Shown here one piece after another: positions 1 through 64,000 of a stretch of 64,000 nucleotides of DNA; position 1 is the stretch's first letter; each line of letters begins with the position of its first letter. A program made the translations under genes and the position numbers. The stretch covers positions 124,001-188,000 of the forward strand of contig MKVH01000002.1 in NCBI GenBank assembly GCA_001899175.1, in the 5' to 3' direction. Source of the stretch: Candidatus Kapaibacterium thiocyanatum (GTDB taxonomy: Bacteria > Bacteroidota > Ignavibacteria > Kapaibacteriales > Kapaibacteriaceae). The notes under the pieces are model-generated. The model worked only from the letters and a program-made list of their open reading frames with translations, made no database searches and was not told the DNA's origin.

Positions 1-433
1 GTGCGCCTTGCTGATCAAGTACGCGAAGCAGTTGAAGCCTGCCGACCTGCCGGTGATCGAGAGCATGATCACGTCGAACAGCTGGTGGGATACCGTCGAC
101 ATGCTTTCGTCCAAGATCGCCGCCGCCATCGTACGTGCCGATCCGGGGCTGCGGACATCGATCGCATCGAAATGGATCGAAGACGATAATTTCTGGCTGC
201 AACGATCGGCCATCCTCCTGCAACTGCACTACAAGCTCGATACCGATCCAGAGCTGCTCTTCCGGTGCATTATGCGTCGTGCCGACAGCACGGAGTTCTT
301 CGTCCGGAAAGGGGCCGGATGGGCGCTGAGGGAATATTCCAAGATCGATCCGAAGATCGTGCGCACGTTCATCGATGCACACTACGACGAGCTGTCGAGC
401 CTGACGGTCCGCGAGGGATCCAGATACTGCTGA
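1..433 (+). CDS. DNA alkylation repair protein, AlkD-like (5' end outside window)
   Basis: C-terminal part of an AlkD-type DNA glycosylase-like protein built of helical ALK/HEAT repeats. The frame is already open at base 2, so the start lies to the left of the window and about 140 residues are visible. The stretch reads as antiparallel helix pairs typical of this family (SWWDTVDMLSSK, WLQRSAILLQ, FVRKGAGWALREYSK) and ends in the family-like REGSRY. Members of this family remove bulky or positively charged alkylated bases by recognising the backbone. The conserved WALREYSK helix is intact, so nothing suggests decay. It converges on the cation-efflux gene with a gap of about 20 bp. A second alkylation-repair-type gene lies at 8989-10077. 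Assignment is by remembered family motifs. Confidence 0.85.
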   Translation, partial: CALLIKYAKQLKPADLPVIESMITSNSWWDTVDMLSSKIAAAIVRADPGLRTSIASKWIEDDNFWLQRSAILLQLHYKLDTDPELLFRCIMRRADSTEFFVRKGAGWALREYSKIDPKIVRTFIDAHYDELSSLTVREGSRYC

Positions 434-454
434 CCATCGACATGCTGCGTGCGA

Positions 455-1342
455 TCAGATATGATCGTGGGGCAGGGTCGTCGGTTCTAGGTGCGTGAAT
501 ATTTCCGTCGGGAGGGGAATACGGGCGCGGAGCCGCTCCTCGGCGAGCGTCGCCAGGTTGTGTGCCGAGGCGATGGGCAGCTCATCGTTGAAGGTCATGT
601 GGAAATCGATATGGACGCGTGCGCCCGTTTCACGCAGGCGGAATCGATGGTAACTGGCATCGTGTTCCGAGCAGAATGCATCCAGCTCGGCCTTGGCCAC
701 AAGTTCCAGTTGTTCGTTGGTGCGATCCATCAGACCGTTCACGGACGCCTTCATCAGTGAAGAACCTTCGCGGATGATGTTGAGGCCGAACAATAAGGCC
801 AGGATAGGATCGAGAATCAGCCAGCCGGTGAAATGAGCCATGAGCAGCCCGATGACGGCGCCAGCGCTCGTCCATGCATCGGTAAGGATATGCTTGCCGT
901 TGGCCCTGATGACGAGTGAGTTCTCACGGCGTCCGGTACGGACCAGATACCAGCCCAGGCATGCGTTCACCGCGCCGGCTGCGCCGGTGATGGCCGCGCC
1001 GGTGCCGATGCGTTCCAGGGTGACGCCGTGGATCAGTTTGTCGATGGCCGTTACGACGATGACGCCTGCGGCAAGGATGATCAGGCCACCTTCCAGACCG
1101 GCCGAAAAGAAGCCTATCTTCTCGTGCCCGTAATGATGCTGATCATCGGGTGGGCGATACATGACCCGTAGCGAGTACGAGGCGAAAACCACCGCGATGA
1201 TATGGACGACGCTTTCGGCTGCATCCGAAAAGATGGCGACCGAGCCGGTCAACATGTATGCCAGCCATTTTGCGCCCAGCATCAACATCCCCACGGTAAG
1301 GGAGATGTTCATGGCCCGTGTCTCGACGATCGGTGGCTTCAT
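455..1342 (-). CDS. Cation diffusion facilitator (CDF) family metal exporter
   Basis: Inner-membrane divalent-metal/proton antiporter of 295 residues. Six hydrophobic segments are visible. The TM2 motif FSDAAES (D40) and the TM5 motif HILTD (H151, D155) are the positions that form the transport metal site in CDF proteins. TM2 has H47 where many homologues have N or D, so selectivity (Zn, Fe, Mn, Co) cannot be read with confidence. A cytoplasmic C-terminal domain of about 90 residues ends in a short His/Asp tail (PHDHI). The gene lies 7 bp downstream of rho on the same strand, so it may be read through from rho or transcribed separately. No adjacent metal regulator is seen. Confidence 0.9.
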   Translation of the reverse strand: MKPPIVETRAMNISLTVGMLMLGAKWLAYMLTGSVAIFSDAAESVVHIIAVVFASYSLRVMYRPPDDQHHYGHEKIGFFSAGLEGGLIILAAGVIVVTAIDKLIHGVTLERIGTGAAITGAAGAVNACLGWYLVRTGRRENSLVIRANGKHILTDAWTSAGAVIGLLMAHFTGWLILDPILALLFGLNIIREGSSLMKASVNGLMDRTNEQLELVAKAELDAFCSEHDASYHRFRLRETGARVHIDFHMTFNDELPIASAHNLATLAEERLRARIPLPTEIFTHLEPTTLPHDHI

Positions 1343-1349
1343 GCCGATG

Positions 1350-2654
1350 TCACGAGTTCAGCGATTTCAGAAACTCCTGATTGGACTTCGTCGACTTCAT
1401 ACGGTCGAGCAGCGTTTCCATTGCTTCGATCGGCGTGTCCTCGCTGAGAACCTTGCGCAGTACCCATACCTTGGCCAGTTCGTCGGACGTCATGAGGAGC
1501 TCTTCTCGACGCGTACCCGAGCGATTGACATCGATGGCAGGGAAGATGCGGCGCTCGGAGATCTTGCGATCGAGGACGAGTTCCATGTTACCCGTTCCCT
1601 TGAACTCCTCGAAGATCACTTCGTCCATGCGGGAATTCGTTTCCACGAGAGCGGTGGCGATGATCGTGAGCGATCCGCCTTCTTCCACGTTCCGTGCGGC
1701 ACCGAAGAAACGTTTGGGCTTGTGGAGGGCGTTGGCGTCAACACCGCCGGAAAGGAGCTTGCCCGAATGGGGGATGACGGTATTGTGGGCGCGGGCGAGG
1801 CGGGTGATGGAGTCGAGCAGAACGACGACGTCCTGCTTGGCTTCGACGAGACGCTTGGCCTTTTCGAGGACCATGTCGGCGACCTGGACGTGGCGTTCGG
1901 GCGGTTCGTCGAAGGTCGAGGCGATCACTTCCGCGTTGACCGACCGCTGCATGTCGGTGACTTCCTCGGGGCGTTCGTCGATGAGAAGCACGATGAGCTT
2001 CACTTCGGGATGGTTGCGTGCGATGGAGTTGGCGATCTTCTGCAGGAGGATCGTCTTGCCCGCCTTCGGTGGTGATACGATCAGTCCGCGCTGCCCCTTG
2101 CCTACGGGCGATACGAGATCGATGATGCGTGTGCTGAATTCGCTGGCCATCGTTTCGAGGCGGATACGTTCGTCCGGATAGAGTGGCGTGAGATTCTCGA
2201 ACAACGTGCGGTCCCGCATGATCTCCGGCGGAACGTAGTTGATCGTTTCCACCTTCAGCAGGGCGAAGAATCGTTCACCATCCTTCGGGGGGCGAACATA
2301 GCCCTTGACCGTGTCGCCAGTGCGAAGTCCGAAGCGCTTGACCTGCGAGGGCGAGACGTAGATATCGTCCGGCGAGGGAAGATAGTTGTAGTCGGCCGAG
2401 CGCATGAATCCGTAGCCGTCGGGAAGAACTTCGATCACGCCGTTGGAGACGGTGAGGCCTTCGCGGTGCGATTCCTTCATCTCACGCTGGTTCTCGGCCT
2501 CGATGATCTTGAAGATCAGATCCTGCTTGCGCAGATCCTGATAGTCTTCGATTCCGAGTTGGCGAGCGATCTCCGTCAGTTCGGCGATCTTTTTTGACTT
2601 GAGTGCTGGGACGTCGATCAACTTGTCCTGCGTCTCTTGAAGACGTTGTGCCAT
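1350..2654 (-). CDS. rho: Transcription termination factor Rho
   Basis: Hexameric RNA-dependent ATPase that ends transcription at Rho-dependent sites. The chosen start gives 434 residues beginning MAQRLQETQ. An upstream in-frame ATG at 2729 would add 25 residues unlike Rho. The order is an N-terminal Rho-N helical domain ([12 protein letters not shown]), a cold-shock-like RNA-binding domain ([17 protein letters not shown]), then the ATPase with Walker A SPPKAGKT and Walker [14 protein letters not shown], and the Q/R-loop region. All core motifs are intact. The 5' leader is long (about 100-200 nt to the divergent promoter at 2856) and includes a GTCCCG/CGGGAC hairpin at 2790-2806, which could take part in autoregulation as known for rho in other bacteria. 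Confidence 0.97.
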
Positions 2655-2855
2655 GAAGCTAGGGAGGTAAACGTAAAACAGGCAGGAGAGGGGGTCGGGC
2701 GTGGGAGCTGCCCGAGCGATGTCGTACAAACATCGTCGATTGGGGTATTCTCTCCAAACAAAAAAACGAAAATGATAAAATTAGCTGCTGTCCCGCTGTC
2801 CGGGACGAGCCGGGAGGCCTACCCGGAACTGGGGATCGTTATCCACAATTATACC

Positions 2856-2887
2856 TTGACAACGGGGTCCCGGGGGTCGTATTTTAG
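2856..2887 (+). promoter_or_regulatory. Promoter upstream of a short transcript
   Basis: A perfect TTGACA (2856-2861) is followed after 18 nt by TATTTTAG (2880-2887). This fits both a classic -35/-10 pair and the TAnnTT-type -7 octamers seen elsewhere in the window. It points away from rho, towards the terminator at 2950-2984, with only about 60 nt between. Confidence 0.55.
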
Positions 2888-2892
2888 TGACT

Positions 2893-2984
2893 CTAGGTGA
2901 CTTCAGCTATGGTGCAAGACAGGCTGTTGCATCTGAGGAGATGAAAGGGAGGTCGTGACATTAGGGGTCACGACCTTTTTTTTT
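2893..2984 (+). ncRNA. Candidate small RNA or short leader-peptide transcript
   Basis: The segment has its own promoter (2856-2887) and ends in a strong intrinsic terminator (2950-2984), giving a transcript of roughly 90 nt between divergent rho and tRNA-His. It contains a possible 11-codon reading frame, ATG at 2909 to TGA at 2944 (MVQDRLLHLRR), preceded by AGGTGA at 2895-2900. It could be an sRNA, a tiny ORF or both. No known RNA family was recognised. Confidence 0.4.
2950..2984 (+). terminator. Intrinsic terminator
   Basis: Perfect 10-bp stem, AGGTCGTGAC (2950-2959) with GTCACGACCT (2967-2976), and a 7-nt loop, followed by an uninterrupted run of T ending at 2984. It is the strongest factor-independent terminator in the window. 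It ends the short transcript and insulates tRNA-His from it. Confidence 0.9.
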
Positions 2985-2985
2985 G

Positions 2986-2993
2986 TATTTTCG
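2986..2993 (+). promoter_or_regulatory. -7-like element for tRNA-His
   Basis: TATTTTCG lies 10 nt before the first tRNA base. The identical octamer precedes dusB at 46703-46710. No clear -33 element was seen because the upstream sequence is the terminator T-run. Confidence 0.45.
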
Positions 2994-3003
2994 TAGCCCA
3001 AAC

Positions 3004-3080
3004 GGCGGATGTAGCTCAGTTGGTAGAGCCCCAGATTGTGACTCTGGTTGTCGCGGGTTCGAGCCCCGTCATTCGCCCCA
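3004..3080 (+). tRNA. tRNA-His (GUG anticodon)
   Basis: Full cloverleaf. The acceptor stem is 3005-3011 with 3070-3076, the D stem is GCTC/GAGC, and the anticodon stem CCAGA/TCTGG carries loop TTGTGAC (anticodon GTG). The T arm has loop TTCGAGC. An extra encoded G-1 at 3004 pairs with C73 at 3077, the identity element of bacterial tRNA-His. The 3' CCA is encoded at 3078-3080, unlike the tRNA-Arg in this window. Confidence 0.97.
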
Positions 3081-3086
3081 CACGCA

Positions 3087-3119
3087 CGCCACGATACCGA
3101 CACGGTAGCCGTGGCGTTT
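3087..3119 (+). terminator. Terminator after tRNA-His
   Basis: Stem CGCCACG (3087-3093) with CGTGGCG (3110-3116) encloses an inner stem TACCG/CGGTA, followed by TTT. It starts 7 nt after the tRNA CCA and would end its transcript. The U tract is short. Confidence 0.65.
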
Positions 3120-3261
3120 CCGTTCGGAGCGGAAGGCACGCGTACGTTCGCCATCTTCAGCGGGGAACGCGATCACAGGTTCATTTGTCGAATCCGGCGG
3201 AAGATATGATCTTGTCATCATGACGGACGACGGTTCCATCCACTGAGGCAGGTCGCGATCC

Positions 3262-4965
3262 ATGGTTGTCTTCATCCTGCATACGCACATGCCCTACGTG
3301 CTGCACCACGGTGCGTGGCCGCACGGCAGCGATTGGTTGTGCGAGGCCACGGCCGAAAGTTATCTGCCCCTGCTGCGGATGTGCGACAGATTACTGGAAG
3401 AAGGGATCAGACCCGGCATCACGCTCGATATCTCACCGGTCCTGTGCGAACAACTGTCCCATCCCGACTTCCCGGTATTGTTCGAAGAATACTGCCGACA
3501 CCGGATGGAGCTCGCCCATGGAGACAGGCCCGTGCTCGAAGCGGAAGGTGCGGAACCGGAGCGCCTCGGTCTTACGGATTACTGGTACCATTGGTACGAG
3601 GACCGGTTGACGGATTTCACGACCTACGGTCGCGACATCGTGGGCACCCTGCGCAGGCTTCAGGATACAGGCGCCATCGAGATCATGACGTGCGGGGTGA
3701 CGCACGGCTATCTGCCCCTGCTGGCGGAAGACGCTTCCGTCGATCTCCAGATACGTCTCGCAACGGACAACTACGAACGGCACTTCGGACGGCGTGCCAG
3801 GGGAATATGGCTTCCCGAATGCGCCTACCGGCCGGCCTATCCATGGAGGACGCTGCTTCCGGTGGCGCCCTATGCCACGACCCGCATGCGCGATTCCGTC
3901 GAACAGGTGATGACGCGCCATGACCTGGGCTTCTTCGTGACCGATGCCGACCCCCTGTCCAGGGCACGGCCACTCGGAATTCGGGGTCCGGACGGCCACA
4001 GGACGCACTACGACGAGACCTACGGAACCGTCCGCGAGCAACTCGACGAACGGTCGACGTACGATCTGTTCAGGGTCGGTGCGGCCGACCATGACGATGC
4101 TCCGTCCGTTGTCGCCTTCGCGCGCAACGTCCAGATCGCATTGCAGGTATGGAGCGGCAAGTCAGGCTATCCCGGCGATCCCGACTATCTCGACTTCCAC
4201 AAGAAATTCCACCGGTCGTCGCTGCGGTACTGGCGCGTGACGGACGTCAAGGCCGACATGGCCTTCAAGCAGGCCTACATACCCGAATGGGCGGCGTCCA
4301 AGGTGCGGGATCATGCCGCGCACTTCGTGAACGTTCTGGAAGTGGCAATAGGGCACAGAAGGAGCACCGTCGATCGCGAGCCTCTGGTCTGTCTGCCCTT
4401 CGATACGGAACTGTTCGGTCATTGGTGGTTCGAAGGCATCGACTTCCTCGAACATGTTCTCCGCGGCATCCACGGCTCGGCCTCGCTCGGTACGTCGACG
4501 GCATCGGAGGCGATGGACGGTATCGGACCCTCCTGCGAAGTGGCCCTGCCGGAATCGTCGTGGGGGCAGGGCGGCGGTCATGACGTATGGATGAATCCCG
4601 ATACGCAATGGACGTGGGAAAGGGAATATGCGATCGAGCACAGGATGCGGATGCTGAGCGAAAAGCATCCGATGACGACGTGGGATGCCACCATGCGTCG
4701 GATCATGATGAATGCCTTGCGTGAGATGCTGCTGGCCCAGGCCTCGGACTGGCAGTTCCTGATCACGAATTTCTCCGCGCGGGACTATGCCACGATGCGG
4801 TTCCACAATCATGCCGATGAAGCCATGCGCTTCTGCGATATGGCCGAACGCTACATGGTGTCGTCGAAGCTGCAGACGGCCGATGTCGAGATGCTGAGAG
4901 CGACCGAGGAACGCGACGGTATCCTGGAACCTGAACTTCTGCGCCTTCTGCGTTCGGAGCCGTAA
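3262..4965 (+). CDS. GH57 1,4-alpha-glucan branching enzyme-like protein
   Basis: Family 57 glycoside hydrolase of 567 residues. Such enzymes rearrange alpha-1,4-glucan, here most likely by creating alpha-1,6 branches during glycogen synthesis. The N-terminal strand motif HTHMPYV is typical of GH57. The nucleophile motif is WLPECAY (E186) and the acid motif PFDTELFGHWWFEG (D381); both match GH57 branching enzymes rather than GH57 amylopullulanases. A C-terminal helical region contains ASDWQFLITNFSARDYA, also typical of the branching enzymes. No signal peptide is seen, so it should be cytoplasmic. It ends 9 bp before the HAD-UbiA gene, but a promoter-like element overlaps its stop codon, so the two may not be one operon. 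Confidence 0.9.
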   Translation: MVVFILHTHMPYVLHHGAWPHGSDWLCEATAESYLPLLRMCDRLLEEGIRPGITLDISPVLCEQLSHPDFPVLFEEYCRHRMELAHGDRPVLEAEGAEPERLGLTDYWYHWYEDRLTDFTTYGRDIVGTLRRLQDTGAIEIMTCGVTHGYLPLLAEDASVDLQIRLATDNYERHFGRRARGIWLPECAYRPAYPWRTLLPVAPYATTRMRDSVEQVMTRHDLGFFVTDADPLSRARPLGIRGPDGHRTHYDETYGTVREQLDERSTYDLFRVGAADHDDAPSVVAFARNVQIALQVWSGKSGYPGDPDYLDFHKKFHRSSLRYWRVTDVKADMAFKQAYIPEWAASKVRDHAAHFVNVLEVAIGHRRSTVDREPLVCLPFDTELFGHWWFEGIDFLEHVLRGIHGSASLGTSTASEAMDGIGPSCEVALPESSWGQGGGHDVWMNPDTQWTWEREYAIEHRMRMLSEKHPMTTWDATMRRIMMNALREMLLAQASDWQFLITNFSARDYATMRFHNHADEAMRFCDMAERYMVSSKLQTADVEMLRATEERDGILEPELLRLLRSEP

Positions 4966-4970
4966 CTTCG
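4963..4970 (+). promoter_or_regulatory. -7-like element before HAD-UbiA gene
   Basis: TAACTTCG overlaps the TAA stop codon of the branching enzyme gene and lies 4 nt before the ATG at 4975. The same arrangement precedes many first genes in this window and predicts a leaderless mRNA. Confidence 0.5.
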
Positions 4971-4974
4971 CTGC

Positions 4975-6417
4975 ATGATGGAAACGTCAGGCATCGCTCC
5001 CCAATCGCTCTACGTCGATCTCGACGGAACACTCGTCCGGACGGATACACTGTGGGAGTCGCTGGTCCTGCTTTCCGGTCGCGCACCGTTCAAGGCGCTG
5101 TCGGCCCTTACGGCCATCGGCTCGGGCAGGTCGGCATTCAAGCGTCGCGTGGCCGATGGCATCAGCATCGATCCGGCCAGCCTGCCCTATGACGAAACGC
5201 TCCTGGTCTATCTTCGCGCCGAACACGAGCGTGGACGGCGGATCGTTCTGGCCACGGCTGCACATGAGACCATAGCCCGGAGCGTCGCCGATCATCTCGG
5301 GATGTTCGACGATGTCCTGGCCACCGATGCGCGGGGAAACAACAAGGGCGAGGCGAAGGCCGAACGGATCCGCGAACATGCGGCCGGACGTTCCTGGGCC
5401 TATGCCGGTGACCATGCCGTCGATCTCTCCATCTGGAAGCAGGCCGATGCCGCCGTCGTCGTCACGCACGATCGGAATCTCGTCGAGCAGGCTGCCCGAC
5501 ATACGACCATCGAACGAACATTCATGAAGCAATCCTGGACGCTGGCGGACCTTCTCCGGCAATGGCGCGTACATCAGTGGGTGAAGAACATCCTGCTGTT
5601 TGGGCCGCTGTTCCTCGCGCATCGCATCACGGACCCCGATGCGCTGCTGAACGTCGTGCTCGCCGTCGTCGTCTTCAACGTCGTGGCCTCGGCCGTCTAT
5701 GTCGTGAACGATCTGATGGATCTCGCCAGCGACCGGCGGCATCCCACGAAGCGTCATCGTCCACTCGCATCGGGCGTACTACCCATTCCCGTCGCCCTGG
5801 CATCCGTTCCCGTGCTGCTCGCAGTGGGTACCGTCATCACCACCGTTCTTCTGCCGTGGTCCTTCGCCCTATGGGTGGCGGGCTATGCGGTGATCACGAC
5901 GCTCTATACCTTCGTCCTCAAACGCGTCGCCATCGTCGACGTGCTCACGTTGTCGGGACTCTATACATTGAGAATTCTGGCCGGCGGCGCTGCCGCCGGT
6001 GTGTCGGTATCGCCGTGGCTACTGATGTTCTCCATGTTCCTCTTCACCAGTCTGGCCTTCCTGAAGCGGTATACGGAACTGGTCGACACGGCGGACCGCG
6101 AGGGGACGACGGTCGCAGGACGCGGATACGTACCGGCGGATGCGGACTTCGTGCGGTCCATCGGTCCGGGTGTCGGTCTGATCGCAGTCCTCGTCTTCAC
6201 GCTCTATCTCAACAGTCGCGACGTCCAGATCCTCTACCTGCATCCGCTGCGTCTCTGGTTGCTGGTGCCGTGCCTCCTGTACTGGATCAGCAGATTGTGG
6301 TTCATCGCACACCGACGTGAGATGCACGACGATCCCATCCTCTTCGCCGTGCGCGATCCGATCAGTTATCTCGTCGGCGTCGTGGCCCTGGTCATCATCG
6401 TCATGGCCAGCGTATGA
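4975..6417 (+). CDS. HAD phosphatase-UbiA prenyltransferase fusion (decaprenyl-phosphate phosphoribosyltransferase type)
   Basis: Two-domain protein of 480 residues. Residues 10-185 form a HAD-type phosphatase with DLDGT (D15, D17). Residues 190-480 form an integral-membrane UbiA prenyltransferase with about eight membrane segments and the metal/diphosphate motif VNDLMDLASDRRHPTKRHRP (N245, D249, D253). That motif closely matches mycobacterial Rv3806c, which moves phosphoribose from PRPP onto polyprenyl phosphate; the HAD part would then remove the 5-phosphate, a job done by a separate protein in mycobacteria. It overlaps the DprE1-like gene by ATGA, which supports the pathway assignment. HAD-UbiA fusions are known in other bacteria. 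The substrate is inferred, not seen. Confidence 0.85.
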   Translation: MMETSGIAPQSLYVDLDGTLVRTDTLWESLVLLSGRAPFKALSALTAIGSGRSAFKRRVADGISIDPASLPYDETLLVYLRAEHERGRRIVLATAAHETIARSVADHLGMFDDVLATDARGNNKGEAKAERIREHAAGRSWAYAGDHAVDLSIWKQADAAVVVTHDRNLVEQAARHTTIERTFMKQSWTLADLLRQWRVHQWVKNILLFGPLFLAHRITDPDALLNVVLAVVVFNVVASAVYVVNDLMDLASDRRHPTKRHRPLASGVLPIPVALASVPVLLAVGTVITTVLLPWSFALWVAGYAVITTLYTFVLKRVAIVDVLTLSGLYTLRILAGGAAAGVSVSPWLLMFSMFLFTSLAFLKRYTELVDTADREGTTVAGRGYVPADADFVRSIGPGVGLIAVLVFTLYLNSRDVQILYLHPLRLWLLVPCLLYWISRLWFIAHRREMHDDPILFAVRDPISYLVGVVALVIIVMASV

Positions 6418-7751
6418 TGTCGAATGTGACACTGGAATCGTGGGGGCGCTATCCTGCATCCGCACCTGACGGCGTGATGCCCGTGACGTGGAGAGCCGAC
6501 CAGCCTGCATGGAATGCGGCAGATACGTCCGTACTCCCGTACGGAATGGGACGGAGTTATGGCGATGTCTGCCTCAACAACGGTGGAACCCTCCTGCTCA
6601 CACGCGGTCTCGACAGGTTCATCGACTTCGACCCGGTGACCGGAATCATCCGCGCGGAAGCCGGGGTGATCATCGAAGAGCTGCTGCGATTCGTCATGCC
6701 CCACGGCTGGTTCATCCCCGTTACGCCGGGCACGAAGTACGTCACTCTCGGTGGCGCCGTGGCCAACGACGTACATGGGAAGAACCATCACCGGATGGGA
6801 ACGATCGGACGTCATGTGCGTTGCTTCGAACTCGTCCGTTCGGACGGACGCCGTCTGCTGTGTTCGTCCGAATCGCATGCGGACTGGTATGCGGCCACTA
6901 TCGGCGGCATGGGCCTGACCGGCCTCGTCACCTGGGTGGAGCTGCAGTTGATCAGGATCGAGAGTCCGATCGTCGACATGGAGACCATAAAGGTCCGTAC
7001 GCTCGACGAGATCGTGTACTGGACGATGATCTCCGACAAGGACTGGGACTACACCGTATCGTGGATCGACTGCACGAAGGGTGGGGCACAGACAGGGCGG
7101 GGACTGTTCATGCGTGGCAATCACGCACGGTCGGCAGGAGGTATGCGTGTCGATCGCCGTACCGTGGATGGAAGCCTCGTCGACATTCCCGTCGATGCAC
7201 CGAACTGGCTGTTGAACAGATACAGCGTCACCGTCTTCAATCGCCTCTACTTCCATCGTCAGCTCAGGCGTTTCAAACGTTCACGCGTCGGTATCGATCC
7301 GTTCTTCTATCCGCTGGATATCGTCCATGGATGGAACAGACTGTACGGAAAACGCGGAATGCTGCAGTATCAGTGTGTGATTCCCTACAACGGCGATACG
7401 CAACTGATGCGCTCCATTCTGTCGGAGTTCCGCAAGGCCGGCATCGCTTCCTTCCTCGCCGTGCTCAAGATGTTCGGTGACATCGAATCGCCGGGCGTCC
7501 TCTCGTTCCCGAAGCCGGGCCTGACGTTGGCGCTGGACTTCGGCAACGATGGAACAAGCGTCCATCGTGTACTGGACAGGCTCGACGATATGGTGCTGGA
7601 AGCGGGTGGCCGCGTCTACGCAGCCAAGGATGCGCGTATGTCCGCAGCGACCTTCCGTCGTATGTATCCCGAAGCGGAACGCCTCGTTCCCTTCATCGAT
7701 CCCAAATTCTCGAGTTCATTCTGGCGCCGTGTATGGCAGGAGGCAAGATGA
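6414..7751 (+). CDS. dprE1: DprE1-like FAD-dependent decaprenylphosphoryl-ribose 2'-oxidase
   Basis: FAD-linked oxidoreductase of 445 residues with the PCMH/VAO fold. It would oxidise polyprenyl-phospho-ribose at C2' as the first half of the epimerisation to arabinose. The FAD-binding N-terminus shows GMGRSYGD and PGTKYVTLGGAVANDVHGKNHH, and the C-terminus shows AAKDARMSAATFRRMYP, all very close to mycobacterial DprE1. From memory of the DprE1 sequence, the position of the benzothiazinone-reactive Cys387 corresponds to Ala here (PGLTLALDF). It overlaps both neighbours by four bases, so the three genes should be co-translated. It has no membrane segment and probably works at the inner face of the inner membrane. 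Confidence 0.88.
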   Translation: MMSNVTLESWGRYPASAPDGVMPVTWRADQPAWNAADTSVLPYGMGRSYGDVCLNNGGTLLLTRGLDRFIDFDPVTGIIRAEAGVIIEELLRFVMPHGWFIPVTPGTKYVTLGGAVANDVHGKNHHRMGTIGRHVRCFELVRSDGRRLLCSSESHADWYAATIGGMGLTGLVTWVELQLIRIESPIVDMETIKVRTLDEIVYWTMISDKDWDYTVSWIDCTKGGAQTGRGLFMRGNHARSAGGMRVDRRTVDGSLVDIPVDAPNWLLNRYSVTVFNRLYFHRQLRRFKRSRVGIDPFFYPLDIVHGWNRLYGKRGMLQYQCVIPYNGDTQLMRSILSEFRKAGIASFLAVLKMFGDIESPGVLSFPKPGLTLALDFGNDGTSVHRVLDRLDDMVLEAGGRVYAAKDARMSAATFRRMYPEAERLVPFIDPKFSSSFWRRVWQEAR

Positions 7752-8497
7752 GTCAGGACATGCCACGTATCGTCATCGTCGGCGCTACATCGGCCATCGC
7801 TACGCATGTGGCCCGGCGGTTCGCGGAACGCCATGCCCATCTCGTCCTGGTCGCCCGCAACGAGGAGCATCTCCGCGCCGTCGCCGAGGACCTGAAGGTC
7901 CGTGGTGCTTCCGCCGTCGATCTCTACGTGGCCGACCTTCGCATGAAGGCAGCGCATCAGGACCTCGTCGACCGCAGCGTGACCATTCTCGGTACCATCG
8001 ATGCCGTCCTGATCGCACACGGTGTCCTGCCCGATCAGGACGAGTGCGACGAAGACGTGGACAAGGCCATCGATACACTGATGACCAATGCGCTCAGTGC
8101 CGTATCCATCATGCAGAGATTCGCCCTCGTGATGAAGAAGCAGGGCCGTGGGGTACTCGCCGTGATCTCGTCCGTGGCCGGCGAACGCGGACGTCCGAGC
8201 AACTATACCTACGGAGCGGCCAAGTCACTGGTGACGCAGTATGCGTCGGGTCTGCGTGCCCGCCTCCGGGGTACCGGAGTTCACGTCCTTACCGTGAAAC
8301 CCGGTTTCGTCGATACGCCGATGACGGCCCATCTTCCAAAGAATATGCTGTTCGCGGCACCGTCACACGTGGCCGATGCCATCGTGCGGGGAATGCGGCA
8401 GCGAACGCCGGTGATCTACGTCCCGTGGTTCTGGCGCCCGATCATGGCCATCGTTCGTGCGATTCCCGAACGACTGTTCATGCGGCTCAAGTCGTGA
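7748..8497 (+). CDS. dprE2: DprE2-like short-chain dehydrogenase
   Basis: Short-chain dehydrogenase/reductase of 249 residues that would reduce the DprE1 keto product with NAD(P)H to give polyprenyl-phospho-arabinose. The cofactor motif is IVGATSAIATHVA, the active-site serine lies in AVISSVAGERG and the catalytic pair in YTYGAAK. The start was set at 7748 because it has AGGAGG at 7738-7743 and forms the same ATGA overlap as the preceding gene pair; an in-frame ATG at 7733 lacks a ribosome site. The C-terminus carries a hydrophobic stretch (FWRPIMAIVRAIPERLFMRL) that may hold it at the membrane, as in mycobacterial DprE2. It is the last gene of the operon. Confidence 0.87.
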   Translation: MSQDMPRIVIVGATSAIATHVARRFAERHAHLVLVARNEEHLRAVAEDLKVRGASAVDLYVADLRMKAAHQDLVDRSVTILGTIDAVLIAHGVLPDQDECDEDVDKAIDTLMTNALSAVSIMQRFALVMKKQGRGVLAVISSVAGERGRPSNYTYGAAKSLVTQYASGLRARLRGTGVHVLTVKPGFVDTPMTAHLPKNMLFAAPSHVADAIVRGMRQRTPVIYVPWFWRPIMAIVRAIPERLFMRLKS

Positions 8498-8511
8498 CGC
8501 CGACCGGGAGA

Positions 8512-8919
8512 CTACTCGTTCCGTAATGCCTTGCGCCATTGACGGTGATGCAGACCGATGACGATCATCGTCATGACCAGCGGTATACCGGTCTCGACGA
8601 GTTCGTGCGGACGGTTGTCGAGGAACAGGTGCAGCAGGAAGATCGTGACGATGACGGGCAGCAGCATGAAGGCGCCCACCATACGCGTGCGCGGAAGCAA
8701 CAGCAGCAGGCCGGATAGAATTTCTAATGCTCCGATGATCTTCAGGAAACCCGACGCGCACAGCGCCGTGATTACCTGCTGATAGTAGACCGGCAGCGTG
8801 CTTTCCGGACCGTAGACCTTGCACGGTGAGAGCCAGTGCTTGTCGAGACCCTTGTAGATGAAGAATGCGCCGAGCAGCAGGCCGAGAGCGAGACCGAGAT
8901 ACTTCTGTGTAGTATTCAT
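8512..8919 (-). CDS. DoxX-like small membrane protein
   Basis: Integral membrane protein of 135 residues with four hydrophobic segments (LGLALGLLLGAFFIYKG, FLKIIGALEILSGLLLLLP, VGAFMLLPVIVTIFLLHLF, TGIPLVMTMIVIGLHH), the usual size and layout of DoxX/DoxD-like proteins. The sequence GALEILSGLLLLLPRTR is typical of the family. Biochemical function is unknown for most members; some are linked to redox or thiol stress. It converges on the DprE2-like gene with a 14-bp gap. A TATCTTCG element lies 4 nt before its ATG, so it is probably transcribed alone as a leaderless message. Confidence 0.85.
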   Translation of the reverse strand: MNTTQKYLGLALGLLLGAFFIYKGLDKHWLSPCKVYGPESTLPVYYQQVITALCASGFLKIIGALEILSGLLLLLPRTRMVGAFMLLPVIVTIFLLHLFLDNRPHELVETGIPLVMTMIVIGLHHRQWRKALRNE

Positions 8920-8923
8920 GGCG

Positions 8924-8931
8924 CGAAGATA
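8924..8931 (-). promoter_or_regulatory. -7-like element of doxX-like gene
   Basis: On the minus strand TATCTTCG is followed by CGCC and then the ATG of the DoxX-like gene, a 4-nt gap. It supports the start at 8919 and a leaderless transcript. Confidence 0.5.
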
Positions 8932-8988
8932 TCGATGCCCCGGTCAAGATCAAGGGGAGTCGGGGAATCGATGATGGATCGGACTTCG

Positions 8989-10077
8989 TCATGAGCGTCC
9001 GAACCGGGCCTGTTCCTGAACGGATACCCGTAGGCTGACGAATGCGCCATAGCGTTCTGCGGCTTCGACGACGGCCTGCCGTTCCATCTTGTGCAGTGGT
9101 CTGAACGGCATGAGGTCGATCCGGATGGAATCCCTTCCGATCGTCCTCGCCCACGTGCCCATGACCTTGCCATCGATCAGGATGACGGGCTTGAAGATGC
9201 CGTTCACGGTGATGACATCGGATGCCTGTTCGGGAGAGAGGAAGGCGCTCCGATCCTTGTAGCCGAGCACGTATTCGTCGAAGCCGGCGAGAAGATGTAC
9301 GGATCGCTCGGCTGGAGTATCGGTCGGTATATCCGGTGACATCCAGTAGTCCTGTCCATCCCATCGTTCACGATGAAGTCCCGGTGCCGCCAGATCCAGG
9401 ACCGCTCGTGCCGCACCGGTCTGCATGCCCGACCAGAACATGAAGTCGCCGAGCGTCGCAGGACCGTGCGTACCGAAGTATCGGAGGGCCAGCTCCGTCA
9501 GGGCAGCGTCGCGATCGATGTTCGTCGTTCCCGCACACCACTCGTCGAGCAGTGTGTAGGTGGTCTGCTTGCCACGGGGAGCGGCCATGCAGATCAGGCC
9601 ATCGAGCGCCGCCCGATACAGGATGTGATTGCCATGCTGACCGTTCGTCGCGATGCCCGATGCTTCGAGCGGCGCGAACAGTTCCGGGCGAGTCAGCCGC
9701 TTGCCGCCTTCGAGATGGCGTCGTAATGTGTCCGCGACCGGACCGAACCTTTCGTCGTCGAGGCCGAGCTTCCTGTGCAGCGACGCATAGCGTGCATTCA
9801 CGATCGGCGCAGCAACGGCCAGCATCCATCGGATATCCGAGGCCGCGACCAGATGCAAGGTGCCGCGCAACAGCGAGGTGCGGACGATAGTTCTCTCGCG
9901 GATGCACTGATCGAGTGCTTCGTCGGTTACCGACGGACAGCGAAGACCGACGGCCCATTTCGCATGGGCGAACTCCTGGGCCTGCATCGCGCCGAAGCGG
10001 GCCACGACGTCGACTGGTCCTGTCGCGACGGGAGTGGACAGAAGATGGTGCCGGAGTCTGAGCGACAGAAGGGACAT
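8989..10077 (-). CDS. AlkZ-like winged-helix DNA glycosylase (HTH_42 family)
   Basis: Protein of 362 residues in the winged-helix HTH_42 family that includes AlkZ (Streptomyces) and YcaQ (E. coli), glycosylases that unhook interstrand crosslinks or remove bulky alkylated bases. The catalytic QxQ motif is present as AMQAQE (Q32 and Q34), placed as in AlkZ. Further family-like stretches are VRTSLLRGTLHLVAASDIRW, LALRYFGTHGPATLGDFMFWSG and AGFDEYVLGYKDRS. The last fits the conserved C-terminal region. Many HTH_42 members are annotated only as DNA-binding. It lies about 70 bp upstream of the DoxX-like gene on the same strand, with a separate promoter-like element between. The presence of an AlkD-like gene at 1-433 suggests an alkylation-repair theme. 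Confidence 0.85.
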   Translation of the reverse strand: MSLLSLRLRHHLLSTPVATGPVDVVARFGAMQAQEFAHAKWAVGLRCPSVTDEALDQCIRERTIVRTSLLRGTLHLVAASDIRWMLAVAAPIVNARYASLHRKLGLDDERFGPVADTLRRHLEGGKRLTRPELFAPLEASGIATNGQHGNHILYRAALDGLICMAAPRGKQTTYTLLDEWCAGTTNIDRDAALTELALRYFGTHGPATLGDFMFWSGMQTGAARAVLDLAAPGLHRERWDGQDYWMSPDIPTDTPAERSVHLLAGFDEYVLGYKDRSAFLSPEQASDVITVNGIFKPVILIDGKVMGTWARTIGRDSIRIDLMPFRPLHKMERQAVVEAAERYGAFVSLRVSVQEQARFGRS

Positions 10078-10250
10078 GATCTGGAGCGATGAATTGATCG
10101 ATGCAAGATAGTATGAAGGTTTTCGCGGACCCGGTACATTTACGGGAACGGAGGTGATAGACCGGTTCCAGGACGCGTCCTGTTCGTGTAGTTTTGCTGT
10201 TCGCGTACCGTAGTGAACGGAACCGACCGAATCCCTGAAGGAGAGCCATC

Positions 10251-10463
10251 ATGACGACGAAGAACGGCGTGGACGTTCCGGCGGAACTTGCCGAGGCATT
10301 GAAGGGCAGGCCCGCCCTGAAAGAGACGTTCGAGCGGATGAGCGCGGCATGCCAGCGAGAGTACCTGCAGTGGATCGATGAGGCGAAGCGCGCGGAAACA
10401 CGTCTCAAGCGGATCGAGGGGACCCTGACGGGTATCGCGGATTGGGGAGAACGGCATCCCTGA
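10251..10463 (+). CDS. YdeI/OmpD-associated-like small protein
   Basis: Cytoplasmic protein of 70 residues resembling only the C-terminal helical part of YdeI/OmpD-associated proteins (LKETFERMSAACQREYLQWI, then DEAKRAETRLKRIEG). A good ribosome site AAGGAG lies 7 nt before the ATG, so the short form looks genuine rather than a fragment. Full-length relatives of about 190 residues have been linked to resistance to cationic peptides; the role of this domain alone is unknown. It is followed by the VOC gene 140 bp downstream on the same strand. Confidence 0.75.
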   Translation: MTTKNGVDVPAELAEALKGRPALKETFERMSAACQREYLQWIDEAKRAETRLKRIEGTLTGIADWGERHP

Positions 10464-10602
10464 GGCGACACTATCGATTCTCGTCGGACCGATCGACGAA
10501 GGGACGGTTCGGATGCGGGAACAATCGGCGATATTGGCCGCTCGGCAGTACGGATCCGGATGTGCACTTCATCATCATCACTATTATCCCGACAGGTGAT
10601 CC

Positions 10603-11004
10603 ATGGCGCGACAGATGTTCGTCAACCTTCCGGTGAAGAACCTCGACAAGTCGGTGGAATTCTTCACGAAGCTCGGCTTCACGTTCAACCCGCAGTATAC
10701 CGACGAGAACGCCACCTGCATGATCGTGGGCGAAAGCAGCTTCGTGATGCTGCTCATGGAACCGTTCTTCCGGACCTTCATCACGAAGGATATCTGCGAT
10801 ACCTCCAGGCAAGTCGAAGTGATCACCGCCATATCGTCGAACGATCGCGCGGACGTGGACGATATGGTGACCAAGGCCATCGCGGCCGGTGGTGGTACGC
10901 CGCGGGAAGCGCTCGACTACGGATTCATGTACAACCGTGCCTTCACCGATCTCGATGGCCATATCTGGGAAGTGTTCTGGATGGACCCGAACGGTATGCC
11001 GTGA
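10603..11004 (+). CDS. VOC (glyoxalase/bleomycin resistance) superfamily protein
   Basis: Protein of 133 residues with the paired beta-alpha-beta-beta-beta fold of the vicinal-oxygen-chelate superfamily. The N-terminal unit begins MFVNLPVKNLDKSVEFFTKLGF and the C-terminal unit ends YNRAFTDLDGHIWEVFWMDP, where the late Glu (IWEVFW) is the usual metal ligand. It is of the subgroup often called extradiol-dioxygenase-like or PhnB-like. The substrate cannot be told. An AGGTGA ribosome site precedes the ATG. It converges on the TPR gene across a 150-bp gap that holds a palindrome. Confidence 0.88.
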   Translation: MARQMFVNLPVKNLDKSVEFFTKLGFTFNPQYTDENATCMIVGESSFVMLLMEPFFRTFITKDICDTSRQVEVITAISSNDRADVDDMVTKAIAAGGGTPREALDYGFMYNRAFTDLDGHIWEVFWMDPNGMP

Positions 11005-11075
11005 TCGGATACCATAGGTCAGGTCGTTCATATGAAGTCATGGGCCGATGTCGACCATACCCGAATCATATCCGC

Positions 11076-11091
11076 CGATGGTATACCATCG
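11076..11091. repeat. Perfect 16-bp palindrome in intergenic gap
   Basis: CGATGGTATACCATCG is a perfect inverted repeat with no spacer, between the convergent VOC and TPR genes. Its core GGTATACC recurs at 11136-11143, and GTATACCATC recurs at 12278-12287 upstream of the TMEM175 gene. It could be a regulator-binding site or a small mobile repeat; nothing decides this. Confidence 0.5.
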
Positions 11092-11156
11092 CGCCCATGT
11101 CATGATGCGCGCCGTAGTGTGGACGCATGCGCAGTGGTATACCTCTCATGGTCTCT

Positions 11157-12110
11157 TCAGTTCGGGAAGACGATGCTCTCGAACGCCTTCTTGAACCGGT
11201 CCTCGTACAATGGCCAGTTCTCCATGGGGCATTCCATACTGCACAGGAACAGTTCGTCCTTACGGGCGATGATGGCGCCATACTTCCGCAGCTTGTGAGA
11301 GTCGGCGGTGAGCTGGCGGTCTTCCATGACGATCCTGCCCCACCATTCTTCTCCACGCTCTATTGCGATGGTATCCAGTTGCTTGCGATAGAACGGATGG
11401 ATGGTGTTGGGCATGTTCTCGCTATATCCCGCCCAGAAACCGACGAGGAATGGGGCATCGGTCTGACCATCGAGCTTGAACGACTCGGAGACTTTGCGAA
11501 TCCAGTGGATGGAGACGCCGGTCGAGAACATGTCCGTTTCCGTCTTTACCGGCTCTAAGGAAATGAACCAGTTCAGGGTCTTTCCGTCATCGATGAGTCT
11601 CGTCGACCACGATGCAGGCAGGGATATCCGTACCGTACCGTCCGGAGTCGAAAAGACACTGTCGCGCAGCCCTATGGAGTCCTGCGACAGACCTTGCAGG
11701 ATATCGACGAGGTTGGCTTCCCGTGCCTTCTCCGGAGAAATCGCCATGACCTTCCGTGCCATGATGGCAAGCGAATCCATGACCTTGCGCTCGTAGTACT
11801 CGAGAGCCAGGAAGTACCATCCTTCATAGCGTGCAGGCTCGAGAGCGGAGATATGCTTTCCTGCGTTACCGATCAGCCCGTAGTCCCTGGTCTCCATTCC
11901 GACGAAGGCGAGAGCATGCCATGCCTGGGCATTCGTCGCACTATCCTTGACCGCTTTTGTCAGTTCGGTTCTGGCGGTGGCGAAGTCGTTGCGCCGTATG
12001 GCTTCAATGCCACGGTTATAGCTCGATTCCGGGTTCTGTAGTACCTGGGCCGTGATATAGGTGATTCCAGACAGGAGGAATACGATGAGTGTCGTAAGCA
12101 GGTACATCAT
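11157..12110 (-). CDS. Exported TPR-repeat protein, function unknown
   Basis: Protein of 317 residues. An N-terminal hydrophobic segment (MMYLLTTLIVFLLSGITYI) suggests a signal peptide or membrane anchor. It is followed by tetratricopeptide-like helices (SYNRGIEAIRRNDFATARTEL, then AWHALAFVGMETRDYGLIGNA) to about residue 130. The C-terminal half is beta-rich (TPDGTVRISLPASWSTRLID and onward), resembling PsbP/DUF-type domains that follow TPRs in exported bacterial proteins. The start at 12110 was preferred over an ATG 13 codons upstream because CCGGAAG precedes it. Expected location is the periplasm, probably anchored. The partner is unknown and the gene stands alone. Confidence 0.7.
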   Translation of the reverse strand: MMYLLTTLIVFLLSGITYITAQVLQNPESSYNRGIEAIRRNDFATARTELTKAVKDSATNAQAWHALAFVGMETRDYGLIGNAGKHISALEPARYEGWYFLALEYYERKVMDSLAIMARKVMAISPEKAREANLVDILQGLSQDSIGLRDSVFSTPDGTVRISLPASWSTRLIDDGKTLNWFISLEPVKTETDMFSTGVSIHWIRKVSESFKLDGQTDAPFLVGFWAGYSENMPNTIHPFYRKQLDTIAIERGEEWWGRIVMEDRQLTADSHKLRKYGAIIARKDELFLCSMECPMENWPLYEDRFKKAFESIVFPN

Positions 12111-12393
12111 ATCTATACTTCCGGTAATGTATCGCGCCAAGATAGTCAATGGGCTGAAGGAATGGTTCGTCGAGGATGTGTCTGGCGATGTTTCGTATCA
12201 GGGCATAGATAGCATCGATACGATCGTTCATCGAACCGGCTCTGGAAGCGATTGTTGGTAGGCCCTTTGAGAACGTAGTATACCATCCGTTATGCTCGAT
12301 CTCATTGTTGGGTAGGAACTGCCGATCATTGGATCGGATAGTCTCCCGCTGTATCTTCGGCCTGCCATTAACGGATTGGTCAGGGGAGTCACC

Positions 12394-13032
12394 GTGAGCG
12401 CCGACAAGACAGCATTCCAGGTAGAACGTATCGCCTTCTTCAGCGATGCGGTATTCGCCATCGCAATCACCTTGATGATCATCGAGGTGAAGCCACCGCA
12501 TCTGCACGGGGCGTATCACGAGCAGTTGATGCAACTGGCCGCACTCACGCCGATGTTCATCGGCGTAGCGCTCAGCTTCGCACTCATCGGGGTGTTCTGG
12601 TATCGTCATCATCAATTGTTCCGCAGCATCACGAACTATACCACGGGGTTTATCGTCAGGAATCTCGTCGTTCTCGGAACCATCATCTTCATTCCGTTCT
12701 CCACGGCCTTCAATTTCGAGAACGGTCTCGATCACGGCAACGTCGCCATCGTTTTCTACTGTCTGAACTACTTTGCCGCCTCGTTGGCCAATCTGATACT
12801 GTTCAGATATGCGCTCGACCCCGCCAATGGTGTCAGTGACGGTGATGTCGGCATCGACCATCGCAGTCTCTTCAGCGAACTCGAGTTTCCCCTCATCGTC
12901 TTCGTATTCGCCATCGTCCTCAGCTTCATCCACCCGCAGTTAGCACCCATAGGGTTCGCCCTGTTCGCAATGCAGGGTATGTATACGAAGTTCCGCTCGC
13001 CGAAGCCGAGGCTCGCGAGCGAGGCTCGATAG
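12394..13032 (+). CDS. TMEM175-family potassium channel (DUF1211)
   Basis: Integral-membrane protein of 212 residues with six hydrophobic segments. It starts near the family signature RIAFFSDAVFAIAITLM; the FSD of helix 1 forms the pore constriction of bacterial TMEM175 K+ channels, which assemble as tetramers of one six-helix repeat. A GTG start at 12394 is chosen because AGGGGAG (12382-12388) lies 5 nt upstream. The second half shows the expected LEFPLIVFVFAIVLSFI segment and a short basic cytoplasmic tail. It stands alone, divergent from the TPR gene. Confidence 0.88.
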   Translation: MSADKTAFQVERIAFFSDAVFAIAITLMIIEVKPPHLHGAYHEQLMQLAALTPMFIGVALSFALIGVFWYRHHQLFRSITNYTTGFIVRNLVVLGTIIFIPFSTAFNFENGLDHGNVAIVFYCLNYFAASLANLILFRYALDPANGVSDGDVGIDHRSLFSELEFPLIVFVFAIVLSFIHPQLAPIGFALFAMQGMYTKFRSPKPRLASEAR

Positions 13033-13207
13033 GGTATCGCGACAGGGGATAGTGGATCGGGTAGCTTTTCCGGGCCTCATGCGATGTACCGGTGTTCGTA
13101 GGCTGGACAGTGATGGAGCATCGATACGACCCGTCCATCGAATGTACGTTGGGCCGATGACCAGATACCGAAGTCGACAGACGAGACCCCATCTCATGGA
13201 ACAAGGC

Positions 13208-13215
13208 TATTTTTG
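13208..13215 (+). promoter_or_regulatory. -7 element upstream of lipoprotein gene
   Basis: TATTTTTG matches the Bacteroidota -7 consensus TAnnTTTG exactly. It is 50 nt before the ATG at 13266, leaving a leader of about 45 nt. No clear -33 TTG was seen at the right distance. Confidence 0.4.
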
Positions 13216-13265
13216 GTCCGTAGTAGCCGTTCCATTTTCCATTCCATCTCAATCAAGGTCGTTTC

Positions 13266-13775
13266 ATGGTACGCTCGTTCGTCGTCATCGTATCGCTGGC
13301 CGTCGCTGTCTTCGCCGCGGCATGCACGAAGAATGCCGACAATCCCGCAGGTCCGTTCACCAGCGCCAACAATCGTATGACCGTGAATGGCGGAGGCTAT
13401 TCCGCTGCGTCGTTCAATGCCTTCAACATCGACACCGCGGCTGTCGCGACGGTCCAGAGCGGCAGGGGCGTCGTCACCATGACGGGGATCACGAGCAAGG
13501 TGCTCGAAGGCTTCACGATCGTCATGACGACGCCGGCCGCCACGGCCGGTACCTGGCAGGTCAATGCGTTGACGGGCACCACGATGTCGCTCGTCATCTC
13601 CAATGGAGACACGACGCGTACCTACGTCGCGACGTCGGGCTCGGTGCAGATCGACTCCTGGGGCGATCGCGCCAAGGGACAGTTCACGGGATCCTTCGCC
13701 CGTACGTCCGATCTCATGACGCCGGAGCTTCAGGTCACTGCCGGGAAGTTCGATGCGGGCGTGATCGTACGATAG
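13266..13775 (+). CDS. Small lipoprotein (DUF6252-like), function unknown
   Basis: Protein of 169 residues with a lipoprotein signal peptide (hydrophobic VIVSLAVAVFAAAC, lipobox AAAC at about residue 20). The mature part is beta-rich with repeated Thr/Gly strands (FTIVMTTPAATAGTW, then LVISNGDTTRTYVATSGSVQI), resembling the DUF6252-type lipoproteins common in Bacteroidota. It is expected on the periplasmic face of the outer membrane or on the cell surface. No enzyme motif is visible. It is followed by a strong inverted repeat that probably ends its transcript. Confidence 0.8.
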   Translation: MVRSFVVIVSLAVAVFAAACTKNADNPAGPFTSANNRMTVNGGGYSAASFNAFNIDTAAVATVQSGRGVVTMTGITSKVLEGFTIVMTTPAATAGTWQVNALTGTTMSLVISNGDTTRTYVATSGSVQIDSWGDRAKGQFTGSFARTSDLMTPELQVTAGKFDAGVIVR

Positions 13776-13834
13776 GGCGTTTCGGCACGGGGGTATGAAC
13801 GGTGGTGATCGACGATCGCCATCCCAACAATGCG

Positions 13835-13865
13835 AAGGGTCTGTCCACATCGTGGACAGACCCTT
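13835..13865. terminator. Strong inverted repeat, probable bidirectional terminator
   Basis: A perfect 14-bp stem (13835-13848 with 13852-13865) with a 3-nt loop lies between the lipoprotein gene and the 3' end of tRNA-Arg on the other strand. Only short T tracts flank it (CTTCTTC on plus, TTCG on minus), so efficiency is uncertain, but position and stability favour termination from both sides. Confidence 0.7.
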
Positions 13866-13872
13866 CTTCGTG

Positions 13873-13946
13873 CGACCTCGGCAAGACTCGAACTTGCGGC
13901 CTACTCTTTAGGAAAGAGTTGCTCTATCCAGCTGAGCTACGAGGCC
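13873..13946 (-). tRNA. tRNA-Arg (CCU anticodon)
   Basis: Cloverleaf on the minus strand. Acceptor GGCCTCG pairs with CGAGGTC (one G-U), the D stem is GCTC/GAGC, and the anticodon stem ACTCT/AGAGT carries loop TTCCTAA (anticodon CCT). The T stem is GCAAG/CTTGC with loop TTCGAGT. CCA is not encoded; the bases after the discriminator are CAC. It reads AGG codons. Confidence 0.96.
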
Positions 13947-14094
13947 AGCGATGGCGTTGCCGGCCATCAATACAATCGCCAAAATAGGGACTTTTTGCGC
14001 AGTGTCCGACTCGGAAAATGTCGGAGGTACCATGTACGGAGAGCATCGGAACCCGCCGGAAGCCGCATGGATGCTTGCTTCGCGGGAAGCCGTT

Positions 14095-14568
14095 TCAGTT
14101 GATGGTTTCGCTGCCGTTGAGCAGGCTCCGGCTGCCGTTCTGGGGCAGGGGATGCTGATGCATGACGTAGGCGGCGATGAGGTTGCGGACATCGATCTCG
14201 CTCACTCCGCCATCCGCACCCATGACGATGGCGCGTTCGAGGATGTTCTCGACATCTTCGTTCGTGAGGAAGCCGAGGTCCCGATAGGTGAGCACCAGGC
14301 CCCATGCTTCCGGAGCGATAAGGTCCTGTTCGATGTCGTGGAGAACCCTGAACGATCCGCTGTCGGGGCGGTCCATCTCGGTATCGACGATACGCGTACC
14401 CTGGCGTTCCATGATCCATGAAAGCGCTGCCGAGATCTCGCTCTCGGTATAACCGCGTCGATGGAGCTCACTGACGTCAACGGCCTGGAGCGGCGTATCG
14501 TGACGCAGCTCGTCGATGACGAATGAGATGATTTCCATGATGCGTTCGACGGTGTAGCGATCTGTCAT
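14095..14568 (-). CDS. smg: Smg/DUF494 family protein
   Basis: Cytoplasmic protein of 157 residues that fits the Smg (DUF494) family in length and pattern. The N-terminal segment is VERIMEIISFVIDELRHD, followed by a winged-helix-like region (VSELHRRGYTESEISAALSWI) and a C-terminal stretch (LGFLTNEDVENILERAIVMG). The exact function is unknown; in Gammaproteobacteria smg sits beside dprA/smf. Here it overlaps ybeY by ATGA and probably forms a transcript with ybeY and the gene at 15011-15445. The downstream tRNA-Arg on the same strand begins about 150 bp further on. Confidence 0.9.
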   Translation of the reverse strand: MTDRYTVERIMEIISFVIDELRHDTPLQAVDVSELHRRGYTESEISAALSWIMERQGTRIVDTEMDRPDSGSFRVLHDIEQDLIAPEAWGLVLTYRDLGFLTNEDVENILERAIVMGADGGVSEIDVRNLIAAYVMHQHPLPQNGSRSLLNGSETIN

Positions 14569-14981
14569 GTACGTCCATTGATGTATCTGTTTTCGAGCTT
14601 GTGCATCCCGGCCCGGTCTTCGTCCGTGGCGTCGTCGTGGCCCATGAGATGCAGGGCACCATGGACGGCCAAGCGCGAGAGTTCGTTTACGAGCGTCACA
14701 CCGTAGTCGTCGGCCTGCTTGCGGGCCGTGTCGAGCGAGATGTAGATTTCGCCCGTCAGCGGAATGTCCTCGAGCGGGAAGGTGATGACGTCCGTCGCAT
14801 AGTCATGATCGAGGAAGTCCCGATTCATGCGCCGGATCGACTTGTCGTCGAGGATGATGATGTCGATCCATGCGTTGCGGACCTTCTGACCCTTGCACGC
14901 CCTGGCCACGGCATCGATGATGTCCTGGCGTCCGCGATAGCGTCCGCCCGATGCGTTGGTGATCTCTATGCGAAGAGCCAT
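14565..14981 (-). CDS. ybeY: Endoribonuclease YbeY
   Basis: Single-strand endoribonuclease of 138 residues needed for 16S rRNA 3'-end maturation and ribosome quality control. Family features are NRDFLDHDYATDVITFP and the zinc motif, which reads HGALHLMGHDD. The first two His of the usual HxxxHxxxxxH site are present, but the third position is Asp, with a His two residues earlier. A similar loss of the third His occurs in Bacteroidetes YbeY as I recall it, so this is likely a lineage trait rather than decay. The gene sits between an unknown gene and smg with tight spacing. Confidence 0.92.
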   Translation of the reverse strand: MALRIEITNASGGRYRGRQDIIDAVARACKGQKVRNAWIDIIILDDKSIRRMNRDFLDHDYATDVITFPLEDIPLTGEIYISLDTARKQADDYGVTLVNELSRLAVHGALHLMGHDDATDEDRAGMHKLENRYINGRT

Positions 14982-15010
14982 GGAGTTGACGTATTGGTGG
15001 GCTGTCTCGT

Positions 15011-15445
15011 TTACTGCAGTGTTTCCAGGAGCGACTCGGCCAGCGACAATTGCATGGCGGCCATGAGGACGCTGGGGTCGAGCTCCGTGAGATCGCTGCG
15101 TACCAGCGATGCCCTGATGTTGGCGAAGAGCGAACAGGTGCAGGACTTGCCTACGACCAGACTGCTGAATCCTTCGTCCCGCCGGGCGATGAACATGACT
15201 TCGTCCGGTTCGATGCAGAGATAGGCATGTACGCCATGCAGTTCGAGGTATCCTTGCTGCGTCTGCGCCGATACCAGCGTGCCGCGCTGGCCACCGCCGA
15301 GATCGACGTCGATGGAAACGGTAAGAGCCAGGACTCGTCCGGTGGCGGCATCGCGGATATTCCAGAACCAGGACGTAGCGTCCACCTGTTCGGCCGCGCC
15401 CAGGACACCGGCCATGACCGTGATGTCCTGCGATACAATACTCAT
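15011..15445 (-). CDS. Conserved-looking hypothetical protein upstream of ybeY
   Basis: Protein of 144 residues that I do not recognise. It appears cytoplasmic, with no signal peptide. It has mixed alpha/beta content with strands RVLALTVSIDVDLGGGQRGTL and GYLELHGVHAYLCIEPDEV and a CxC pair (SCTCSLF). The start at 15445 follows a -7-like TATCTTGC with a 27-nt leader; the open frame extends 65 codons upstream, but that part overlaps the divergent promoter and looks non-coding. It ends 29 bp before ybeY, so co-transcription with ybeY and smg is likely. Its job may relate to rRNA handling, but that is guilt by association only. Confidence 0.65.
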   Translation of the reverse strand: MSIVSQDITVMAGVLGAAEQVDATSWFWNIRDAATGRVLALTVSIDVDLGGGQRGTLVSAQTQQGYLELHGVHAYLCIEPDEVMFIARRDEGFSSLVVGKSCTCSLFANIRASLVRSDLTELDPSVLMAAMQLSLAESLLETLQ

Positions 15446-15472
15446 GTCATACCTTGTCGTTTTTAACCGTCC

Positions 15473-15480
15473 GCAAGATA
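15473..15480 (-). promoter_or_regulatory. -7-like element for the ybeY-smg transcript
   Basis: TATCTTGC on the minus strand, 27 nt before the ATG at 15445. It faces the divergent element at 15567-15574; the two transcripts share a gap of about 170 bp. Confidence 0.4.
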
Positions 15481-15566
15481 CGAAAACCACTATCCCTGAA
15501 GGGCGTCCGGACCCGGCGGATGGCCCGAACGGGCGAAAAGACCTGGGTCCTTCAATATCGGCGCTG

Positions 15567-15574
15567 TAACTTCG
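15567..15574 (+). promoter_or_regulatory. -7-like element for the exported protein gene
   Basis: TAACTTCG, identical to the element before the HAD-UbiA gene, lies 44 nt before the GTG start at 15619. Confidence 0.4.
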
Positions 15575-15618
15575 TTGTCGTTCATCGACGCAGCCTTTTC
15601 CATCGCCTTCGGCCCGAC

Positions 15619-16884
15619 GTGTCCAGACTACTCGCCACAACCCTCCTGATCCTCGGTCTTGCCCTTCCCGCCCTGGCGCAGAAGGTATTGATCCCGATGG
15701 ATCTGTCGCAGACCAACCACCTCAAGGCCTACGGAATCACCTACTGGGTGCTGACGAAGGACCGTACCGTGGACTGGCTCCTGAACTACCGTGGCGGGTC
15801 CTTCATGATGGACTATTCCCCGGAGATCGCGGCCGAATGCCGTATCCGCGGTGTGATGTTCGAGCAACTGGACGGAGCCGTGGCCGCCGGTATCTATGCC
15901 GAAGTCCAGAGCGAAAAGAACAACATGGAAGTCGTCCGGCTCGAGAAGGCGCCCCGTATCGCCGTCTACGTCCCGCCGGGATTCCGTCCGTGGGACGATG
16001 CCGTGACCCTCGCCATGGAATACGCCGAGGTGAAGTACGACAAGCTCTGGGACGAAGAAGTACTGAAGGGCAAGCTGTCGGAATACGACTGGCTTCACCT
16101 GCATCATGAAGATTTCACAGGTCAGTACGGCAAGTTCTATGCATCGGCTGCAACGCAGCCGTGGTATCTCCAGCAGGTGGCCCTGCTGGAAGGTACGGCC
16201 CGCAAGCTCGGTTATCGCAAGGTGAGCGAACTCAAGAAGGCAGTGGTGGAGACGATCCGCACCTTCGTTGCCGATGGCGGCTTCATGTTCGCCATGTGCA
16301 GCGCTACCGATACGTACGACATCGCCCTGGCTGCCGCCGGTGTGGATATCTGCGAGTCCGTCTTCGATGGAGATCCGGCCGACCCGTCCGCCAACGAGAA
16401 ACTCGACTATACACGCACCTTCGCCTTCGAGAACTTCAAGCTCATTACGAGTCCGTTCGAGTACGAATACTCGGACATCGACGTGGACGCGAACCAGATC
16501 CTCGCCGGTGGCGAAGAGAACGACTGGTTCACGCTCTTCGACTTCTCCGCCAAGTACGATCCCGTGCCGACGATGCTGACGCAGTGCCACGTGAACGTGG
16601 TGAAGGGATTCCTGGGCCAGACCACGGCCTTCCGCAAGAGCCTCGTGAAGAAGTCCGTCACCATCCTCGGTGAACGCGACGGTACCGAACAGGTCCGATA
16701 CATCCACGGCAACGTGGGCAGGGGAACGTTCACATGGTACGGTGGCCACGATCCGGAAGATTATCGTCATGCCGTCGGTGATCCGGCTACGGACCTGGCG
16801 CTCCATCCCACCTCGCCCGGCTACCGCCTGATCCTCAACAACATCCTCTTTCCCGCAGCAAAAAAAAAGAAACAGAAGACATAG
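15619..16884 (+). CDS. Exported conserved Bacteroidota protein (often mislabelled asparagine synthetase B)
   Basis: Protein of 421 residues with a clear signal peptide (SRLLATTLLILGLALPALA, cleavage after ALA) from a GTG start. Upstream in-frame codons back to 15454 look non-coding. The mature N-terminus, VLIPMDLSQTNHLKAYGITYW followed closely by WLLNYRGGSFMMD, matches a Bacteroidota family that databases often call asparagine synthetase B, although no glutamine amidotransferase or PP-loop motif is visible and export argues against that role. Residues 120-230 resemble a periplasmic alpha/beta fold (IAVYVPPGFRPWDDAV). The C-terminus is Lys-rich (AAKKKKQKT), coded by a run of nine A at 16860-16868. 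Function unknown. Confidence 0.8.
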   Translation: MSRLLATTLLILGLALPALAQKVLIPMDLSQTNHLKAYGITYWVLTKDRTVDWLLNYRGGSFMMDYSPEIAAECRIRGVMFEQLDGAVAAGIYAEVQSEKNNMEVVRLEKAPRIAVYVPPGFRPWDDAVTLAMEYAEVKYDKLWDEEVLKGKLSEYDWLHLHHEDFTGQYGKFYASAATQPWYLQQVALLEGTARKLGYRKVSELKKAVVETIRTFVADGGFMFAMCSATDTYDIALAAAGVDICESVFDGDPADPSANEKLDYTRTFAFENFKLITSPFEYEYSDIDVDANQILAGGEENDWFTLFDFSAKYDPVPTMLTQCHVNVVKGFLGQTTAFRKSLVKKSVTILGERDGTEQVRYIHGNVGRGTFTWYGGHDPEDYRHAVGDPATDLALHPTSPGYRLILNNILFPAAKKKKQKT

Positions 16885-16909
16885 ACACGACCGTCCGTGC
16901 CGGATACTG

Positions 16910-16970
16910 ATGGCTGCCGTCCAGCGGCTTCCGGACCTTCGTTCGGGAGTCCGGTGTGGACGACAGCCAT
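16910..16970. terminator. Nested hairpin between convergent genes
   Basis: The outer arms 16910-16923 and 16957-16970 pair over 14 positions with one mismatch. The inner arms CCGGAC (16931-16936) and GTCCGG (16949-16954) close a second stem. It lies between the exported protein gene and czcB, which converge, so a bidirectional terminator is likely although no T-run follows. Confidence 0.6.
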
Positions 16971-17023
16971 TTCGCATTACATCGGATCGGGTCGAAGACC
17001 ATATATCAGCGTCCGCCGCGGCA

Positions 17024-18169
17024 TCACTCCTCTTCCGTATTCACCATCGCACCGAGCAGGGCGCTGGCTCCGCTGGTCACGATCTTCGCCGACTTCAGGT
17101 CGGTCGTCGTCGCGCCCGTGATCTCCGTGAAGCCACCGGCGGAAGGTCCGGTCTCGACACGCCTGCGTACGTAGAGCCCGTCGTTCTCCGTATCGACGAA
17201 TACGTAGATCTGCCCTTCGTATCGGACGATGGCGGCATCGGGAACGACGAGACCCATACGCGGATCTGTATCGATAATGGCCGTCAACGACGTTCCGGGA
17301 ATGAGCGACGGGTCGGCTTCGTCGAAGTGTCCATGTACGACGACCGTACGATCCGCCTCGATCTCCTTTCCGATGAGGTGGACATGACCCTTGCGGGTCG
17401 CCGACGGGTCGTCGGCGAGTGTCACGGTCAGCGTCTGGCCGACCTTGATGTTCATGACGTCCTTCTCGAAGATCGTGAGCTCGATGTGCATGTGGTCCGG
17501 ATTCACGATGGCCAGCAGGGGATCGTTCGGCGCGATGTAGGAGCCGGTATTGACATGGACACGCGTGACGTAACCATCGATGGGAGCGACGACGGGAACG
17601 CTGCGCGACAACGTCTTCTCGTCGAGCGTGCGGACGTTGATGCCGATGAGGGACAGTTTCTCCTGAAGGGCCTTCGCCTTCACGCGTAGCGAGCGTAGTT
17701 CCGCGGCGGCCTGCTCGAAGGCCTTCCGTGCATTCACGTTGTCCTGGGCGAGACGTTCCTGACGTTTGTATTCGAGGTCCGCCAGTTCGAGTGACGACGT
17801 CGTCGTGAGATAGTCCTGCTGCAACGTGATGAAGTCCGGATGCTCCAGCACGGCCAGCGTCGTACCCTTGCGGACGTATGAACCGGGAAGGACGGAGGTG
17901 GAACGTACGATGCCGCCGAGTGGCGCGGTGATGCTGACGGCATACTGCGGTGGTACGTGGAGCATGCCCTGGACACGCAGGCCGGTGCTGAGGGAACGTT
18001 CGACCGGGACTTCCGACCGGATGCGTGCCGAAGCGCGTTGCTGCTGCGTGAGCTTCACCGAGTCTCCCGTCACGTGGGCATGCTGAGCGTTCTTCGGCGC
18101 TTCGGCGGTATTGCCGGAACAACCGGTAAGGATCAGGACGGCGATGGCGATGGACAGAACGTAGTACAT
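17024..18169 (-). CDS. RND efflux periplasmic adaptor (CzcB/CusB-like lipoprotein)
   Basis: Membrane fusion protein of 381 residues that links an inner-membrane RND pump to the outer-membrane duct. It has a lipoprotein signal with lipobox LTGC (Cys at about residue 17), a His-containing N-terminal stretch (NAQHAHVTG) that may bind metal, beta-barrel and lipoyl half-domains around SITAPLGGIVRSTSV and VVAPIDGYVTRVHVNTGSYI, and a long alpha-hairpin (residues 115-185, rich in Leu/Glu/Arg) between them. It lies 22 bp downstream of the pump gene, whose product already carries a TolC-like duct domain, so this two-gene set could supply a full tripartite complex. Heavy-metal cations are the likely substrate. 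Confidence 0.92.
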   Translation of the reverse strand: MYYVLSIAIAVLILTGCSGNTAEAPKNAQHAHVTGDSVKLTQQQRASARIRSEVPVERSLSTGLRVQGMLHVPPQYAVSITAPLGGIVRSTSVLPGSYVRKGTTLAVLEHPDFITLQQDYLTTTSSLELADLEYKRQERLAQDNVNARKAFEQAAAELRSLRVKAKALQEKLSLIGINVRTLDEKTLSRSVPVVAPIDGYVTRVHVNTGSYIAPNDPLLAIVNPDHMHIELTIFEKDVMNIKVGQTLTVTLADDPSATRKGHVHLIGKEIEADRTVVVHGHFDEADPSLIPGTSLTAIIDTDPRMGLVVPDAAIVRYEGQIYVFVDTENDGLYVRRRVETGPSAGGFTEITGATTTDLKSAKIVTSGASALLGAMVNTEEE

Positions 18170-18191
18170 GATAGTGTTCCGTTGGAGGTGA

Positions 18192-21100
18192 TCAAGGTGT
18201 GGTGATGAGCCGATGTTCGACGATCAGGAGATCGTAGCGCATCAGCGCCTGCAGTGCGGCGGTACGTATGGCCAGTGCGCGGATCAGTGCCTGCTGGTGC
18301 TCCAGGGCGCTGATTTCGCCTGCTTCGAATGCCCGCTGTGCGTTGTCGACGATGGTGGCAGCCTCGGTACGACCCTTGCCGTCGTAGTAGTCGAGTGTCC
18401 GCCGTGCCGCCGCGATATCGAGCGTGAGTTGCGTCAGGCGCTGTTGGAAGGCCATACGCTGCCAGCGTTCCTGTTCCTTCGCCTGCTCATGTTGCAGGAC
18501 GGCGTGTTCGGTGCGTGCCTTGACGGGCATGAACCAGAGAGGAAGATGAAGTCCGACGGCGAAGCCCTGGAAGCGATCGCCGATGGTGTAGTTCACGTCC
18601 CGACCGTTCACCGTCTGCGTTCCGATCAGCGACTGATTGAAGTACTCGAGTGTGATGTCCGGCCAGTACTGCACCGATTCCGTGCGTACGACTTCGTTCG
18701 CGACATCGACGGAGCGCTGCGAGAGCGCAAGGAGCGATGCCCCTACCGCCGTATCCACGGGAAGAGCGAGGGCGACGAGACTGTCCTGATCCGTGGTGAT
18801 GGGAGTCATCGTTCCGCAGAGCTGTTGCAGTTCGATCTCGGCTGTCCTGATGTCCGTCGTCGTCTGCTGAAGCTGGACGTCGAGTTCAGCGCTCTGACTC
18901 TCGGCTGTGATACGTGCCAGACGTGTACCTTCTCCGGTGCGCTCGCGGAGCGTGGTGATCTCCACCGTGCGCTGCAGGAGAGAGCGTTGCTCTTCGATGA
19001 GGGCCGTCATGGTACGCAGGAAGGCGAGGCGGATGAAGATGCGCTGTAGGGCGGCATCCACTTCCCGTTCGGTACGAACGGTGAGCGCCTGTGCTTCCAG
19101 CACGCGTGCGTCGGCGAGGGAGGCGTTCGCACTCCATGCCAGGGGGAAGGGAATGGTCTGCGCGATCGTGATGTTGTTGTCGCTGTTGACGCTGTTGTAC
19201 TGACCCCCCATGTAGGTGACGGACGTCTTGCCGAGATCTACCGCGGCGCCACGCAACGCTTCACGTTGCGCGACATTCGACCGCGCGGCCTTGACGTTGA
19301 TGTTCGACGTCCGTGCCATCCGCATGGCTTCGTCCAATGCGACCTTGCGTGGTTGTGCCATCGATGTCGTACCGGCCAGGAGGAGGATGCAGATGATCAT
19401 CGGGACGATGAGTTTCCGCTCGCCTTCGAACCGTCTCCGTTCGAGGACGGTATACAGAACCGGGAGAACGAGGAGCGTGAGCATCGTACTCGTGATGAGG
19501 CCACCGATGACGACGGTGGCGAGGGGCCGTTGCACTTCCGCGCCGTCGCCCGTCGAAAGGGCCATCGGCAGGAAGCCCAGCGAAGCGACGAGGGCCGTCA
19601 TCACGACGGGCCGCAGACGTTGATCCGTGCCCGTCAGAACGATACGATGGATATTCCTGTAGCCCGAATCGTGCAGTGCCGTGAATGCGGCGATCAGGAC
19701 GATGCCGTTCAGGACCGCAACGCCGAAGAGAGCGATGAAGCCGATGCCCGCCGAGATGCTGAAGGGCATGCCGCGGATCAACAGGGCGGCGATACCGCCG
19801 ATGGCCGAGAGGGGAATGGCCGTGAAGATCAGCAGGCTGTATTTCAGCGAACGGAAGGTCGCATAGAGGAGCAGGAGAATGAGGAGCAGGGCGGCCGGTA
19901 CCGCGATCGAGAGGCGCTGCTTCGCCGCGGCCAGGTTCTCGAATTGTCCACCATACGTAACGTAGTATCCAGCCGGCATCCGCAGCTGATTCTCCACCTT
20001 TCCGCGCAGTTCCGTCACGATGCTCTCGACGTCGCGGCCACGGACGTTGAATCCGACGACGATGCGTCGTCGCGTATCCTCGCGCTGGATCTGGTTGGGG
20101 CCGACGATGATGTCGACGGACGCCACCTGCGCGATCGGAACGAGCGTTCCCGTCGCCGTCGGTACGGTGAGCCGTGAAAGATCTTCCGGTGTCTTCCGGA
20201 GGTTCGAGTCGAGGCGCACGACGATGTCGAAGCGTTTTTCCTGGTCGTACATCACGCCTGCCGGTTCGCCTGCGAATGCGGCACGAACCGTACGATTCAC
20301 GTCATCGACCATCACGTTCATGCGGGCACAGGCATCGCGGTCGATCCGCACCACGGCCTGGGGAAGCCCGCCGACGGGTTCGACGTAGACGTCTTCCGCA
20401 CCCTGCACACGATGGGCGATGGCTCCGATGCGATTCGCGAGGGCGGCCAGTGAATCCATGTCGTCGCCGAAGACCTTGATGACGACGTCCTGCCGGGCGC
20501 CGGTCATCAATTCGTTGAAGCGCATCTGGATCGGTTGCTGGAAGCCGAAGGTTACACCCGGCAGTTCGGCCAGGGCATCCTGCATGGCCCGCGCCAGCGA
20601 TTCACGGTCATGTGCCGTGGTCCATTCCTTCTTGTCCTTCAGCACGATGATGAGATCGCAGGCCTCCACGGGCATGGGATCGAGAGGGATTTCACTCGTG
20701 CCCACCTTGCCCACGACCGTGATGACCTCGGGAAAGCGCCGCTTCAGGATATCGGCTGCGCGAAGGCTCGCATCGACCGTCGCGTTGAGCGAACTTCCCG
20801 TCATCAACCGCGTCTCGACCGCGAAATCACCCTCGTCGAGCTGAGGTATGAACTCTCCACCCATGGAGAGGAAAGCGTACATGCTCGCACTGAATAATAT
20901 CAGTGTGGTTATGAGCACGAAGCTTTTCCTGCGAAGGGCGGCATGTCGTATGGGATCGTAGATCCTGTGGAAGACGGCCATGATGCGGTCCGATACGGTG
21001 GCTCCATGCGGCTTCACGTTCCGCAGGAGCAGGGCGGACATCATCGGAACGTAGGTGGTGGACAGGATGAGAGCGCCGATGATGGCGAACATCACCGTCT

Positions 21101-22541
21101 GTGCCATGGGCTTGAACATCTTGCCTTCGATGCCCACGAGGGCGAGAAGGGGGAGGTAGACCATCATGATGATGATCTCGCCGTAGGCGGCACTTTTCCG
21201 TATCTGGATGGACGCGCGTTCCACCACCGATTCCCGTTCCGTATTCGAGGGCCTCGATGGGTCGCCGGGCCGGAATCTCTGGAGGTGGTGCAGGACGTTC
21301 TCGACGATGATGACGGCTCCGTCGACGATCAGGCCGAAGTCGATGGCGCCGAGTGACATCAGATTGCCGCTTACGCCGAAGACCTGCATGAGGCCGATGG
21401 CGAAGAGCATGGCCAGTGGAATGACGGAGGCTACGATCAGGCCCGCGCGGATGTTGCCGAGGAGCAGGACCAGGACGAAGATGACGATGAGGGCACCTTC
21501 GATCAGATTCGTGGACACCGTCGTGATGGCCTTGTTGACCAGCTTCGTCCGGTCGAGGAACGGTTCGATCTCGATGCCGTCCGGCAGCATCCTGCCGATA
21601 TCGTCGATGCGCTGCTTTACGCTCTCGATCACGCTCGACGAGTTGGCGCCCTTCAGCATGAGGACGATACCACCGACGGCCTCGCCCTTCGCATCGATCG
21701 TCATCGCGCCGTAGCGTACGGCATGGCCGTCACGAACGGTGGCGACGTCACGCAGAAGGACCGGCAGTCCGCCATCCGTGCGTCGTACGATGGTCGCGCC
21801 CAGTTCTTCCGGCGTCGTGGCCATGCCCTCCGTACGTATATAATAGAGTGACGGCCCTTTCTCGATGTAGGCGCCGCCGGCATTGGCGTTGTTGCGTTCG
21901 ACCGATGACAGCAGGTCGGCCATCGTCAGCCCCATCGTGCGGAGCCGTTCGGGATCGACGGCGACTTCGACCTGGCGCAGGTAGCCGCCGAAGCTCGAGA
22001 CGTCGGCCACGCCTTCCGTGCCGAGCAGCCGTCGCCGTATGATCCAGTCCTGGACAGTACGGAGCTCCATCGACGTGTATCGGGATTCGTAGCCCTGCTT
22101 CACGCGGAGCGTGTACTGATAGATTTCGCCCAGGCCCGTCGTTACCGGGGCCATCTGCGGCGTACCGGCGCCGGCCGGAATCTGTTGCTGGACGTCGATC
22201 AGGCGCTGGTCCACCTGGGCGCGTGCCCAGTAGACGTCCACGTCGTCATGGAAGACGATCGTGACGACGCTCAGTCCGAAGCGCGATATCGACCGTATCT
22301 CGGTGATGCCCGGAATGGATGCCATCGTGAGTTCCACGGGCATCGTGATGAGGCGCTCGACTTCCTGGGGAGCGAGTGCCGGTGAGAGGGTGACGACCTG
22401 GACCTGGTTGTTCGTGATGTCCGGGACCGCGTCGATGGGCAGGTTGCGCAGCGACACGACGCCCCAGATTACGAGGGCCACGACTCCGAGGCCGATCACG
22501 AGTTTGTTGCGTATCGAAAAGGAAATGATGGTATCGAACAT
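18192..22541 (-). CDS. CzcA-type heavy-metal RND pump fused to a TolC-like outer-membrane factor
   Basis: Very long protein of 1449 residues. Residues 1-1035 form a heavy-metal-efflux RND transporter with twelve membrane helices; TM4 carries DFGLIVDGAVIIVEN with the charged residues needed for proton transfer in CzcA. After the last RND helix (TSTMLTLLVLPVLYTVLERR) a new hydrophobic segment, LIVPMIICILLLAGTTSMAQ, looks like an internal signal/anchor. Residues 1065-1449 are a TolC/OEP-like domain with long coiled helices (LDEAMRMARTSNINVKAARS and onward, FEAGEISALEHQQALIRALA). The reading frame is continuous and typical length RND proteins are about 1030 residues. Similar CzcA-TolC fusions exist in other Bacteroidota. 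Cation specificity cannot be read. Confidence 0.93.
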   Translation of the reverse strand: MFDTIISFSIRNKLVIGLGVVALVIWGVVSLRNLPIDAVPDITNNQVQVVTLSPALAPQEVERLITMPVELTMASIPGITEIRSISRFGLSVVTIVFHDDVDVYWARAQVDQRLIDVQQQIPAGAGTPQMAPVTTGLGEIYQYTLRVKQGYESRYTSMELRTVQDWIIRRRLLGTEGVADVSSFGGYLRQVEVAVDPERLRTMGLTMADLLSSVERNNANAGGAYIEKGPSLYYIRTEGMATTPEELGATIVRRTDGGLPVLLRDVATVRDGHAVRYGAMTIDAKGEAVGGIVLMLKGANSSSVIESVKQRIDDIGRMLPDGIEIEPFLDRTKLVNKAITTVSTNLIEGALIVIFVLVLLLGNIRAGLIVASVIPLAMLFAIGLMQVFGVSGNLMSLGAIDFGLIVDGAVIIVENVLHHLQRFRPGDPSRPSNTERESVVERASIQIRKSAAYGEIIIMMVYLPLLALVGIEGKMFKPMAQTVMFAIIGALILSTTYVPMMSALLLRNVKPHGATVSDRIMAVFHRIYDPIRHAALRRKSFVLITTLILFSASMYAFLSMGGEFIPQLDEGDFAVETRLMTGSSLNATVDASLRAADILKRRFPEVITVVGKVGTSEIPLDPMPVEACDLIIVLKDKKEWTTAHDRESLARAMQDALAELPGVTFGFQQPIQMRFNELMTGARQDVVIKVFGDDMDSLAALANRIGAIAHRVQGAEDVYVEPVGGLPQAVVRIDRDACARMNVMVDDVNRTVRAAFAGEPAGVMYDQEKRFDIVVRLDSNLRKTPEDLSRLTVPTATGTLVPIAQVASVDIIVGPNQIQREDTRRRIVVGFNVRGRDVESIVTELRGKVENQLRMPAGYYVTYGGQFENLAAAKQRLSIAVPAALLLILLLLYATFRSLKYSLLIFTAIPLSAIGGIAALLIRGMPFSISAGIGFIALFGVAVLNGIVLIAAFTALHDSGYRNIHRIVLTGTDQRLRPVVMTALVASLGFLPMALSTGDGAEVQRPLATVVIGGLITSTMLTLLVLPVLYTVLERRRFEGERKLIVPMIICILLLAGTTSMAQPRKVALDEAMRMARTSNINVKAARSNVAQREALRGAAVDLGKTSVTYMGGQYNSVNSDNNITIAQTIPFPLAWSANASLADARVLEAQALTVRTEREVDAALQRIFIRLAFLRTMTALIEEQRSLLQRTVEITTLRERTGEGTRLARITAESQSAELDVQLQQTTTDIRTAEIELQQLCGTMTPITTDQDSLVALALPVDTAVGASLLALSQRSVDVANEVVRTESVQYWPDITLEYFNQSLIGTQTVNGRDVNYTIGDRFQGFAVGLHLPLWFMPVKARTEHAVLQHEQAKEQERWQRMAFQQRLTQLTLDIAAARRTLDYYDGKGRTEAATIVDNAQRAFEAGEISALEHQQALIRALAIRTAALQALMRYDLLIVEHRLITTP

Positions 22542-22689
22542 TGTACTCGTTTCGCGTTGTTGGGAATGGCGACGAGACAGGATAGTCGGACGGCATTGCC
22601 GTCGTGGTTATCACGATATGGATGAGGCACGGTTGATGTCGCGAGGCAGGCCTCGTGGCGTCAGGGCGTGGACACGTATGGGAATGTTA

Positions 22690-23079
22690 TCAGGCTCTCG
22701 GCGGCTGGAAGATGCTCGACGGTGTCGAGCGGGGCAGGGGCGCCGGTCGTTCGATGGTATCTGTGGGCAGGGCGGCGGGGACGGCGAAAGAAACCGTCGG
22801 TACGTCGTCGACCGTCACGAAATGTCCGGGGCACGGTGAGGCGTGGCTCTTCAGGGGCAGGGACTCGTGTTCCTGTTCCTTGTGTCCGGTCCGACCTGCA
22901 CCGTAGTGCAAGGCCATGAATTCCAGGAAGGTCATTTCCGACGATGGGGCTTCTGCGAGGTGATGGCGATAGTGCCGGATGAGGTCCGGCAGCTTCTCGG
23001 CTTCATGGACGTCCATTCCCGGCAGTACGGAGACCGCGGCGAGGAAGAACATCATGATGGTGGCGATGAAGCGTTGCAT
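22690..23079 (-). CDS. Small exported protein at the head of the metal-efflux operon
   Basis: Protein of 129 residues with a signal peptide (RFIATIMMFFLAAVSVLPG). The mature part is rich in His and Glu (PDLIRHYRHHLAEAP, HKEQEHESLPLKSHASPCPGHF), which suits metal binding in the periplasm. Similar small proteins with an FLEFMALHY-like segment precede CzcA genes in Bacteroidota, as far as I recall. It lies about 150 bp upstream of the pump gene on the same strand and probably heads its transcript. A role as metal sensor or chaperone for the pump is inference. The C-terminal 30 residues are Pro-rich and probably unstructured. Confidence 0.7.
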   Translation of the reverse strand: MQRFIATIMMFFLAAVSVLPGMDVHEAEKLPDLIRHYRHHLAEAPSSEMTFLEFMALHYGAGRTGHKEQEHESLPLKSHASPCPGHFVTVDDVPTVSFAVPAALPTDTIERPAPLPRSTPSSIFQPPRA

Positions 23080-23085
23080 CGGCCA

Positions 23086-23093
23086 CTAAATTA
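23086..23093 (-). promoter_or_regulatory. -7-like element of the metal-efflux operon
   Basis: TAATTTAG on the minus strand, 6 nt before the ATG at 23079. It is of the same TAnnTT type as other elements here and predicts a near-leaderless start. Confidence 0.4.
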
Positions 23094-23152
23094 TCACGGA
23101 GGACGTAAGTTGGTACCCGCCGGCGCGGTAAAAACAATGTGAACTTCTTTTC

Positions 23153-23184
23153 ATTGGTCGTGTCAGGTTGTTTTTGCAACTTTG
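23153..23184 (+). promoter_or_regulatory. Bacteroidota-type promoter of the SBP gene
   Basis: ATTG at 23153-23156 and CAACTTTG at 23177-23184 are separated by 20 nt, fitting the -33 TTTG / -7 TAnnTTTG pattern with one mismatch in the first base of the -7 element. The ATG at 23193 follows 8 nt later. Confidence 0.5.
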
Positions 23185-23192
23185 CGCCCGAA

Positions 23193-24938
23193 ATGATGCG
23201 ACAAGTGTCAACATTCCTCCACACAATGGTTCGTGGCCTGTCGCAGCGCTCTTTGACAATCGGACTTGCCATTTGCAGTTGTCTCGTCATTATTTCGTGT
23301 GGCGGCCGCGTGCCGTCACCTTCCGAACGTACAGATACCTTCTGCTATAATGAACCTGACGGTATCAACAGCCTCGATCCCGCAACAGCTTCGTACCGCA
23401 GTGCCACCTGGGCGGGCTCGCAGATCTTCAACGGTCTTGTAGAGCTCGATTCCTCGCTTTCCATCGTTCCGTGCATCGCGCGGACCTGGAGTGTGGACCC
23501 GACGGGCACGGAATGGACCTTCACGCTCCGCACGGACATATGGTTCCATCCCGACGCCTGCTTCGGTACCAGTGGTCACCGGCGCGTCACGGCCTCCGAT
23601 GTGAAGTATTCCATCGAACGGATCTGTGATGCGAGGACCAAATCCACGGGCTTGTGGGCATTTCGTACCAAGATCGACGGTGCCGATGAATTCCATCGCG
23701 GCACCCGAGAGGGAAGAACAGGTACGATCAGAGGCATCACGGTCATGAACGACTCCGTCGTTCGCTTTCGATTGACCAAACCATTCGCTCCGTTTCTGGC
23801 TGTCCTCACCATGCCGTACGGCTGGATCGTTCCTAGGGAAGCGATTCAATCGTATGGGGCAGACTTCGGACGCCATCCCGTTGGTACGGGCCCGTTCATG
23901 TTCGAACGGTGGGCAGCAGACATAGAGCTTTCGTTGAAACGCAATCCGCAGTATTTCAAGACCGACGCGAGCGGTCGGCGGCTACCCTATCTGGAGACGA
24001 TACGGGTGTCGTTCCTGCGGGATCCCAAGAATGAGTTTCTGGAGTTTACGCGCGGACATTTCGATTTCGTGAGTTCAGTTGATGGATCATTTGCGTCGAC
24101 GATCTTCGAGCCGAACGGGAAGCTCAGGCCTCCCTTCGACCGCTTCCGGTCCTACCGGGCGGCGGCTCATACGGTCGAGTATTACGGTATCCTGCTGGAT
24201 ACGTCGTTTCCGGCGGCACGTACCGTACCTCTCGCCCGTTCCCGTCTCCTACGTCAGGCATTGAATTACGCCATAGACCGGCACCGCATCGTTACCTATC
24301 TACTCCACGGGCGTGGAATCCCAGCACAGTATGGTGTGTTACCACCCACTATGCCAGGTTTCTCAGACAGCGTTCGGGGGTATACGTACGATCCGGACAA
24401 AGCACGTCGGTTATTGGACTCCGCAGGGTATCCGAATGGATACGGCGTTCCTCCGCTGCTTCTGCAGTTGGGGAACAGTGAACGTACCGCTTCCGTGGCC
24501 GAAGCCATACAGGCGCAGTGCAGGGAAGTAGGCCTCACGGTCAACATCCGTCAGGTCGATTTTCCCCAGCATCTGTCCATGGTACGCGCAGGCGATCTCG
24601 CCTTGTGGCGTACGAGCTGGATCGGGGACTATCCCGATCCGGAGAACTTCCTTTCACTGTTCATCACCCAGAATCGTTCGCCCAACGGTCCGAATACGAC
24701 ACGGATCGGCAGGGCGGATCTCGATTCCCTGTATGCCAGGGCCTTGTCGCCTTCGTTGGCGCCGGCGGAACGGTACGCCTTGTACAATCGCATGGAGCGG
24801 ATCATCATCGAGGAGGCACCATGGGTGTTCCTCTACTATGATGTCCTCGTGCGATTGACCCAACCCAACGTCCACGGTTTCACCGTCGACGGTTCCGACA
24901 GACTGGTTCTTGAGCGTGTGTTCAAGACCAGTCGTTAA
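23193..24938 (+). CDS. ABC-type peptide/nickel-binding lipoprotein (SBP family 5)
   Basis: Extracytoplasmic solute-binding protein of 581 residues of the OppA/DppA class. Its signal region ends in the lipobox IISCGG (Cys about residue 43 from the first ATG), so the true start could also be 23226. Family stretches include EPDGINSLDPATASYRSATW, YDPDKARRLLDSAGYPNGYG and WIGDYPDPENFLSLFI; the last marks the ligand-pocket region. No ABC permease or ATPase gene is adjacent, so it either docks with a transporter coded elsewhere or has another role. An NlpC/P60 peptidase gene follows 35 bp downstream, which makes recycled cell-wall peptides a reasonable but unproven ligand. Confidence 0.9.
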   Translation: MMRQVSTFLHTMVRGLSQRSLTIGLAICSCLVIISCGGRVPSPSERTDTFCYNEPDGINSLDPATASYRSATWAGSQIFNGLVELDSSLSIVPCIARTWSVDPTGTEWTFTLRTDIWFHPDACFGTSGHRRVTASDVKYSIERICDARTKSTGLWAFRTKIDGADEFHRGTREGRTGTIRGITVMNDSVVRFRLTKPFAPFLAVLTMPYGWIVPREAIQSYGADFGRHPVGTGPFMFERWAADIELSLKRNPQYFKTDASGRRLPYLETIRVSFLRDPKNEFLEFTRGHFDFVSSVDGSFASTIFEPNGKLRPPFDRFRSYRAAAHTVEYYGILLDTSFPAARTVPLARSRLLRQALNYAIDRHRIVTYLLHGRGIPAQYGVLPPTMPGFSDSVRGYTYDPDKARRLLDSAGYPNGYGVPPLLLQLGNSERTASVAEAIQAQCREVGLTVNIRQVDFPQHLSMVRAGDLALWRTSWIGDYPDPENFLSLFITQNRSPNGPNTTRIGRADLDSLYARALSPSLAPAERYALYNRMERIIIEEAPWVFLYYDVLVRLTQPNVHGFTVDGSDRLVLERVFKTSR

Positions 24939-24973
24939 GTGCTTGTTGAACGAAATCAGAGGAGAGTGCGTTG

Positions 24974-25870
24974 ATGAGCATCAATCGTCGCTTGTCAATT
25001 ATCTGTTCCGTACTGCTTGCACTCTTCGCGCTGTCGATCACCGTTCCCACGGATATCGACGCGAAGACGCGGTACAAGACATCCCGAAAGATTTCCGGTA
25101 ATAAGAAGAAGAAACGACGCTCCGGTTCGAAATGCTCTCCCGCCGCACGCGCGGAAGGAAAGCGGCAAGCCATGGAGCTTGTCCGGACCCAGAGTGCCGA
25201 ACTTTGCCGGATGGTGGGCGTCCAGCCCGCCACGCAAGCCGAAGCCCACGCTTCGGCGCAACAGTTGATCGCCTCCGATGGCGAATCAGACGCAACCAGT
25301 ATCGAAACCACATCCTTCGAAGACGAAGGTGAGGATCTCGCCGAACTCGAGCGGGAAGACGACGTGACGGTCGACATGGAAGCGTTCCGCTCCCTGTGGC
25401 TGTCCTACGTCGATGACGGCAGCCCTGAGTTCACGGATGCCGGTATCGAAAAGCAACGGGTCGCCGATGCCATCATGGATTGGCTCGGAACCCGATACCA
25501 CTTCGGTGGTGTAGGCCGCGACGGAATCGATTGTTCGGCTTTCACGCGTACCGTCTACGGTACCGTGGCCTCCATCGAACTGCCCCGTACCGCAGCCATG
25601 CAGTCCACCGTCGGTATGCCGGTCAACCGGCGCAATGATCTCAGGTTTGGCGACCTGGTATTCTTCCACACTCGCCGTCACGCACGCGTGTCGCATGTCG
25701 GAATCTACCTTGGCGACAACCTGTTCGCTCATGCATCATCACGCTATGGCGTCACCATCTCTTCGCTGGAATCGACCTACTATTCCAAGCGTATGATCGG
25801 TGCCCGCCGCATCACGGAATCGGATCTGGTCCGCCTCGCCTCCAACGGCGATTCTACCGGCGCCCATTAA
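24974..25870 (+). CDS. NlpC/P60 family cell-wall endopeptidase
   Basis: Exported protein of 298 residues. It has a signal peptide (LSIICSVLLALFALSITVPT), a very basic stretch (KISGNKKKKRRSGSK), an acidic linker (residues 105-135), and a C-terminal NlpC/P60 domain from about residue 165. The catalytic Cys is in GIDCSAFTRTVYG, the catalytic His in ARVSHVGIYLGD and the third residue in NLFAHASSRYG. Such enzymes cut gamma-D-Glu to diamino-acid bonds in peptidoglycan stem peptides. AGAGGAGAG precedes the ATG at 24974. A clean terminator follows at 25916. The charged linker is unusual and could tether the enzyme to the wall. Confidence 0.92.
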   Translation: MSINRRLSIICSVLLALFALSITVPTDIDAKTRYKTSRKISGNKKKKRRSGSKCSPAARAEGKRQAMELVRTQSAELCRMVGVQPATQAEAHASAQQLIASDGESDATSIETTSFEDEGEDLAELEREDDVTVDMEAFRSLWLSYVDDGSPEFTDAGIEKQRVADAIMDWLGTRYHFGGVGRDGIDCSAFTRTVYGTVASIELPRTAAMQSTVGMPVNRRNDLRFGDLVFFHTRRHARVSHVGIYLGDNLFAHASSRYGVTISSLESTYYSKRMIGARRITESDLVRLASNGDSTGAH

Positions 25871-25915
25871 ACCGACAGGCAAGTTCGAGAGTCACTACAA
25901 TCGACGACAAAACGT

Positions 25916-25951
25916 CCCCCGGCTACCGTGTAGTCGGGGGACTCGTTTTTT
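25916..25951 (+). terminator. Intrinsic terminator after the NlpC/P60 gene
   Basis: Stem CCCCCGGCTAC (25916-25926) with GTAGTCGGGGG (25930-25940), one G-U pair and a 3-nt loop, followed by ACTCG and six T. It ends the SBP-NlpC transcript and separates it from the outer-membrane protein gene. Confidence 0.85.
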
Positions 25952-25994
25952 GGGATCGTTCCTCCACCCTCCATCAACGTTCGACGTCCCGCAT

Positions 25995-28835
25995 ATGCCT
26001 ACTGTCCGCCGTTCGCTGTTCCTCGTCCTCTGTCTGCTCCTCTCCGTTCCCCTTGCCGCCCAGATCATGGGCACCATCGTCGACAGTACGAACAGGACTC
26101 CCTTGAACGGTGCCCGCGTCCTCCTCACGAGAACGTCGGATTCGCTTCGCGCGGGCGCGTTGACGGCGAAGGACGGCAGCTTCACGGTGAACAACGTCCA
26201 GGACGGAACATGGTCGATGCAGGTCACCTTCGTCGGTTACCGCACCCATCGCCGGACGATCCGCGTCCAGGGTGCGCCACTGGGCCTCGGCACCATCGTC
26301 ATGTCCAATACGGGTATCGACGAGAAGGAAGTCGTCGTCACGGACAAGGCCCTTCTCGCAGTACAGAAGGGAGATACCGTGGAGATGAACGCCAATGCCT
26401 ACAAGACGTCGAAGGATGCGTCGGCGGAAGATCTCGTACAGAAGATGCCGGGCGTGACGATCCAGGACGGCCGTATCCAGGCCCAGGGCGAACAGGTGCA
26501 GCAGGTCCTCGTCGATGGAAGACAGTTCTTCGGTGACGATCCCAATGCCGCCCTGCGCAACCTTCCGGCGGAAATGATCGACAGGGTCCAGGTCTTCGAC
26601 CAGGGGAGTGACCAGTCCAAGTTCTCCGGTCTCACGGATGCCAACAGCAGGAAGACCCTGAACATCGTCACGAAGCGCTCGATGCGGAACGGCCAGTTCG
26701 GACGGCTCTATGCAGGCTACGGTGACGACGGCCGATACAAGGCCGGCGGCGTCATGAACATCTTCGACAATGCGCGACGTATCACCATTCTCGCCCAGAC
26801 GAACAACATCAACGAACAGAACTTCGCTATCGAAGACCTCGTCGGTGCCATGTCCGGTGGCCAGGGCGGCGGTGGCGGAATGCGCCGCATGGGCAACATC
26901 ATGGGCGCGATGGCCGGTGGCGGCGGACGCCGTCCGGGTGGGGGGGGACCGATGGGGGGCGTCGGTGACTTCCTCGTCAACCAGAGCAACGGTATCACCA
27001 CGACGCACGCCCTGGGTGTGAACTATGCGGACCAGTGGAGCAGCGACGTCGACGTCACGGCGAGCTATTTCTTCAACTGGTCGAACAACGATGCCAACCA
27101 GGACCTGTTCCGTCAGTTCGTCCTTCCGGGAGCGACGGGCCAGACCTACAACGAGAACACGGAGACGACCTCGCGCAACATCAATCACCGCTTCAATGCA
27201 CGTCTCGAAGCACGTCTCGACTCCATGCAGTCCATCGTCTGGCGTCCACGCGCCTCGCTCCAGGTCAACAACGGATCGAGTTTGCTGAACGGTGCCAATA
27301 CGCTCGGTACATCGCCGCTGAACACGACGACGAACGACTTCGCATCACGGCTCGATGGATACAACATCAACAACGACCTGCTCTATCGTCTTGCCTTCGC
27401 CGAACCCGGGCGTACCTTCAGTGCCAGCGTGAACGTCACGGTCAACAAGAATACCGGAGACAACAGCCTGTATTCGCTCATCGCCGACATGCAGAATCCG
27501 GATGCGAGCGATACCATCGATCAGCGATCAAACCTCGACAAGAACGGTCTTACCGTCACACCAACGCTTACGTATACGGAGCCGCTTTCCACGGTGAGCT
27601 TCCTGGCTCTCACTGCCACGGCATCGCTCGCGTCGAACGAATCGGACAAGCGCACGTTCAAGGCCGGAGCGGTGCAGAACGTCTACGACGACCTCGACAC
27701 GACGTTGACGAATACGTTCAAGAGCCAGTACAATACCTATTCCGTCCAGCCTACGTACCGGTACAACGTCAAGGACTTCGAAACGGAAGTCGGCGTCGCG
27801 TATCAGATCGCCCAGTTGAAGAACGACCAGCAGTTCCCCGTGGCATCGGCGCTGGATCGCACATTCAGGAACATCCTGCCTACGGCTTCGTTCAGGTATA
27901 ACATCTCGCAGGACCAGAACCTGCGTCTGAACTACCGTACGCGAACGTCGTCGCCGTCGGTCGATCAACTGCAGGACGTCATCAACAACACCAACCCTGT
28001 CCAGCTCACGACGGGTGATCCGAACCTGCGTCAGGACTTCTCGCACAACCTCTTCCTTCGCTATTCGGCGAACGACGTCGATGCGGCCACCACGTTCTTC
28101 GCCATGATCGGCGGTGGTGTCACGGAGGACTACGTAGGGAACAGCGTGACGATCGCACGCAGTGATACGACGATCGCACCGGGCATCGTCCTTCCCCGCG
28201 GCGGTCAACTCCAGAAGCCCGTCAATCTCGACGGCTACGCCAATCTGCGCGGCTTCTTCTCGTACGGCATGCCGGTAGGCTTCATCTCGTCGAACCTCAA
28301 CCTCTTCGGCAGCGTCAACTATACGCGCACGCCCGGTCTCATCAACGGCGTCGAGAACATCGCCCATACGCCGATGGCAGGCCTCGGCGTCGTGATCAGC
28401 AGCAACATCAGTGAGAACGTGGACTTCACGGCATCGACCAGCGTGAATGCGAGCTGGGTACGGAATACGGCACGTTCGGATCAGAACGGCCAGTATCTGA
28501 ACGGCCTCTCCCGTCTGCGGCTCAACTGGCGCTTCTTCGAAGGCTTTGTATGGTCGACCGACGTCAATAACACGCTCACGAGCGGTTACTCGGCCGGCTA
28601 CGACCGCAGTGTCTGGCTCTGGAACATGGCCCTCGCATACAAGTTCCTCGAGAACGACCGTGCGGAGATCAGATTGAGCGTAGCCGATATCCTGCGGCAG
28701 AACACGAGTATCCAGCGAACGGTCAGTGAATCGTATACCGAGGACGTCCAGGCCAACCTGCTGCAACGCTATGCGCTGTTGACCTTCACGTACAACATCC
28801 GCAACTTCCCGGGAATGTCGGGACCGCAGCGATAA
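25995..28835 (+). CDS. TonB-dependent-receptor-like outer-membrane beta-barrel protein
   Basis: Outer-membrane protein of 946 residues. It has a signal peptide (SLFLVLCLLLSVPLAAQ), a carboxypeptidase-regulatory-like domain (residues 20-105, beginning IMGTIVDSTNRTPLNGARVLL), a plug-like domain (DASAEDLVQKMPGVTIQDGRI and GRQFFGDDPNAALRNLPAEM), then a large beta-barrel ending in FTYNIRNFPGM. It fits the OMP_b-brl_3/TonB receptor-like group common in Bacteroidota, which may act as transporters or assembly factors. A Gly/Met-rich insert (residues 290-325, GGQGGGGGMRR and GGGGRRPGGGGPMGG) is coded partly by a run of eight G. The start at 25995 begins at the signal peptide; the frame is open upstream but overlaps the terminator. 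Confidence 0.9.
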   Translation: MPTVRRSLFLVLCLLLSVPLAAQIMGTIVDSTNRTPLNGARVLLTRTSDSLRAGALTAKDGSFTVNNVQDGTWSMQVTFVGYRTHRRTIRVQGAPLGLGTIVMSNTGIDEKEVVVTDKALLAVQKGDTVEMNANAYKTSKDASAEDLVQKMPGVTIQDGRIQAQGEQVQQVLVDGRQFFGDDPNAALRNLPAEMIDRVQVFDQGSDQSKFSGLTDANSRKTLNIVTKRSMRNGQFGRLYAGYGDDGRYKAGGVMNIFDNARRITILAQTNNINEQNFAIEDLVGAMSGGQGGGGGMRRMGNIMGAMAGGGGRRPGGGGPMGGVGDFLVNQSNGITTTHALGVNYADQWSSDVDVTASYFFNWSNNDANQDLFRQFVLPGATGQTYNENTETTSRNINHRFNARLEARLDSMQSIVWRPRASLQVNNGSSLLNGANTLGTSPLNTTTNDFASRLDGYNINNDLLYRLAFAEPGRTFSASVNVTVNKNTGDNSLYSLIADMQNPDASDTIDQRSNLDKNGLTVTPTLTYTEPLSTVSFLALTATASLASNESDKRTFKAGAVQNVYDDLDTTLTNTFKSQYNTYSVQPTYRYNVKDFETEVGVAYQIAQLKNDQQFPVASALDRTFRNILPTASFRYNISQDQNLRLNYRTRTSSPSVDQLQDVINNTNPVQLTTGDPNLRQDFSHNLFLRYSANDVDAATTFFAMIGGGVTEDYVGNSVTIARSDTTIAPGIVLPRGGQLQKPVNLDGYANLRGFFSYGMPVGFISSNLNLFGSVNYTRTPGLINGVENIAHTPMAGLGVVISSNISENVDFTASTSVNASWVRNTARSDQNGQYLNGLSRLRLNWRFFEGFVWSTDVNNTLTSGYSAGYDRSVWLWNMALAYKFLENDRAEIRLSVADILRQNTSIQRTVSESYTEDVQANLLQRYALLTFTYNIRNFPGMSGPQR
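26940..26947 (+). repeat. Homopolymer G tract inside the outer-membrane protein gene
   Basis: Eight consecutive G, followed 6 nt later by a run of six G, code part of the glycine-rich insert of the barrel protein. Tracts of this size in surface-protein genes can slip during replication. Confidence 0.6.
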
Positions 28836-28850
28836 GGGGACGGACAGGTA

Positions 28851-28877
28851 TGCCCTGACGATACCATCGTCAGGGCA
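28851..28877. terminator. Bidirectional terminator hairpin
   Basis: A perfect 12-bp inverted repeat (28851-28862 with 28866-28877) with a 3-nt loop lies between the convergent outer-membrane protein gene and rnr. No T-run flanks it. Confidence 0.75.
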
Positions 28878-28900
28878 GAGGAGTGGTGCAGGCAGGGATA

Positions 28901-31099
28901 TTACGATTCGCGCGTACGGCGTTTCGATTCACGGCCCTGCGGCGTCGGTGTGACGACGGCATCGGCCGGTGCCAGGACGAGATCGATCTCGCGTTTTTCG
29001 ACGTTGGCCTTGGCGATGCGTATCCGCACGTCCGTACCGTAGGCGAACATGCGCCGTGTGCGCTTTCCGACGAGCCGATACCGCTTCTCGTCGAAGTAAT
29101 AGTAGTCGTCATTAAGATCGCGGATGTGCAGCAGGCCCTCGCACATGAGGTCCTTGATCGTCACGAAGACGCCGAACGACGTAACGCCGGTCACCGTGCC
29201 TTCATGGTCCTCGCCGAGATGCTCGCGACACATGACCGTCTGTGCGAGCTTGACGGATGCACGCTCGGCTTCGACGGCCGAACGTTCCGTCTGCGTCGTG
29301 ATGTCGCTGACGCGCGCGGCGATGTCGGAGAGCTCGGCCCAGCGCCGTTTGGACGGTGCACCCTTCGCATACTCCTTGAGCGCACGATGAACGTACAAGT
29401 CGGGGTAGCGACGGATGGGCGACGTGAAGTGGGCATACTCCTTGAAGCCCAAGCCGTAGTGTCCGATGTTGTGTTCGGCATAGACGGCCTTGGCCATCGA
29501 GCGCAGCAGCAGCGAATGGATCACGGCCTTGTCCGGTCTGTGCTGCGATTGCTGGAGGATGCCGTTGATTTCCTTCGGACCGAGTTTGCCCGACGGTACG
29601 TTGATGCCCAGGGCCCGAATGACGGCGATGGCATCGGCCAGCTTCTCGGGATCGGGATTGTCGTGAATGCGATAGACGTAGGGAGGAAGCGAGCGCGACT
29701 TCCATGCCTTTTTCAGATTGTTGAGATGCTCGGCCACCGTCCTGTTGGCGGCGAGCATGCACTCCTCGACGAGTGAGGTGGCATCGGTTCGGGTCTTGAC
29801 GACGGCTTTGATCGGCCTCTTCTGCTCGTCGAGAACGAACTTGACTTCCTGCGTCTCGAAGTCGATGCCGCCTTGCTTCATGCGCTTCGCGTTGAGCGTT
29901 CTGGCCAGCTTGTGCAGTTTCGCGATCAGCTCGGCATGATCGCCCTTGCCCGTTTCGATGATCGTCTGGACCTCACCGTACGTGAAGCGGCGCTTGCTCT
30001 GGATCACCGTTTCCTCGATGCGGTAGTCCTTCAGATTGCCGCGGGATGAAAACGTCATGAAGACGGAGAAGGCGAAGCGCGGCTTGTTCGGCACGAGCGA
30101 ACAGATGTCGTTCGACAGTCGCTCCGGCAACATGGGAACGACGCAGTCCACCAGATACGTGCTGTTGCCGCGAAGCAGGGCTTCGCGGTCGAGTGCGCTT
30201 TCTTCCTTGACGTAGTGCGATACGTCGGCGATGTGGACACCGAGCTCGAGATTGCCGTCACCGGCATCCCTGAGCGACAGGGCGTCGTCGAAGTCACGGG
30301 CATCGTCGGGGTCGATAGTGACGATGACTTCCTTGCGCAGATCTGTACGTCCCTTAGGAACGGTGTTGCCCGGCTGTCTGTACTTCTCGGCTTCGTCCAG
30401 TACGTCCTGGGGAAACGTCGCTGGCAGGCGGAATTCCTTGAGAATGGCGCCGAATTCCACCGAGGCCTTGCCGGATTGCCCGAGCGATTCCTTGACGACG
30501 GCTTCGGGAGAAGCGTTCGCATGTTCCCAGCGCAGGAAGGTGGCGATGACCTTGTCGCCCGGCTTGGCACCCTGGAGGTTTTCCTTCGTGATCAGGAAGT
30601 CCACGTAGTGCTTGGCATCGTCGGGAACGAGATAGTAGAAGCTGCCATCGTATTCGATGGTGCCACTGATGGGCTGCTCCGAACGTTTGACGACTGCGAC
30701 GACTTCACCGTTCGTCTTCTTTCCGGCACGGAGTGCGAGTGGCTTGACGATGACGGTATCGCCATCCATCGCCGTGGACATGTGCTGACGCTTGATGGTG
30801 ATCGTCGGTATGTCGGGGTCGTCCGTGGTCACCGAACCGCGTTCATGATGGATGGTGAGGACGCCCTGGAAGCCGGACGTGTCACGACGCGACAGGCCGT
30901 AGCGGCGACGGCTCATGCGCTGGACGACACCCTCTTCGCAGAGGGAGGTGAGGATCTGTCGCAGATAATCGTAGTCGGCAGTATCCGACTTGATACGAAG
31001 CATCTTGGAAAGTTCGAGCAATTGCACCGGCGTGGACGATCGCTTCAGGGCATCGAGGATGTCCGAGCGGAGGTCTCGCGTGGAAGTGATTCTAGGCAT
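28901..31099 (-). CDS. rnr: Ribonuclease R
   Basis: Processive 3'-5' exoribonuclease of 732 residues that degrades structured RNA. Domain order is an N-terminal winged helix (residues 10-65), cold-shock domains, the RNB catalytic domain with IDPDDARDFDDAL (acidic metal ligands) and HFTSPIRRYPDLYVHR, and a C-terminal S1 domain (EGTVTGVTSFGVFVTIKDL) with a basic tail (ESKRRTRES). Length and motifs are normal. The ATG at 31099 is preceded by TAACTTGC with a 3-nt gap, so it may be transcribed separately even though the MntR-like gene ends only 24 bp upstream. Confidence 0.96.
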   Translation of the reverse strand: MPRITSTRDLRSDILDALKRSSTPVQLLELSKMLRIKSDTADYDYLRQILTSLCEEGVVQRMSRRRYGLSRRDTSGFQGVLTIHHERGSVTTDDPDIPTITIKRQHMSTAMDGDTVIVKPLALRAGKKTNGEVVAVVKRSEQPISGTIEYDGSFYYLVPDDAKHYVDFLITKENLQGAKPGDKVIATFLRWEHANASPEAVVKESLGQSGKASVEFGAILKEFRLPATFPQDVLDEAEKYRQPGNTVPKGRTDLRKEVIVTIDPDDARDFDDALSLRDAGDGNLELGVHIADVSHYVKEESALDREALLRGNSTYLVDCVVPMLPERLSNDICSLVPNKPRFAFSVFMTFSSRGNLKDYRIEETVIQSKRRFTYGEVQTIIETGKGDHAELIAKLHKLARTLNAKRMKQGGIDFETQEVKFVLDEQKRPIKAVVKTRTDATSLVEECMLAANRTVAEHLNNLKKAWKSRSLPPYVYRIHDNPDPEKLADAIAVIRALGINVPSGKLGPKEINGILQQSQHRPDKAVIHSLLLRSMAKAVYAEHNIGHYGLGFKEYAHFTSPIRRYPDLYVHRALKEYAKGAPSKRRWAELSDIAARVSDITTQTERSAVEAERASVKLAQTVMCREHLGEDHEGTVTGVTSFGVFVTIKDLMCEGLLHIRDLNDDYYYFDEKRYRLVGKRTRRMFAYGTDVRIRIAKANVEKREIDLVLAPADAVVTPTPQGRESKRRTRES

Positions 31100-31102
31100 G
31101 CC

Positions 31103-31110
31103 GCAAGTTA
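31103..31110 (-). promoter_or_regulatory. -7-like element of rnr
   Basis: TAACTTGC on the minus strand followed by GGC and the rnr ATG. The identical octamer with the near-identical gap GGG precedes the PLP-enzyme gene at 34902-34909. Confidence 0.5.
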
Positions 31111-31123
31111 CATGAATCGGACG

Positions 31124-31792
31124 TCATGCTGCTGCCGGCCGTTCGACGTAGATATTCTCCACGGCCTTCCTCGATAGCGTGATCTTCTTCCGTCCGACGG
31201 CGATGGTCAGGCCTCCTTCGTCGTTTCGTTCGAGGACACGGACGGATGTATGGAGTCCCACGCCTTCCTCGGCGAGTGTCTGGAGCAGTTGCCTGTCATG
31301 CGAGTTCACGCGCCGGATCACGACGGTTTCCCGTACGTTGGCATCGGCCAGACGCTCCGTGACGGTAGGGGGCATACGCCCGTCCTTCGTCGGAATCGGG
31401 TCTCCATGAGGATCGTAGGAGGGGTCTCCGAGAATCGTCGCGATCCGGTCCTCGAACTCTTCGGAGATATGGTGCTCGAGCTGTTCCGCTTCGTCATGCA
31501 CCTTGTCCCATGAATATCCGAGCGCTTCGGCCAGATACAGCTCGAGCAGACGATGGTGGCGGATGAGTTCGAGGGCGATCTTGACTCCTGCATGCGTCAG
31601 CTCCACGCCACGATAGCTTTCGTAGTGGACGAGCTGGAGTTCGGACAGCCGCTTCAGCATGGCCGTGACGGAAGCAGGTGCGATGGAAAGACGCGCGGCG
31701 ATGTCGGTCGTCGAAGCCGCTCCGTTGCGTGTGAGCAGATAGATGGCCTTGACGTAGTCCTGCATCGACTTCGAGAGCGAACGCATCATCAT
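31124..31792 (-). CDS. DtxR/MntR-family metal-dependent regulator
   Basis: Metal-sensing repressor of 222 residues. The N-terminal winged helix (SMQDYVKAIYLL, then ASTTDIAARLSIAPASVTAML) is followed by the dimer/metal domain (LIRHHRLLELYL and DEAEQLEHHISEEFEDRI) and a C-terminal SH3-like FeoA domain (residues 150-222). Compared with B. subtilis MntR, the Asp of the first metal site is kept (MQDY) but the usual Glu three residues on is Lys, so the metal site may differ. The C-terminal extension is closer to iron-type DtxR/IdeR. No metal transporter is adjacent. The regulator is read away from pntAA across a 320-bp gap with a palindrome. Confidence 0.9.
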   Translation of the reverse strand: MMMRSLSKSMQDYVKAIYLLTRNGAASTTDIAARLSIAPASVTAMLKRLSELQLVHYESYRGVELTHAGVKIALELIRHHRLLELYLAEALGYSWDKVHDEAEQLEHHISEEFEDRIATILGDPSYDPHGDPIPTKDGRMPPTVTERLADANVRETVVIRRVNSHDRQLLQTLAEEGVGLHTSVRVLERNDEGGLTIAVGRKKITLSRKAVENIYVERPAAA

Positions 31793-32114
31793 AAGCTGGT
31801 CGTCATGTCATGGAGAGGAACATGGTACGGAGACGATGCCGACGCCGTAATGTTATGGATCGCACGGGCCATTGTCGGAACGGACCATCCCTGAGCGTCG
31901 GCCATTCCCGTGGCACAGGAGGGCAATTTAACTGTGGCACGATCGAAAACAGGCGTCGGAGGTGATATTGTCGATCGTTCATCATGACGAACGGTATCAC
32001 GGATATCGATACTTGCGGAAATAACGATCCGATCGTTTACGAATTCGATCCGAAAACCGTATCATGCCGTCCGACCTGACGAGGGAATAATCCACTAATG
32101 CGGACGTATGGATT
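31793..32114. other. Divergent intergenic region between the MntR-like gene and pntAA
   Basis: 322 bp without a supported gene. The one notable element is the near-perfect palindrome at 31976-31993. A GAGGGAATAAT stretch lies about 30 nt before pntAA, and no convincing promoter pair was found. Short frames here have no coding character. Confidence 0.6.
31976..31993. promoter_or_regulatory. 18-bp palindrome, possible operator
   Basis: CGTTCATCATGACGAACG is symmetric at 16 of 18 positions (one mismatched pair). It lies in the gap between the MntR-like regulator gene and pntAA, a suitable place for an operator of either gene. The binding protein is unknown. Confidence 0.4.
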
Positions 32115-33215
32115 ATGCGAATCGGTGTTGTGGCGGAATCGGCTCCCGGTGAACGACGGGTGGCCTTGACTCCCAGGGCATGTGGTCAATTGATAGCTGC
32201 AGGCCACTCCTGCCTCGTCGAACACGGGGCGGGCGAGCGGGGCGGATTCACGGACGCAGCATATGCGGAGGCCGGATGTACCCTCGATGCGCGTCACGCC
32301 GTGATGGCTGCCGCCGATCTTCTCGTCCACGTCGCCGTACCTGAACCATCGCTCATCGATGCTCTTCCTTCGGGACGCTCGTTCATCTCCCTGATCTATC
32401 CGCGCAGGAACCCCGACGTCGTGAGCCACCTGGCCAGGCGATCGATTTCCGCCTGCGCCATGGACTGCATGCCGCGCATCTCGCGGGCACAGAGCATGGA
32501 CGTGCTGAGTTCACAGAACAATCTCGCCGGCTACAAGGCCGTGATCGTAGCTGCCGACGCCGCGCCGAAGCTGTTCCCCTTGCTCATGACGGCTGCCGGC
32601 ACCGTCACACCGGCCCGCGTCCTCATCTACGGCGCAGGTGTTGCTGGTCTCCAGGCCATCGCCACGGCGCGCCGCCTGGGTGCCATCGTCGAAGTGTCCG
32701 ACGTACGCCCGGAAACGAGGGAACAGGTCGAATCTCTCGGAGCGTCCTTCATCATGGTCGAGGGAATGGAACGGGTGGCCGTCGAAGGCGGCTATGTCGC
32801 GTCCATCGGTGAAGACGTACTCGCACGCCAGCGCGAGGCCGTCGACCAGCGGTTGATGCAGGCGGACGTCGTGATCACGACGGCACTGGTCCAGGGCGGT
32901 AAGGCCCCGGTGCTCATCGACGCCGATCAGGTCTCGCGCATGAAGAATGGTGCGGTGATCGTGGACATGGCCACGGCTGCCGGTGGCAACTGCGCGCTCA
33001 GCCAGCCGGATGCGACCGTCGTCCATCACGGAGTGACCATCATCGGTGCCAACGATCTTGCCGCATCGGTTCCCGCGAACGCCAGTGAACTCTATGCGAA
33101 GAACGTCACGACGTTCCTCGCGCATGCGGCTACGACGGAAGGGATGAAGTTCGATCTCGACGACGAGATCATTTCGGCGACGCTCGTCACGCATAACGGT
33201 ACGACAAGGAGTTGA
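32115..33215 (+). CDS. pntAA: NAD(P) transhydrogenase subunit alpha part 1 (NAD-binding)
   Basis: Soluble NAD(H)-binding subunit of 366 residues of the three-subunit proton-translocating transhydrogenase, which uses the proton gradient to reduce NADP+ with NADH. It starts with the alanine-dehydrogenase-like fold (IGVVAESAPGERRVALTP) and has the NAD Rossmann motif VLIYGAGVAGLQAIATARRLG and the mobile-loop region near the end. It lacks the membrane part, which is in the next gene, as in Rhodospirillum-type enzymes. AAGGAG near its 3' end serves pntAB, which starts 2 bp after its stop codon. No ribosome site is obvious for its own ATG. Confidence 0.95.
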   Translation: MRIGVVAESAPGERRVALTPRACGQLIAAGHSCLVEHGAGERGGFTDAAYAEAGCTLDARHAVMAAADLLVHVAVPEPSLIDALPSGRSFISLIYPRRNPDVVSHLARRSISACAMDCMPRISRAQSMDVLSSQNNLAGYKAVIVAADAAPKLFPLLMTAAGTVTPARVLIYGAGVAGLQAIATARRLGAIVEVSDVRPETREQVESLGASFIMVEGMERVAVEGGYVASIGEDVLARQREAVDQRLMQADVVITTALVQGGKAPVLIDADQVSRMKNGAVIVDMATAAGGNCALSQPDATVVHHGVTIIGANDLAASVPANASELYAKNVTTFLAHAATTEGMKFDLDDEIISATLVTHNGTTRS

Positions 33216-33217
33216 GC

Positions 33218-33502
33218 ATGGATACATCGACGTTACAGATCGTCTATCTCGTCGTCCTGATGATCTTCCTCGGCGTGGAACTCATCTCCCACGTGCCGTC
33301 CGTACTGCACACTCCCTTGATGAGTGGCGCCAATGCCATTCACGGTGTCGTCATCATCGGCTCCATCATCGTCATGGGCGAGGCCAACGACGCCTGGTGC
33401 CTGATCCTCGGCTTCCTCGCCGTCGTACTCGGCACGCTCAACGTCGTCGGTGGGTTCGTGGTGACGAATCGCATGCTCGAAATGTTCAGGAAGAAGTCAT
33501 GA
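33218..33502 (+). CDS. pntAB: NAD(P) transhydrogenase subunit alpha part 2 (membrane)
   Basis: Small membrane subunit of 94 residues with three hydrophobic helices (TLQIVYLVVLMIFLGVELI, AIHGVVIIGSIIVMG and LILGFLAVVLGTLNVVGGFVV) that correspond to the membrane part of E. coli PntA. AAGGAG lies 6 nt before the ATG. It overlaps pntB by ATGA, so translation is coupled. It ends in a short basic tail (MLEMFRKKS) on the cytoplasmic side. Confidence 0.95.
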   Translation: MDTSTLQIVYLVVLMIFLGVELISHVPSVLHTPLMSGANAIHGVVIIGSIIVMGEANDAWCLILGFLAVVLGTLNVVGGFVVTNRMLEMFRKKS

Positions 33503-34899
33503 TGGAGATGCTCCTTCCGATCCTGTATCTCGTTTCGTCCGTGACCTTCATCATCGGACTCAAGATGCTCGGCTCGCCGAAGACGGCGAGGACGGGGAAT
33601 CTCGTGGCAGCGGCGGGAATGGCCCTCGCCATCGCCGGGACGATGATCTTCCATCGCAATCATGACGGACAGCCGCTCGGCAACATTCCGCTCATTCTCG
33701 CAGCGCTCGGAATCGGTACCGTACTCGGATGGATGATGGCCGTGCGTGTGAAGATGACGTCCATGCCGCAGATGGTCTCGTTCTTCAACGGAATGGGGGG
33801 CGCCTGCGCCGCGCTCATCTCCATTCTCGAGACGATGGAGAGCGGGGGAATGTGGACCTTCGGGAGCGGGCTCGCAACGATGGCCGGACTCGTCATCGGC
33901 AGCGTCTCGTTCAGCGGATCCATCGTCGCATACGGAAAGCTCGAAGAGCGCATCAAGGACGTGTCCTTCAGGGGACAACAGGCGATCAACCTGCTGATCA
34001 TGGCGGGTATCGTCGTCATGGCGGCCTTGCTGATCATGGGAAGAATCGAAGGCATCGGTCCGCTCGTCGTCATCGCCGGCTGTGCGCTCGTCTATGGCGT
34101 TCTCTTTGTCCTGCCGATCGGCGGCGCCGATATGCCGGTGGTGGTCTCGTTGCTCAACTCCTTCACGGGAGTGGCCGCAGCATGCGGAGGTTTCCTCTAC
34201 GACAACATGGTCATGCTCATCGGCGGTATCCTCGTCGGCAGTGCAGGGACGCTCCTTACCGTCGTGATGTGTCGTGCCATGAACAGGTCGCTGGCCAACG
34301 TATTGCTGGGCGGGTTGTTGAACAAGGCAGGAGGCGGTGGTGGTGGTGGTGCGGGAACGGCAGGCGGTCCGATACGTGAGGTGTCGGCTACCGATGCGGC
34401 GGTACTCATGGCCTATGCCAAGAAGGTCGTCATCGTACCCGGCTATGGTCTGGCCGTAGCCCAGGCGCAGCACGTCTGCCATCAGCTCGAACATGAACTG
34501 GCCTCGAAGGGCGTGCAGGTGAAATATGCCATCCATCCCGTGGCCGGACGTATGCCCGGTCATATGAACGTCCTTCTGGCCGAGGCGGACGTCAGCTACG
34601 ACAATCTCGTGGAAATGGAAGAGATCAATCCCGAGTTCGCTACGACCGATGTCGTGCTGGTCGTCGGAGCGAACGACGTCGTGAATCCTGCAGCGAAGAC
34701 CGACCCGCAGAGCCCGATCTACGGTATGCCCATCCTCGACGTCGATATGGCGAAGCAGGTCATCATTCTCAAGCGCTCGATGAAGTCCGGATATGCAGGT
34801 ATCGACAACGAGCTGTTCTACCGCCCGAACTGTGCCATGCTGTTCGGGGATGCGAAGACGTCGCTTGCGGCTCTCGTGACCGAGGTCAAGCAACTCTGA
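33499..34899 (+). CDS. pntB: NAD(P) transhydrogenase subunit beta
   Basis: Subunit of 466 residues. About nine membrane helices (residues 1-265) form the proton channel with PntAB. A Gly-rich linker (AGGGGGGGAGTAGG) joins them to the NADP(H)-binding domain (residues 290-466) with VVIVPGYGLAVAQAQHVCHQ and GRMPGHMNVLLAEADVSYD. An AGGAAG ribosome site precedes the ATG. All signature motifs are intact, so a working transhydrogenase is expected. The next gene has its own promoter-like element starting 3 bp after the stop codon. Confidence 0.96.
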   Translation: MMEMLLPILYLVSSVTFIIGLKMLGSPKTARTGNLVAAAGMALAIAGTMIFHRNHDGQPLGNIPLILAALGIGTVLGWMMAVRVKMTSMPQMVSFFNGMGGACAALISILETMESGGMWTFGSGLATMAGLVIGSVSFSGSIVAYGKLEERIKDVSFRGQQAINLLIMAGIVVMAALLIMGRIEGIGPLVVIAGCALVYGVLFVLPIGGADMPVVVSLLNSFTGVAAACGGFLYDNMVMLIGGILVGSAGTLLTVVMCRAMNRSLANVLLGGLLNKAGGGGGGGAGTAGGPIREVSATDAAVLMAYAKKVVIVPGYGLAVAQAQHVCHQLEHELASKGVQVKYAIHPVAGRMPGHMNVLLAEADVSYDNLVEMEEINPEFATTDVVLVVGANDVVNPAAKTDPQSPIYGMPILDVDMAKQVIILKRSMKSGYAGIDNELFYRPNCAMLFGDAKTSLAALVTEVKQL

Positions 34900-34901
34900 G
34901 C

Positions 34902-34909
34902 TAACTTGC
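34902..34909 (+). promoter_or_regulatory. -7-like element of the PLP-enzyme gene
   Basis: TAACTTGC is followed by GGG and then ATG. It has the same octamer and 3-nt gap as rnr at 31103-31110. Confidence 0.5.
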
Positions 34910-34912
34910 GGG

Positions 34913-36097
34913 ATGAATCCCGACCAGCACTTCCATACGGATGCCGTGCGCATCCAGGCGGAACGCACGCCGTTCCACGAGCATTCGGTACCCCTCTATC
35001 TCACGTCCAGCTTCGTCTTCGACGATGCCGAGCACATGCGTGCTCTCTTCGCCGAAGAACAGCAGGGCAACATCTACAGTCGTTTCACGAATCCGAACAC
35101 GACGGAATTCATCGACAAGATGTGCGCTCTGGAAGGGACGGAAGCGGGCTATGCGACGGCGACAGGAATGGCTGCCGTCTTCGCCTCGATCATGGGACTG
35201 CTCCGTAGCGGCGATCATATCGTTGCTTCACGTTCCGTCTTCGGATCCACGCATACGCTGCTGACGCAGTACCTGCCGCGCTGGGGAATCACCCATACCT
35301 ACGTGGACATCAACGATCCGTCGAGCTTCGAAGCGGCGATCACATCCGCGACGAAGATGATGATCGTGGAGACGCCATCGAATCCCGGACTGGACGTCAT
35401 CGATCTCGACGTCCTCGGTCGTATGTGCAAGTCGCACGGAATCCTGCTCAACGTGGACAATTGCTTCGCCACGCCGTACCTGCAGCGTCCGGTCGACTAC
35501 GGCGCCGACATCATCGTCCATTCCGCCACGAAATGGATCGACGGCCAGGGGAGAGTGCTCGGTGGTATCATTCTCGGTCGTGCGGATCTCATCCGTGAGA
35601 TCTATCTCTTCTGCCGGAACACGGGCCCGAGTCTGTCGCCCTTCAACGCATGGGTCCTGTCGAAGAGTCTCGAAACGCTGGCCGTCCGGATGGACCGTCA
35701 TTGTGCCAATGCGATGGAGATCGCGCGATTTCTCGAGGCCCATCCGATGGTCGAACGTGTGATCTATCCCGGTCTGCCGTCGCATCCGAATCACATCGTG
35801 GCCATGCGTCAGATGAAGGCAGGCGGGGGCATCGTGGCCATGCACGTCAAGGGTGGTATCGATGCCGGACGCCGGTTCCTGGACGCTATCCGTATGTGCT
35901 CGCTGTCCGCCAACATCGGTGATACGCGAACGATCGTGACGCATCCCGCGTCGACGACGCATTCGAAGCTCACGGAAGAAGCGCGGTTGGCCGTCGGTAT
36001 CCTTCCCGGGCTCGTCCGCGTGTCCGTCGGCCTCGAGGATACGCGTGCCGTCATCGCCGATCTCGACCAGGCCCTGATGAAGAGCGCGGAAGCCTAG
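34913..36097 (+). CDS. Cys/Met-metabolism PLP enzyme (O-succinylhomoserine sulfhydrylase or cystathionine gamma-synthase type)
   Basis: Fold-type I PLP enzyme of 394 residues. The Schiff-base lysine lies in SATKWIDGQGRVLGG, the PLP phosphate contacts in ATATGMAAVFASIMGLLRSG, and the stacking Tyr region in NIYSRFTNPNTTEF. The C-terminus has RVSVGLEDTRAVIADL. The GRVLGG context and length are closest to O-succinylhomoserine sulfhydrylase (MetZ), which adds sulfide to make homocysteine; cystathionine gamma-synthase and gamma-lyase are alternatives that motifs cannot exclude. It is monocistronic: it has its own promoter element and converges on the ligase-like gene. No SAM riboswitch fits in the 13-bp leader. 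Confidence 0.85.
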   Translation: MNPDQHFHTDAVRIQAERTPFHEHSVPLYLTSSFVFDDAEHMRALFAEEQQGNIYSRFTNPNTTEFIDKMCALEGTEAGYATATGMAAVFASIMGLLRSGDHIVASRSVFGSTHTLLTQYLPRWGITHTYVDINDPSSFEAAITSATKMMIVETPSNPGLDVIDLDVLGRMCKSHGILLNVDNCFATPYLQRPVDYGADIIVHSATKWIDGQGRVLGGIILGRADLIREIYLFCRNTGPSLSPFNAWVLSKSLETLAVRMDRHCANAMEIARFLEAHPMVERVIYPGLPSHPNHIVAMRQMKAGGGIVAMHVKGGIDAGRRFLDAIRMCSLSANIGDTRTIVTHPASTTHSKLTEEARLAVGILPGLVRVSVGLEDTRAVIADLDQALMKSAEA

Positions 36098-36119
36098 GCG
36101 TTCGTTCGGAGGCCTGCTC

Positions 36120-37658
36120 TCAATGCTGGATGAGCAACGCGAGGATATCGTCGAGTGTATCGGCTTCGTCGATCGACATGTCCCTGTGCCATGCGAGGAT
36201 TCTCGGAGCGCTGACGCTGACTCCACTCTTGTGCCGTGCGGAACGGCGGATGGTGTCGAATCCGATATCGAATACGAGTTCCGGCTTCACGGTGCGGATA
36301 GGCCCGATCCGTTCGATCGTATTCGAGCGGATGAAGGTCTCGACGTCGATGCCAAACCCATCGGGAACGTCGGCCGCGGTTTTCGCGACGGACACCAGTT
36401 CGCCATCCCTCCATACGGCGAACGTATAGATTTCCGAACGACCGGTCTGGTTGTTCAATTGCGTGTAGAGCAACACGGCTCTGATGGACAGTGCCCTGTT
36501 CTTCCAGAACAGCCATGACGCGGGTTCCATTTCACCATAAGCGGATGATATGCGACGCAACGAAAGTCCTGCGGCATGATGCGTCCGTGCCTGGGCGTGA
36601 TGCAGACGTACGTCGTTCCATGATGACGACGGCAGTATGACGGAAAGAGCGACGATGTCGCCGCGCTGGCGTCCGAGCAACGCTCGCCGTTGGGAACAGG
36701 GAAGATGTCTCGTATCGATCCCGTCGTATTCCAGGATATCCGATGCCATGAAGACCGATGCTCCATCGCTCGATACCTTCCCATCAGGGGTATGTGCGGA
36801 AACGATATGTCCGTCCTTCATGGGAACGATCGTACCGTCGAGCACGATAGATCGTATCCCGTCCATCTCGTATCGTAGTGAGTCGAGCATCGGATATCGA
36901 TCGGTTACGAGCTCGCCGTCCGTGGTCCATACGTAGAGCGATCCTTCGCGCATCACGATCTGTACGCGGCGGCCATCGTACGTGTGTTCGATGAACCAGT
37001 CCTTCACGTCACCGAGATCGTCGATCTGTCCTTCGAGCCGTGTCGGTTCCGCGAATGGATAATACCGTGCATTCGAGCGTATCGTCTCGTCGACGGCGAT
37101 GAGTTCTTCATAGGGTAACGCCGTCGTCATGCCGGCAAGTCGCATGGTCAGGGTCGCGATGTCGGTGCCGGTACTTTCCGACAATGCACGGACGACGCTG
37201 CCACGGCCGACATCGAAGCGGAAGGTCCCCGTCAGCAACTTGTTGAAGACGATGCGCTCCGAAGGGTTCATTCGGTGCCATCGCTCGCGGATCCATGCCT
37301 TCACGTCCATATCGGAGTGCTCCTGAAAGGAATCGATCGCGGCGAGGAGGTCATGCAACGACGTCGTACCGTCTTTCACCCCGGTCGGAATGACGAGGGC
37401 GATGGTCTCGGCCAGATCGCCGACGGCGGTCTGGCATTCTTCGAAGAGCCATTCCGGCACGCTCGCATCATCGATGGCGATCTCGCGGAGGGCTGTGAGT
37501 GCGATCCTGCGTTTTCCGCGATATCCGAGCATCAACAGCAGGGCATGAGGGATATCGCTACGATGGGCCGTATCGAAGTAGTCCTTCAGCAGGGCATGTC
37601 TACGACGATCGTCGGTCGTACCATCGAGGTCGTCGTACAGGCGCGCGAAGAGGTTCAT
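36120..37658 (-). CDS. ATP-dependent DNA ligase-like protein lacking the catalytic lysine (probable pseudoenzyme)
   Basis: Protein of 512 residues with the layout of the bacterial ligase coded next to a metallo-beta-lactamase exonuclease: an N-terminal helical DNA-binding region (1-190), a nucleotidyltransferase domain (200-400) and an OB domain (400-512). The C-terminus is well kept (PELVFDIGFDTI, SARHKSGVSV, DEADTLDD). The active site is not. Motif I reads EHTYDGRR, with Thr226 where Lys accepts AMP. The SR after it is TT. Motif III reads LDGTIVP, with Thr276 for Glu. Motif IV reads AGLSLRR for EGLMLKR, and motif V has one Lys of KxK lost. Several independent changes argue against a sequencing error. 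It overlaps the exonuclease gene by ATGA, so it is still co-expressed. Confidence 0.85.
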   Translation of the reverse strand: MNLFARLYDDLDGTTDDRRRHALLKDYFDTAHRSDIPHALLLMLGYRGKRRIALTALREIAIDDASVPEWLFEECQTAVGDLAETIALVIPTGVKDGTTSLHDLLAAIDSFQEHSDMDVKAWIRERWHRMNPSERIVFNKLLTGTFRFDVGRGSVVRALSESTGTDIATLTMRLAGMTTALPYEELIAVDETIRSNARYYPFAEPTRLEGQIDDLGDVKDWFIEHTYDGRRVQIVMREGSLYVWTTDGELVTDRYPMLDSLRYEMDGIRSIVLDGTIVPMKDGHIVSAHTPDGKVSSDGASVFMASDILEYDGIDTRHLPCSQRRALLGRQRGDIVALSVILPSSSWNDVRLHHAQARTHHAAGLSLRRISSAYGEMEPASWLFWKNRALSIRAVLLYTQLNNQTGRSEIYTFAVWRDGELVSVAKTAADVPDGFGIDVETFIRSNTIERIGPIRTVKPELVFDIGFDTIRRSARHKSGVSVSAPRILAWHRDMSIDEADTLDDILALLIQH

Positions 37659-38647
37659 CGATCCTCCTCGTTCGTACCATAGAGTACCGTCAGTTCATCG
37701 GCGGCAAGGCCGCATTCCTCCTTCAGGTATCGGACAACGGTCGAGCTGAAGCCGTGCGTCACCAGAACACGCTCGGCCGACGTATCGGCGATCGTGCGCA
37801 GGAGATCGGGCCAGTCGACGTGATCGCTGACGATGAAGCCCAGATCCGTGCTGCGCCTGCGGCGCAGCCCTCGTACGGCCATCCATCCGGAGGCGAAGGC
37901 CGTGGACGGATCCGTGCAGCGATCGATCCATTCTTCGTTACTGCCGGACGAGATGATGAGGGCCCCGCGAAGATCGTCGACCGCCGTATGACGTGTGATA
38001 CGCTCGGTGGCTGGCAGGGGAACACCGGTCTGGAGCAGAACGTCATTGATGCGCCCGACGCTGTCCGAGACGAAGATCCTGCCGATGGATCGGTCGACCA
38101 TGCCGAGCAACCGTTGTGCCTTGCCGAGAGCATAACCGTTCAGGATACTCGTTCTCCCATCATCCGCATTACCAGCCCACCAGCGATCGATATCCGCGGA
38201 TACGGCTTCATTGGATGGCCATCGATAGATCGGCATGCCGAACGTCGATTCCGTGATGAACGTATGGCAACGTACCGGTTCGAATCGTGTGGCCCACGGA
38301 TCTTCCTGTCGTTTATAATCTCCACTGACGACCCATACCTCACCCTTATGTTCGACACGTACCTGCGCGGAACCCACGACATGTCCTGCGGGATGGAGCG
38401 ATATACCAACGCCGTTGATCGTACGTCGCTCGCCGTAGGCGATACCGCTGATGACGGCGGTGCTTCCGAGCCGATGACGAAGGATGGAAACGCCATCGTC
38501 GTGCGTGAGATAGGCGCGCATTCCGGGGCGGGCATGATCGCTGTGCGCATGCGTGATCACGGCCCGGTCGACGGAGCGGAGGGGATCGATGAAGAAATCG
38601 CCTGCCGGACAGTAGAGTCCGTGGGAAGTGACGGTCAACAGTGCCAT
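37655..38647 (-). CDS. Ligase-associated metallo-beta-lactamase DNA exonuclease
   Basis: Protein of 330 residues of the MBL-fold exonuclease family that is regularly coded beside an ATP-dependent ligase and the Lhr-type helicase. Zinc-site motifs are intact: THAHSDHARPG (HxHxDH) near residue 35, HPAGHVVGSAQV, SGDYKRQEDP with its Asp, and the late HVDWPDLL and VTHGF. It should digest DNA, probably in repair. The partner ligase that follows it with an ATGA overlap has lost its active site. No Lhr helicase is seen in the window. Its ATG lies 17 bp from the ATG of the divergent TPR gene, and both share one promoter-like element. Confidence 0.9.
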   Translation of the reverse strand: MALLTVTSHGLYCPAGDFFIDPLRSVDRAVITHAHSDHARPGMRAYLTHDDGVSILRHRLGSTAVISGIAYGERRTINGVGISLHPAGHVVGSAQVRVEHKGEVWVVSGDYKRQEDPWATRFEPVRCHTFITESTFGMPIYRWPSNEAVSADIDRWWAGNADDGRTSILNGYALGKAQRLLGMVDRSIGRIFVSDSVGRINDVLLQTGVPLPATERITRHTAVDDLRGALIISSGSNEEWIDRCTDPSTAFASGWMAVRGLRRRRSTDLGFIVSDHVDWPDLLRTIADTSAERVLVTHGFSSTVVRYLKEECGLAADELTVLYGTNEEDR

Positions 38648-38651
38648 GTCT

Positions 38652-38660
38652 GTAAATTAC
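38652..38660. promoter_or_regulatory. Shared divergent -7-like element
   Basis: The near-palindrome GTAAATTAC gives TAAATTAC on the plus strand, 4 nt before the TPR gene ATG. It gives TAATTTAC on the minus strand, 4 nt before the exonuclease ATG. The whole gap between the two start codons is 17 bp, so both mRNAs would be leaderless. Confidence 0.55.
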
Positions 38661-38664
38661 GACC

Positions 38665-39186
38665 ATGAAGAAGTTACCAGCGATACTCGTCGCCGCTCTG
38701 GCCTGCGTGCTGGCGTATGCGGTGCCGTTACCCCAGGATTCGGACGAGCATTTCGGCCGTGGTATGAATGCCTTCGGCAAGGGTCAGTACGACGTGGCCA
38801 TCGATCATTTCAGCAAGGCACTAGAACAGGATGCGTTCAACGTGGGAATCCGGTTCAATCGTGCCACCTGTTATCTCAGACTTCGGAAGTACGATGAAGC
38901 CATCACGGATCTGAGCAAGTGCATCGAACTCGCACCGGACGTCACGCAGGCCTATATGCAGCGTGCCGCAGCCTATGCGGCCACGCGGCAGCGTCCACTC
39001 GCACTGCAGGACGTCGACACGGTGATCGCACGGGATTCGGTATTTCCAAGGGCCCACGTACTTCGCGCACGGCTCACGATGGATATGGGACTGGATACCA
39101 TGGCGGCATGCCGCGACTTCAGAACGGCATTGCGGCTTGGAGACAGTACCGCACTGAAGTTCATGCCGACGCAGTGCAGACAGTGA
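38665..39186 (+). CDS. Exported TPR protein
   Basis: Protein of 173 residues with a signal peptide (KLPAILVAALACVLAYAVP) and at least three tetratricopeptide repeats (HFGRGMNAFGKGQYDVAIDHF, IRFNRATCYLRLRKYDEAITDL, AYMQRAAAYAATRQRPLALQD). It is expected to sit in the periplasm and mediate protein contacts; partners are unknown. It is divergent from the exonuclease gene across 17 bp. A link in function to the DNA repair pair is unlikely given its export, but co-regulation is possible through the shared promoter. Confidence 0.85.
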   Translation: MKKLPAILVAALACVLAYAVPLPQDSDEHFGRGMNAFGKGQYDVAIDHFSKALEQDAFNVGIRFNRATCYLRLRKYDEAITDLSKCIELAPDVTQAYMQRAAAYAATRQRPLALQDVDTVIARDSVFPRAHVLRARLTMDMGLDTMAACRDFRTALRLGDSTALKFMPTQCRQ

Positions 39187-39714
39187 AAGGACGGGACTCC
39201 TGATGAATTTCCAACATATTGAGAATCATAGATTTAGATTGATTCTTGATGTGTTTGTCAGTGCGACACTGGCCATCAACCTTGCGTCCGTCCTTCGCAT
39301 TCGTCGAGTCAGTGCCCGGAACATTGCCGAGTATCGTCCACCGTTTCCGGTTCGCATCGATACCGTTCGGTGCCGGGTCTTTCTCGATGGCATTCCGTGA
39401 ACGGGTCCTCCGTCGAATCCATGTCCGGGCTCCGGGTCTCGCCATTCGTCGTGACGCCACGTGCAGGGGCGTATTCTGCAGATACGCGGACTGGACCAGC
39501 TCGCCCCGATGTCCGGACACCCGAAGGCAGCATGGAAGGCATCGACGACGTAGGGATGGGAAGAGTAGGACACGGTACGTCGCTTCTCGACCGGGGCATC
39601 GTTACAGGCATTTCTCGATCTCCAGAACAATCACGTTCCGGGGTTGTGTCGTACTATCCGTTGAGGATCCGGGTTATGGAGCGAAAAATTCGTGCGACAT
39701 AGGCCGACAGGCTC
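39187..39714. other. Gene-free stretch, possibly decayed
   Basis: 528 bp with no gene I can support. Several overlapping short frames exist on both strands, none with a start signal, a family motif or a single dominant frame. The first 70 bp (39205-39260) are unusually A+T-rich. A 65-codon plus-strand frame from 39203 starts plausibly (hydrophobic RFRLILDVFVSATLAINLA) but turns into Arg-rich sequence and stops, which fits a gene remnant. No repeat or hairpin of note was seen. Confidence 0.5.
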
Positions 39715-39722
39715 TAAATTCG
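39715..39722 (+). promoter_or_regulatory. -7-like element
   Basis: TAAATTCG is followed by GGAT and the ATG at 39727, a 4-nt gap as in other first genes here. Confidence 0.45.
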
Positions 39723-39726
39723 GGAT

Positions 39727-40674
39727 ATGGATGTGATGCGCATGGGATCCGGAGCGGTCCTCGCCCCGACGACGACTCTGACGACGGTGTTGCGTTTCCC
39801 TGGCGGGAAGCGTTGCGCACCCGTGCGCGAAGGCGGATCGGCGGCGATGGCATGCCTGATCGGACTCGTCATCCTGCTCGGTCTGTCCATACCGCTCCGG
39901 GCGCAGGAGCGTCCTGTCATTGTCGCGAACGACGTCAGGAGCGAGTTCATTTCCGACAACGCGAATCCCGAGTTCGTCATCCGGGGATTGAAGATCGCCG
40001 GTCCCTTCGACAGTATCGACGTCGTCGTTCATCCTTCGGCCATCCGTTCGCAGAGTACCCTGCAGCGGTACAAACCGGTGCTCAGGGGAGTGACCCACGA
40101 TGGTGATGGCGCCGTTCTCATCGCGATGAAACTGACGGGGAAGGATCTTCCGTTGCCCGACAGTGTTCGCGGTGCCGTCATCCTTTCGGTGCGGGCGCTA
40201 CTACGCCTGCCGACCGGACCGTACGTCACGTCGACGCAACGGCTGACGGTGCCCATCGCGAACGAACCCTTGCCGAAGGGCGTCATCCTTACCCACGCGA
40301 TGAAGGTGGAGCCGATCACGGACCAGAACGATCCGGAGATCGTCGTGCGTGGTCTCACGCTCCGCTCACCGAAGGCCGATTCGGTAGATGGTCTGCCGGA
40401 TATCCGTCCTATGGACTACGGCGTCGAGGCCTCTGTATCGTCGGCATCCATACGGGATATGCAGACCAATACCACGTTCGGCGCATCGGTCATCGACGTG
40501 AAGAACACCGGGGGCCAGGAATATCAGGTGCGATTGAAACTTACCGGTGGAAGGTTCCCGCTGAGCAGGGGACAGGTCAAGGGCACCATACAGCTCGACG
40601 TCAAGGCGGTAACACGATCGCGCGGACAGCGGTCAATGCGTAGCAAGATCGTTCCTATCAGCGTCAGTAACTAG
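39727..40674 (+). CDS. Exported protein with two tandem homologous domains, function unknown
   Basis: Protein of 315 residues from the ATG next to the promoter element. A hydrophobic segment at residues 41-58 (MACLIGLVILLGLSIPLRAQ) looks like a signal peptide with a long N-region, so a start at 39847 is a real alternative. The mature part is a tandem duplication. Unit 1 has VRSEFISDNANPEFVIRGLKI and KLTGKDLPLPDSVRGAVILSV; unit 2 has MKVEPITDQNDPEIVVRGLTL and KLTGGRFPLSRGQVKGTIQLD. Each unit is about 120 residues and beta-rich. I do not recognise the family. A lipoprotein gene follows on the same strand 41 bp on. Confidence 0.75.
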   Translation: MDVMRMGSGAVLAPTTTLTTVLRFPGGKRCAPVREGGSAAMACLIGLVILLGLSIPLRAQERPVIVANDVRSEFISDNANPEFVIRGLKIAGPFDSIDVVVHPSAIRSQSTLQRYKPVLRGVTHDGDGAVLIAMKLTGKDLPLPDSVRGAVILSVRALLRLPTGPYVTSTQRLTVPIANEPLPKGVILTHAMKVEPITDQNDPEIVVRGLTLRSPKADSVDGLPDIRPMDYGVEASVSSASIRDMQTNTTFGASVIDVKNTGGQEYQVRLKLTGGRFPLSRGQVKGTIQLDVKAVTRSRGQRSMRSKIVPISVSN

Positions 40675-40715
40675 ATCCGGATATCATAGGGATGCGGAAT
40701 CCCAAGGAATGCACC

Positions 40716-41498
40716 ATGAAACAGGTCATGGGAGTGATGGCGTGGTTCACGGCGATGGGCCTCACCCTCGTCGGGTGTGGTGACCCCATTGCGGCGCGGA
40801 AGGCGACGCCACGCGACATCATCAACAAGCAGGTCATCGTTCTCTATGACGACACGCCACAGCTACCGATCGATGCCATCGTGATCCACGAAGCCGATCC
40901 GCTGTCCTTCACGACGAACAGTGGTCCACTGATCCGTTTGCAGGGATACTTCATCGATTCGACGGAGAAGTTCGTGCGTCTCGGCGCCCTGTCTGCCGGA
41001 AACGATCCGCTGGCCGCCGTGGAGGGAGGAGATAACGGAGTCTCCTACAACTCCTTCCTCACCAACCGCAGGGTCGCCGATTCCGTGAACTGGACCATCA
41101 CCGGCTTCGGAGGCCACGACTACCGGTTCACGATGCATCCCGTACCACGTATCTCGCTCAACAATCCCGAACGGATGGAGCCCGTAGCTCGTGATGTCGT
41201 GCTCGACTACCAGGGAGCGACGGGAGGCAAGATCATCGTCGTCGTCTACGCCGTTACCGTCCGGACGAGCGATCAGAACGTCTCGCGTTCGTTCACGGTC
41301 ACCGACGCCTATATCACGGACGATACGGGACACATCGTCGTACCGCAGTCCACGATGCAGAAGGCCTACGACAAGCGTACGGAAGAGATACGCGTCGAGC
41401 TCACGCACACGCGACTGGAGTATGGTGACATGGGGGCAAAAGGCAGGCTCGGAATGTACTCGAAGGCCAGCGGCGAGATCGTCATCGTGAAACAGTGA
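40716..41498 (+). CDS. Lipoprotein of unknown function
   Basis: Protein of 260 residues with a lipoprotein signal (VMGVMAWFTAMGLTLVGC, lipobox LVGC). The start at 40716 follows AAGGAA with suitable spacing; the frame extends 8 codons upstream to 40692. The mature part is beta-rich and has no motif I know (QVIVLYDDTPQLPIDAIVI, GGKIIVVVYAVTVRT, FTVTDAYITDD). The location is probably the outer membrane. It is likely co-transcribed with the tandem-domain exported protein, which suggests a shared envelope role. A hairpin terminator follows. Confidence 0.75.
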   Translation: MKQVMGVMAWFTAMGLTLVGCGDPIAARKATPRDIINKQVIVLYDDTPQLPIDAIVIHEADPLSFTTNSGPLIRLQGYFIDSTEKFVRLGALSAGNDPLAAVEGGDNGVSYNSFLTNRRVADSVNWTITGFGGHDYRFTMHPVPRISLNNPERMEPVARDVVLDYQGATGGKIIVVVYAVTVRTSDQNVSRSFTVTDAYITDDTGHIVVPQSTMQKAYDKRTEEIRVELTHTRLEYGDMGAKGRLGMYSKASGEIVIVKQ

Positions 41499-41541
41499 TG
41501 ATGACGACGTAGTCAAATGAACGGGCCGTGCGAAAAAGAAG

Positions 41542-41572
41542 AAGCCTCCGTACCGGATCGGTGCGGAGGCTT
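41542..41572. terminator. Bidirectional terminator between lipoprotein gene and ftsH
   Basis: Stem AAGCCTCCG (41542-41550) with CGGAGGCTT (41564-41572) encloses an inner ACCG/CGGT stem. On the minus strand it is followed by TTCTTCTTTTT, so it should end the ftsH operon efficiently; on the plus strand only TTT follows. Confidence 0.85.
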
Positions 41573-41620
41573 TCATGTTGCTGCGTGATACTGTCGATTA
41601 CCGCATGATACTATCGAAAG

Positions 41621-43678
41621 TTACGATGGCGACAGGGCGAGTCCTGCCGTATCGCCTTCGTCGGGACGCTGCTGCTCCTTCGGCTTCGACGGTGTGGATG
41701 CCTTGATGGCCTCACGAAGCTTGTTCACGTCCTTCACGATCGGCGGCAGCTCTCCACCCTTCATCAGGATGTCGATTTCTTCGGCGTCGAGGATCTCGCG
41801 TTCGACGAGGGCGTGGGACAGGCGATGCAGCATGTCGATGTTGTCCCGCATGAGCTTTTCGGCCTGCTGCTCACAACTGACGATCAGGTTGCGGATTTCG
41901 GCGTCGATGGATCGCGCTGTTTCCTCGCTATGGTCACGGGGCTGCGAGATCTCGCGGCCGAGGAACACCTCGTCGTGCTGGCTCGCATAGCGGACCGGAC
42001 CCAGGATGTCGCTCATGCCGAATTCGCAGACCATCTTGCGTGCGATGGCCGTTGCGCGTTCGAGGTCGTTCGAGGCACCCGTCGTCAGCATGTTGAAGAC
42101 GACCTTCTCCGCTGCACGTCCTGCAAGCAGGGTAACGATGCGGGTGATGAGATACTCCTTGCTCATCGTGTGGGCATCTTCCTGCGGGAGATAGGACGTT
42201 ACGCCCAGGGCGCGGCCGCGGGGAATGATGGTGACCTTGTGTACGGGATCGCTGTTCGGGAGCAGCTTGCCGGCCATCGCATGACCGATTTCATGATAGG
42301 CCGTCGTTTCCTTTTCCTTATCGCTGATGAGCATGCTCTTCCGCTCGACGCCCATGAGGACCTTGTCCTTGGCATTCTCGAAGTCGAACATCGCCACTTC
42401 CGTACTGTTGCGCCGTGCGGCCAGCAACGCTGCCTCGTTCACGAGGTTGGCGAGATCGGCACCGCTCATGCCTGGGGTACCCTTCGACAGCACGTCGAGA
42501 TCGACGTCCTTGGCGATCGGCACCTTGCGCGTATGGACCTTGAGGATTCCGAGGCGTCCGTTCATGTCCGGGCGATCGACGACGACCTGACGATCGAAAC
42601 GGCCGGGGCGGAGCAGGGCAGGATCCAGGACGTCCGGGCGGTTCGTGGCGGCCACGATGATGATACCGGCATTCTGTTCGAAGCCATCCATCTCGACGAG
42701 GAGCTGGTTCAACGTCTGCTCGCGTTCGTCGTGCCCACCGCCGAGGCCTGCGCCGCGATGGCGGCCGACTGCATCGATTTCATCGATGAAGACGATACAG
42801 GGAGCGTGTTTCTGGGCCTGGTCGAAGAGGTCGCGGACGCGGCTCGCGCCCACGCCGACGAACATTTCCACGAAGTCGGCACCGGAGATCGAGAAGAATG
42901 GGACACCCGCTTCACCGGCCACGGCACGTGCAAGAAGCGTCTTGCCCGTACCCGGAGGGCCGAGCAGGAGGACGCCCTTGGGAATCTTGCCGCCGAGGCG
43001 CGTGAACTTCGTGGGGTCCTTCAGGAATTCGATGATTTCCTGGAGTTCCTCCTTGGCTTCGTCGGCACCTGCGACGTCCTGGAACGTCACGTGGACGTTG
43101 CCTTCCGTCTGCAGGCGGGCACGGCTCTTGCCGAAGGAGAAGATGTTCTTGCCGCCGCCACCCATCTGCATGCGTCGGGTGACGAGCAGGAAGGCGACGA
43201 GCAGGAGCACCCACGGCAGGAACTGAAGCAGCGAGACCCACCAGGGCGAGTCGCCGTCTTCGTACGTCCACGAGACACCGTGTTCGCGCCAGAAGGCTTC
43301 CGTCGAGGAATCGACGATGCCGAGCTTGGTGCGGAAGTTCTTGACTTCCACGGCACCACGTTCCCGCTGGACGGTGACGGGGCGCCGCATGACGCCGTGA
43401 AACTCGAAGTCGTTCAGTTGCGATTTCCTGACGACGGCTTCCTTGACCAGATCCTGCTTGACGAATTCGGTGTATTCGTTATAGGTCAGTGGCCATTCCT
43501 GTTTGTTGGCATTCATCATGAACATTCCGACCATGATGATGGCAACCAGGATTCCTACCCAGATCAGCACGTTCCGCAGGATGCGCGATACGGTGACGTC
43601 GTTGTCGTCGTCGGGTCCGTTGTCCTGTGAAGGACGTTGACGCTGCGGCCGGTTGTTGGGTGTGTTTCGTTCGGACAT
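41621..43678 (-). CDS. ftsH: ATP-dependent zinc metalloprotease FtsH
   Basis: Membrane-anchored AAA+ protease of 685 residues that degrades membrane and short-lived cytosolic proteins. It has two membrane segments (residues 35-54 and 148-168) flanking a periplasmic domain. The AAA module has Walker A GPPGTGKT (about 240), Walker [15 protein letters not shown], the pore motif [13 protein letters not shown] and the second-region motif [20 protein letters not shown]. The zinc site is HEIGH at about 462-466. It is the last gene of the dusB-tilS-hpt-ftsH set, 44 bp after hpt. N- and C-terminal tails are hydrophilic and rich in Asn/Gln/Pro. All key residues are present. Confidence 0.97.
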
Positions 43679-43722
43679 GTTGTCTCCTTGGTTCCAGGGC
43701 TATGACGATTGCCGCAGGCAGT

Positions 43723-44292
43723 TCATGTACGCGGATCGTCGGACGAATAATCTTCGGACACGACCCAGATGGCGTCGAGTTCACGTCCGTAACCGGCATA
43801 GTCCATTCCGTAGCCGACGACGAAGTCGGGTGCGATCTCCCGGCCTACGTAGTCGATCACGAGTTTTTCCTTGTGGGAATCGGGCTTGCTCAGAAGAGCG
43901 GCGATGGTGACGCTCGCGGGATTGAGTCCGCTGATGTGCTTGATGAGTTCCACGATCGTCGTGCCGGAATCGATGATGTCTTCGACGATGAGGACGTGGC
44001 GGTTCTCGATTTCGGGAAGGACGCTTTCGACGTTCAGCGTGCCGCTGCTCCGCATGGCCGGGCCATAGCTCGACGCGCGGAGCACTTCGATGACGCAGGG
44101 AATGCGCAGGCGGCGCACGAGGTCGGATGCGAAGATCATCGCACCCTTGAGAATGACGAGGACGGTAAGTTCCTTGCCCGCATAGGCACTGTTGATACGT
44201 CCGGCGATCGCTCCCACGAGCTCGTCGATTTCATGCTTGTGGATGTACGGCCGGAACGTACGGTCGTGCACACGTATGGTCTGTTCGGTCAT
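43723..44292 (-). CDS. hpt: Hypoxanthine phosphoribosyltransferase
   Basis: Purine salvage enzyme of 189 residues that converts hypoxanthine or guanine plus PRPP into IMP or GMP. The PRPP-binding signature VLIVEDIIDSGTT and the early VLVILKGAMIFASDLVRRL loop are intact. The start MTEQTIRVHD at 44292 fits the family length; the open frame upstream overlaps tilS in another frame and is not coding. It lies 25 bp after tilS, the neighbour order tilS-hpt-ftsH being widespread in bacteria. Confidence 0.95.
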   Translation of the reverse strand: MTEQTIRVHDRTFRPYIHKHEIDELVGAIAGRINSAYAGKELTVLVILKGAMIFASDLVRRLRIPCVIEVLRASSYGPAMRSSGTLNVESVLPEIENRHVLIVEDIIDSGTTIVELIKHISGLNPASVTIAALLSKPDSHKEKLVIDYVGREIAPDFVVGYGMDYAGYGRELDAIWVVSEDYSSDDPRT

Positions 44293-44317
44293 GAGCTCGG
44301 AAGGGTTCTGATATGAT

Positions 44318-45703
44318 TCATGCGATGGCAAGACGAAGAATGCGTGTGGTGGTGGACGAAACCTTGTGCAGATCCGAAATCCGTAGGCCGACGATCCACA
44401 GGATGCCTTCCCGGTCACAAACCACCGTTTGCAACGATCGTCGTGAATGGGGGATCCGGGCATTGGTGAGCATGTCGGAAACGAGGGCGGTGCCATCGAG
44501 GCCGAGCGGCCGGAACCGGTCGCCATCCTGCCAGGTACGCCACGCCAGATCTCCACGCACGGTGTCGGCGTCGAGATAGGCCTCCGAGGGATCCGGTGAG
44601 AGGCGTATCTCGGATGCCGGGACCATGTCCACACGTAGCGTCCGGGAACCGACAACATACGTGGCTCCGGGCACTATCGCAACATGGATGGGGCGCCCGG
44701 CGGTATCGTCTTCGACGAAGAGGATCGTATCCCGTTCCCGCAAGGCCACGAGGTTACGTCCTATGCTGGCCCTGCTGCCGGTCTCTGCGTCGACGAGGGT
44801 CATGATCCGTTCCGTGCCATCCCTGTCCGGTGGATGACCGGGAACGACGCGACGAAGGACGTAACGGAGCACTTCGACCCGTAACGCCGTACTGCAACGA
44901 CGGAGAACGTCGAGCCGTAGTCCTGCCGTCGTGCCGTCGACGATGGTCGCTTCGCGAGCGATGGGCTGTACGGCGTCCATGACGATGGACCTGGCTTCGC
45001 GGAGGAGTCCGGCCGATCGCGCCATGGCTGTGGTAACGTCGGTACCGAGAACGGATCGTACGGCCGGCATGACGTGATGCCGCAGGCGATTCCTCAGGAA
45101 GTGGTCTTCGTCGTTGCTCGAATCGGTACGCCAGGCGAGGTTCCGTGCGTGGACGTATTCCTCGAGTGCGGTCCTTGTGACATCGATGAGCGGGCGGAGC
45201 ACCGTCAGACCCGAGGGCATGACCCGCATGGGCGGAATGCCGGCTAGACCGGTGATGCCGCTGCCGCGGGCAAGGTGCATGAGTAGTGTTTCGGCGACGT
45301 CGTCGGCCGTGTGGGCCAGAAGGATACGCTGGGCACCGATCGACCGCGCCACATCGTCGAAGGCTTCGTAGCGGGCGCGCCGTGCGGCGTCTTCGGGACC
45401 GTTGGCATCGTCGTAGAACGACGCCGGGTCGACCTTCCGGAGATGGAACGGAATGCCAAGCGCATGGCAGACGTCTTCCACGAAAGATGCGTCGCCTCGC
45501 GATTCCTCGCCGCGCAGACCATGATCGACGTGGACGACGTGTAGATCCATAGCGCAGTCATGCCGTACGGCATGCGCGATGTCCAGCAGCGCTACCGAGT
45601 CCAGGCCGCCGCTGACACCTGCCAGTACCGTCGTATCGGTGCAGTGATGCAGGGTAAGGAAGCTCCGCATCGATCGATGCATCTGCGTGACATGTTCCAT
45701 CAT
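44318..45703 (-). CDS. tilS: tRNA(Ile)-lysidine synthase
   Basis: ATP-dependent enzyme of 461 residues that modifies C34 of tRNA-Ile(CAU) to lysidine so that it reads AUA. The N-terminal PP-loop VSGGLDSVALLDIAH and the following HVDHGLRGEESRGDASFVEDV and LLAHTADDVAETLLMHLARG are diagnostic, as is NDEDHFLRNRLRHHVMP. A C-terminal substrate-binding domain follows. It starts at 45703 with an ATGA overlap with the end of dusB; the frame upstream of that belongs to dusB in another frame. Both neighbours act on tRNA or nucleotides. Confidence 0.95.
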   Translation of the reverse strand: MMEHVTQMHRSMRSFLTLHHCTDTTVLAGVSGGLDSVALLDIAHAVRHDCAMDLHVVHVDHGLRGEESRGDASFVEDVCHALGIPFHLRKVDPASFYDDANGPEDAARRARYEAFDDVARSIGAQRILLAHTADDVAETLLMHLARGSGITGLAGIPPMRVMPSGLTVLRPLIDVTRTALEEYVHARNLAWRTDSSNDEDHFLRNRLRHHVMPAVRSVLGTDVTTAMARSAGLLREARSIVMDAVQPIAREATIVDGTTAGLRLDVLRRCSTALRVEVLRYVLRRVVPGHPPDRDGTERIMTLVDAETGSRASIGRNLVALRERDTILFVEDDTAGRPIHVAIVPGATYVVGSRTLRVDMVPASEIRLSPDPSEAYLDADTVRGDLAWRTWQDGDRFRPLGLDGTALVSDMLTNARIPHSRRSLQTVVCDREGILWIVGLRISDLHKVSSTTTRILRLAIA

Positions 45704-46698
45704 ACCGGCAACGGGCGGGCCGTCAATTCCGTCTGATCCAGGTCGTCGGCGTATCTGAGCAGGCGCTCGGAAATTTCTTCGTAGGTCTCGTAGCGCACGA
45801 CGTCCTGCCGTGCGAGCGAGTTGTTGGGCAGGCCCTTGAGATAGCCGCCGTAATGCTTGCGGAACTCGTGGACGGCGCGTCGCAACGGTTTCCACTCGAG
45901 TTCGAGGCGGAGATGTTCGAGGCAGACGTCGATCCGCTCACGGTGCGATACCGGTGCCGGCATGGTTCCCGTGCGCATGTATTCCTTGGCCTGGTTGAAG
46001 ACGAAGGGATTGCCGATGGCGGCACGGCCGATCATCACGGCATCCGCACCCGTTTCCGCGAATGCGCGGCGTACGTCTTCCGGTGTCTGGACGTCTCCGT
46101 TGAGGATGACGGGAATGTTCACGACCTGCTTGATGCGTGGAATCCACGTCCAGTCCGCGTCGCCGCTATGGCCCTGGTCGCGGGTCCTGCAGTGGACGGT
46201 CAGGGCGGCCGCACCAGCATCCTCGAGCATGCGCGCCACGTCGAGAATGACGATTTCGTCGGGTGACCATCCGAGACGGGTCTTGACCGTGACGGGCAGC
46301 TTGACGTTGTCGACCAGCGCGCGCGTCATCTCGGCCATCTTCGGCGGATCCTTGAGCAGGGCGGCACCTGCGTTACGTGCCACGACGTTCTTGACCCAGC
46401 AACCACAGTTGATGTCGATGAAGTCGGGTCCGGATTCTTCGGCCCGCTGGGCCGCTTCGATCATCACGGGGATGTCGCCACCGAAGATCTGGATGGACAC
46501 AGGATGTTCTTCGTCGGCCAGCCGCAGTTTCTCCATCGACCGGCGTGCGTCACGTATCAGACCATCGCTCGAGATGAATTCCGTATAGACGATATCCGCC
46601 CCGTACCGTTTGCAGATCACACGGAAGGGGAGGTCGGTCACATCCTCCATGGGTGCCAGGAGCAGACCTTGTTCGACGTCGACAGTACCGATTCGCAT
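45700..46698 (-). CDS. dusB: tRNA-dihydrouridine synthase (DusB-like)
   Basis: FMN-dependent enzyme of 332 residues that reduces uridines in the tRNA D-loop. A TIM barrel begins GLLLAPMEDVTDLPFRVICKR. The catalytic Cys is in FIDINCGCWVKNVVARNAGAAL, followed by VTVKTRLGW, the FMN-phosphate region ILNGDVQTPEDV and GADAVMIGRAAIGNPFVF. Trp replaces the usual Pro after the Cys (CGCW for CGCP), a minor oddity. It heads the dusB-tilS-hpt-ftsH set; TATTTTCG lies 4 nt before its ATG. Confidence 0.95.
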   Translation of the reverse strand: MRIGTVDVEQGLLLAPMEDVTDLPFRVICKRYGADIVYTEFISSDGLIRDARRSMEKLRLADEEHPVSIQIFGGDIPVMIEAAQRAEESGPDFIDINCGCWVKNVVARNAGAALLKDPPKMAEMTRALVDNVKLPVTVKTRLGWSPDEIVILDVARMLEDAGAAALTVHCRTRDQGHSGDADWTWIPRIKQVVNIPVILNGDVQTPEDVRRAFAETGADAVMIGRAAIGNPFVFNQAKEYMRTGTMPAPVSHRERIDVCLEHLRLELEWKPLRRAVHEFRKHYGGYLKGLPNNSLARQDVVRYETYEEISERLLRYADDLDQTELTARPLPV

Positions 46699-46702
46699 GG
46701 TA

Positions 46703-46710
46703 CGAAAATA
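46703..46710 (-). promoter_or_regulatory. -7-like element of the dusB-tilS-hpt-ftsH operon
   Basis: TATTTTCG on the minus strand followed by TACC and ATG. The octamer is identical to the one before tRNA-His (2986-2993). Confidence 0.5.
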
Positions 46711-46860
46711 CGAAGGGATGCCGAGGCGCGAGGTCTCCGCGAATCCCTAATTCACGCCGGTTATTGTGCTTCCCGATACGGAAACGGAACGGTCCGGTCG
46801 GTGTCGTTACGGTTGTCGGTGCTTTTCACAGTTGTTCTATCGATGCCATGGAGATGCGAT

Positions 46861-48201
46861 ATGGGCCGCTTCCTCACACTATGCATCCTGGTCGGAATGA
46901 CAGGTATCGTCACGGATGGTCACGCAGGCGGTGGGCATGACGATCGGGTCCGGAAACTTCAGCCCGGAATCGACACCTTGCCGCCGCAATTCGTCCGAAC
47001 GGAGCAGGCCTGCGGCGTATGGAACTACGTCGCAACCGAAGTCCGGAACCTGCCCGACCCACCGAACGCCATTCCACGCGAAACGGATCAGATCGACAGA
47101 GGCATCGCTTCGGTCGGCTTCACGGACCTTCCCGCGCCGGTCAACGTGCGTCTCATGCTGGTGACGGATCAGTCGTTTCCCTCCACGCCATCGTACAAGT
47201 CCTTCACGTTCAGCATTTCGCTCGTCGATCCTTCGAAGGAAGGTCGGGCCATTCTCGTGGTACGCGACTTCGCGAACAATCTGCGTATCGATACCGTGAA
47301 CATCAGGCCGGCGGCACCGGCCGTTTCGTCGGCACGTGTCGACTACGGCATCGTGCGCGCCGGTACGAGGGAACGCCGATCCGTCGCTGTCCGGAACACG
47401 TCTGCGCAGCCCACGGTGATCACGGATATGAGGATACGCGGCAACGGACCGTTCGCCATCGCGAATCCGCCTGTCTTGCCCTATACGATCCCGCCGTCTG
47501 GAACGTTCGACGTCCAGCTGGACTATGCGCCGGTGCGCGGTACGACCGCCGAGGATCACGCTGCTCTCGTCGTCGAATCGCAGTGCGGGAATACGACGTC
47601 CGAGATCAGAGGGGTGGTGGGTCTTGCCCTCCTGGACGTCGAGGACTGGGCCGTGGGAGATGTCCGGGCGGATGAGCGGGTCTGCAAGCCGGGCGGTCTG
47701 CGCATCGTCAACAACGGAAACATGCCGGTAACGATCACCGGGTTCGACATCGGGAATCCGAACGTCACGTTATCGACACCCACCGTTCCACCTCTGCCGA
47801 TCGAAGTGCTGCCGGGCGCGGAAATTCACGTGCAGGACCTGTGCTACGGTCGTACGACGGTCGGCAAGGATACGGCGTCGGTTCGCGTGCAGTCGGATGC
47901 CCAGGGTGACGATCTGACGTGCGTCGTTACCGGTCGTGTTGTGACGTCCATCGAAGAGGATTCCGATGTCATGGCTCCGTGGGTACGGTATGTGGCGGCG
48001 TCCGAGACGCTCGACGTGACGTGCGACGACGGTCGGGCCCGCGTCGTCGTGGTAGACGTGCGCGGACGCCTCCTGCATACGATGCCGATCACACCGCCGC
48101 TGACGCAGGTGGATGCCCGGACCTTTCCCGGGGGTACGGTGATCGTCACCATCGATTCCGCAAGGGGCAGGCGAACGGTCGCGGTTCCGATCCTTCGCTG
48201 A
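46861..48201 (+). CDS. Secreted protein with choice-of-anchor repeats and a type IX-like sorting domain
   Basis: Exported protein of 446 residues. A signal peptide (RFLTLCILVGMTGIVTDGHA) is followed by Ig-like units of the choice-of-anchor D kind (VDYGIVRAGTRERRSVAVRN, TIPPSGTFDVQLDYAP, DTASVRVQSDAQGDDLTC). The last 75 residues (VRYVAASETLDVTCDDGRA, then VVVVDVRGRLLHTMPI, FPGGTVIVTIDSARGRRTVAV) follow the pattern of type IX secretion sorting domains, although the usual Gly-X-Tyr turn is altered (PGGTVIV). The protein should be moved across the outer membrane and attached or released. An ATG 5 codons upstream (46846) is an alternative start. Function unknown. Confidence 0.8.
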   Translation: MGRFLTLCILVGMTGIVTDGHAGGGHDDRVRKLQPGIDTLPPQFVRTEQACGVWNYVATEVRNLPDPPNAIPRETDQIDRGIASVGFTDLPAPVNVRLMLVTDQSFPSTPSYKSFTFSISLVDPSKEGRAILVVRDFANNLRIDTVNIRPAAPAVSSARVDYGIVRAGTRERRSVAVRNTSAQPTVITDMRIRGNGPFAIANPPVLPYTIPPSGTFDVQLDYAPVRGTTAEDHAALVVESQCGNTTSEIRGVVGLALLDVEDWAVGDVRADERVCKPGGLRIVNNGNMPVTITGFDIGNPNVTLSTPTVPPLPIEVLPGAEIHVQDLCYGRTTVGKDTASVRVQSDAQGDDLTCVVTGRVVTSIEEDSDVMAPWVRYVAASETLDVTCDDGRARVVVVDVRGRLLHTMPITPPLTQVDARTFPGGTVIVTIDSARGRRTVAVPILR

Positions 48202-48220
48202 GTCCCGACTCCATGTCCGT

Positions 48221-48251
48221 GGCATGTCCGCCCGACAGGGTGCGGCATGCC
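48221..48251. terminator. Probable bidirectional terminator hairpin
   Basis: GGCATG-T-CCGC pairs with GCGG-CATGCC around a 10-nt loop, between the convergent secreted-protein and MATE genes. No T-run follows on the plus strand. Confidence 0.55.
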
Positions 48252-48281
48252 ATGGTCATTCGTGGTCCCGTCGGATGACGG

Positions 48282-49631
48282 TCAGTGTCCTGCCGCCGAT
48301 GGTTCCATCGGGAGCGGGCGCCCGGCCAGCATCCGGAAGCGTATGACGTAGGCCACGGCGGCAGTCATGAGGCCGACCAGATATCCGATCCATATCCCGC
48401 CGGGACCCATGCCGAGCGTGAAGGCGCACAGATAGCTCACCGGCAGGGAGATACAGCCATAGGCCACCAGGGATAGCAGCGTGGGAACGCGTACGTCTGC
48501 CATGCCGCGCAGGATACCGAGGCCGACGCATTGCACGCCGTCGAACAACTGGAACATTCCGGCGAAGACGAGCAGGTGCGAAGCCAGGTCGATGACCTCC
48601 GGATCGGTACTGTACCAGGTAGGCAACCAATGGCGGAGCGTCAGGAAGACGATGGCGGTCACGACGTTGTATCCGAGGACGAGCAGGAGGGCGGCCTTGC
48701 CGGCGCTCTTCAGGTTGTCGCGGTCCTGGAGACCTCTGAAATGGCTGATACGAATCGTAGCGGCGCTGCCGATGCCCAGGGCTACCATGAACGTGAAGCC
48801 CGCCAGATTCATCGCCACCTGGTGTGCGGCCAGGGATACGGCGCCGAGCCAGCCCATCATCACTGCGCCGAGCGCGAAGGCCGCGATTTCGAGCACGATC
48901 TGCCCGGCGATGGGAAATCCCATATCGAACGATTCCTTCAGATGCCGTAATGGCGTATGAATCGTGGAACGCAGGGCGGCGCGCAGACGCAGGAAGAATG
49001 GAGAGGACATGAATATCCACAGGACGATGGCCACCATGAGCACCCTGCTCAGGAAGGTTGCCAGTCCGGCCCCTGCGGCGCCCATGGCCGGCATGCCGAA
49101 GTTGCCGTAGATGAAGACCCAGTTCAGGGCCACGTTCGTGAGATTGCCCGCGATACTCACGATCAGTGCCACGCGCGTATTGCTCATCGCCTCGGCCGTC
49201 TGCTTGAAGAGGCCGAAGCCTATCCGGGGCAGGATGCTCAATACGATCCAGATGTAGAACGGACGTGCCAGCACGACGACGTCGGCCGGGGCGCCGAAAC
49301 GGTCCAGGAACAGGGACAGCATGAGGAGGACGGTCGTGATCAGGACGGCCATGCCGCCCGAAACGATACTGCCGGACTTCACCTGCCGGGCCATGTCGAC
49401 CATATCGCGGCGTGCATAGGCCGTACCGGCGAGTGGCGTGATGGCGATCGTGAAACCCACGGCGAACAGGAGGCCGATGATCGTGATGCTGTTCCCGAGG
49501 GTCACGGCCGCCAGGGGCAGTGTTCCTACGCGGCCCACCATGATGGTGTCGGCGGCCACCGTCACCATGTCGCTCACCTGGGAGATCGCGACGGGCATGG
49601 CGAGGCGGACGAGAGGCCGTAACTGGGACAT
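48282..49631 (-). CDS. MATE family multidrug/metabolite exporter
   Basis: Inner-membrane exporter of 449 residues with twelve predicted helices in two related halves. The first half begins with the NorM-like sequence LVRLAMPVAISQVSDMVTVAADTIMVGRVGTLPLAA and the second with FDMGFPIAGQIVLEIAAFALGAVMMGWLG and SLAAHQVAMNLAGFTFMVALG. Such pumps use H+ or Na+ gradients to expel drugs or metabolites. The substrate is unknown. It is monocistronic, divergent from mreB across about 200 bp and convergent with the secreted protein gene. Confidence 0.93.
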   Translation of the reverse strand: MSQLRPLVRLAMPVAISQVSDMVTVAADTIMVGRVGTLPLAAVTLGNSITIIGLLFAVGFTIAITPLAGTAYARRDMVDMARQVKSGSIVSGGMAVLITTVLLMLSLFLDRFGAPADVVVLARPFYIWIVLSILPRIGFGLFKQTAEAMSNTRVALIVSIAGNLTNVALNWVFIYGNFGMPAMGAAGAGLATFLSRVLMVAIVLWIFMSSPFFLRLRAALRSTIHTPLRHLKESFDMGFPIAGQIVLEIAAFALGAVMMGWLGAVSLAAHQVAMNLAGFTFMVALGIGSAATIRISHFRGLQDRDNLKSAGKAALLLVLGYNVVTAIVFLTLRHWLPTWYSTDPEVIDLASHLLVFAGMFQLFDGVQCVGLGILRGMADVRVPTLLSLVAYGCISLPVSYLCAFTLGMGPGGIWIGYLVGLMTAAVAYVIRFRMLAGRPLPMEPSAAGH

Positions 49632-49773
49632 CGGGACTTCCTGCGGGATGAGAGGGGTGGGGAATACCGGTTCGCGTGACCGGTCGAGGACGAACGAAAA
49701 GCAATGTTCGTGCCGTCCCCGATTCCATGGGCTGCCGCCCCGATTGCAGGGTTCGTGCTACCGGTTTTCGCCG

Positions 49774-49781
49774 TAATTTGC
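49774..49781 (+). promoter_or_regulatory. -7-like element upstream of mreB
   Basis: TAATTTGC (TAnnTTGC type, as for rnr) lies 52 nt before the mreB ATG, leaving a leader of about 45 nt. A TTG occurs about 30 nt upstream. Confidence 0.4.
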
Positions 49782-49833
49782 AAGGCCTCGTTCCCGCAAC
49801 TCCACTTCCAACCCCTAACGACCGCATACGCGC

Positions 49834-50859
49834 ATGGCCCGTTTTGGACTGTTCTCCAATGATGTCGGTATCGACCTTGGTACTGCAAACACCCTGATCT
49901 GGCAGAAAGGCAAAGGGATCGTGCTCAATGAGCCGACCATCGTGGCCTTCGATCGTACGACGAAGCACATCATTTCGATAGGCCGGGAAGCGCAGGAAAT
50001 GGTGGGGCGTACGCACCGGGAAATCAAGACGATACGTCCCTTGAAGGACGGCGTCATCTCCGACTTCGAAATCGCCGAAGGCATGCTGCGGGCCTTCATC
50101 CGTAAACTGTCGAGTTCATGGCAGCCCGCGCGTCGTATGGTGATCTGCGTTCCGTCCGGCATCACCGAGGTGGAAAAACGCGCCGTACGGGATTCTGCGG
50201 AACACGCCGGCGCCAAGGAAGTCCACCTCATCGCCGAACCCATGGCCGCCGCCATCGGTGTGGGCCTCGACGTCCACGAACCGATGGGGAACATGATCGT
50301 GGATATCGGCGGGGGAACGACGGAGATCGCCGTCATCGCCCTGTCCGGTATCGTTGCCGACGAATCGATCCGTATCGCAGGCGACGAGCTCACGAGCTCC
50401 ATCGTCAACTACTTCAAACGCCAGCACAACATCCTTATCGGCGATCGTACGGCGGAGATCATCAAGTGCCATGTGGGCTCGGCCTTCCCGCTCGACGAAG
50501 AGCTGGAGATCGAAGTCAAGGGCCGTGACATGGTGAGCGGCATCCCCCGCTCCATCATCATCTCGAGCGAGGAGATCCGCGAGGCTCTCAACGAGAACGT
50601 CACCGTCATCGTCGAAGCCGTCCTCAACCTCCTCGAAAAGACGCCGCCTGAACTTTCGGCGGATATCTACGATCGTGGCATCATCCTCACGGGCGGTGGC
50701 GCCCTGTTGAAGGGACTCGACGAGCGTCTGCGCCGCGAGACGAAGCTGCCGGTCCATGTAGCCGAAGACCCGCTCACGGCCGTCGTGCGCGGCACCGGCA
50801 AGGTTCTCGAAGATCTCAGTGGATACTCGAACGTCCTGATCAAGTCGAAGCGCTACTGA
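49834..50859 (+). CDS. mreB: Rod-shape actin homologue MreB
   Basis: Actin-like ATPase of 341 residues that guides cell-wall synthesis in rod-shaped cells. It begins with VGIDLGTANTLIW (phosphate 1). Phosphate 2, NMIVDIGGGTTEIAVI, and the adenosine motif IILTGGGALLKGLD follow. Length and motifs are standard. Its stop codon overlaps the mreC start (TGATG), and mreD and smc follow on the same strand. The presence of mreBCD suggests a rod or elongated cell. Confidence 0.98.
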   Translation: MARFGLFSNDVGIDLGTANTLIWQKGKGIVLNEPTIVAFDRTTKHIISIGREAQEMVGRTHREIKTIRPLKDGVISDFEIAEGMLRAFIRKLSSSWQPARRMVICVPSGITEVEKRAVRDSAEHAGAKEVHLIAEPMAAAIGVGLDVHEPMGNMIVDIGGGTTEIAVIALSGIVADESIRIAGDELTSSIVNYFKRQHNILIGDRTAEIIKCHVGSAFPLDEELEIEVKGRDMVSGIPRSIIISSEEIREALNENVTVIVEAVLNLLEKTPPELSADIYDRGIILTGGGALLKGLDERLRRETKLPVHVAEDPLTAVVRGTGKVLEDLSGYSNVLIKSKRY

Positions 50860-51713
50860 TGCAGCGGTTCATCGCATTCGTCGTCCGCTTCAAGAACTAC
50901 ATCGCCCTCTGTGCGCTGGTGGTGATGAGCTTCGCCATGATGAGCTTCGGCAGCCTGTCGCAGCTCGGCGGGTTCCGCGCCGTCGTCGTAGGCTCCATCG
51001 GGTGGTTGCAGAGCTTGTTCGCCTGGATTCCGAATCCGGTGGCGCTGAAGAGCGAGAATCTTGCCCTGCGCGAACTCAATCTCCAGTTGTCGGTGGAAAG
51101 TGCGCGAAGCCGCCAGGCCATGGTGGAGAACGCCACGCTGCGCCGCATGCTGGAACTTCCGAAGCTGACGGAGTATCGACTGATCGCCGCCGACGTGGTA
51201 GGGAAGACGACGACACAGTTGCGGAACTACGCCACCATCAACAAGGGCGGCGCCGATGGCCTCAAGGAAGGCATGTGCTGTATCACCGATGCAGGCCTGG
51301 TGGGACTGATCATCGGTGTGTCGGATCATTATGCCGTGGTCCAGCTCCTGCTCAACCGCGATACGCGGGTGGCGGCGAAGGTCCAGCGTTCCCGCGTCGA
51401 TGGCATCATCGCCTGGGAAGGCGAGACGTATCTGACGCTGAAGAACATTCCGAAGTCGTTCGATGTCCAGGCTGGCGACGTCGTCCTTACGTCCAACTAC
51501 AGCAGCCGGTATCCGGCGAACCTCGTCATCGGCCGCCTTACACAGGTCGAGGACGAGAACAATTCGCTCTTCCGCCGCGTGGTGGTGGAGCCCGCCGTGA
51601 ATTTCGCGACGCTGGAACAGGTCTTCATCGTCGAGTATATTCCGAATACCGAACGGCTGGAGCTGGAGCATGCGACGGACGAGCGGATGCGCCAGCGCTC
51701 ACAACAACGATAG
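50859..51713 (+). CDS. mreC: Rod-shape determining protein MreC
   Basis: Protein of 284 residues that links MreB filaments to periplasmic wall enzymes. It has one N-terminal membrane helix (IALCALVVMSFAMMSFG), a short coiled coil (residues 60-95, ENLALRELNLQLSVESARSR), then two beta-barrels with ADVVGKTTTQLRNYATINKGG, GLVGLIIGVSDHYAVVQLLL and VLTSNYSSRYPANLVIGRL, typical of MreC. The C-terminus is short and charged. It overlaps mreB by one base. Confidence 0.95.
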   Translation: MQRFIAFVVRFKNYIALCALVVMSFAMMSFGSLSQLGGFRAVVVGSIGWLQSLFAWIPNPVALKSENLALRELNLQLSVESARSRQAMVENATLRRMLELPKLTEYRLIAADVVGKTTTQLRNYATINKGGADGLKEGMCCITDAGLVGLIIGVSDHYAVVQLLLNRDTRVAAKVQRSRVDGIIAWEGETYLTLKNIPKSFDVQAGDVVLTSNYSSRYPANLVIGRLTQVEDENNSLFRRVVVEPAVNFATLEQVFIVEYIPNTERLELEHATDERMRQRSQQR

Positions 51714-51725
51714 GCTCTTCCGATC

Positions 51726-52253
51726 ATGAATGTACTGTTCGATAGGACTCAGTTCGCGACCAATCCGGCCCTGCGCTTCGTGGCATATGCCGTCGTCGCC
51801 ATGGTGCTGTCCGTCATTCACGTCGTCTTCCTTCGGTTCGTCGCCGTCAGCAGCGTCACACCCGATCTCCTGCTGATCCTCACGGTCTGGATCGCTTTGG
51901 TCGAAGGTCAGTTCGTCGGTATGTTTGCCGGGTTCGCCAGTGGTATCCTGTTCGATATCGTATCGGCCGACGTACTCGGCAGTAATGCACTCGCCAAGAC
52001 GGTGGCGGCCTTCGTGGCCGGCTATTTCTGGAGGGAAGGGTTCGCCATGCAGACGATCGGAAGCTATCGCTTCCTGCTGATCGTGGCGCTGTGCGGGGGA
52101 TTGCACAACGTGCTCTACTTCTTCTTCTACGTCAAGCCGATGCAGATCTCGTTCCCCATGTTTTTTCTGACGTACGGCGTGGCCACGACGCTGTACACCA
52201 CCGTTGCCGCCGTCTTCCCGATGCTCTACGTCAACAGGAAGAAGGAGTGGTAG
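51726..52253 (+). CDS. mreD: Rod-shape determining protein MreD
   Basis: Integral membrane protein of 175 residues with five or six helices (FVAYAVVAMVLSVIHVVFL, DLLLILTVWIALVEGQFVGM, FASGILFDIVSADVLG, FLLIVALCGGLHNVLYFFF, TLYTTVAAVFPMLYV). The segment GQFVGMFAGFASGILFDIVSADVLG is typical of MreD. It lies 12 bp after mreC, completing mreBCD. Smc follows after 60 bp and may be on the same transcript. Confidence 0.93.
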   Translation: MNVLFDRTQFATNPALRFVAYAVVAMVLSVIHVVFLRFVAVSSVTPDLLLILTVWIALVEGQFVGMFAGFASGILFDIVSADVLGSNALAKTVAAFVAGYFWREGFAMQTIGSYRFLLIVALCGGLHNVLYFFFYVKPMQISFPMFFLTYGVATTLYTTVAAVFPMLYVNRKKEW

Positions 52254-52313
52254 GAAGGTTCCGTAACGAGGGCCCGTCACCACGATTCGCAACACGTTTC
52301 CCGTTGGTTCCGC

Positions 52314-55300
52314 ATGTATCTAAGCAAACTTGAAATGGTCGGCTTCAAGAGCTTCGCTCACAAGACCGAGCTGAGCTTTACCGACGGCGTCACGTCCATC
52401 GTAGGGCCGAACGGTTGCGGGAAGTCGAACATCGTCGACGCCATCCGCTGGGTGCTGGGCGAGCAGAAGTCGTCCACCCTCCGTGCCGATTCCATGGATC
52501 AGGTGATCTTCAACGGCTCGAAGACGCGCAAGCCGCTCGGCATGGCCGAAGTGTCCCTGACGATCGAGAACAACAAGCAGATACTCCCCACGGAGTATTC
52601 GCAGGTGACGATCACACGGCGCCTGTTCCGGAACGGAGACAGCCAGTATCTGCTGAACAAGACGCAGTGCCGTCTCCGCGACATCGTCGATCTCTTCATG
52701 GATACCGGAATGGGCTCCGATGCCTACTCGGTGATCGAGCTGAAGATGATCGAGACGATCCTCAGCGACAAGGCCGACGAACGCCGCCACCTGTTCGAGG
52801 AAGCCGCAGGCGTCACGAAGTACAAGGCTCGCCGCCGCGAGGCACAGCGCAAGCTCGAAGCCGCCGAACGCGATATCGCACGCGTACAGGACATCGTCCG
52901 CGAAGTGCAGAAGACGGTGAACTCGCTCGCACGCCAGGCCGAGAAGGCTCGTCAGCACCAGGAATTGTCGACGCGTCTGCGTGAGCTGGACAGGTTGCTC
53001 TTCGCCTTCGAATATCTCGACGAATACATGGCCCTGAAGCAGTTCGAGGCCCGTATCACGGATATCCGCAAACGTCGCGAAGAAGCCGAAGCCACGCTGC
53101 AGAGCGGAGAAGCCGCAGTGGTGACGACGGAGGCCGAACATCAGGCACGTGAAGTGGAACTGCGGACCGCGCTCGAAGCCGAAGGCAATGTGCGTTCGGC
53201 CCTGGGCGAAGTGCAGCAGCAGGTCTCTCTGCTCGAAGAGCGTCGCGCCGCCACGCAACGTGCACTGGACAGACTGGAACGCGAACAGAACGAGTCGCAG
53301 TCGCAGCAGTTGAGCACGTCCGAAGAACTCCGCAGCGTGCGTGAACGCCTCGAGGCGATCCGCGTCGAAGTCGAGGTGGCCCAGCAGGATGCCGGCGGAC
53401 AGAAGCAGCGCGTGCATGAGATGAACGAAGGCATGCATGCGGCCCGCCAGGAAGCGTCGTCACGACGTGAAGCATTGAATCAGGCCCGCCAGGTCCTGGC
53501 GGAAGAACGTAATCAGGCCGACAGGTTCCGCATCCAGGCCGAAGGGCTTCAACGTCGTCTCCGCGACAACGAAAGCCAGCAGACGGTGGCCGCCGAGCGC
53601 CTGCGTCAGGTGGAGGAGCAGAGTATCCGCGAACGCGAGGATCTGCCCGCACTGGACGCTCAGCTCGCAGAAGCTGAACAGCGCCAGCATTCCGAAGAAG
53701 AACGTCAACAGCGCCTGCGTACCGAGCAGGAAGGTCTGCAGCAGGAGTCGGAAGGGCTCCGCGCCCAGGCCGCCCATAGCAAGGCGTCCCTCGAATTCCT
53801 GATCGGCCTCGTCGACACGACCGAAAGCAGCAAGTTCCTGATGTCGACGCCGGAGTGGACGCCGTCGGGCGAGAAACTCACGCTGGCCGAAGTGCTGAAT
53901 ACGGCCGAAGATCTGCGTGTGGCCATCGAAGCGGCGTTGGGCGAATCCGCCCGCTACTTCGTCGTCGCCAATCGCCAGGAAGCCAATCAGGCAATCGGCG
54001 CACTTGCCCGGAACAACGTCGGCAAGGCTACGTTCCTCTGCCGTGACGCAGTACCCGATCTCGGCGCTCCGCCGCAGTTGCCTCAGGTCGATGGTATCAT
54101 GGGCTGGGCGAGCGAGCTGGTGCGTACCGACGACGCTCTCCGTGGTGCCGTCCGCGGCATCCTTGGTCGTACCGTCGTCGTCCGTACGGTGGAAGACGCA
54201 TGGCGCGCCATCGAACAGACGCCGGCGGATGCTGCCGTGACGCTGGCCGGTGAGATCGTGCATCGGGCCGGTGCCGTCCGTGGCGGCTCGGTGTCGAAGA
54301 CGGAAGGTGTCCGTGTCGGACGCCGTGAACGCATCGAACAGCTTCGTGGTGAGGTCGCCCGGCTCGAGGAGCGTATCGGCGAGATCGACGAACGCCTGCG
54401 CGAGATCAAGCAGGAGTTGTCGACGATCGACCTGCGCCGACTCGCCGACGACGTGCGCCGGATCGCCCTGATCCGCAACGACCGGATCCAGAAGCTCCAG
54501 GCCCTGCAGGGACGTATCGACGATATCTCGTCGCAGCGCGAGATGCTCGAGGAAGAGGCCGCAGGCTTCCGTGCGGAACTCGAAGGCGTACAACAACAGG
54601 GTGCCGAAGCCGAACGTGCCATCACGGCCACGGCCGAAGGTGTGGCCCAGCTCGAACAGGACGTCCATGCATCGCAGCAGGAACTGCTGGCCGCAGAAAG
54701 CAGACTCAACGAAGCGACGGCCGATATGCGTGCCGCCGAAATCCACGTCGTACGCCTGAACGGTGAACGGCAGACACTCGAAAGCGATGAAGCCCGGTTG
54801 TCGACGCAGAGCCTGACCATCGACCAGCGCCGTGAACAACGCGATCACGAGCGGACGGAATTCGGCCAGCAGCTCGAGCAATTCGCCGTCGAACGTGATC
54901 ACATGGCAGGTCAGGCGGAGAAACTCGTCGTCCATCTGGCGGAATCGCGTGCCGCACGCGAAGCGCTCGAACTCACGGTGCGCGAATGCTCGGCTGCCTT
55001 CCATGCGGCCGGCGATGCCGTACGCGCGCAACGCAAGGTCGTCGACAACGTCACGCAGGAACTCCACGAAGCCGATCTCCGCTTCAACGAAGTGCGTCTG
55101 CGCGTCGAAGCACTGGTACGACGTGCCACCGAAGAACTCGATATCGCGGTTCCCGACGAGCCAGTCCAGCCCGAATCCGAGCACAGTCCGGACGATCTGA
55201 GACTGCAGGTCCAGGAGCTGCGCCGCAAGCTCACGACGATGGGGAACGTCAACTTCCTCGCACTCGAAGAGCACGAACGCGAAGCCGAACGCCTCGAGTT

Positions 55301-55862
55301 CCTGACGAAGCAACTGACGGACCTGCTCGACAGCCAGAAGACGTTGACGGAGACGATCGCCGAAATCAATCTGACGGCCCGTGAGCAGTTCACGAATACC
55401 TTCATCAGGATCCGCGAGAACTTCATCACGCTGTTCAAGGTCCTGTTCACCGAGGACGACGAAGCCGATCTCATGATGGTGGACGATGCCGACCCGCTCG
55501 AATGCAAGGTCGACATCGTGGCCAAACCTCGCGGCAAGCGTCCGCACAGCATCGAAATGCTGTCGGGTGGCGAGAAGACGCTCACGGCCATCGCCCTGCT
55601 CTTCGCCATCTATCTCGTCAAGCCGAGCCCCTTCTGTATCCTCGATGAAGTGGACGCCCCGCTCGACGACGCGAACATCGACCGCTATCTGAAGATCATC
55701 CGGAGGTTCGCCGAGAACACGCAGTTCCTGATGATCACGCACAATAAAAAGACCATGGAAGCCGCCGATACACTATACGGCGTCACGATGGAGGAGCCGG
55801 CAGTGTCGAAGCTCGTCAGCGTCCAGTTGTCGGGCGACTCGCCGCGCAAGTCCGCAGCCTGA
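52314..55862 (+). CDS. smc: Chromosome segregation protein SMC
   Basis: Chromosome-organising ATPase of 1182 residues. The N-terminal head begins [20 protein letters not shown] and has Walker [15 protein letters not shown] (31-44). Long coiled coils rich in Glu/Arg/Gln/Ala run from about 165-490 and 660-1000, flanking a hinge (about 500-650, [20 protein letters not shown], then [14 protein letters not shown]). The C-terminal head has the signature [19 protein letters not shown] from residue 1083 and Walker [15 protein letters not shown]. All ATPase motifs are intact. It follows mreD by 60 bp. The kleisin partners scpA and scpB are not in the window. Confidence 0.97.
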
Positions 55863-55887
55863 TGTTCAACTACACATTCCCGAGAGT

Positions 55888-56436
55888 ATGATGATCAAAC
55901 GTTTGTCTGTCCTGATGCTGGTGGCCGTACTGGCCGTCTGTATCGTGCCGGAGACGAAGGCAGGGGACGCGGAACAGGTCGTCCTGAACGAAACGCTCGA
56001 CGGTTCGTTCGGCAAGGTATGGAGAGCCGTGAAGCGCGCGATGGAAGTGCATGGCTGCGGCAAACCCCAGACGGAGAAGGTGATCGAGCCGGCCGAAGAA
56101 GGCGGGCTGTACAAGGGTATCTACATTTCGGATTTCTGCATCCTGGCGACGGGAGAGGACACGACGCGTGACGTGCTGGAGCGCTATGGCGACATTCCCC
56201 GCATCCGCGGCGGTATGTGGATCAGTGGCCGTATCCAGTACAAGATCAACATCCGCGAAGAAGCGCAGAACAAGACGAAGATCACGCTGAAGGCCGAACT
56301 CTCGGGATTCGAGGAGTTCATCACCAATCAGGTGCACTTCTGGACGTCGAACGGCTTGCTCGAGCGCGAGATGATGGCTGCGATCGTCAAGTATTCGAAC
56401 GAGGAAATACAGAAGGCCGGTTCTACCGACGAATGA
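55888..56436 (+). CDS. Exported protein of unknown function
   Basis: Protein of 182 residues with a signal peptide (RLSVLMLVAVLAVCIVPETKA). The mature domain has the look of a START-like or DUF-type sheet protein: FGKVWRAVKRAMEVHGCGKP, YGDIPRIRGGMWISGRIQYK, TKITLKAELSGFEEFITNQV. Two Cys (HGCGK and SDFCIL) could form a disulfide in the periplasm. Similar proteins accompany lipoprotein or outer-membrane genes in Bacteroidota, but I do not recognise a named family. It begins 25 bp after smc and may share its transcript. Its last 14 bp overlap the 3' end of the convergent small gene. Confidence 0.7.
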   Translation: MMIKRLSVLMLVAVLAVCIVPETKAGDAEQVVLNETLDGSFGKVWRAVKRAMEVHGCGKPQTEKVIEPAEEGGLYKGIYISDFCILATGEDTTRDVLERYGDIPRIRGGMWISGRIQYKINIREEAQNKTKITLKAELSGFEEFITNQVHFWTSNGLLEREMMAAIVKYSNEEIQKAGSTDE

Positions 56437-56653
56437 AGTCGTACTGAGCCACCTTGATGTCGAATTCGGTACCGGGAGCGTAGTCCAGAGCCATTTCCTT
56501 CAGAAGTGGCTCCTGGACCCGTACCGTGGCCCAGCATCCGCCGTGGAACTTCACGACCTCGGCATCATAGAGTTCCTTGCCGTTCATCGAAACCCGGTAG
56601 GTCTGTCCGGGTTCGAAGGAATCCTTGGGCATCTTTTCATGGACGGGCTTCAT
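56423..56653 (-). CDS. Small hypothetical protein
   Basis: Cytoplasmic protein of 76 residues that I do not recognise. It looks like a small beta-barrel (TYRVSMNGKELYDAEVVKFHG, ATVRVQEPLLKEMALDYAPG, EFDIKVAQYDF). A good ribosome site (GAGGAAAAGAA) precedes the ATG at 56653, which supports it as real despite its size. The frame is open far upstream through lysC, but that part is a shadow. It lies 26 bp downstream of aspartokinase on the same strand and is likely co-transcribed with it. Its 3' end overlaps the convergent exported-protein gene by 14 bp. Confidence 0.65.
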   Translation of the reverse strand: MKPVHEKMPKDSFEPGQTYRVSMNGKELYDAEVVKFHGGCWATVRVQEPLLKEMALDYAPGTEFDIKVAQYDFIRR

Positions 56654-56679
56654 TTCTTTTCCTCGTAGTTCAATGTGGT

Positions 56680-57828
56680 CTACACGAGCCGCGCATGCAG
56701 TTGCGCCGCGGCCCTGGCGGCATGCGTCCTGGGCAGCATCAGGCGTGCCGTATGATCGCCCGGCTGCAATACCAGTCCGAAGGCTTCGGTCACACCCAGT
56801 TCGCGGATCGTCGTACCTGCCGCTTCGAGCCAGGCGGCCGCAGGGGCGAAGACGACCGACACCGTCACATGATTGTCGGCCGGGTCCATGTCGTCGCGCA
56901 GGACGACGATGGGATCGCACGACGATGCCTCGGCGGCGATGATGGTCTGATCTCCATCGGGTTCGGCCGCACCGGCGATGCGGATCGGAATGCCGGCCTG
57001 TTCCGCAGGATCGATCATGGTGGGGTAGAGGAGCTTGACTCCTTCCTCGGCAGCGATGCGCGCCTGCACGTAGGAGAGGCGGGGCCGCGACGCCGTCCCT
57101 TCGCAGATCTGGGGATCTCCGCTCCGGATACCGGCTACGTCCGTCCAGATCACGATTTCTTCCGCGTCGAGCAACGATCCCAGCAGCGATGCGGTGAGGT
57201 TGGAGCTTTCCTTGCCCATCGTCGTCGTGGCGCCATGTTCCGCACGTCCTACGTAACCCTGGATCAGGACGACGCGATGGGCGTCCAGTACAGGCCACAG
57301 TGTCTGGCGTACGCGTACGCGGGTCTTGTCCACCAGCGGCCGAGCGGCGCCGTGCTGGCCGTCGGTTTCGATGACGTCCCGTGCATCCACACCGGCGACG
57401 TCGATGCCACGTGATCCAAGGACGTGCCGTGCGATGTGCAGGGCCATGTATTCGCCGTAGGACAGGATGCCGTCGAGCGTCCGTGGTGTGAGCTGACGTG
57501 TGATGGAGACACCCGTCAGGGTATTCGTGAGTTCCGTACGGCAGCCTTCGAGCAGGACGTCCAGTGCCTCGCGTACGGAGGGGGAGGGAATGAGTCCCTT
57601 CATCAACGTCCTGTGGTCGTTCACCACATGATCCAGGCGTTCGCGCGCATCGTCGAGCTGCCCTTTGACGGCCAGGCGTGCTGTGTATTCCAGGTCGCGT
57701 GTGGCGGTGGAAAAGGCCGATACGACGACGAGGATACGTTCATCCGCATGGCGCTGGAGGATATCGGACATCTGCCGGAAACCTTCCGGGCCGCGGAGCA
57801 CCGCTCCGCCGAATTTCATGACCTTCAT
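56680..57828 (-). CDS. lysC: Aspartate kinase (monofunctional)
   Basis: First enzyme of the aspartate family pathway (Lys, Thr, Met, diaminopimelate), 382 residues. The kinase domain begins MKVMKFGGAVLRGPEGF (KFGGAVL for the more common KFGGTSV) and contains VVSAFSTATRDLEYTARLA, SYGEYMALHIARHVLGSRG, a catalytic loop TTTMGKESSNLTASLLGSLL and IWTDVAGIRSGDPQIC. The C-terminal about 90 residues are short for a double ACT domain and may be a single divergent regulatory unit. The start at 57828 follows TACCTTTG with a 4-nt gap, and the extra upstream frame is not coding. It is divergent from the ribosomal operon. Confidence 0.9.
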   Translation of the reverse strand: MKVMKFGGAVLRGPEGFRQMSDILQRHADERILVVVSAFSTATRDLEYTARLAVKGQLDDARERLDHVVNDHRTLMKGLIPSPSVREALDVLLEGCRTELTNTLTGVSITRQLTPRTLDGILSYGEYMALHIARHVLGSRGIDVAGVDARDVIETDGQHGAARPLVDKTRVRVRQTLWPVLDAHRVVLIQGYVGRAEHGATTTMGKESSNLTASLLGSLLDAEEIVIWTDVAGIRSGDPQICEGTASRPRLSYVQARIAAEEGVKLLYPTMIDPAEQAGIPIRIAGAAEPDGDQTIIAAEASSCDPIVVLRDDMDPADNHVTVSVVFAPAAAWLEAAGTTIRELGVTEAFGLVLQPGDHTARLMLPRTHAARAAAQLHARLV

Positions 57829-57832
57829 GGCA

Positions 57833-57840
57833 CAAAGGTA
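57833..57840 (-). promoter_or_regulatory. -7 element of lysC
   Basis: TACCTTTG, an exact match to TAnnTTTG, on the minus strand is followed by TGCC and the ATG at 57828. It predicts a leaderless lysC mRNA. Confidence 0.55.
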
Positions 57841-57950
57841 CGGAACTTGACGGGCCGGATGCAGGCGGTATCCGGGGCAGAAGCGGCAGCCCGGCGACCG
57901 AACCGCCGCGTACAGGAGTTTTCCAGATACGGAAAAACTTAACAAATCCA

Positions 57951-57982
57951 GTTGCAGCATCCGGTTAAGCCCCTTATATTTG
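57951..57982 (+). promoter_or_regulatory. Bacteroidota-type promoter of the ribosomal operon
   Basis: GTTG (57951-57954), 20 nt, then TATATTTG (57975-57982), an exact match to the TAnnTTTG element at the canonical spacing. It is the clearest promoter of this type in the window. The start codon of the first gene is 38 nt further on. Confidence 0.7.
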
Positions 57983-58020
57983 CAGTTCTCAGAGAATTCC
58001 AACGCTCATTCGAGGCCGAA

Positions 58021-58194
58021 ATGGCAAAGACCCAATCGTTCGGTGACAAGACCAAGAAGGGTAAAACCGAACAGAAGATCAACGTGAAGGTCATCAAGGC
58101 GTTCCGCTCCGACAAGGGTACCGTGAAGTACATGGAGCGCTTCGTCAAGATTGATGATGCTGGCCAAATCGACAAGATCGACATCACGAGGTAA
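58021..58194 (+). CDS. Small basic protein at the head of a ribosomal operon
   Basis: Protein of 57 residues, strongly basic at the N-terminus (AKTQSFGDKTKKGKTEQK) and followed by KVIKAFRSDKGTVKYMERF and an acidic end. It lacks Cys and does not match bL33, bL32 or bL36. Its place before rpmE and rpsR, with its own promoter and a 4-bp gap to rpmE, suggests a ribosome-associated lineage-specific protein. Similar short MAKTQSFGDK-like proteins seem to occur in Chlorobi/Ignavibacteria relatives, from memory. An in-frame ATG at 57952 lies within the promoter and is rejected. Confidence 0.75.
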   Translation: MAKTQSFGDKTKKGKTEQKINVKVIKAFRSDKGTVKYMERFVKIDDAGQIDKIDITR

Positions 58195-58198
58195 TAGC

Positions 58199-58432
58199 AT
58201 GAAGAAGGGTATCCACCCCGCATACAAGACCATCGACGTGGTCATGACGGACGGGTCGACGTTCCAGACGCGCTCCTGCTTCAAGGGTGAACGCATGGTA
58301 CTGGAAATCGACTCGAAGTCGCATCCGTTCTATACGGGCAAGCAGATGCTCGTCGATACGGCCGGTCGTGTCGAGCGCTTCAACAAGCGCTTCGAGAAGA
58401 CGAAGGCCATCAAGGATGCAAAAACGAAGTAA
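58199..58432 (+). CDS. rpmE: 50S ribosomal protein bL31
   Basis: Ribosomal protein of 77 residues. It begins MKKGIHPAYKTIDVVMTDGS and contains SKSHPFYTGKQMLVDTAGRVERF, diagnostic of bL31. It is the form without the CxxC zinc motif (only one Cys, in RSCFKG), the type that does not depend on zinc. The ATG at 58199 follows the stop codon of the small basic gene by 4 bp. The C-terminal tail is Lys-rich. Confidence 0.97.
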   Translation: MKKGIHPAYKTIDVVMTDGSTFQTRSCFKGERMVLEIDSKSHPFYTGKQMLVDTAGRVERFNKRFEKTKAIKDAKTK

Positions 58433-58444
58433 ACTCCAGGAGAC

Positions 58445-58720
58445 ATGAACGTGGCAGCACCACACAATCCGAATACGATCAATTCGCCGTTTCGTCAGAA
58501 GCGCAACCAGCCCAAGAAGCGCGTGAACCCGCTCAAGAAGTCGAGAATGATCGACTATCTCGACGGCAAGTTCCTGAGCCGCTTCACGAACGACCAAGGC
58601 AAGATCCTGCCCCGCCGCATCACTGGTGTGACGGCTCTGCAGCAGCGCCGCCTGGCCATGGCCATCAAGTATGCCCGTCATCTGGCCATCGTTCCGTTCG
58701 TCGCCCAGGATACGCGCTGA
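58445..58720 (+). CDS. rpsR: 30S ribosomal protein bS18
   Basis: Ribosomal protein of 91 residues. The core [21 protein letters not shown] followed by [27 protein letters not shown] is diagnostic of bS18. The N-terminal 33 residues are a basic Asn/Pro-rich extension. AGGAG lies just before the ATG. It is more often found with rpsF, ssb and rplI; here it follows rpmE, and none of those partners is present. A terminator hairpin follows about 80 bp downstream. Confidence 0.98.
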
Positions 58721-58799
58721 TTGTTCGTTTGTCGGTGTACCGTGACGGTAAGATACCGTGCGAAGCGCCGACACGAAGTGAAATCCGGAAGTCTGGGGA

Positions 58800-58828
58800 A
58801 AGCCGTATCACTGATCGTGGTACGGCTT
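58800..58828 (+). terminator. Terminator of the ribosomal operon
   Basis: The arms 58800-58811 and 58817-58828 form a 12-bp stem (AAGCCGTATCAC with GTGGTACGGCTT, one G-U pair) with a 5-nt loop, followed by TTCG. The position after rpsR fits a terminator, although the U tract is poor. Confidence 0.65.
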
Positions 58829-58958
58829 TCGTAGTTGATATAGGACGGTCCGAATTCGATCGGTGTATGAGAATAGGAAGGTTCCGGAGCAGGTAGTGTT
58901 GCTCAGGGTACGGGAATGCTGTGCGGATCGGATTATTATTATTTCTGGAGGAATGGAT

Positions 58959-59183
58959 ATGCGAATGGTCGCCTGCGTATTGCTGATATGCTGTTGTCTC
59001 GGTGTTTCGAGTTGTTCGTCATCGAGTACGAGCCCGTCGAAATCGGATACATCGGCGAATACGGGATCAGGCTCAGGAAGCCACGAGAGCAAGGCTACAC
59101 AATGTACGGCAAGGACAAAAAAGGGAGACCGCTGCAAGAATATGACAACCAATCCGAGCGGACGCTGTTATCAGCACGACTGA
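58959..59183 (+). CDS. Small lipoprotein with a Cys/His zinc-type motif
   Basis: Protein of 74 residues. The lipoprotein signal is MRMVACVLLICCCLGVSSC, then comes a Ser/Thr/Gly linker and a C-terminal motif TQCTARTKKGDRCKNMT, GRCYQHD. The spacing C-x8-C-x11-C-x2-H (CTARTKKGDRC...CYQH) resembles the DUF5763-type knuckle found in phage and bacterial proteins, but here on an outer-membrane lipoprotein. GGAGGA at 58947-58952 sets the start at 58959, 6 nt away; ATG at 58953 is too close. It has its own terminator. Zinc binding is inferred. Confidence 0.75.
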   Translation: MRMVACVLLICCCLGVSSCSSSSTSPSKSDTSANTGSGSGSHESKATQCTARTKKGDRCKNMTTNPSGRCYQHD

Positions 59184-59207
59184 CTTGCCGATTCCATGTA
59201 ATGACGT

Positions 59208-59232
59208 GAAAGGCCCGGGAATGGGGCCTTTC
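59208..59232 (+). terminator. Terminator after the small lipoprotein gene
   Basis: GAAAGGCCC (59208-59216) pairs with GGGCCTTTC (59224-59232) around a 7-nt loop. The final TTTC partly serves as the U tract. Confidence 0.7.
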
Positions 59233-59318
59233 GTATGTGTTGTTTGTATCGTCGATAGCTGCTATTGTACCCGGATCGTGTTTCGATGCGTCGATGTCAA
59301 GGATCGGTAGGCATCCGA

Positions 59319-60530
59319 CTACGACCCGATCACCATCCTCGTCTTCGGATAGAAGTGACTCCATGAATGCCAGTAGTCGATCCACGGCTGGATACGTTCC
59401 ACCTTGCCAACGCTGTAGGTCCTGGCAGGATCGGGCATGCGGACGACGATGGTTCCCGTGCCGCCGTCGATATGTACAGGTAGTCCGCTCCGCGTCCGTC
59501 CGATGGCGAGGCCCTTGCCCTCCGTATCGCGGATGCATTCGGTGACGGAGATGGAATCGGGGACGATCCATGCACGGACGTGCTGTTCGGTGGCGGCATC
59601 GACGAAGACGGTCTTTCCACCGAGCGTATCGATCGTGATGATGCCCTGGCGATGCGTCGTGAGCAGCGGATAGGCCGCGGCCGAATCGTCGATGACGATG
59701 CCGACGACGCGCGTCATGTCACCGAGGGTCGACGACGTGTCCGCACGTCGCGCATAGCCACTCATCCTGCCGAGCTTCTTCTCGCTCGCCTTGTCCGGCT
59801 GGAGGACGAGGAGGTTGCCGCGTTCGCGGTAGGCATCGCCGATATACTTCTGGTCGAAGGGAATATCCTTCAGCGTCATCCCTGCACGCGGACCCGTCAC
59901 GCATTCACCCGTGGCCTGATACCACCATGACTTCGTGCTGACGTCCTCGAACATGGCATTGTAGTGATTCGCGCCCACGAGACGGAAGGTCTCCACCTTG
60001 CCGTCGATGACCGGCGAGTAGACGCGTCCCGTATGGCACATCGTACAGTACGTCACCATGATCGGCGTACCGCCGCACGTATCGATCACCTTGTGATGAT
60101 AGGCGATGAGGTCGACGGGATAGGCCTTCGTCTGTCCGTTGATCGTGACGATGATGGCAACCGTACTGTCGTCGGCCGGCCTTGCATCGGCGAATTGCCG
60201 TTCGACGGGCTCGGTGAACATGGCCTCGGCGCTCATCGATGTGGCGACCATTCCGTGGATGCCCGTCGCAACGAGAAGGAGAACGATCAGTGTCGTCTTG
60301 CCGTACCAGCGGCCGTTCTTCCAGATGGCCGGCACGGCGAGGAAGAGACACAGCAGGCCGAGTCCGATGAGGAACCATCGCCACGTATGGATGGGATAGG
60401 CGATATGGACGACGTCGAGGTCCTGTGCGCCGGGTACGATGGGCATGAGGAGCAGAACGGAGGAGAGCGGAGGCGTCAGGACGAGCAGCCATCCGAGAAT
60501 GAGCAGGAGCCAGCGGTAGCGTTTGATCAT
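59319..60530 (-). CDS. DUF3179 membrane protein with a CxxCH motif
   Basis: Protein of 403 residues. Three N-terminal hydrophobic helices (WLLLILGWLLVLTPPLSSVLL, WRWFLIGLGLLCLFLAVPAIW, TLIVLLLVATGIHG) precede a DUF3179 domain from about residue 105. The domain has IITINGQTKAYP-like VAIIVTINGQTKAYPVDLIA, TYCTMCHTGRVY and WWYQATGECVTGP. The two Cys of TYCTMC are conserved in DUF3179; here the following His makes CTMCH, the haem c attachment pattern. The domain should face the periplasm. The start at 60530 was preferred to 60548 because TATGTTGT lies 4 nt upstream. Function unknown. Confidence 0.85.
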   Translation of the reverse strand: MIKRYRWLLLILGWLLVLTPPLSSVLLLMPIVPGAQDLDVVHIAYPIHTWRWFLIGLGLLCLFLAVPAIWKNGRWYGKTTLIVLLLVATGIHGMVATSMSAEAMFTEPVERQFADARPADDSTVAIIVTINGQTKAYPVDLIAYHHKVIDTCGGTPIMVTYCTMCHTGRVYSPVIDGKVETFRLVGANHYNAMFEDVSTKSWWYQATGECVTGPRAGMTLKDIPFDQKYIGDAYRERGNLLVLQPDKASEKKLGRMSGYARRADTSSTLGDMTRVVGIVIDDSAAAYPLLTTHRQGIITIDTLGGKTVFVDAATEQHVRAWIVPDSISVTECIRDTEGKGLAIGRTRSGLPVHIDGGTGTIVVRMPDPARTYSVGKVERIQPWIDYWHSWSHFYPKTRMVIGS

Positions 60531-60534
60531 ACGG

Positions 60535-60542
60535 ACAACATA
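60535..60542 (-). promoter_or_regulatory. -7-like element of the DUF3179 gene
   Basis: TATGTTGT on the minus strand followed by CCGT and ATG. It is a weaker match to the TAnnTT pattern, but the 4-nt gap is the same. Confidence 0.35.
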
Positions 60543-60635
60543 CGGCAATCGGACCTCATCCGTATGGAGGCGGGGAATCGGAATACATGAACCCTGTCAT
60601 GCACAATGGCATGGCTCGCGTCGCCCGCGGTGTCG

Positions 60636-61727
60636 TCAGTATCGTTTCCTGCGGTTGCGGACGTAGTCGACCATCAGATCCTTGCCCAGTCCATCGAGGC
60701 CGGTATAGAAGGCACGGCCCTTGTTGGCCTTCGTCAGGTCCTCGATGAACTTGACGAGCCAGGAATCGCTCGCTACCATGAAGGTCGATATGGCGATGCC
60801 ATCCCGGCGGCAGGCCACGGCTTCGTCGAGTGTCTTGTTCACGATCATGGGATCGAGGCCCCATGAATTCTTGTAGATCGTGCCGTTCTCCATGGTGAGG
60901 GCCGACGGCTTGCCATCGGTGACCATGAATATCTGCTTGTTCGTGCCCCGCATGCGCTTCAGCAGTTGGCGGGCAAGACGCAGCCCGGCCCGCGTATTGG
61001 TATGGAACGGCCCCACCTGGATGTAGGGGATATCGCGCACCGATACACGCTGTGCTTCGTCGCCGAAGAGGATGACGTCGAGCGAGTCCTTCGGATACCT
61101 GGTCTTGATGAGCTCGGCAAGGGCGAGGGCGACCTGTTTCGCCGGTGTGATGCGGTCCTCGCCGTAGAGGATCATCGAGTGGGATACGTCGATCATCAGC
61201 ACGGTAGCGCACGACGTCTGATACTCCGTTTCGTAGACGCGGATGTCGTCCTCGCGAAGGTCCGGACCATCGATGTTGCCCGTGCGCTTGAAGAGGTTCG
61301 TCATCGTCTGCGTGACGTCGATGTTTCCCGCCTGATCGCCGAAGGCATAGTCCCGCGTATCGGGCGTACGCTCCACGCCCTGACCGTTGGAAGGCGCATC
61401 GTGGTTTCCGATGTCCGACTTCTTCAATGAACGGAATATCTCGTCCAGGGCATCCGTGCGCATGCGCCGCTCCGCGGCAGCCGTCGGACGGAGTGTGCCA
61501 TCGTCGTTCATCTCGAGCATGCCGTCGTTCCGTAGGGCGGCGATGAAGTCGTCCATCGACATCGTCGTCATCAGGCCGTACTCTTCGTTCAGTTCGCGCA
61601 GCAGGTCCAATGCCTGTTCGGCATCGCCCGAAACCTGCAGCAGGATGTAGGAGAACAGACCGAGCATGCGCTCGAGTTCCTGTTCGGCAGTCGATGAACG
61701 TTCGGTCCAGCGGGAATAGATGATCAT
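60636..61727 (-). CDS. VWA domain protein (MoxR-associated/chelatase-like type)
   Basis: Protein of 363 residues. The N-terminal 120 residues are helical and charged. The C-terminal von Willebrand A domain (about residues 175-363) has MIDAS motif VLMIDVSHSMILYG (DxSxS), the later Thr in TNTRAGLRLARQLL and the Asp in IFMVTDGKPSA. Such proteins usually work with a MoxR-type AAA+ ATPase in metal insertion or complex assembly; no such gene is visible here, though one could lie outside the window. No signal peptide is seen, so it is cytoplasmic. It is divergent from the large exported protein gene. Confidence 0.88.
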   Translation of the reverse strand: MIIYSRWTERSSTAEQELERMLGLFSYILLQVSGDAEQALDLLRELNEEYGLMTTMSMDDFIAALRNDGMLEMNDDGTLRPTAAAERRMRTDALDEIFRSLKKSDIGNHDAPSNGQGVERTPDTRDYAFGDQAGNIDVTQTMTNLFKRTGNIDGPDLREDDIRVYETEYQTSCATVLMIDVSHSMILYGEDRITPAKQVALALAELIKTRYPKDSLDVILFGDEAQRVSVRDIPYIQVGPFHTNTRAGLRLARQLLKRMRGTNKQIFMVTDGKPSALTMENGTIYKNSWGLDPMIVNKTLDEAVACRRDGIAISTFMVASDSWLVKFIEDLTKANKGRAFYTGLDGLGKDLMVDYVRNRRKRY

Positions 61728-61889
61728 GGCGATCGGAACATGAATGGGGATGCTGAATGACGGTTCACGCAGAGGGCAAATTGCGAAGAAGTATCGGTCG
61801 TTGATCCGCGCGCACGATCCACTCCTTGCCGTGAGTTCGACGAACGTCGGTGGTGGATAATACGGACGACCGGTTTCGGATATCCTTGA

Positions 61890-61897
61890 TAAATTGT
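61890..61897 (+). promoter_or_regulatory. -7-like element of the large exported-protein gene
   Basis: TAAATTGT is followed by TCG and the ATG at 61901, a 3-nt gap as for rnr and the PLP-enzyme gene. Confidence 0.45.
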
Positions 61898-61900
61898 TCG

Positions 61901-64000
61901 ATGATCAAAACCCTCATGACCCTCGCTGCAGTGTGCTGCTTTGTCACCGGAGCGCGTGCCGAAATGGATTCCGTCTGCACCGTCCGCTACGAAGGTGGCG
62001 TCACGGTACGGAACGAGAGCAGTAGTTACGGCACCACGTCCGTGCTGATCCAGCCAACCATACTCCCGGCCGTCCATCGTACGGCTTCCATGGCTGTCTA
62101 CGAAGGCTCTGTGGTCCTGAAGCACGGTTCGGTCGATCTCGGTTTCGTTCGCAGGGATGGACCCGGTCCCGGGTGCCAGTTCATGGGAACGACGTCCGAA
62201 GACGGACGGGGGACGATGCGTATCGAAGTCGATGCGAGTGCCTCCACTCCCGTCATCACGGTACGCCTGACGGTCGATACGAAGCCACGGGAAGGAGTGA
62301 TCAAGAAGTGCGATGGCGAGCTCGGGACGACCTGGTACGAGCACTGGTTCTATCAGTACAAGGCCTCGTACGGTAACGGGCAGGATACGTTCAGGTATTC
62401 GGAGTTCGCTTCGCAGAACGAATGGTATCACCGGCAGGAAACCATGCGTACGCAGTATCACGACGGTACCACGTTGTGGACGGTGGAGTCCGGCACGGCG
62501 GTCGATGTGAGGATCGGTGCCTCGCCGAGAGTCGTTCTCTCACCGTCACGGACGATTCCGTTGATTCCCGGAGTCACGGTACCGACGACCTGGCGCGCCA
62601 CCATTCTGTATGGTCATGACACGACGGCGATACGTTCCGCGGTCCTTGTCGTACGAGACAAGCAGTACTCGATGACCGCCGATGGCCCGACGTCGTTCAG
62701 CGTCGAGGATGTCGATGTCGCAGGCGAAGCCACATGGCAGGATACCGCCGTGTCCGTGAGCGTGCGTGCCGAGATGAACGACAGCAGCATTCTTGACGAC
62801 AGCTACTGGATCCCGTTCGTGAAGCAGCCTGCCTGGCTTGCGGGCGATGCCGTGATCACGCGAGGAGATACCGAATCACCGGACTATGTCCGTTACGATG
62901 TGGAGAGGGGAATCCTTGGTGGAGCGACGTCACTGGCGATGAAGAAGAAGACGGTTACCTTCTACGATCGTGGCAACGTCCAGCCCGTTCTTGGATCGGC
63001 GTGCGGATTCGGCGGTGACGTCATGACGAGCGCTACGGGTGGCTCGTTCCACAACGAGAACGGATGGAACGGTATCGGCGGTTCGAAGGACGACATCTTC
63101 ACCATATCGATGAATCTTCCGGACAGGGTCGAATTCCACATGCCGGTCATCACGTTGTTCAGGCTAGGCGACAGGAAGCTGGAACTCGCCTACTATGCGG
63201 ACCCTTCCGAAGGTGCTACGGAAACGGCGATCGTACAACGGTCTCTCGGCTCGCTGTTCGGTTCGATGCTGGACAGTATCGAGCCGATGGTGACACCGGC
63301 CGAAATGGAAATGATAAAGGATGTGAATATCGATGCGAAGTACGATGCGACGCTGAGGATGAGGGCCTACTTCGAGCGTACGGCGATCGATACGGTCAGC
63401 CCCGGTGATGCGTCCGATATGAATATCGAGTACCGTCTCAAGGCGAACGGGTCGGTCGACGTCAACGACTACGTTACGCTGCATGCGATGACCGGTGCCG
63501 ACGTCACGTGGGCAGGGGTCTTCGGAACGGACAGTATCCGTATGAACGAGGTCGAAGGTGGATCCGATCGTTCGCTGGTCGTGGATGTTCTGGGCGAACT
63601 GACTACCGTGGCCACCGAATCGGCACATGTCATGGCAGGTCTGACACCCATCGTGCAACGTCCTGTTCGTGACGCCATACCTGCGATGCTGCTGAGCGAG
63701 AACGAACGCCTGATGGTCGCCTTCCGTCAGCGAGGCAGTGCACGTCCCGTCGTATCCACCGCGTCGATCGGAACGCGTGCCCTGGTATGGGCCGGACGGG
63801 AGGAAGGAACGGGCAAACCTGTCGTGGCGATAGGCATCCAGGCGAAGTCGTCGCCTTATGTCAAGCGGCTCGACATTCCGTCTGCCGCCTTCGCGCACCG
63901 TCCGTCCGCTGTCTTCGATGGTCAGAACAGGCTGATGGTCGTGTGGGAGTCCGCACCGACCGTTCCGGTTTCGCCCAGGCTGGTAGACGTCAAGGCCTTC
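61901..64000 (+). CDS. Large exported protein of unknown function (3' end outside window)
   Basis: A reading frame of exactly 700 codons runs without a stop from ATG 61901 to the right edge. It begins with a signal peptide (MIKTLMTLAAVCCFVTGARA). The visible mature part is beta-rich and without a family I recognise. Landmarks include EGVIKKCDGELGTTWYEHWFY, YDRGNVQPVLGSACGFGGDV and LPDRVEFHMPVITLFRLGDR. Near the edge (from about residue 580), repeated motifs of the kind VQRPVRDAIPAMLLSENERL, MVAFRQRG and AVFDGQNRLMVVWES resemble beta-propeller-like strands. Because it starts like other secreted proteins here, a C-terminal type IX sorting domain beyond the edge is possible. The protein is at least 700 residues. 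Confidence 0.8.
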   Translation, partial: MIKTLMTLAAVCCFVTGARAEMDSVCTVRYEGGVTVRNESSSYGTTSVLIQPTILPAVHRTASMAVYEGSVVLKHGSVDLGFVRRDGPGPGCQFMGTTSEDGRGTMRIEVDASASTPVITVRLTVDTKPREGVIKKCDGELGTTWYEHWFYQYKASYGNGQDTFRYSEFASQNEWYHRQETMRTQYHDGTTLWTVESGTAVDVRIGASPRVVLSPSRTIPLIPGVTVPTTWRATILYGHDTTAIRSAVLVVRDKQYSMTADGPTSFSVEDVDVAGEATWQDTAVSVSVRAEMNDSSILDDSYWIPFVKQPAWLAGDAVITRGDTESPDYVRYDVERGILGGATSLAMKKKTVTFYDRGNVQPVLGSACGFGGDVMTSATGGSFHNENGWNGIGGSKDDIFTISMNLPDRVEFHMPVITLFRLGDRKLELAYYADPSEGATETAIVQRSLGSLFGSMLDSIEPMVTPAEMEMIKDVNIDAKYDATLRMRAYFERTAIDTVSPGDASDMNIEYRLKANGSVDVNDYVTLHAMTGADVTWAGVFGTDSIRMNEVEGGSDRSLVVDVLGELTTVATESAHVMAGLTPIVQRPVRDAIPAMLLSENERLMVAFRQRGSARPVVSTASIGTRALVWAGREEGTGKPVVAIGIQAKSSPYVKRLDIPSAAFAHRPSAVFDGQNRLMVVWESAPTVPVSPRLVDVKAF

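Follow-up and report, generated by a model that had tools for sequence, protein, structure and literature searches.

ATP-dependent DNA ligases of the LigB type have been described in bacterial operons together with genes encoding an Lhr helicase, a phosphodiesterase and an MBL-fold protein, and fusions between the exonuclease and LigB are also on record (PMC10140301, citing Ejaz and Shuman 2018). In that paper the exonuclease activity of the MBL protein is termed putative, and the role of the pathway comprising LigB, the exonuclease, Lhr and the phosphoesterase (MPE) is stated to be unknown. In the window, i.e. the whole stretch of 64,000 nucleotides of Candidatus Kapaibacterium thiocyanatum analysed here, the gene at 36120-37658 on the complement strand encodes a homologue of the LigB-type (TIGR04120/PRK09247) ATP-dependent ligases. 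It shares with the LigB of the Exo-Lig-Lhr-MPE operon (TIGR04120, 'cisplatin damage response ATP-dependent DNA ligase') the same three domains, the exonuclease neighbour and the gene order. Unlike the canonical LigB operon, however, this locus has lost the catalytic centre of the ligase, its product scores below the family cut-off, and neither Lhr (TIGR04121) nor MPE (TIGR04123) gave a match over the cut-off in the genome. The features of the locus are the following:

36120..37658, complement strand: putative pseudo-ligase, LigB/TIGR04120 homologue of 512 aa, catalytic residues lost (profiles, alignment, AlphaFold2 pLDDT 90.4)
37089..37658, complement strand: N-terminal DNA-binding domain, residues 1-190, the best conserved part (PF04675; 27/32 conserved columns)
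37389..37454, complement strand: two-helix hairpin EWLFEECQTAVGDLAETIALV, approximately residues 69-90, the piece of the N-domain common to all remnants and fusions
36489..37088, complement strand: nucleotidyltransferase (NTase) domain, residues 191-390, fold retained, active site gone (PF01068, alignment, AlphaFold2)
36123..36488, complement strand: OB-fold domain, residues 391-512, GPIR...RHKSG core retained (alignment, AlphaFold2)
37655..38647, complement strand: ligase-associated MBL-fold exonuclease, TIGR04122, 330 aa, metal-binding motifs intact (profile, motif alignment)
37655..37658, complement strand: stop/start overlap ATGA, CGATGAAC, translational coupling (sequence)

The 512-aa protein is encoded by an uninterrupted ORF, in agreement with the original prediction, which described the gene as full length and free of stops and frameshifts. 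The TIGR04120 and PRK09247 profiles score it at 305 and 343 bits, respectively, under their equivalog cut-offs of 400 and 543, and by the TIGR04120 score it falls outside the family. PF04675 and PF01068 are both above their cut-offs (30.4 bits against 26.2 for PF01068), and AlphaFold2 predicts with confidence (pLDDT 90.4) a three-domain ligase fold, composed of DNA-binding, NTase and OB domains, that aligns along its entire length with DNA-bound human LIG1 (Z 29.5, 497 residues, rmsd 6.4 A). The fold landmarks of exonuclease-associated ligases, as had been claimed for this protein, are thus borne out. The exonuclease gene adjoins on the upstream side, scores 438 bits against TIGR04122 (cut-off 325) and carries metal-binding motifs that are invariant across all 14 sequences compared; the proposed coupling to an intact MBL exonuclease is supported by both the ATGA overlap and the state of the neighbour. 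A PADLOC search returned no defence match.

In ATP-dependent ligases the N-domain and the OB fold close round the DNA and the NTase domain performs the chemistry, as established for LIG1. An alignment of the window protein with 62 exonuclease-linked ligases from named genomes and three from kin genomes reveals the following substitutions:

36981..36983, complement strand: motif I, Thr226 (ACG codon) in place of the AMP-accepting Lys, K226T (sequence, alignment)
36921..36923, complement strand: R246T, SR pair lost and replaced by TT (alignment)
36831..36833, complement strand: motif III, E276T, LDGE to LDGT (alignment)
36570..36572, complement strand: motif IV, E363A (alignment)
36555..36557, complement strand: K368R, EG..LK to AG..LR (alignment)
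36507..36509, complement strand: motif V, K384F, WWKWK to WLFWK (alignment)
36177..36179, complement strand: motif VI, K494M, RxDK to HRDM (alignment)

Motif I of the window protein reads E-H-T-Y-D-G, with Thr at a position where Lys226 is found in 63 of the 64 comparison rows. The original prediction had named the Thr encoded by ACG in motif I, the losses of the motif III Glu, the SR pair and one motif V Lys, and the change of EG..LK to AG..LR, and every one of these is present in the alignment; its list was nevertheless incomplete, as it missed that the NTase domain has lost its FxxLQRR loop by deletion. Its statement that the OB-domain motifs are kept holds for the GPxR...RHKSG core but not for motif VI, in which RxRxDK has become AWHRDM (R489A, R491H and K494M). 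The Lys of motif VI is not an absolute requirement, RWDL or RKDL being found in otherwise intact relatives; it is not universal, since a divergent LigB subfamily of family f35 (L189, L190 and L193) has RWDL in motif VI and all other motifs intact. D228, G229, R231, D274 and D307 are retained in the window protein. K219, the nearest Lys, was considered as a substitute for the motif I residue and rejected because it aligns to a variable column, and the alignment offers no other Lys at that position. Judged on these residues, the window protein is almost certainly a pseudo-ligase, with catalytic residues absent from the sequence and the fold kept in the predicted structure. With Lys226 and motifs III to V missing, AMP could not be loaded, and the protein would be able to hold DNA and not to seal it. 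Ligase mutants in the motif I Lys can still perform the last step at pre-adenylated nicks, and so a reduced enzyme sealing only pre-adenylated (AppDNA) ends, or using another nucleophile, might be envisaged. We regard this as extremely improbable, given that the later steps depend on the QRR loop and on motifs III to V, which are lost as well, and that the NTase domain is wholly absent in relatives.

The loss is unevenly distributed along the protein. Among the columns conserved in at least 90% of the other sequences, the window protein retains 27 of 32 in the N-domain, 34 of 67 in the NTase domain and 27 of 50 in the OB fold, and the difference between the N-domain and the NTase domain is significant (Fisher p = 0.002). 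This bears on whether the gene could be a pseudogene in early decay that is open by chance in GC-rich DNA, as the missing catalytic residues and the loss of Lhr and MPE from the operon might suggest. Long ORFs antisense to real genes are common in the window, e.g. that of 389 aa at 37499-38668 on the forward strand, due to the G+C-rich codon bias, and consequently an open frame alone is weak evidence here and long frames can arise by chance. Nevertheless, early decay is very improbable, in view of the better conserved N-domain, a G+C bias by codon position that is normal across the N, NTase and OB domains, the confidently predicted fold, and relatives whose remnants are under purifying selection and in some cases fused in frame to the exonuclease. 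Selection was measured on pairs of relatives of the window copy, with dN/dS estimated by NG86 with codon bootstrap. For a pair of fusion proteins (G009/G017), dN/dS was 0.15 (0.10-0.21) in the exonuclease part, 0.05 (0.01-0.15) in the hairpin and 0.24 (0.13-0.42) in the OB fold; for a pair of dead full-length proteins (G070/G075), in which synonymous sites are near saturation, the values were 0.21, 0.29 and 0.18 in the N, NTase and OB domains, respectively. The remnants carried by the relatives thus evolve under purifying selection.

When the window pseudo-ligase was used as a direct query in a scan of genome contigs, no relatives were found. Within its family, Kapaibacteriaceae (f1, 23 genomes, the window genome being G000), the exonuclease is present in 13 genomes, and a ligase or a remnant of one in exactly the same 13, both being absent from the other 10 (Fisher p 9e-7, not corrected for phylogeny). 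Only one of these ligases, that of G007, is intact (577 bits, with EWKWDGIR and WWKWK). The ligase of G001, the only genome of the same genus, is also dead: its motif I reads EWLVEGSR, extensive stretches of its NTase domain are deleted, and it is about 32% identical to the window copy. In five genomes (G002, G004, G006, G016 and G019) a protein of 240-320 aa has its N-domain joined directly to the OB fold, with no NTase domain, and in five others, of genus g5 (G009, G011, G013, G015 and G017), the exonuclease, the N-domain hairpin and the OB fold form a single ORF. All f1 remnants have in common a hairpin of the form 'WLF(D/E)EC..HVG..(A/S)ET.AL(L)' and an OB core of the form 'T.E.FGPVR...VF.I......APR(R/K)KSG'. 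For the NTase-less G006 protein, AlphaFold2 yields two well-folded domains connected by a low-confidence linker (pLDDT 89, pTM 0.61), as expected if the NTase domain had been replaced by a tether. In G004 (C63, L068 and L069) some 10 kb separate the exonuclease from the NTase-less remnant, and the latter immediately precedes Lhr and MPE.

These sisters speak to two points of the original prediction. It held that the window protein should not ligate, and loss of ligation is supported by sisters in which the whole NTase domain is deleted while the N-terminal and OB segments persist together with the exonuclease, fused to it in five genomes. It also allowed that this copy alone might be decaying beside intact homologues; in fact, G007 is intact, but G001 and ten other exonuclease-bearing members of the family are dismantled. 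In a species tree based on rpoB and LigA, the window genome groups with G001 (95/98), the intact G007 is sister to the NTase-less G006 (95/94), and genus g3, G002 and g5 together make up a single clade (100/99), in which only g5 has fusions, the deepest forks being unresolved. On the assumption that a domain once deleted does not return, the family has undergone between two and four losses of catalysis. Acquisition of the intact G007 ligase by transfer seems less likely than vertical descent, as its exonuclease falls on the family side of the exonuclease tree, off the non-family rows (98/100). The order in which residues are lost and the domain is then trimmed, excised and fused is assembled from different living lineages and is not a time series.

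The rest of the operon has a different distribution. Lhr and MPE were both found in G004, G007, G011, G013, G015 and G029, the helicase gene being split between contigs in G011 and G013, and both were missing in a profile search against cut-offs from G000, G001, G002, G006, G009, G016 and G019; the genome of G017 is incomplete. The dead ligase therefore outlives Lhr and MPE and tracks the exonuclease, since this partner is retained in the seven genomes that have neither. A possible fusion involving an Lhr-like helicase was noticed in G037 (C44, 1193-3799), where it lies within an ORF of 1287 residues.

Dismantled ligases are also found outside the family, in other Bacteroidota families and on one Chloroflexota contig. 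In a sample of 395 genomes of the phylum, the exonuclease is over the cut-off in 71 and the ligase in 60, and the shortfall of eleven includes five f1 genomes, G070, G075, G334, G307 (372 bits, partly degraded), G065 and G248. The motif I Lys is absent in G334 (f17), and this position reads EWSIDGIR in G523 (f20) and EENFSGLR in G269 (f35); in G603 (f17) there is no NTase domain, in a gene broken over two contig ends. The proteins of G070 and G075 (f24) retain the Lys and have lost D, R, SR, LDGE, EG and WWKWK. Likewise, three genomes of f22 (G307, G448 and G521) retain the motif I Lys, whereas motif V and the Glu of motif IV are gone, and dismantling may be in progress there. At these loci (L180, L274 and L276, respectively) Lys or Arg occupies the position of the motif IV Glu and WWKWK is absent; in G486 and G547, of the same genus, the ligase is intact. 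A Chloroflexota contig (L145, PMV_1.47) carries an EWTWGGIR ligase beside its exonuclease. Intact ligases are found in f1, f17, f20, f22 and f35, and an intact LigB is present in G029 as well as in G007; since intact ligases exist in the same families, the losses would be separate events if descent was vertical.

Outside f1 the pairing is not absolute. Four genomes of f60 carry an NTase-less remnant away from the exonuclease (L267 2944-3837 in G426, L268, L269 and L270), and in G065 (L182) and G248 (L181), both Bacteroidota, the exonuclease is over the cut-off and neither a ligase nor a remnant could be recognised next to it. The two genes are also apart in G004, G070, G075 and G334. The f60 remnant adjoins pyrF and a DUF2851 gene, a gene for DNA-alkylation repair lies further on, and the 40 kb of G426 that were inspected contain no exonuclease; the exonuclease may be encoded elsewhere in the genome, or the remnant may have another partner. 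It is conceivable, from this remnant lying between DUF2851 and DNA-alkylation-repair genes with no exonuclease nearby, that the remnants have a job independent of the exonuclease, as a nick- or ssDNA-binding protein or as a scaffold for LigA, Ku/LigD or glycosylases, and dead LIG4 indeed acts as an NHEJ scaffold that promotes Lig3 activity (PMC9638927). We nevertheless consider such a job rather unlikely for the window protein, as it is opposed by the exact co-occurrence in f1, the overlapping genes and the g5 fusions.

Since the segments spared by every deletion are DNA-binding ones, kept with the exonuclease or, in g5, inside it, we hypothesize that the pseudo-ligase is probably a non-catalytic DNA-binding or positioning subunit of the MBL exonuclease, with sealing left to another ligase. 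Adenylation and nick sealing would have been lost and the DNA-gripping parts kept, namely the N-terminal hairpin domain and the OB fold, with the dead NTase domain linking them. The co-translated protein would hold nicked, gapped or broken DNA while the exonuclease trims it, and final sealing would pass to LigA or to a Ku-linked ATP ligase. DNA binding, the complex in the window species, its substrate and the handover to LigA/LigD are what we infer from the locus and its relatives. LigA is encoded in all 19 genomes searched, including the window genome, and the Ku-linked ATP ligase at G000:C21 keeps an intact motif I, EIKWDGYR. At that locus (L080 2963-5335) an apparent Ku, a phosphoesterase (PE) and a LigD-type ligase are encoded by three separate adjacent genes, the Ku and phosphoesterase labels being read from the sequence and not from profile matches. 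A DNA grip retained without chemistry, in a partner kept in step with the nuclease, would also fit a brake, i.e. a competitor on nicks or ends that keeps active ligases off during exonuclease work, or an inhibitor of the exonuclease. This seems improbable to us, as the one-chain fusion suits positioning better than a dissociable inhibitor.

Beyond the positioning subunit proposed for the window species, we come down narrowly in favour of a broader statement, that LigB has a second, non-catalytic function, as a DNA clamp and nuclease-positioning subunit, on which selection can act in its own right, and that at least five lineages independently destroyed or excised the catalytic domain while retaining the clamp, a path whose end point is a single-chain exonuclease-clamp enzyme. 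The repeated removal of catalysis with retention of the hairpin and the OB fold would amount to a natural separation of function, suggesting that LigB serves the exonuclease in some way other than by sealing and that hairpin and OB fold are the minimal parts. If true, this would define a new class of ligase-derived nuclease accessory protein. The single-chain fusion is well suited to structure determination and assay, and genes annotated as 'ATP-dependent DNA ligase' may in some cases not encode ligases.

In the open-access literature no description was found of a natural pseudo-LigB or of exonuclease fusions lacking the NTase domain, and this limited search agrees with the original prediction, which knew of no such pseudo-ligase; fusions that keep the ligase domain are known (PMC10140301). 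In those of Opitutus terrae and an Antarctic metagenome, the MBL exonuclease is N-terminal to the N-domain of the ligase (PMC10140301), as in g5. Their description includes the catalytic domain of the ligase, whereas the g5 fusions are without the NTase domain and have only the hairpin of the N-domain. In human cells the DNA-binding domain of LIG4 binds the nuclease Artemis (PMC9956705; PDB 3w1g), and LIG4 promotes repair even when catalytically dead (PMC9638927). The likeness to the present case lies in an MBL-type nuclease that works with a ligase via the ligase's DNA-binding domain and in a ligase with a non-catalytic role; human LIG4 is, however, naturally active and the bacterial protein naturally dead, and the contact within the bacterial pair is one that we infer. 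A dead homologue kept as the partner of an active enzyme is also known from the prozyme of T. brucei (PMC5201418). In contrast to pseudoenzymes of the prozyme type, which partner an active paralogue, the pseudo-ligase of the window would partner an unrelated enzyme, a nuclease.
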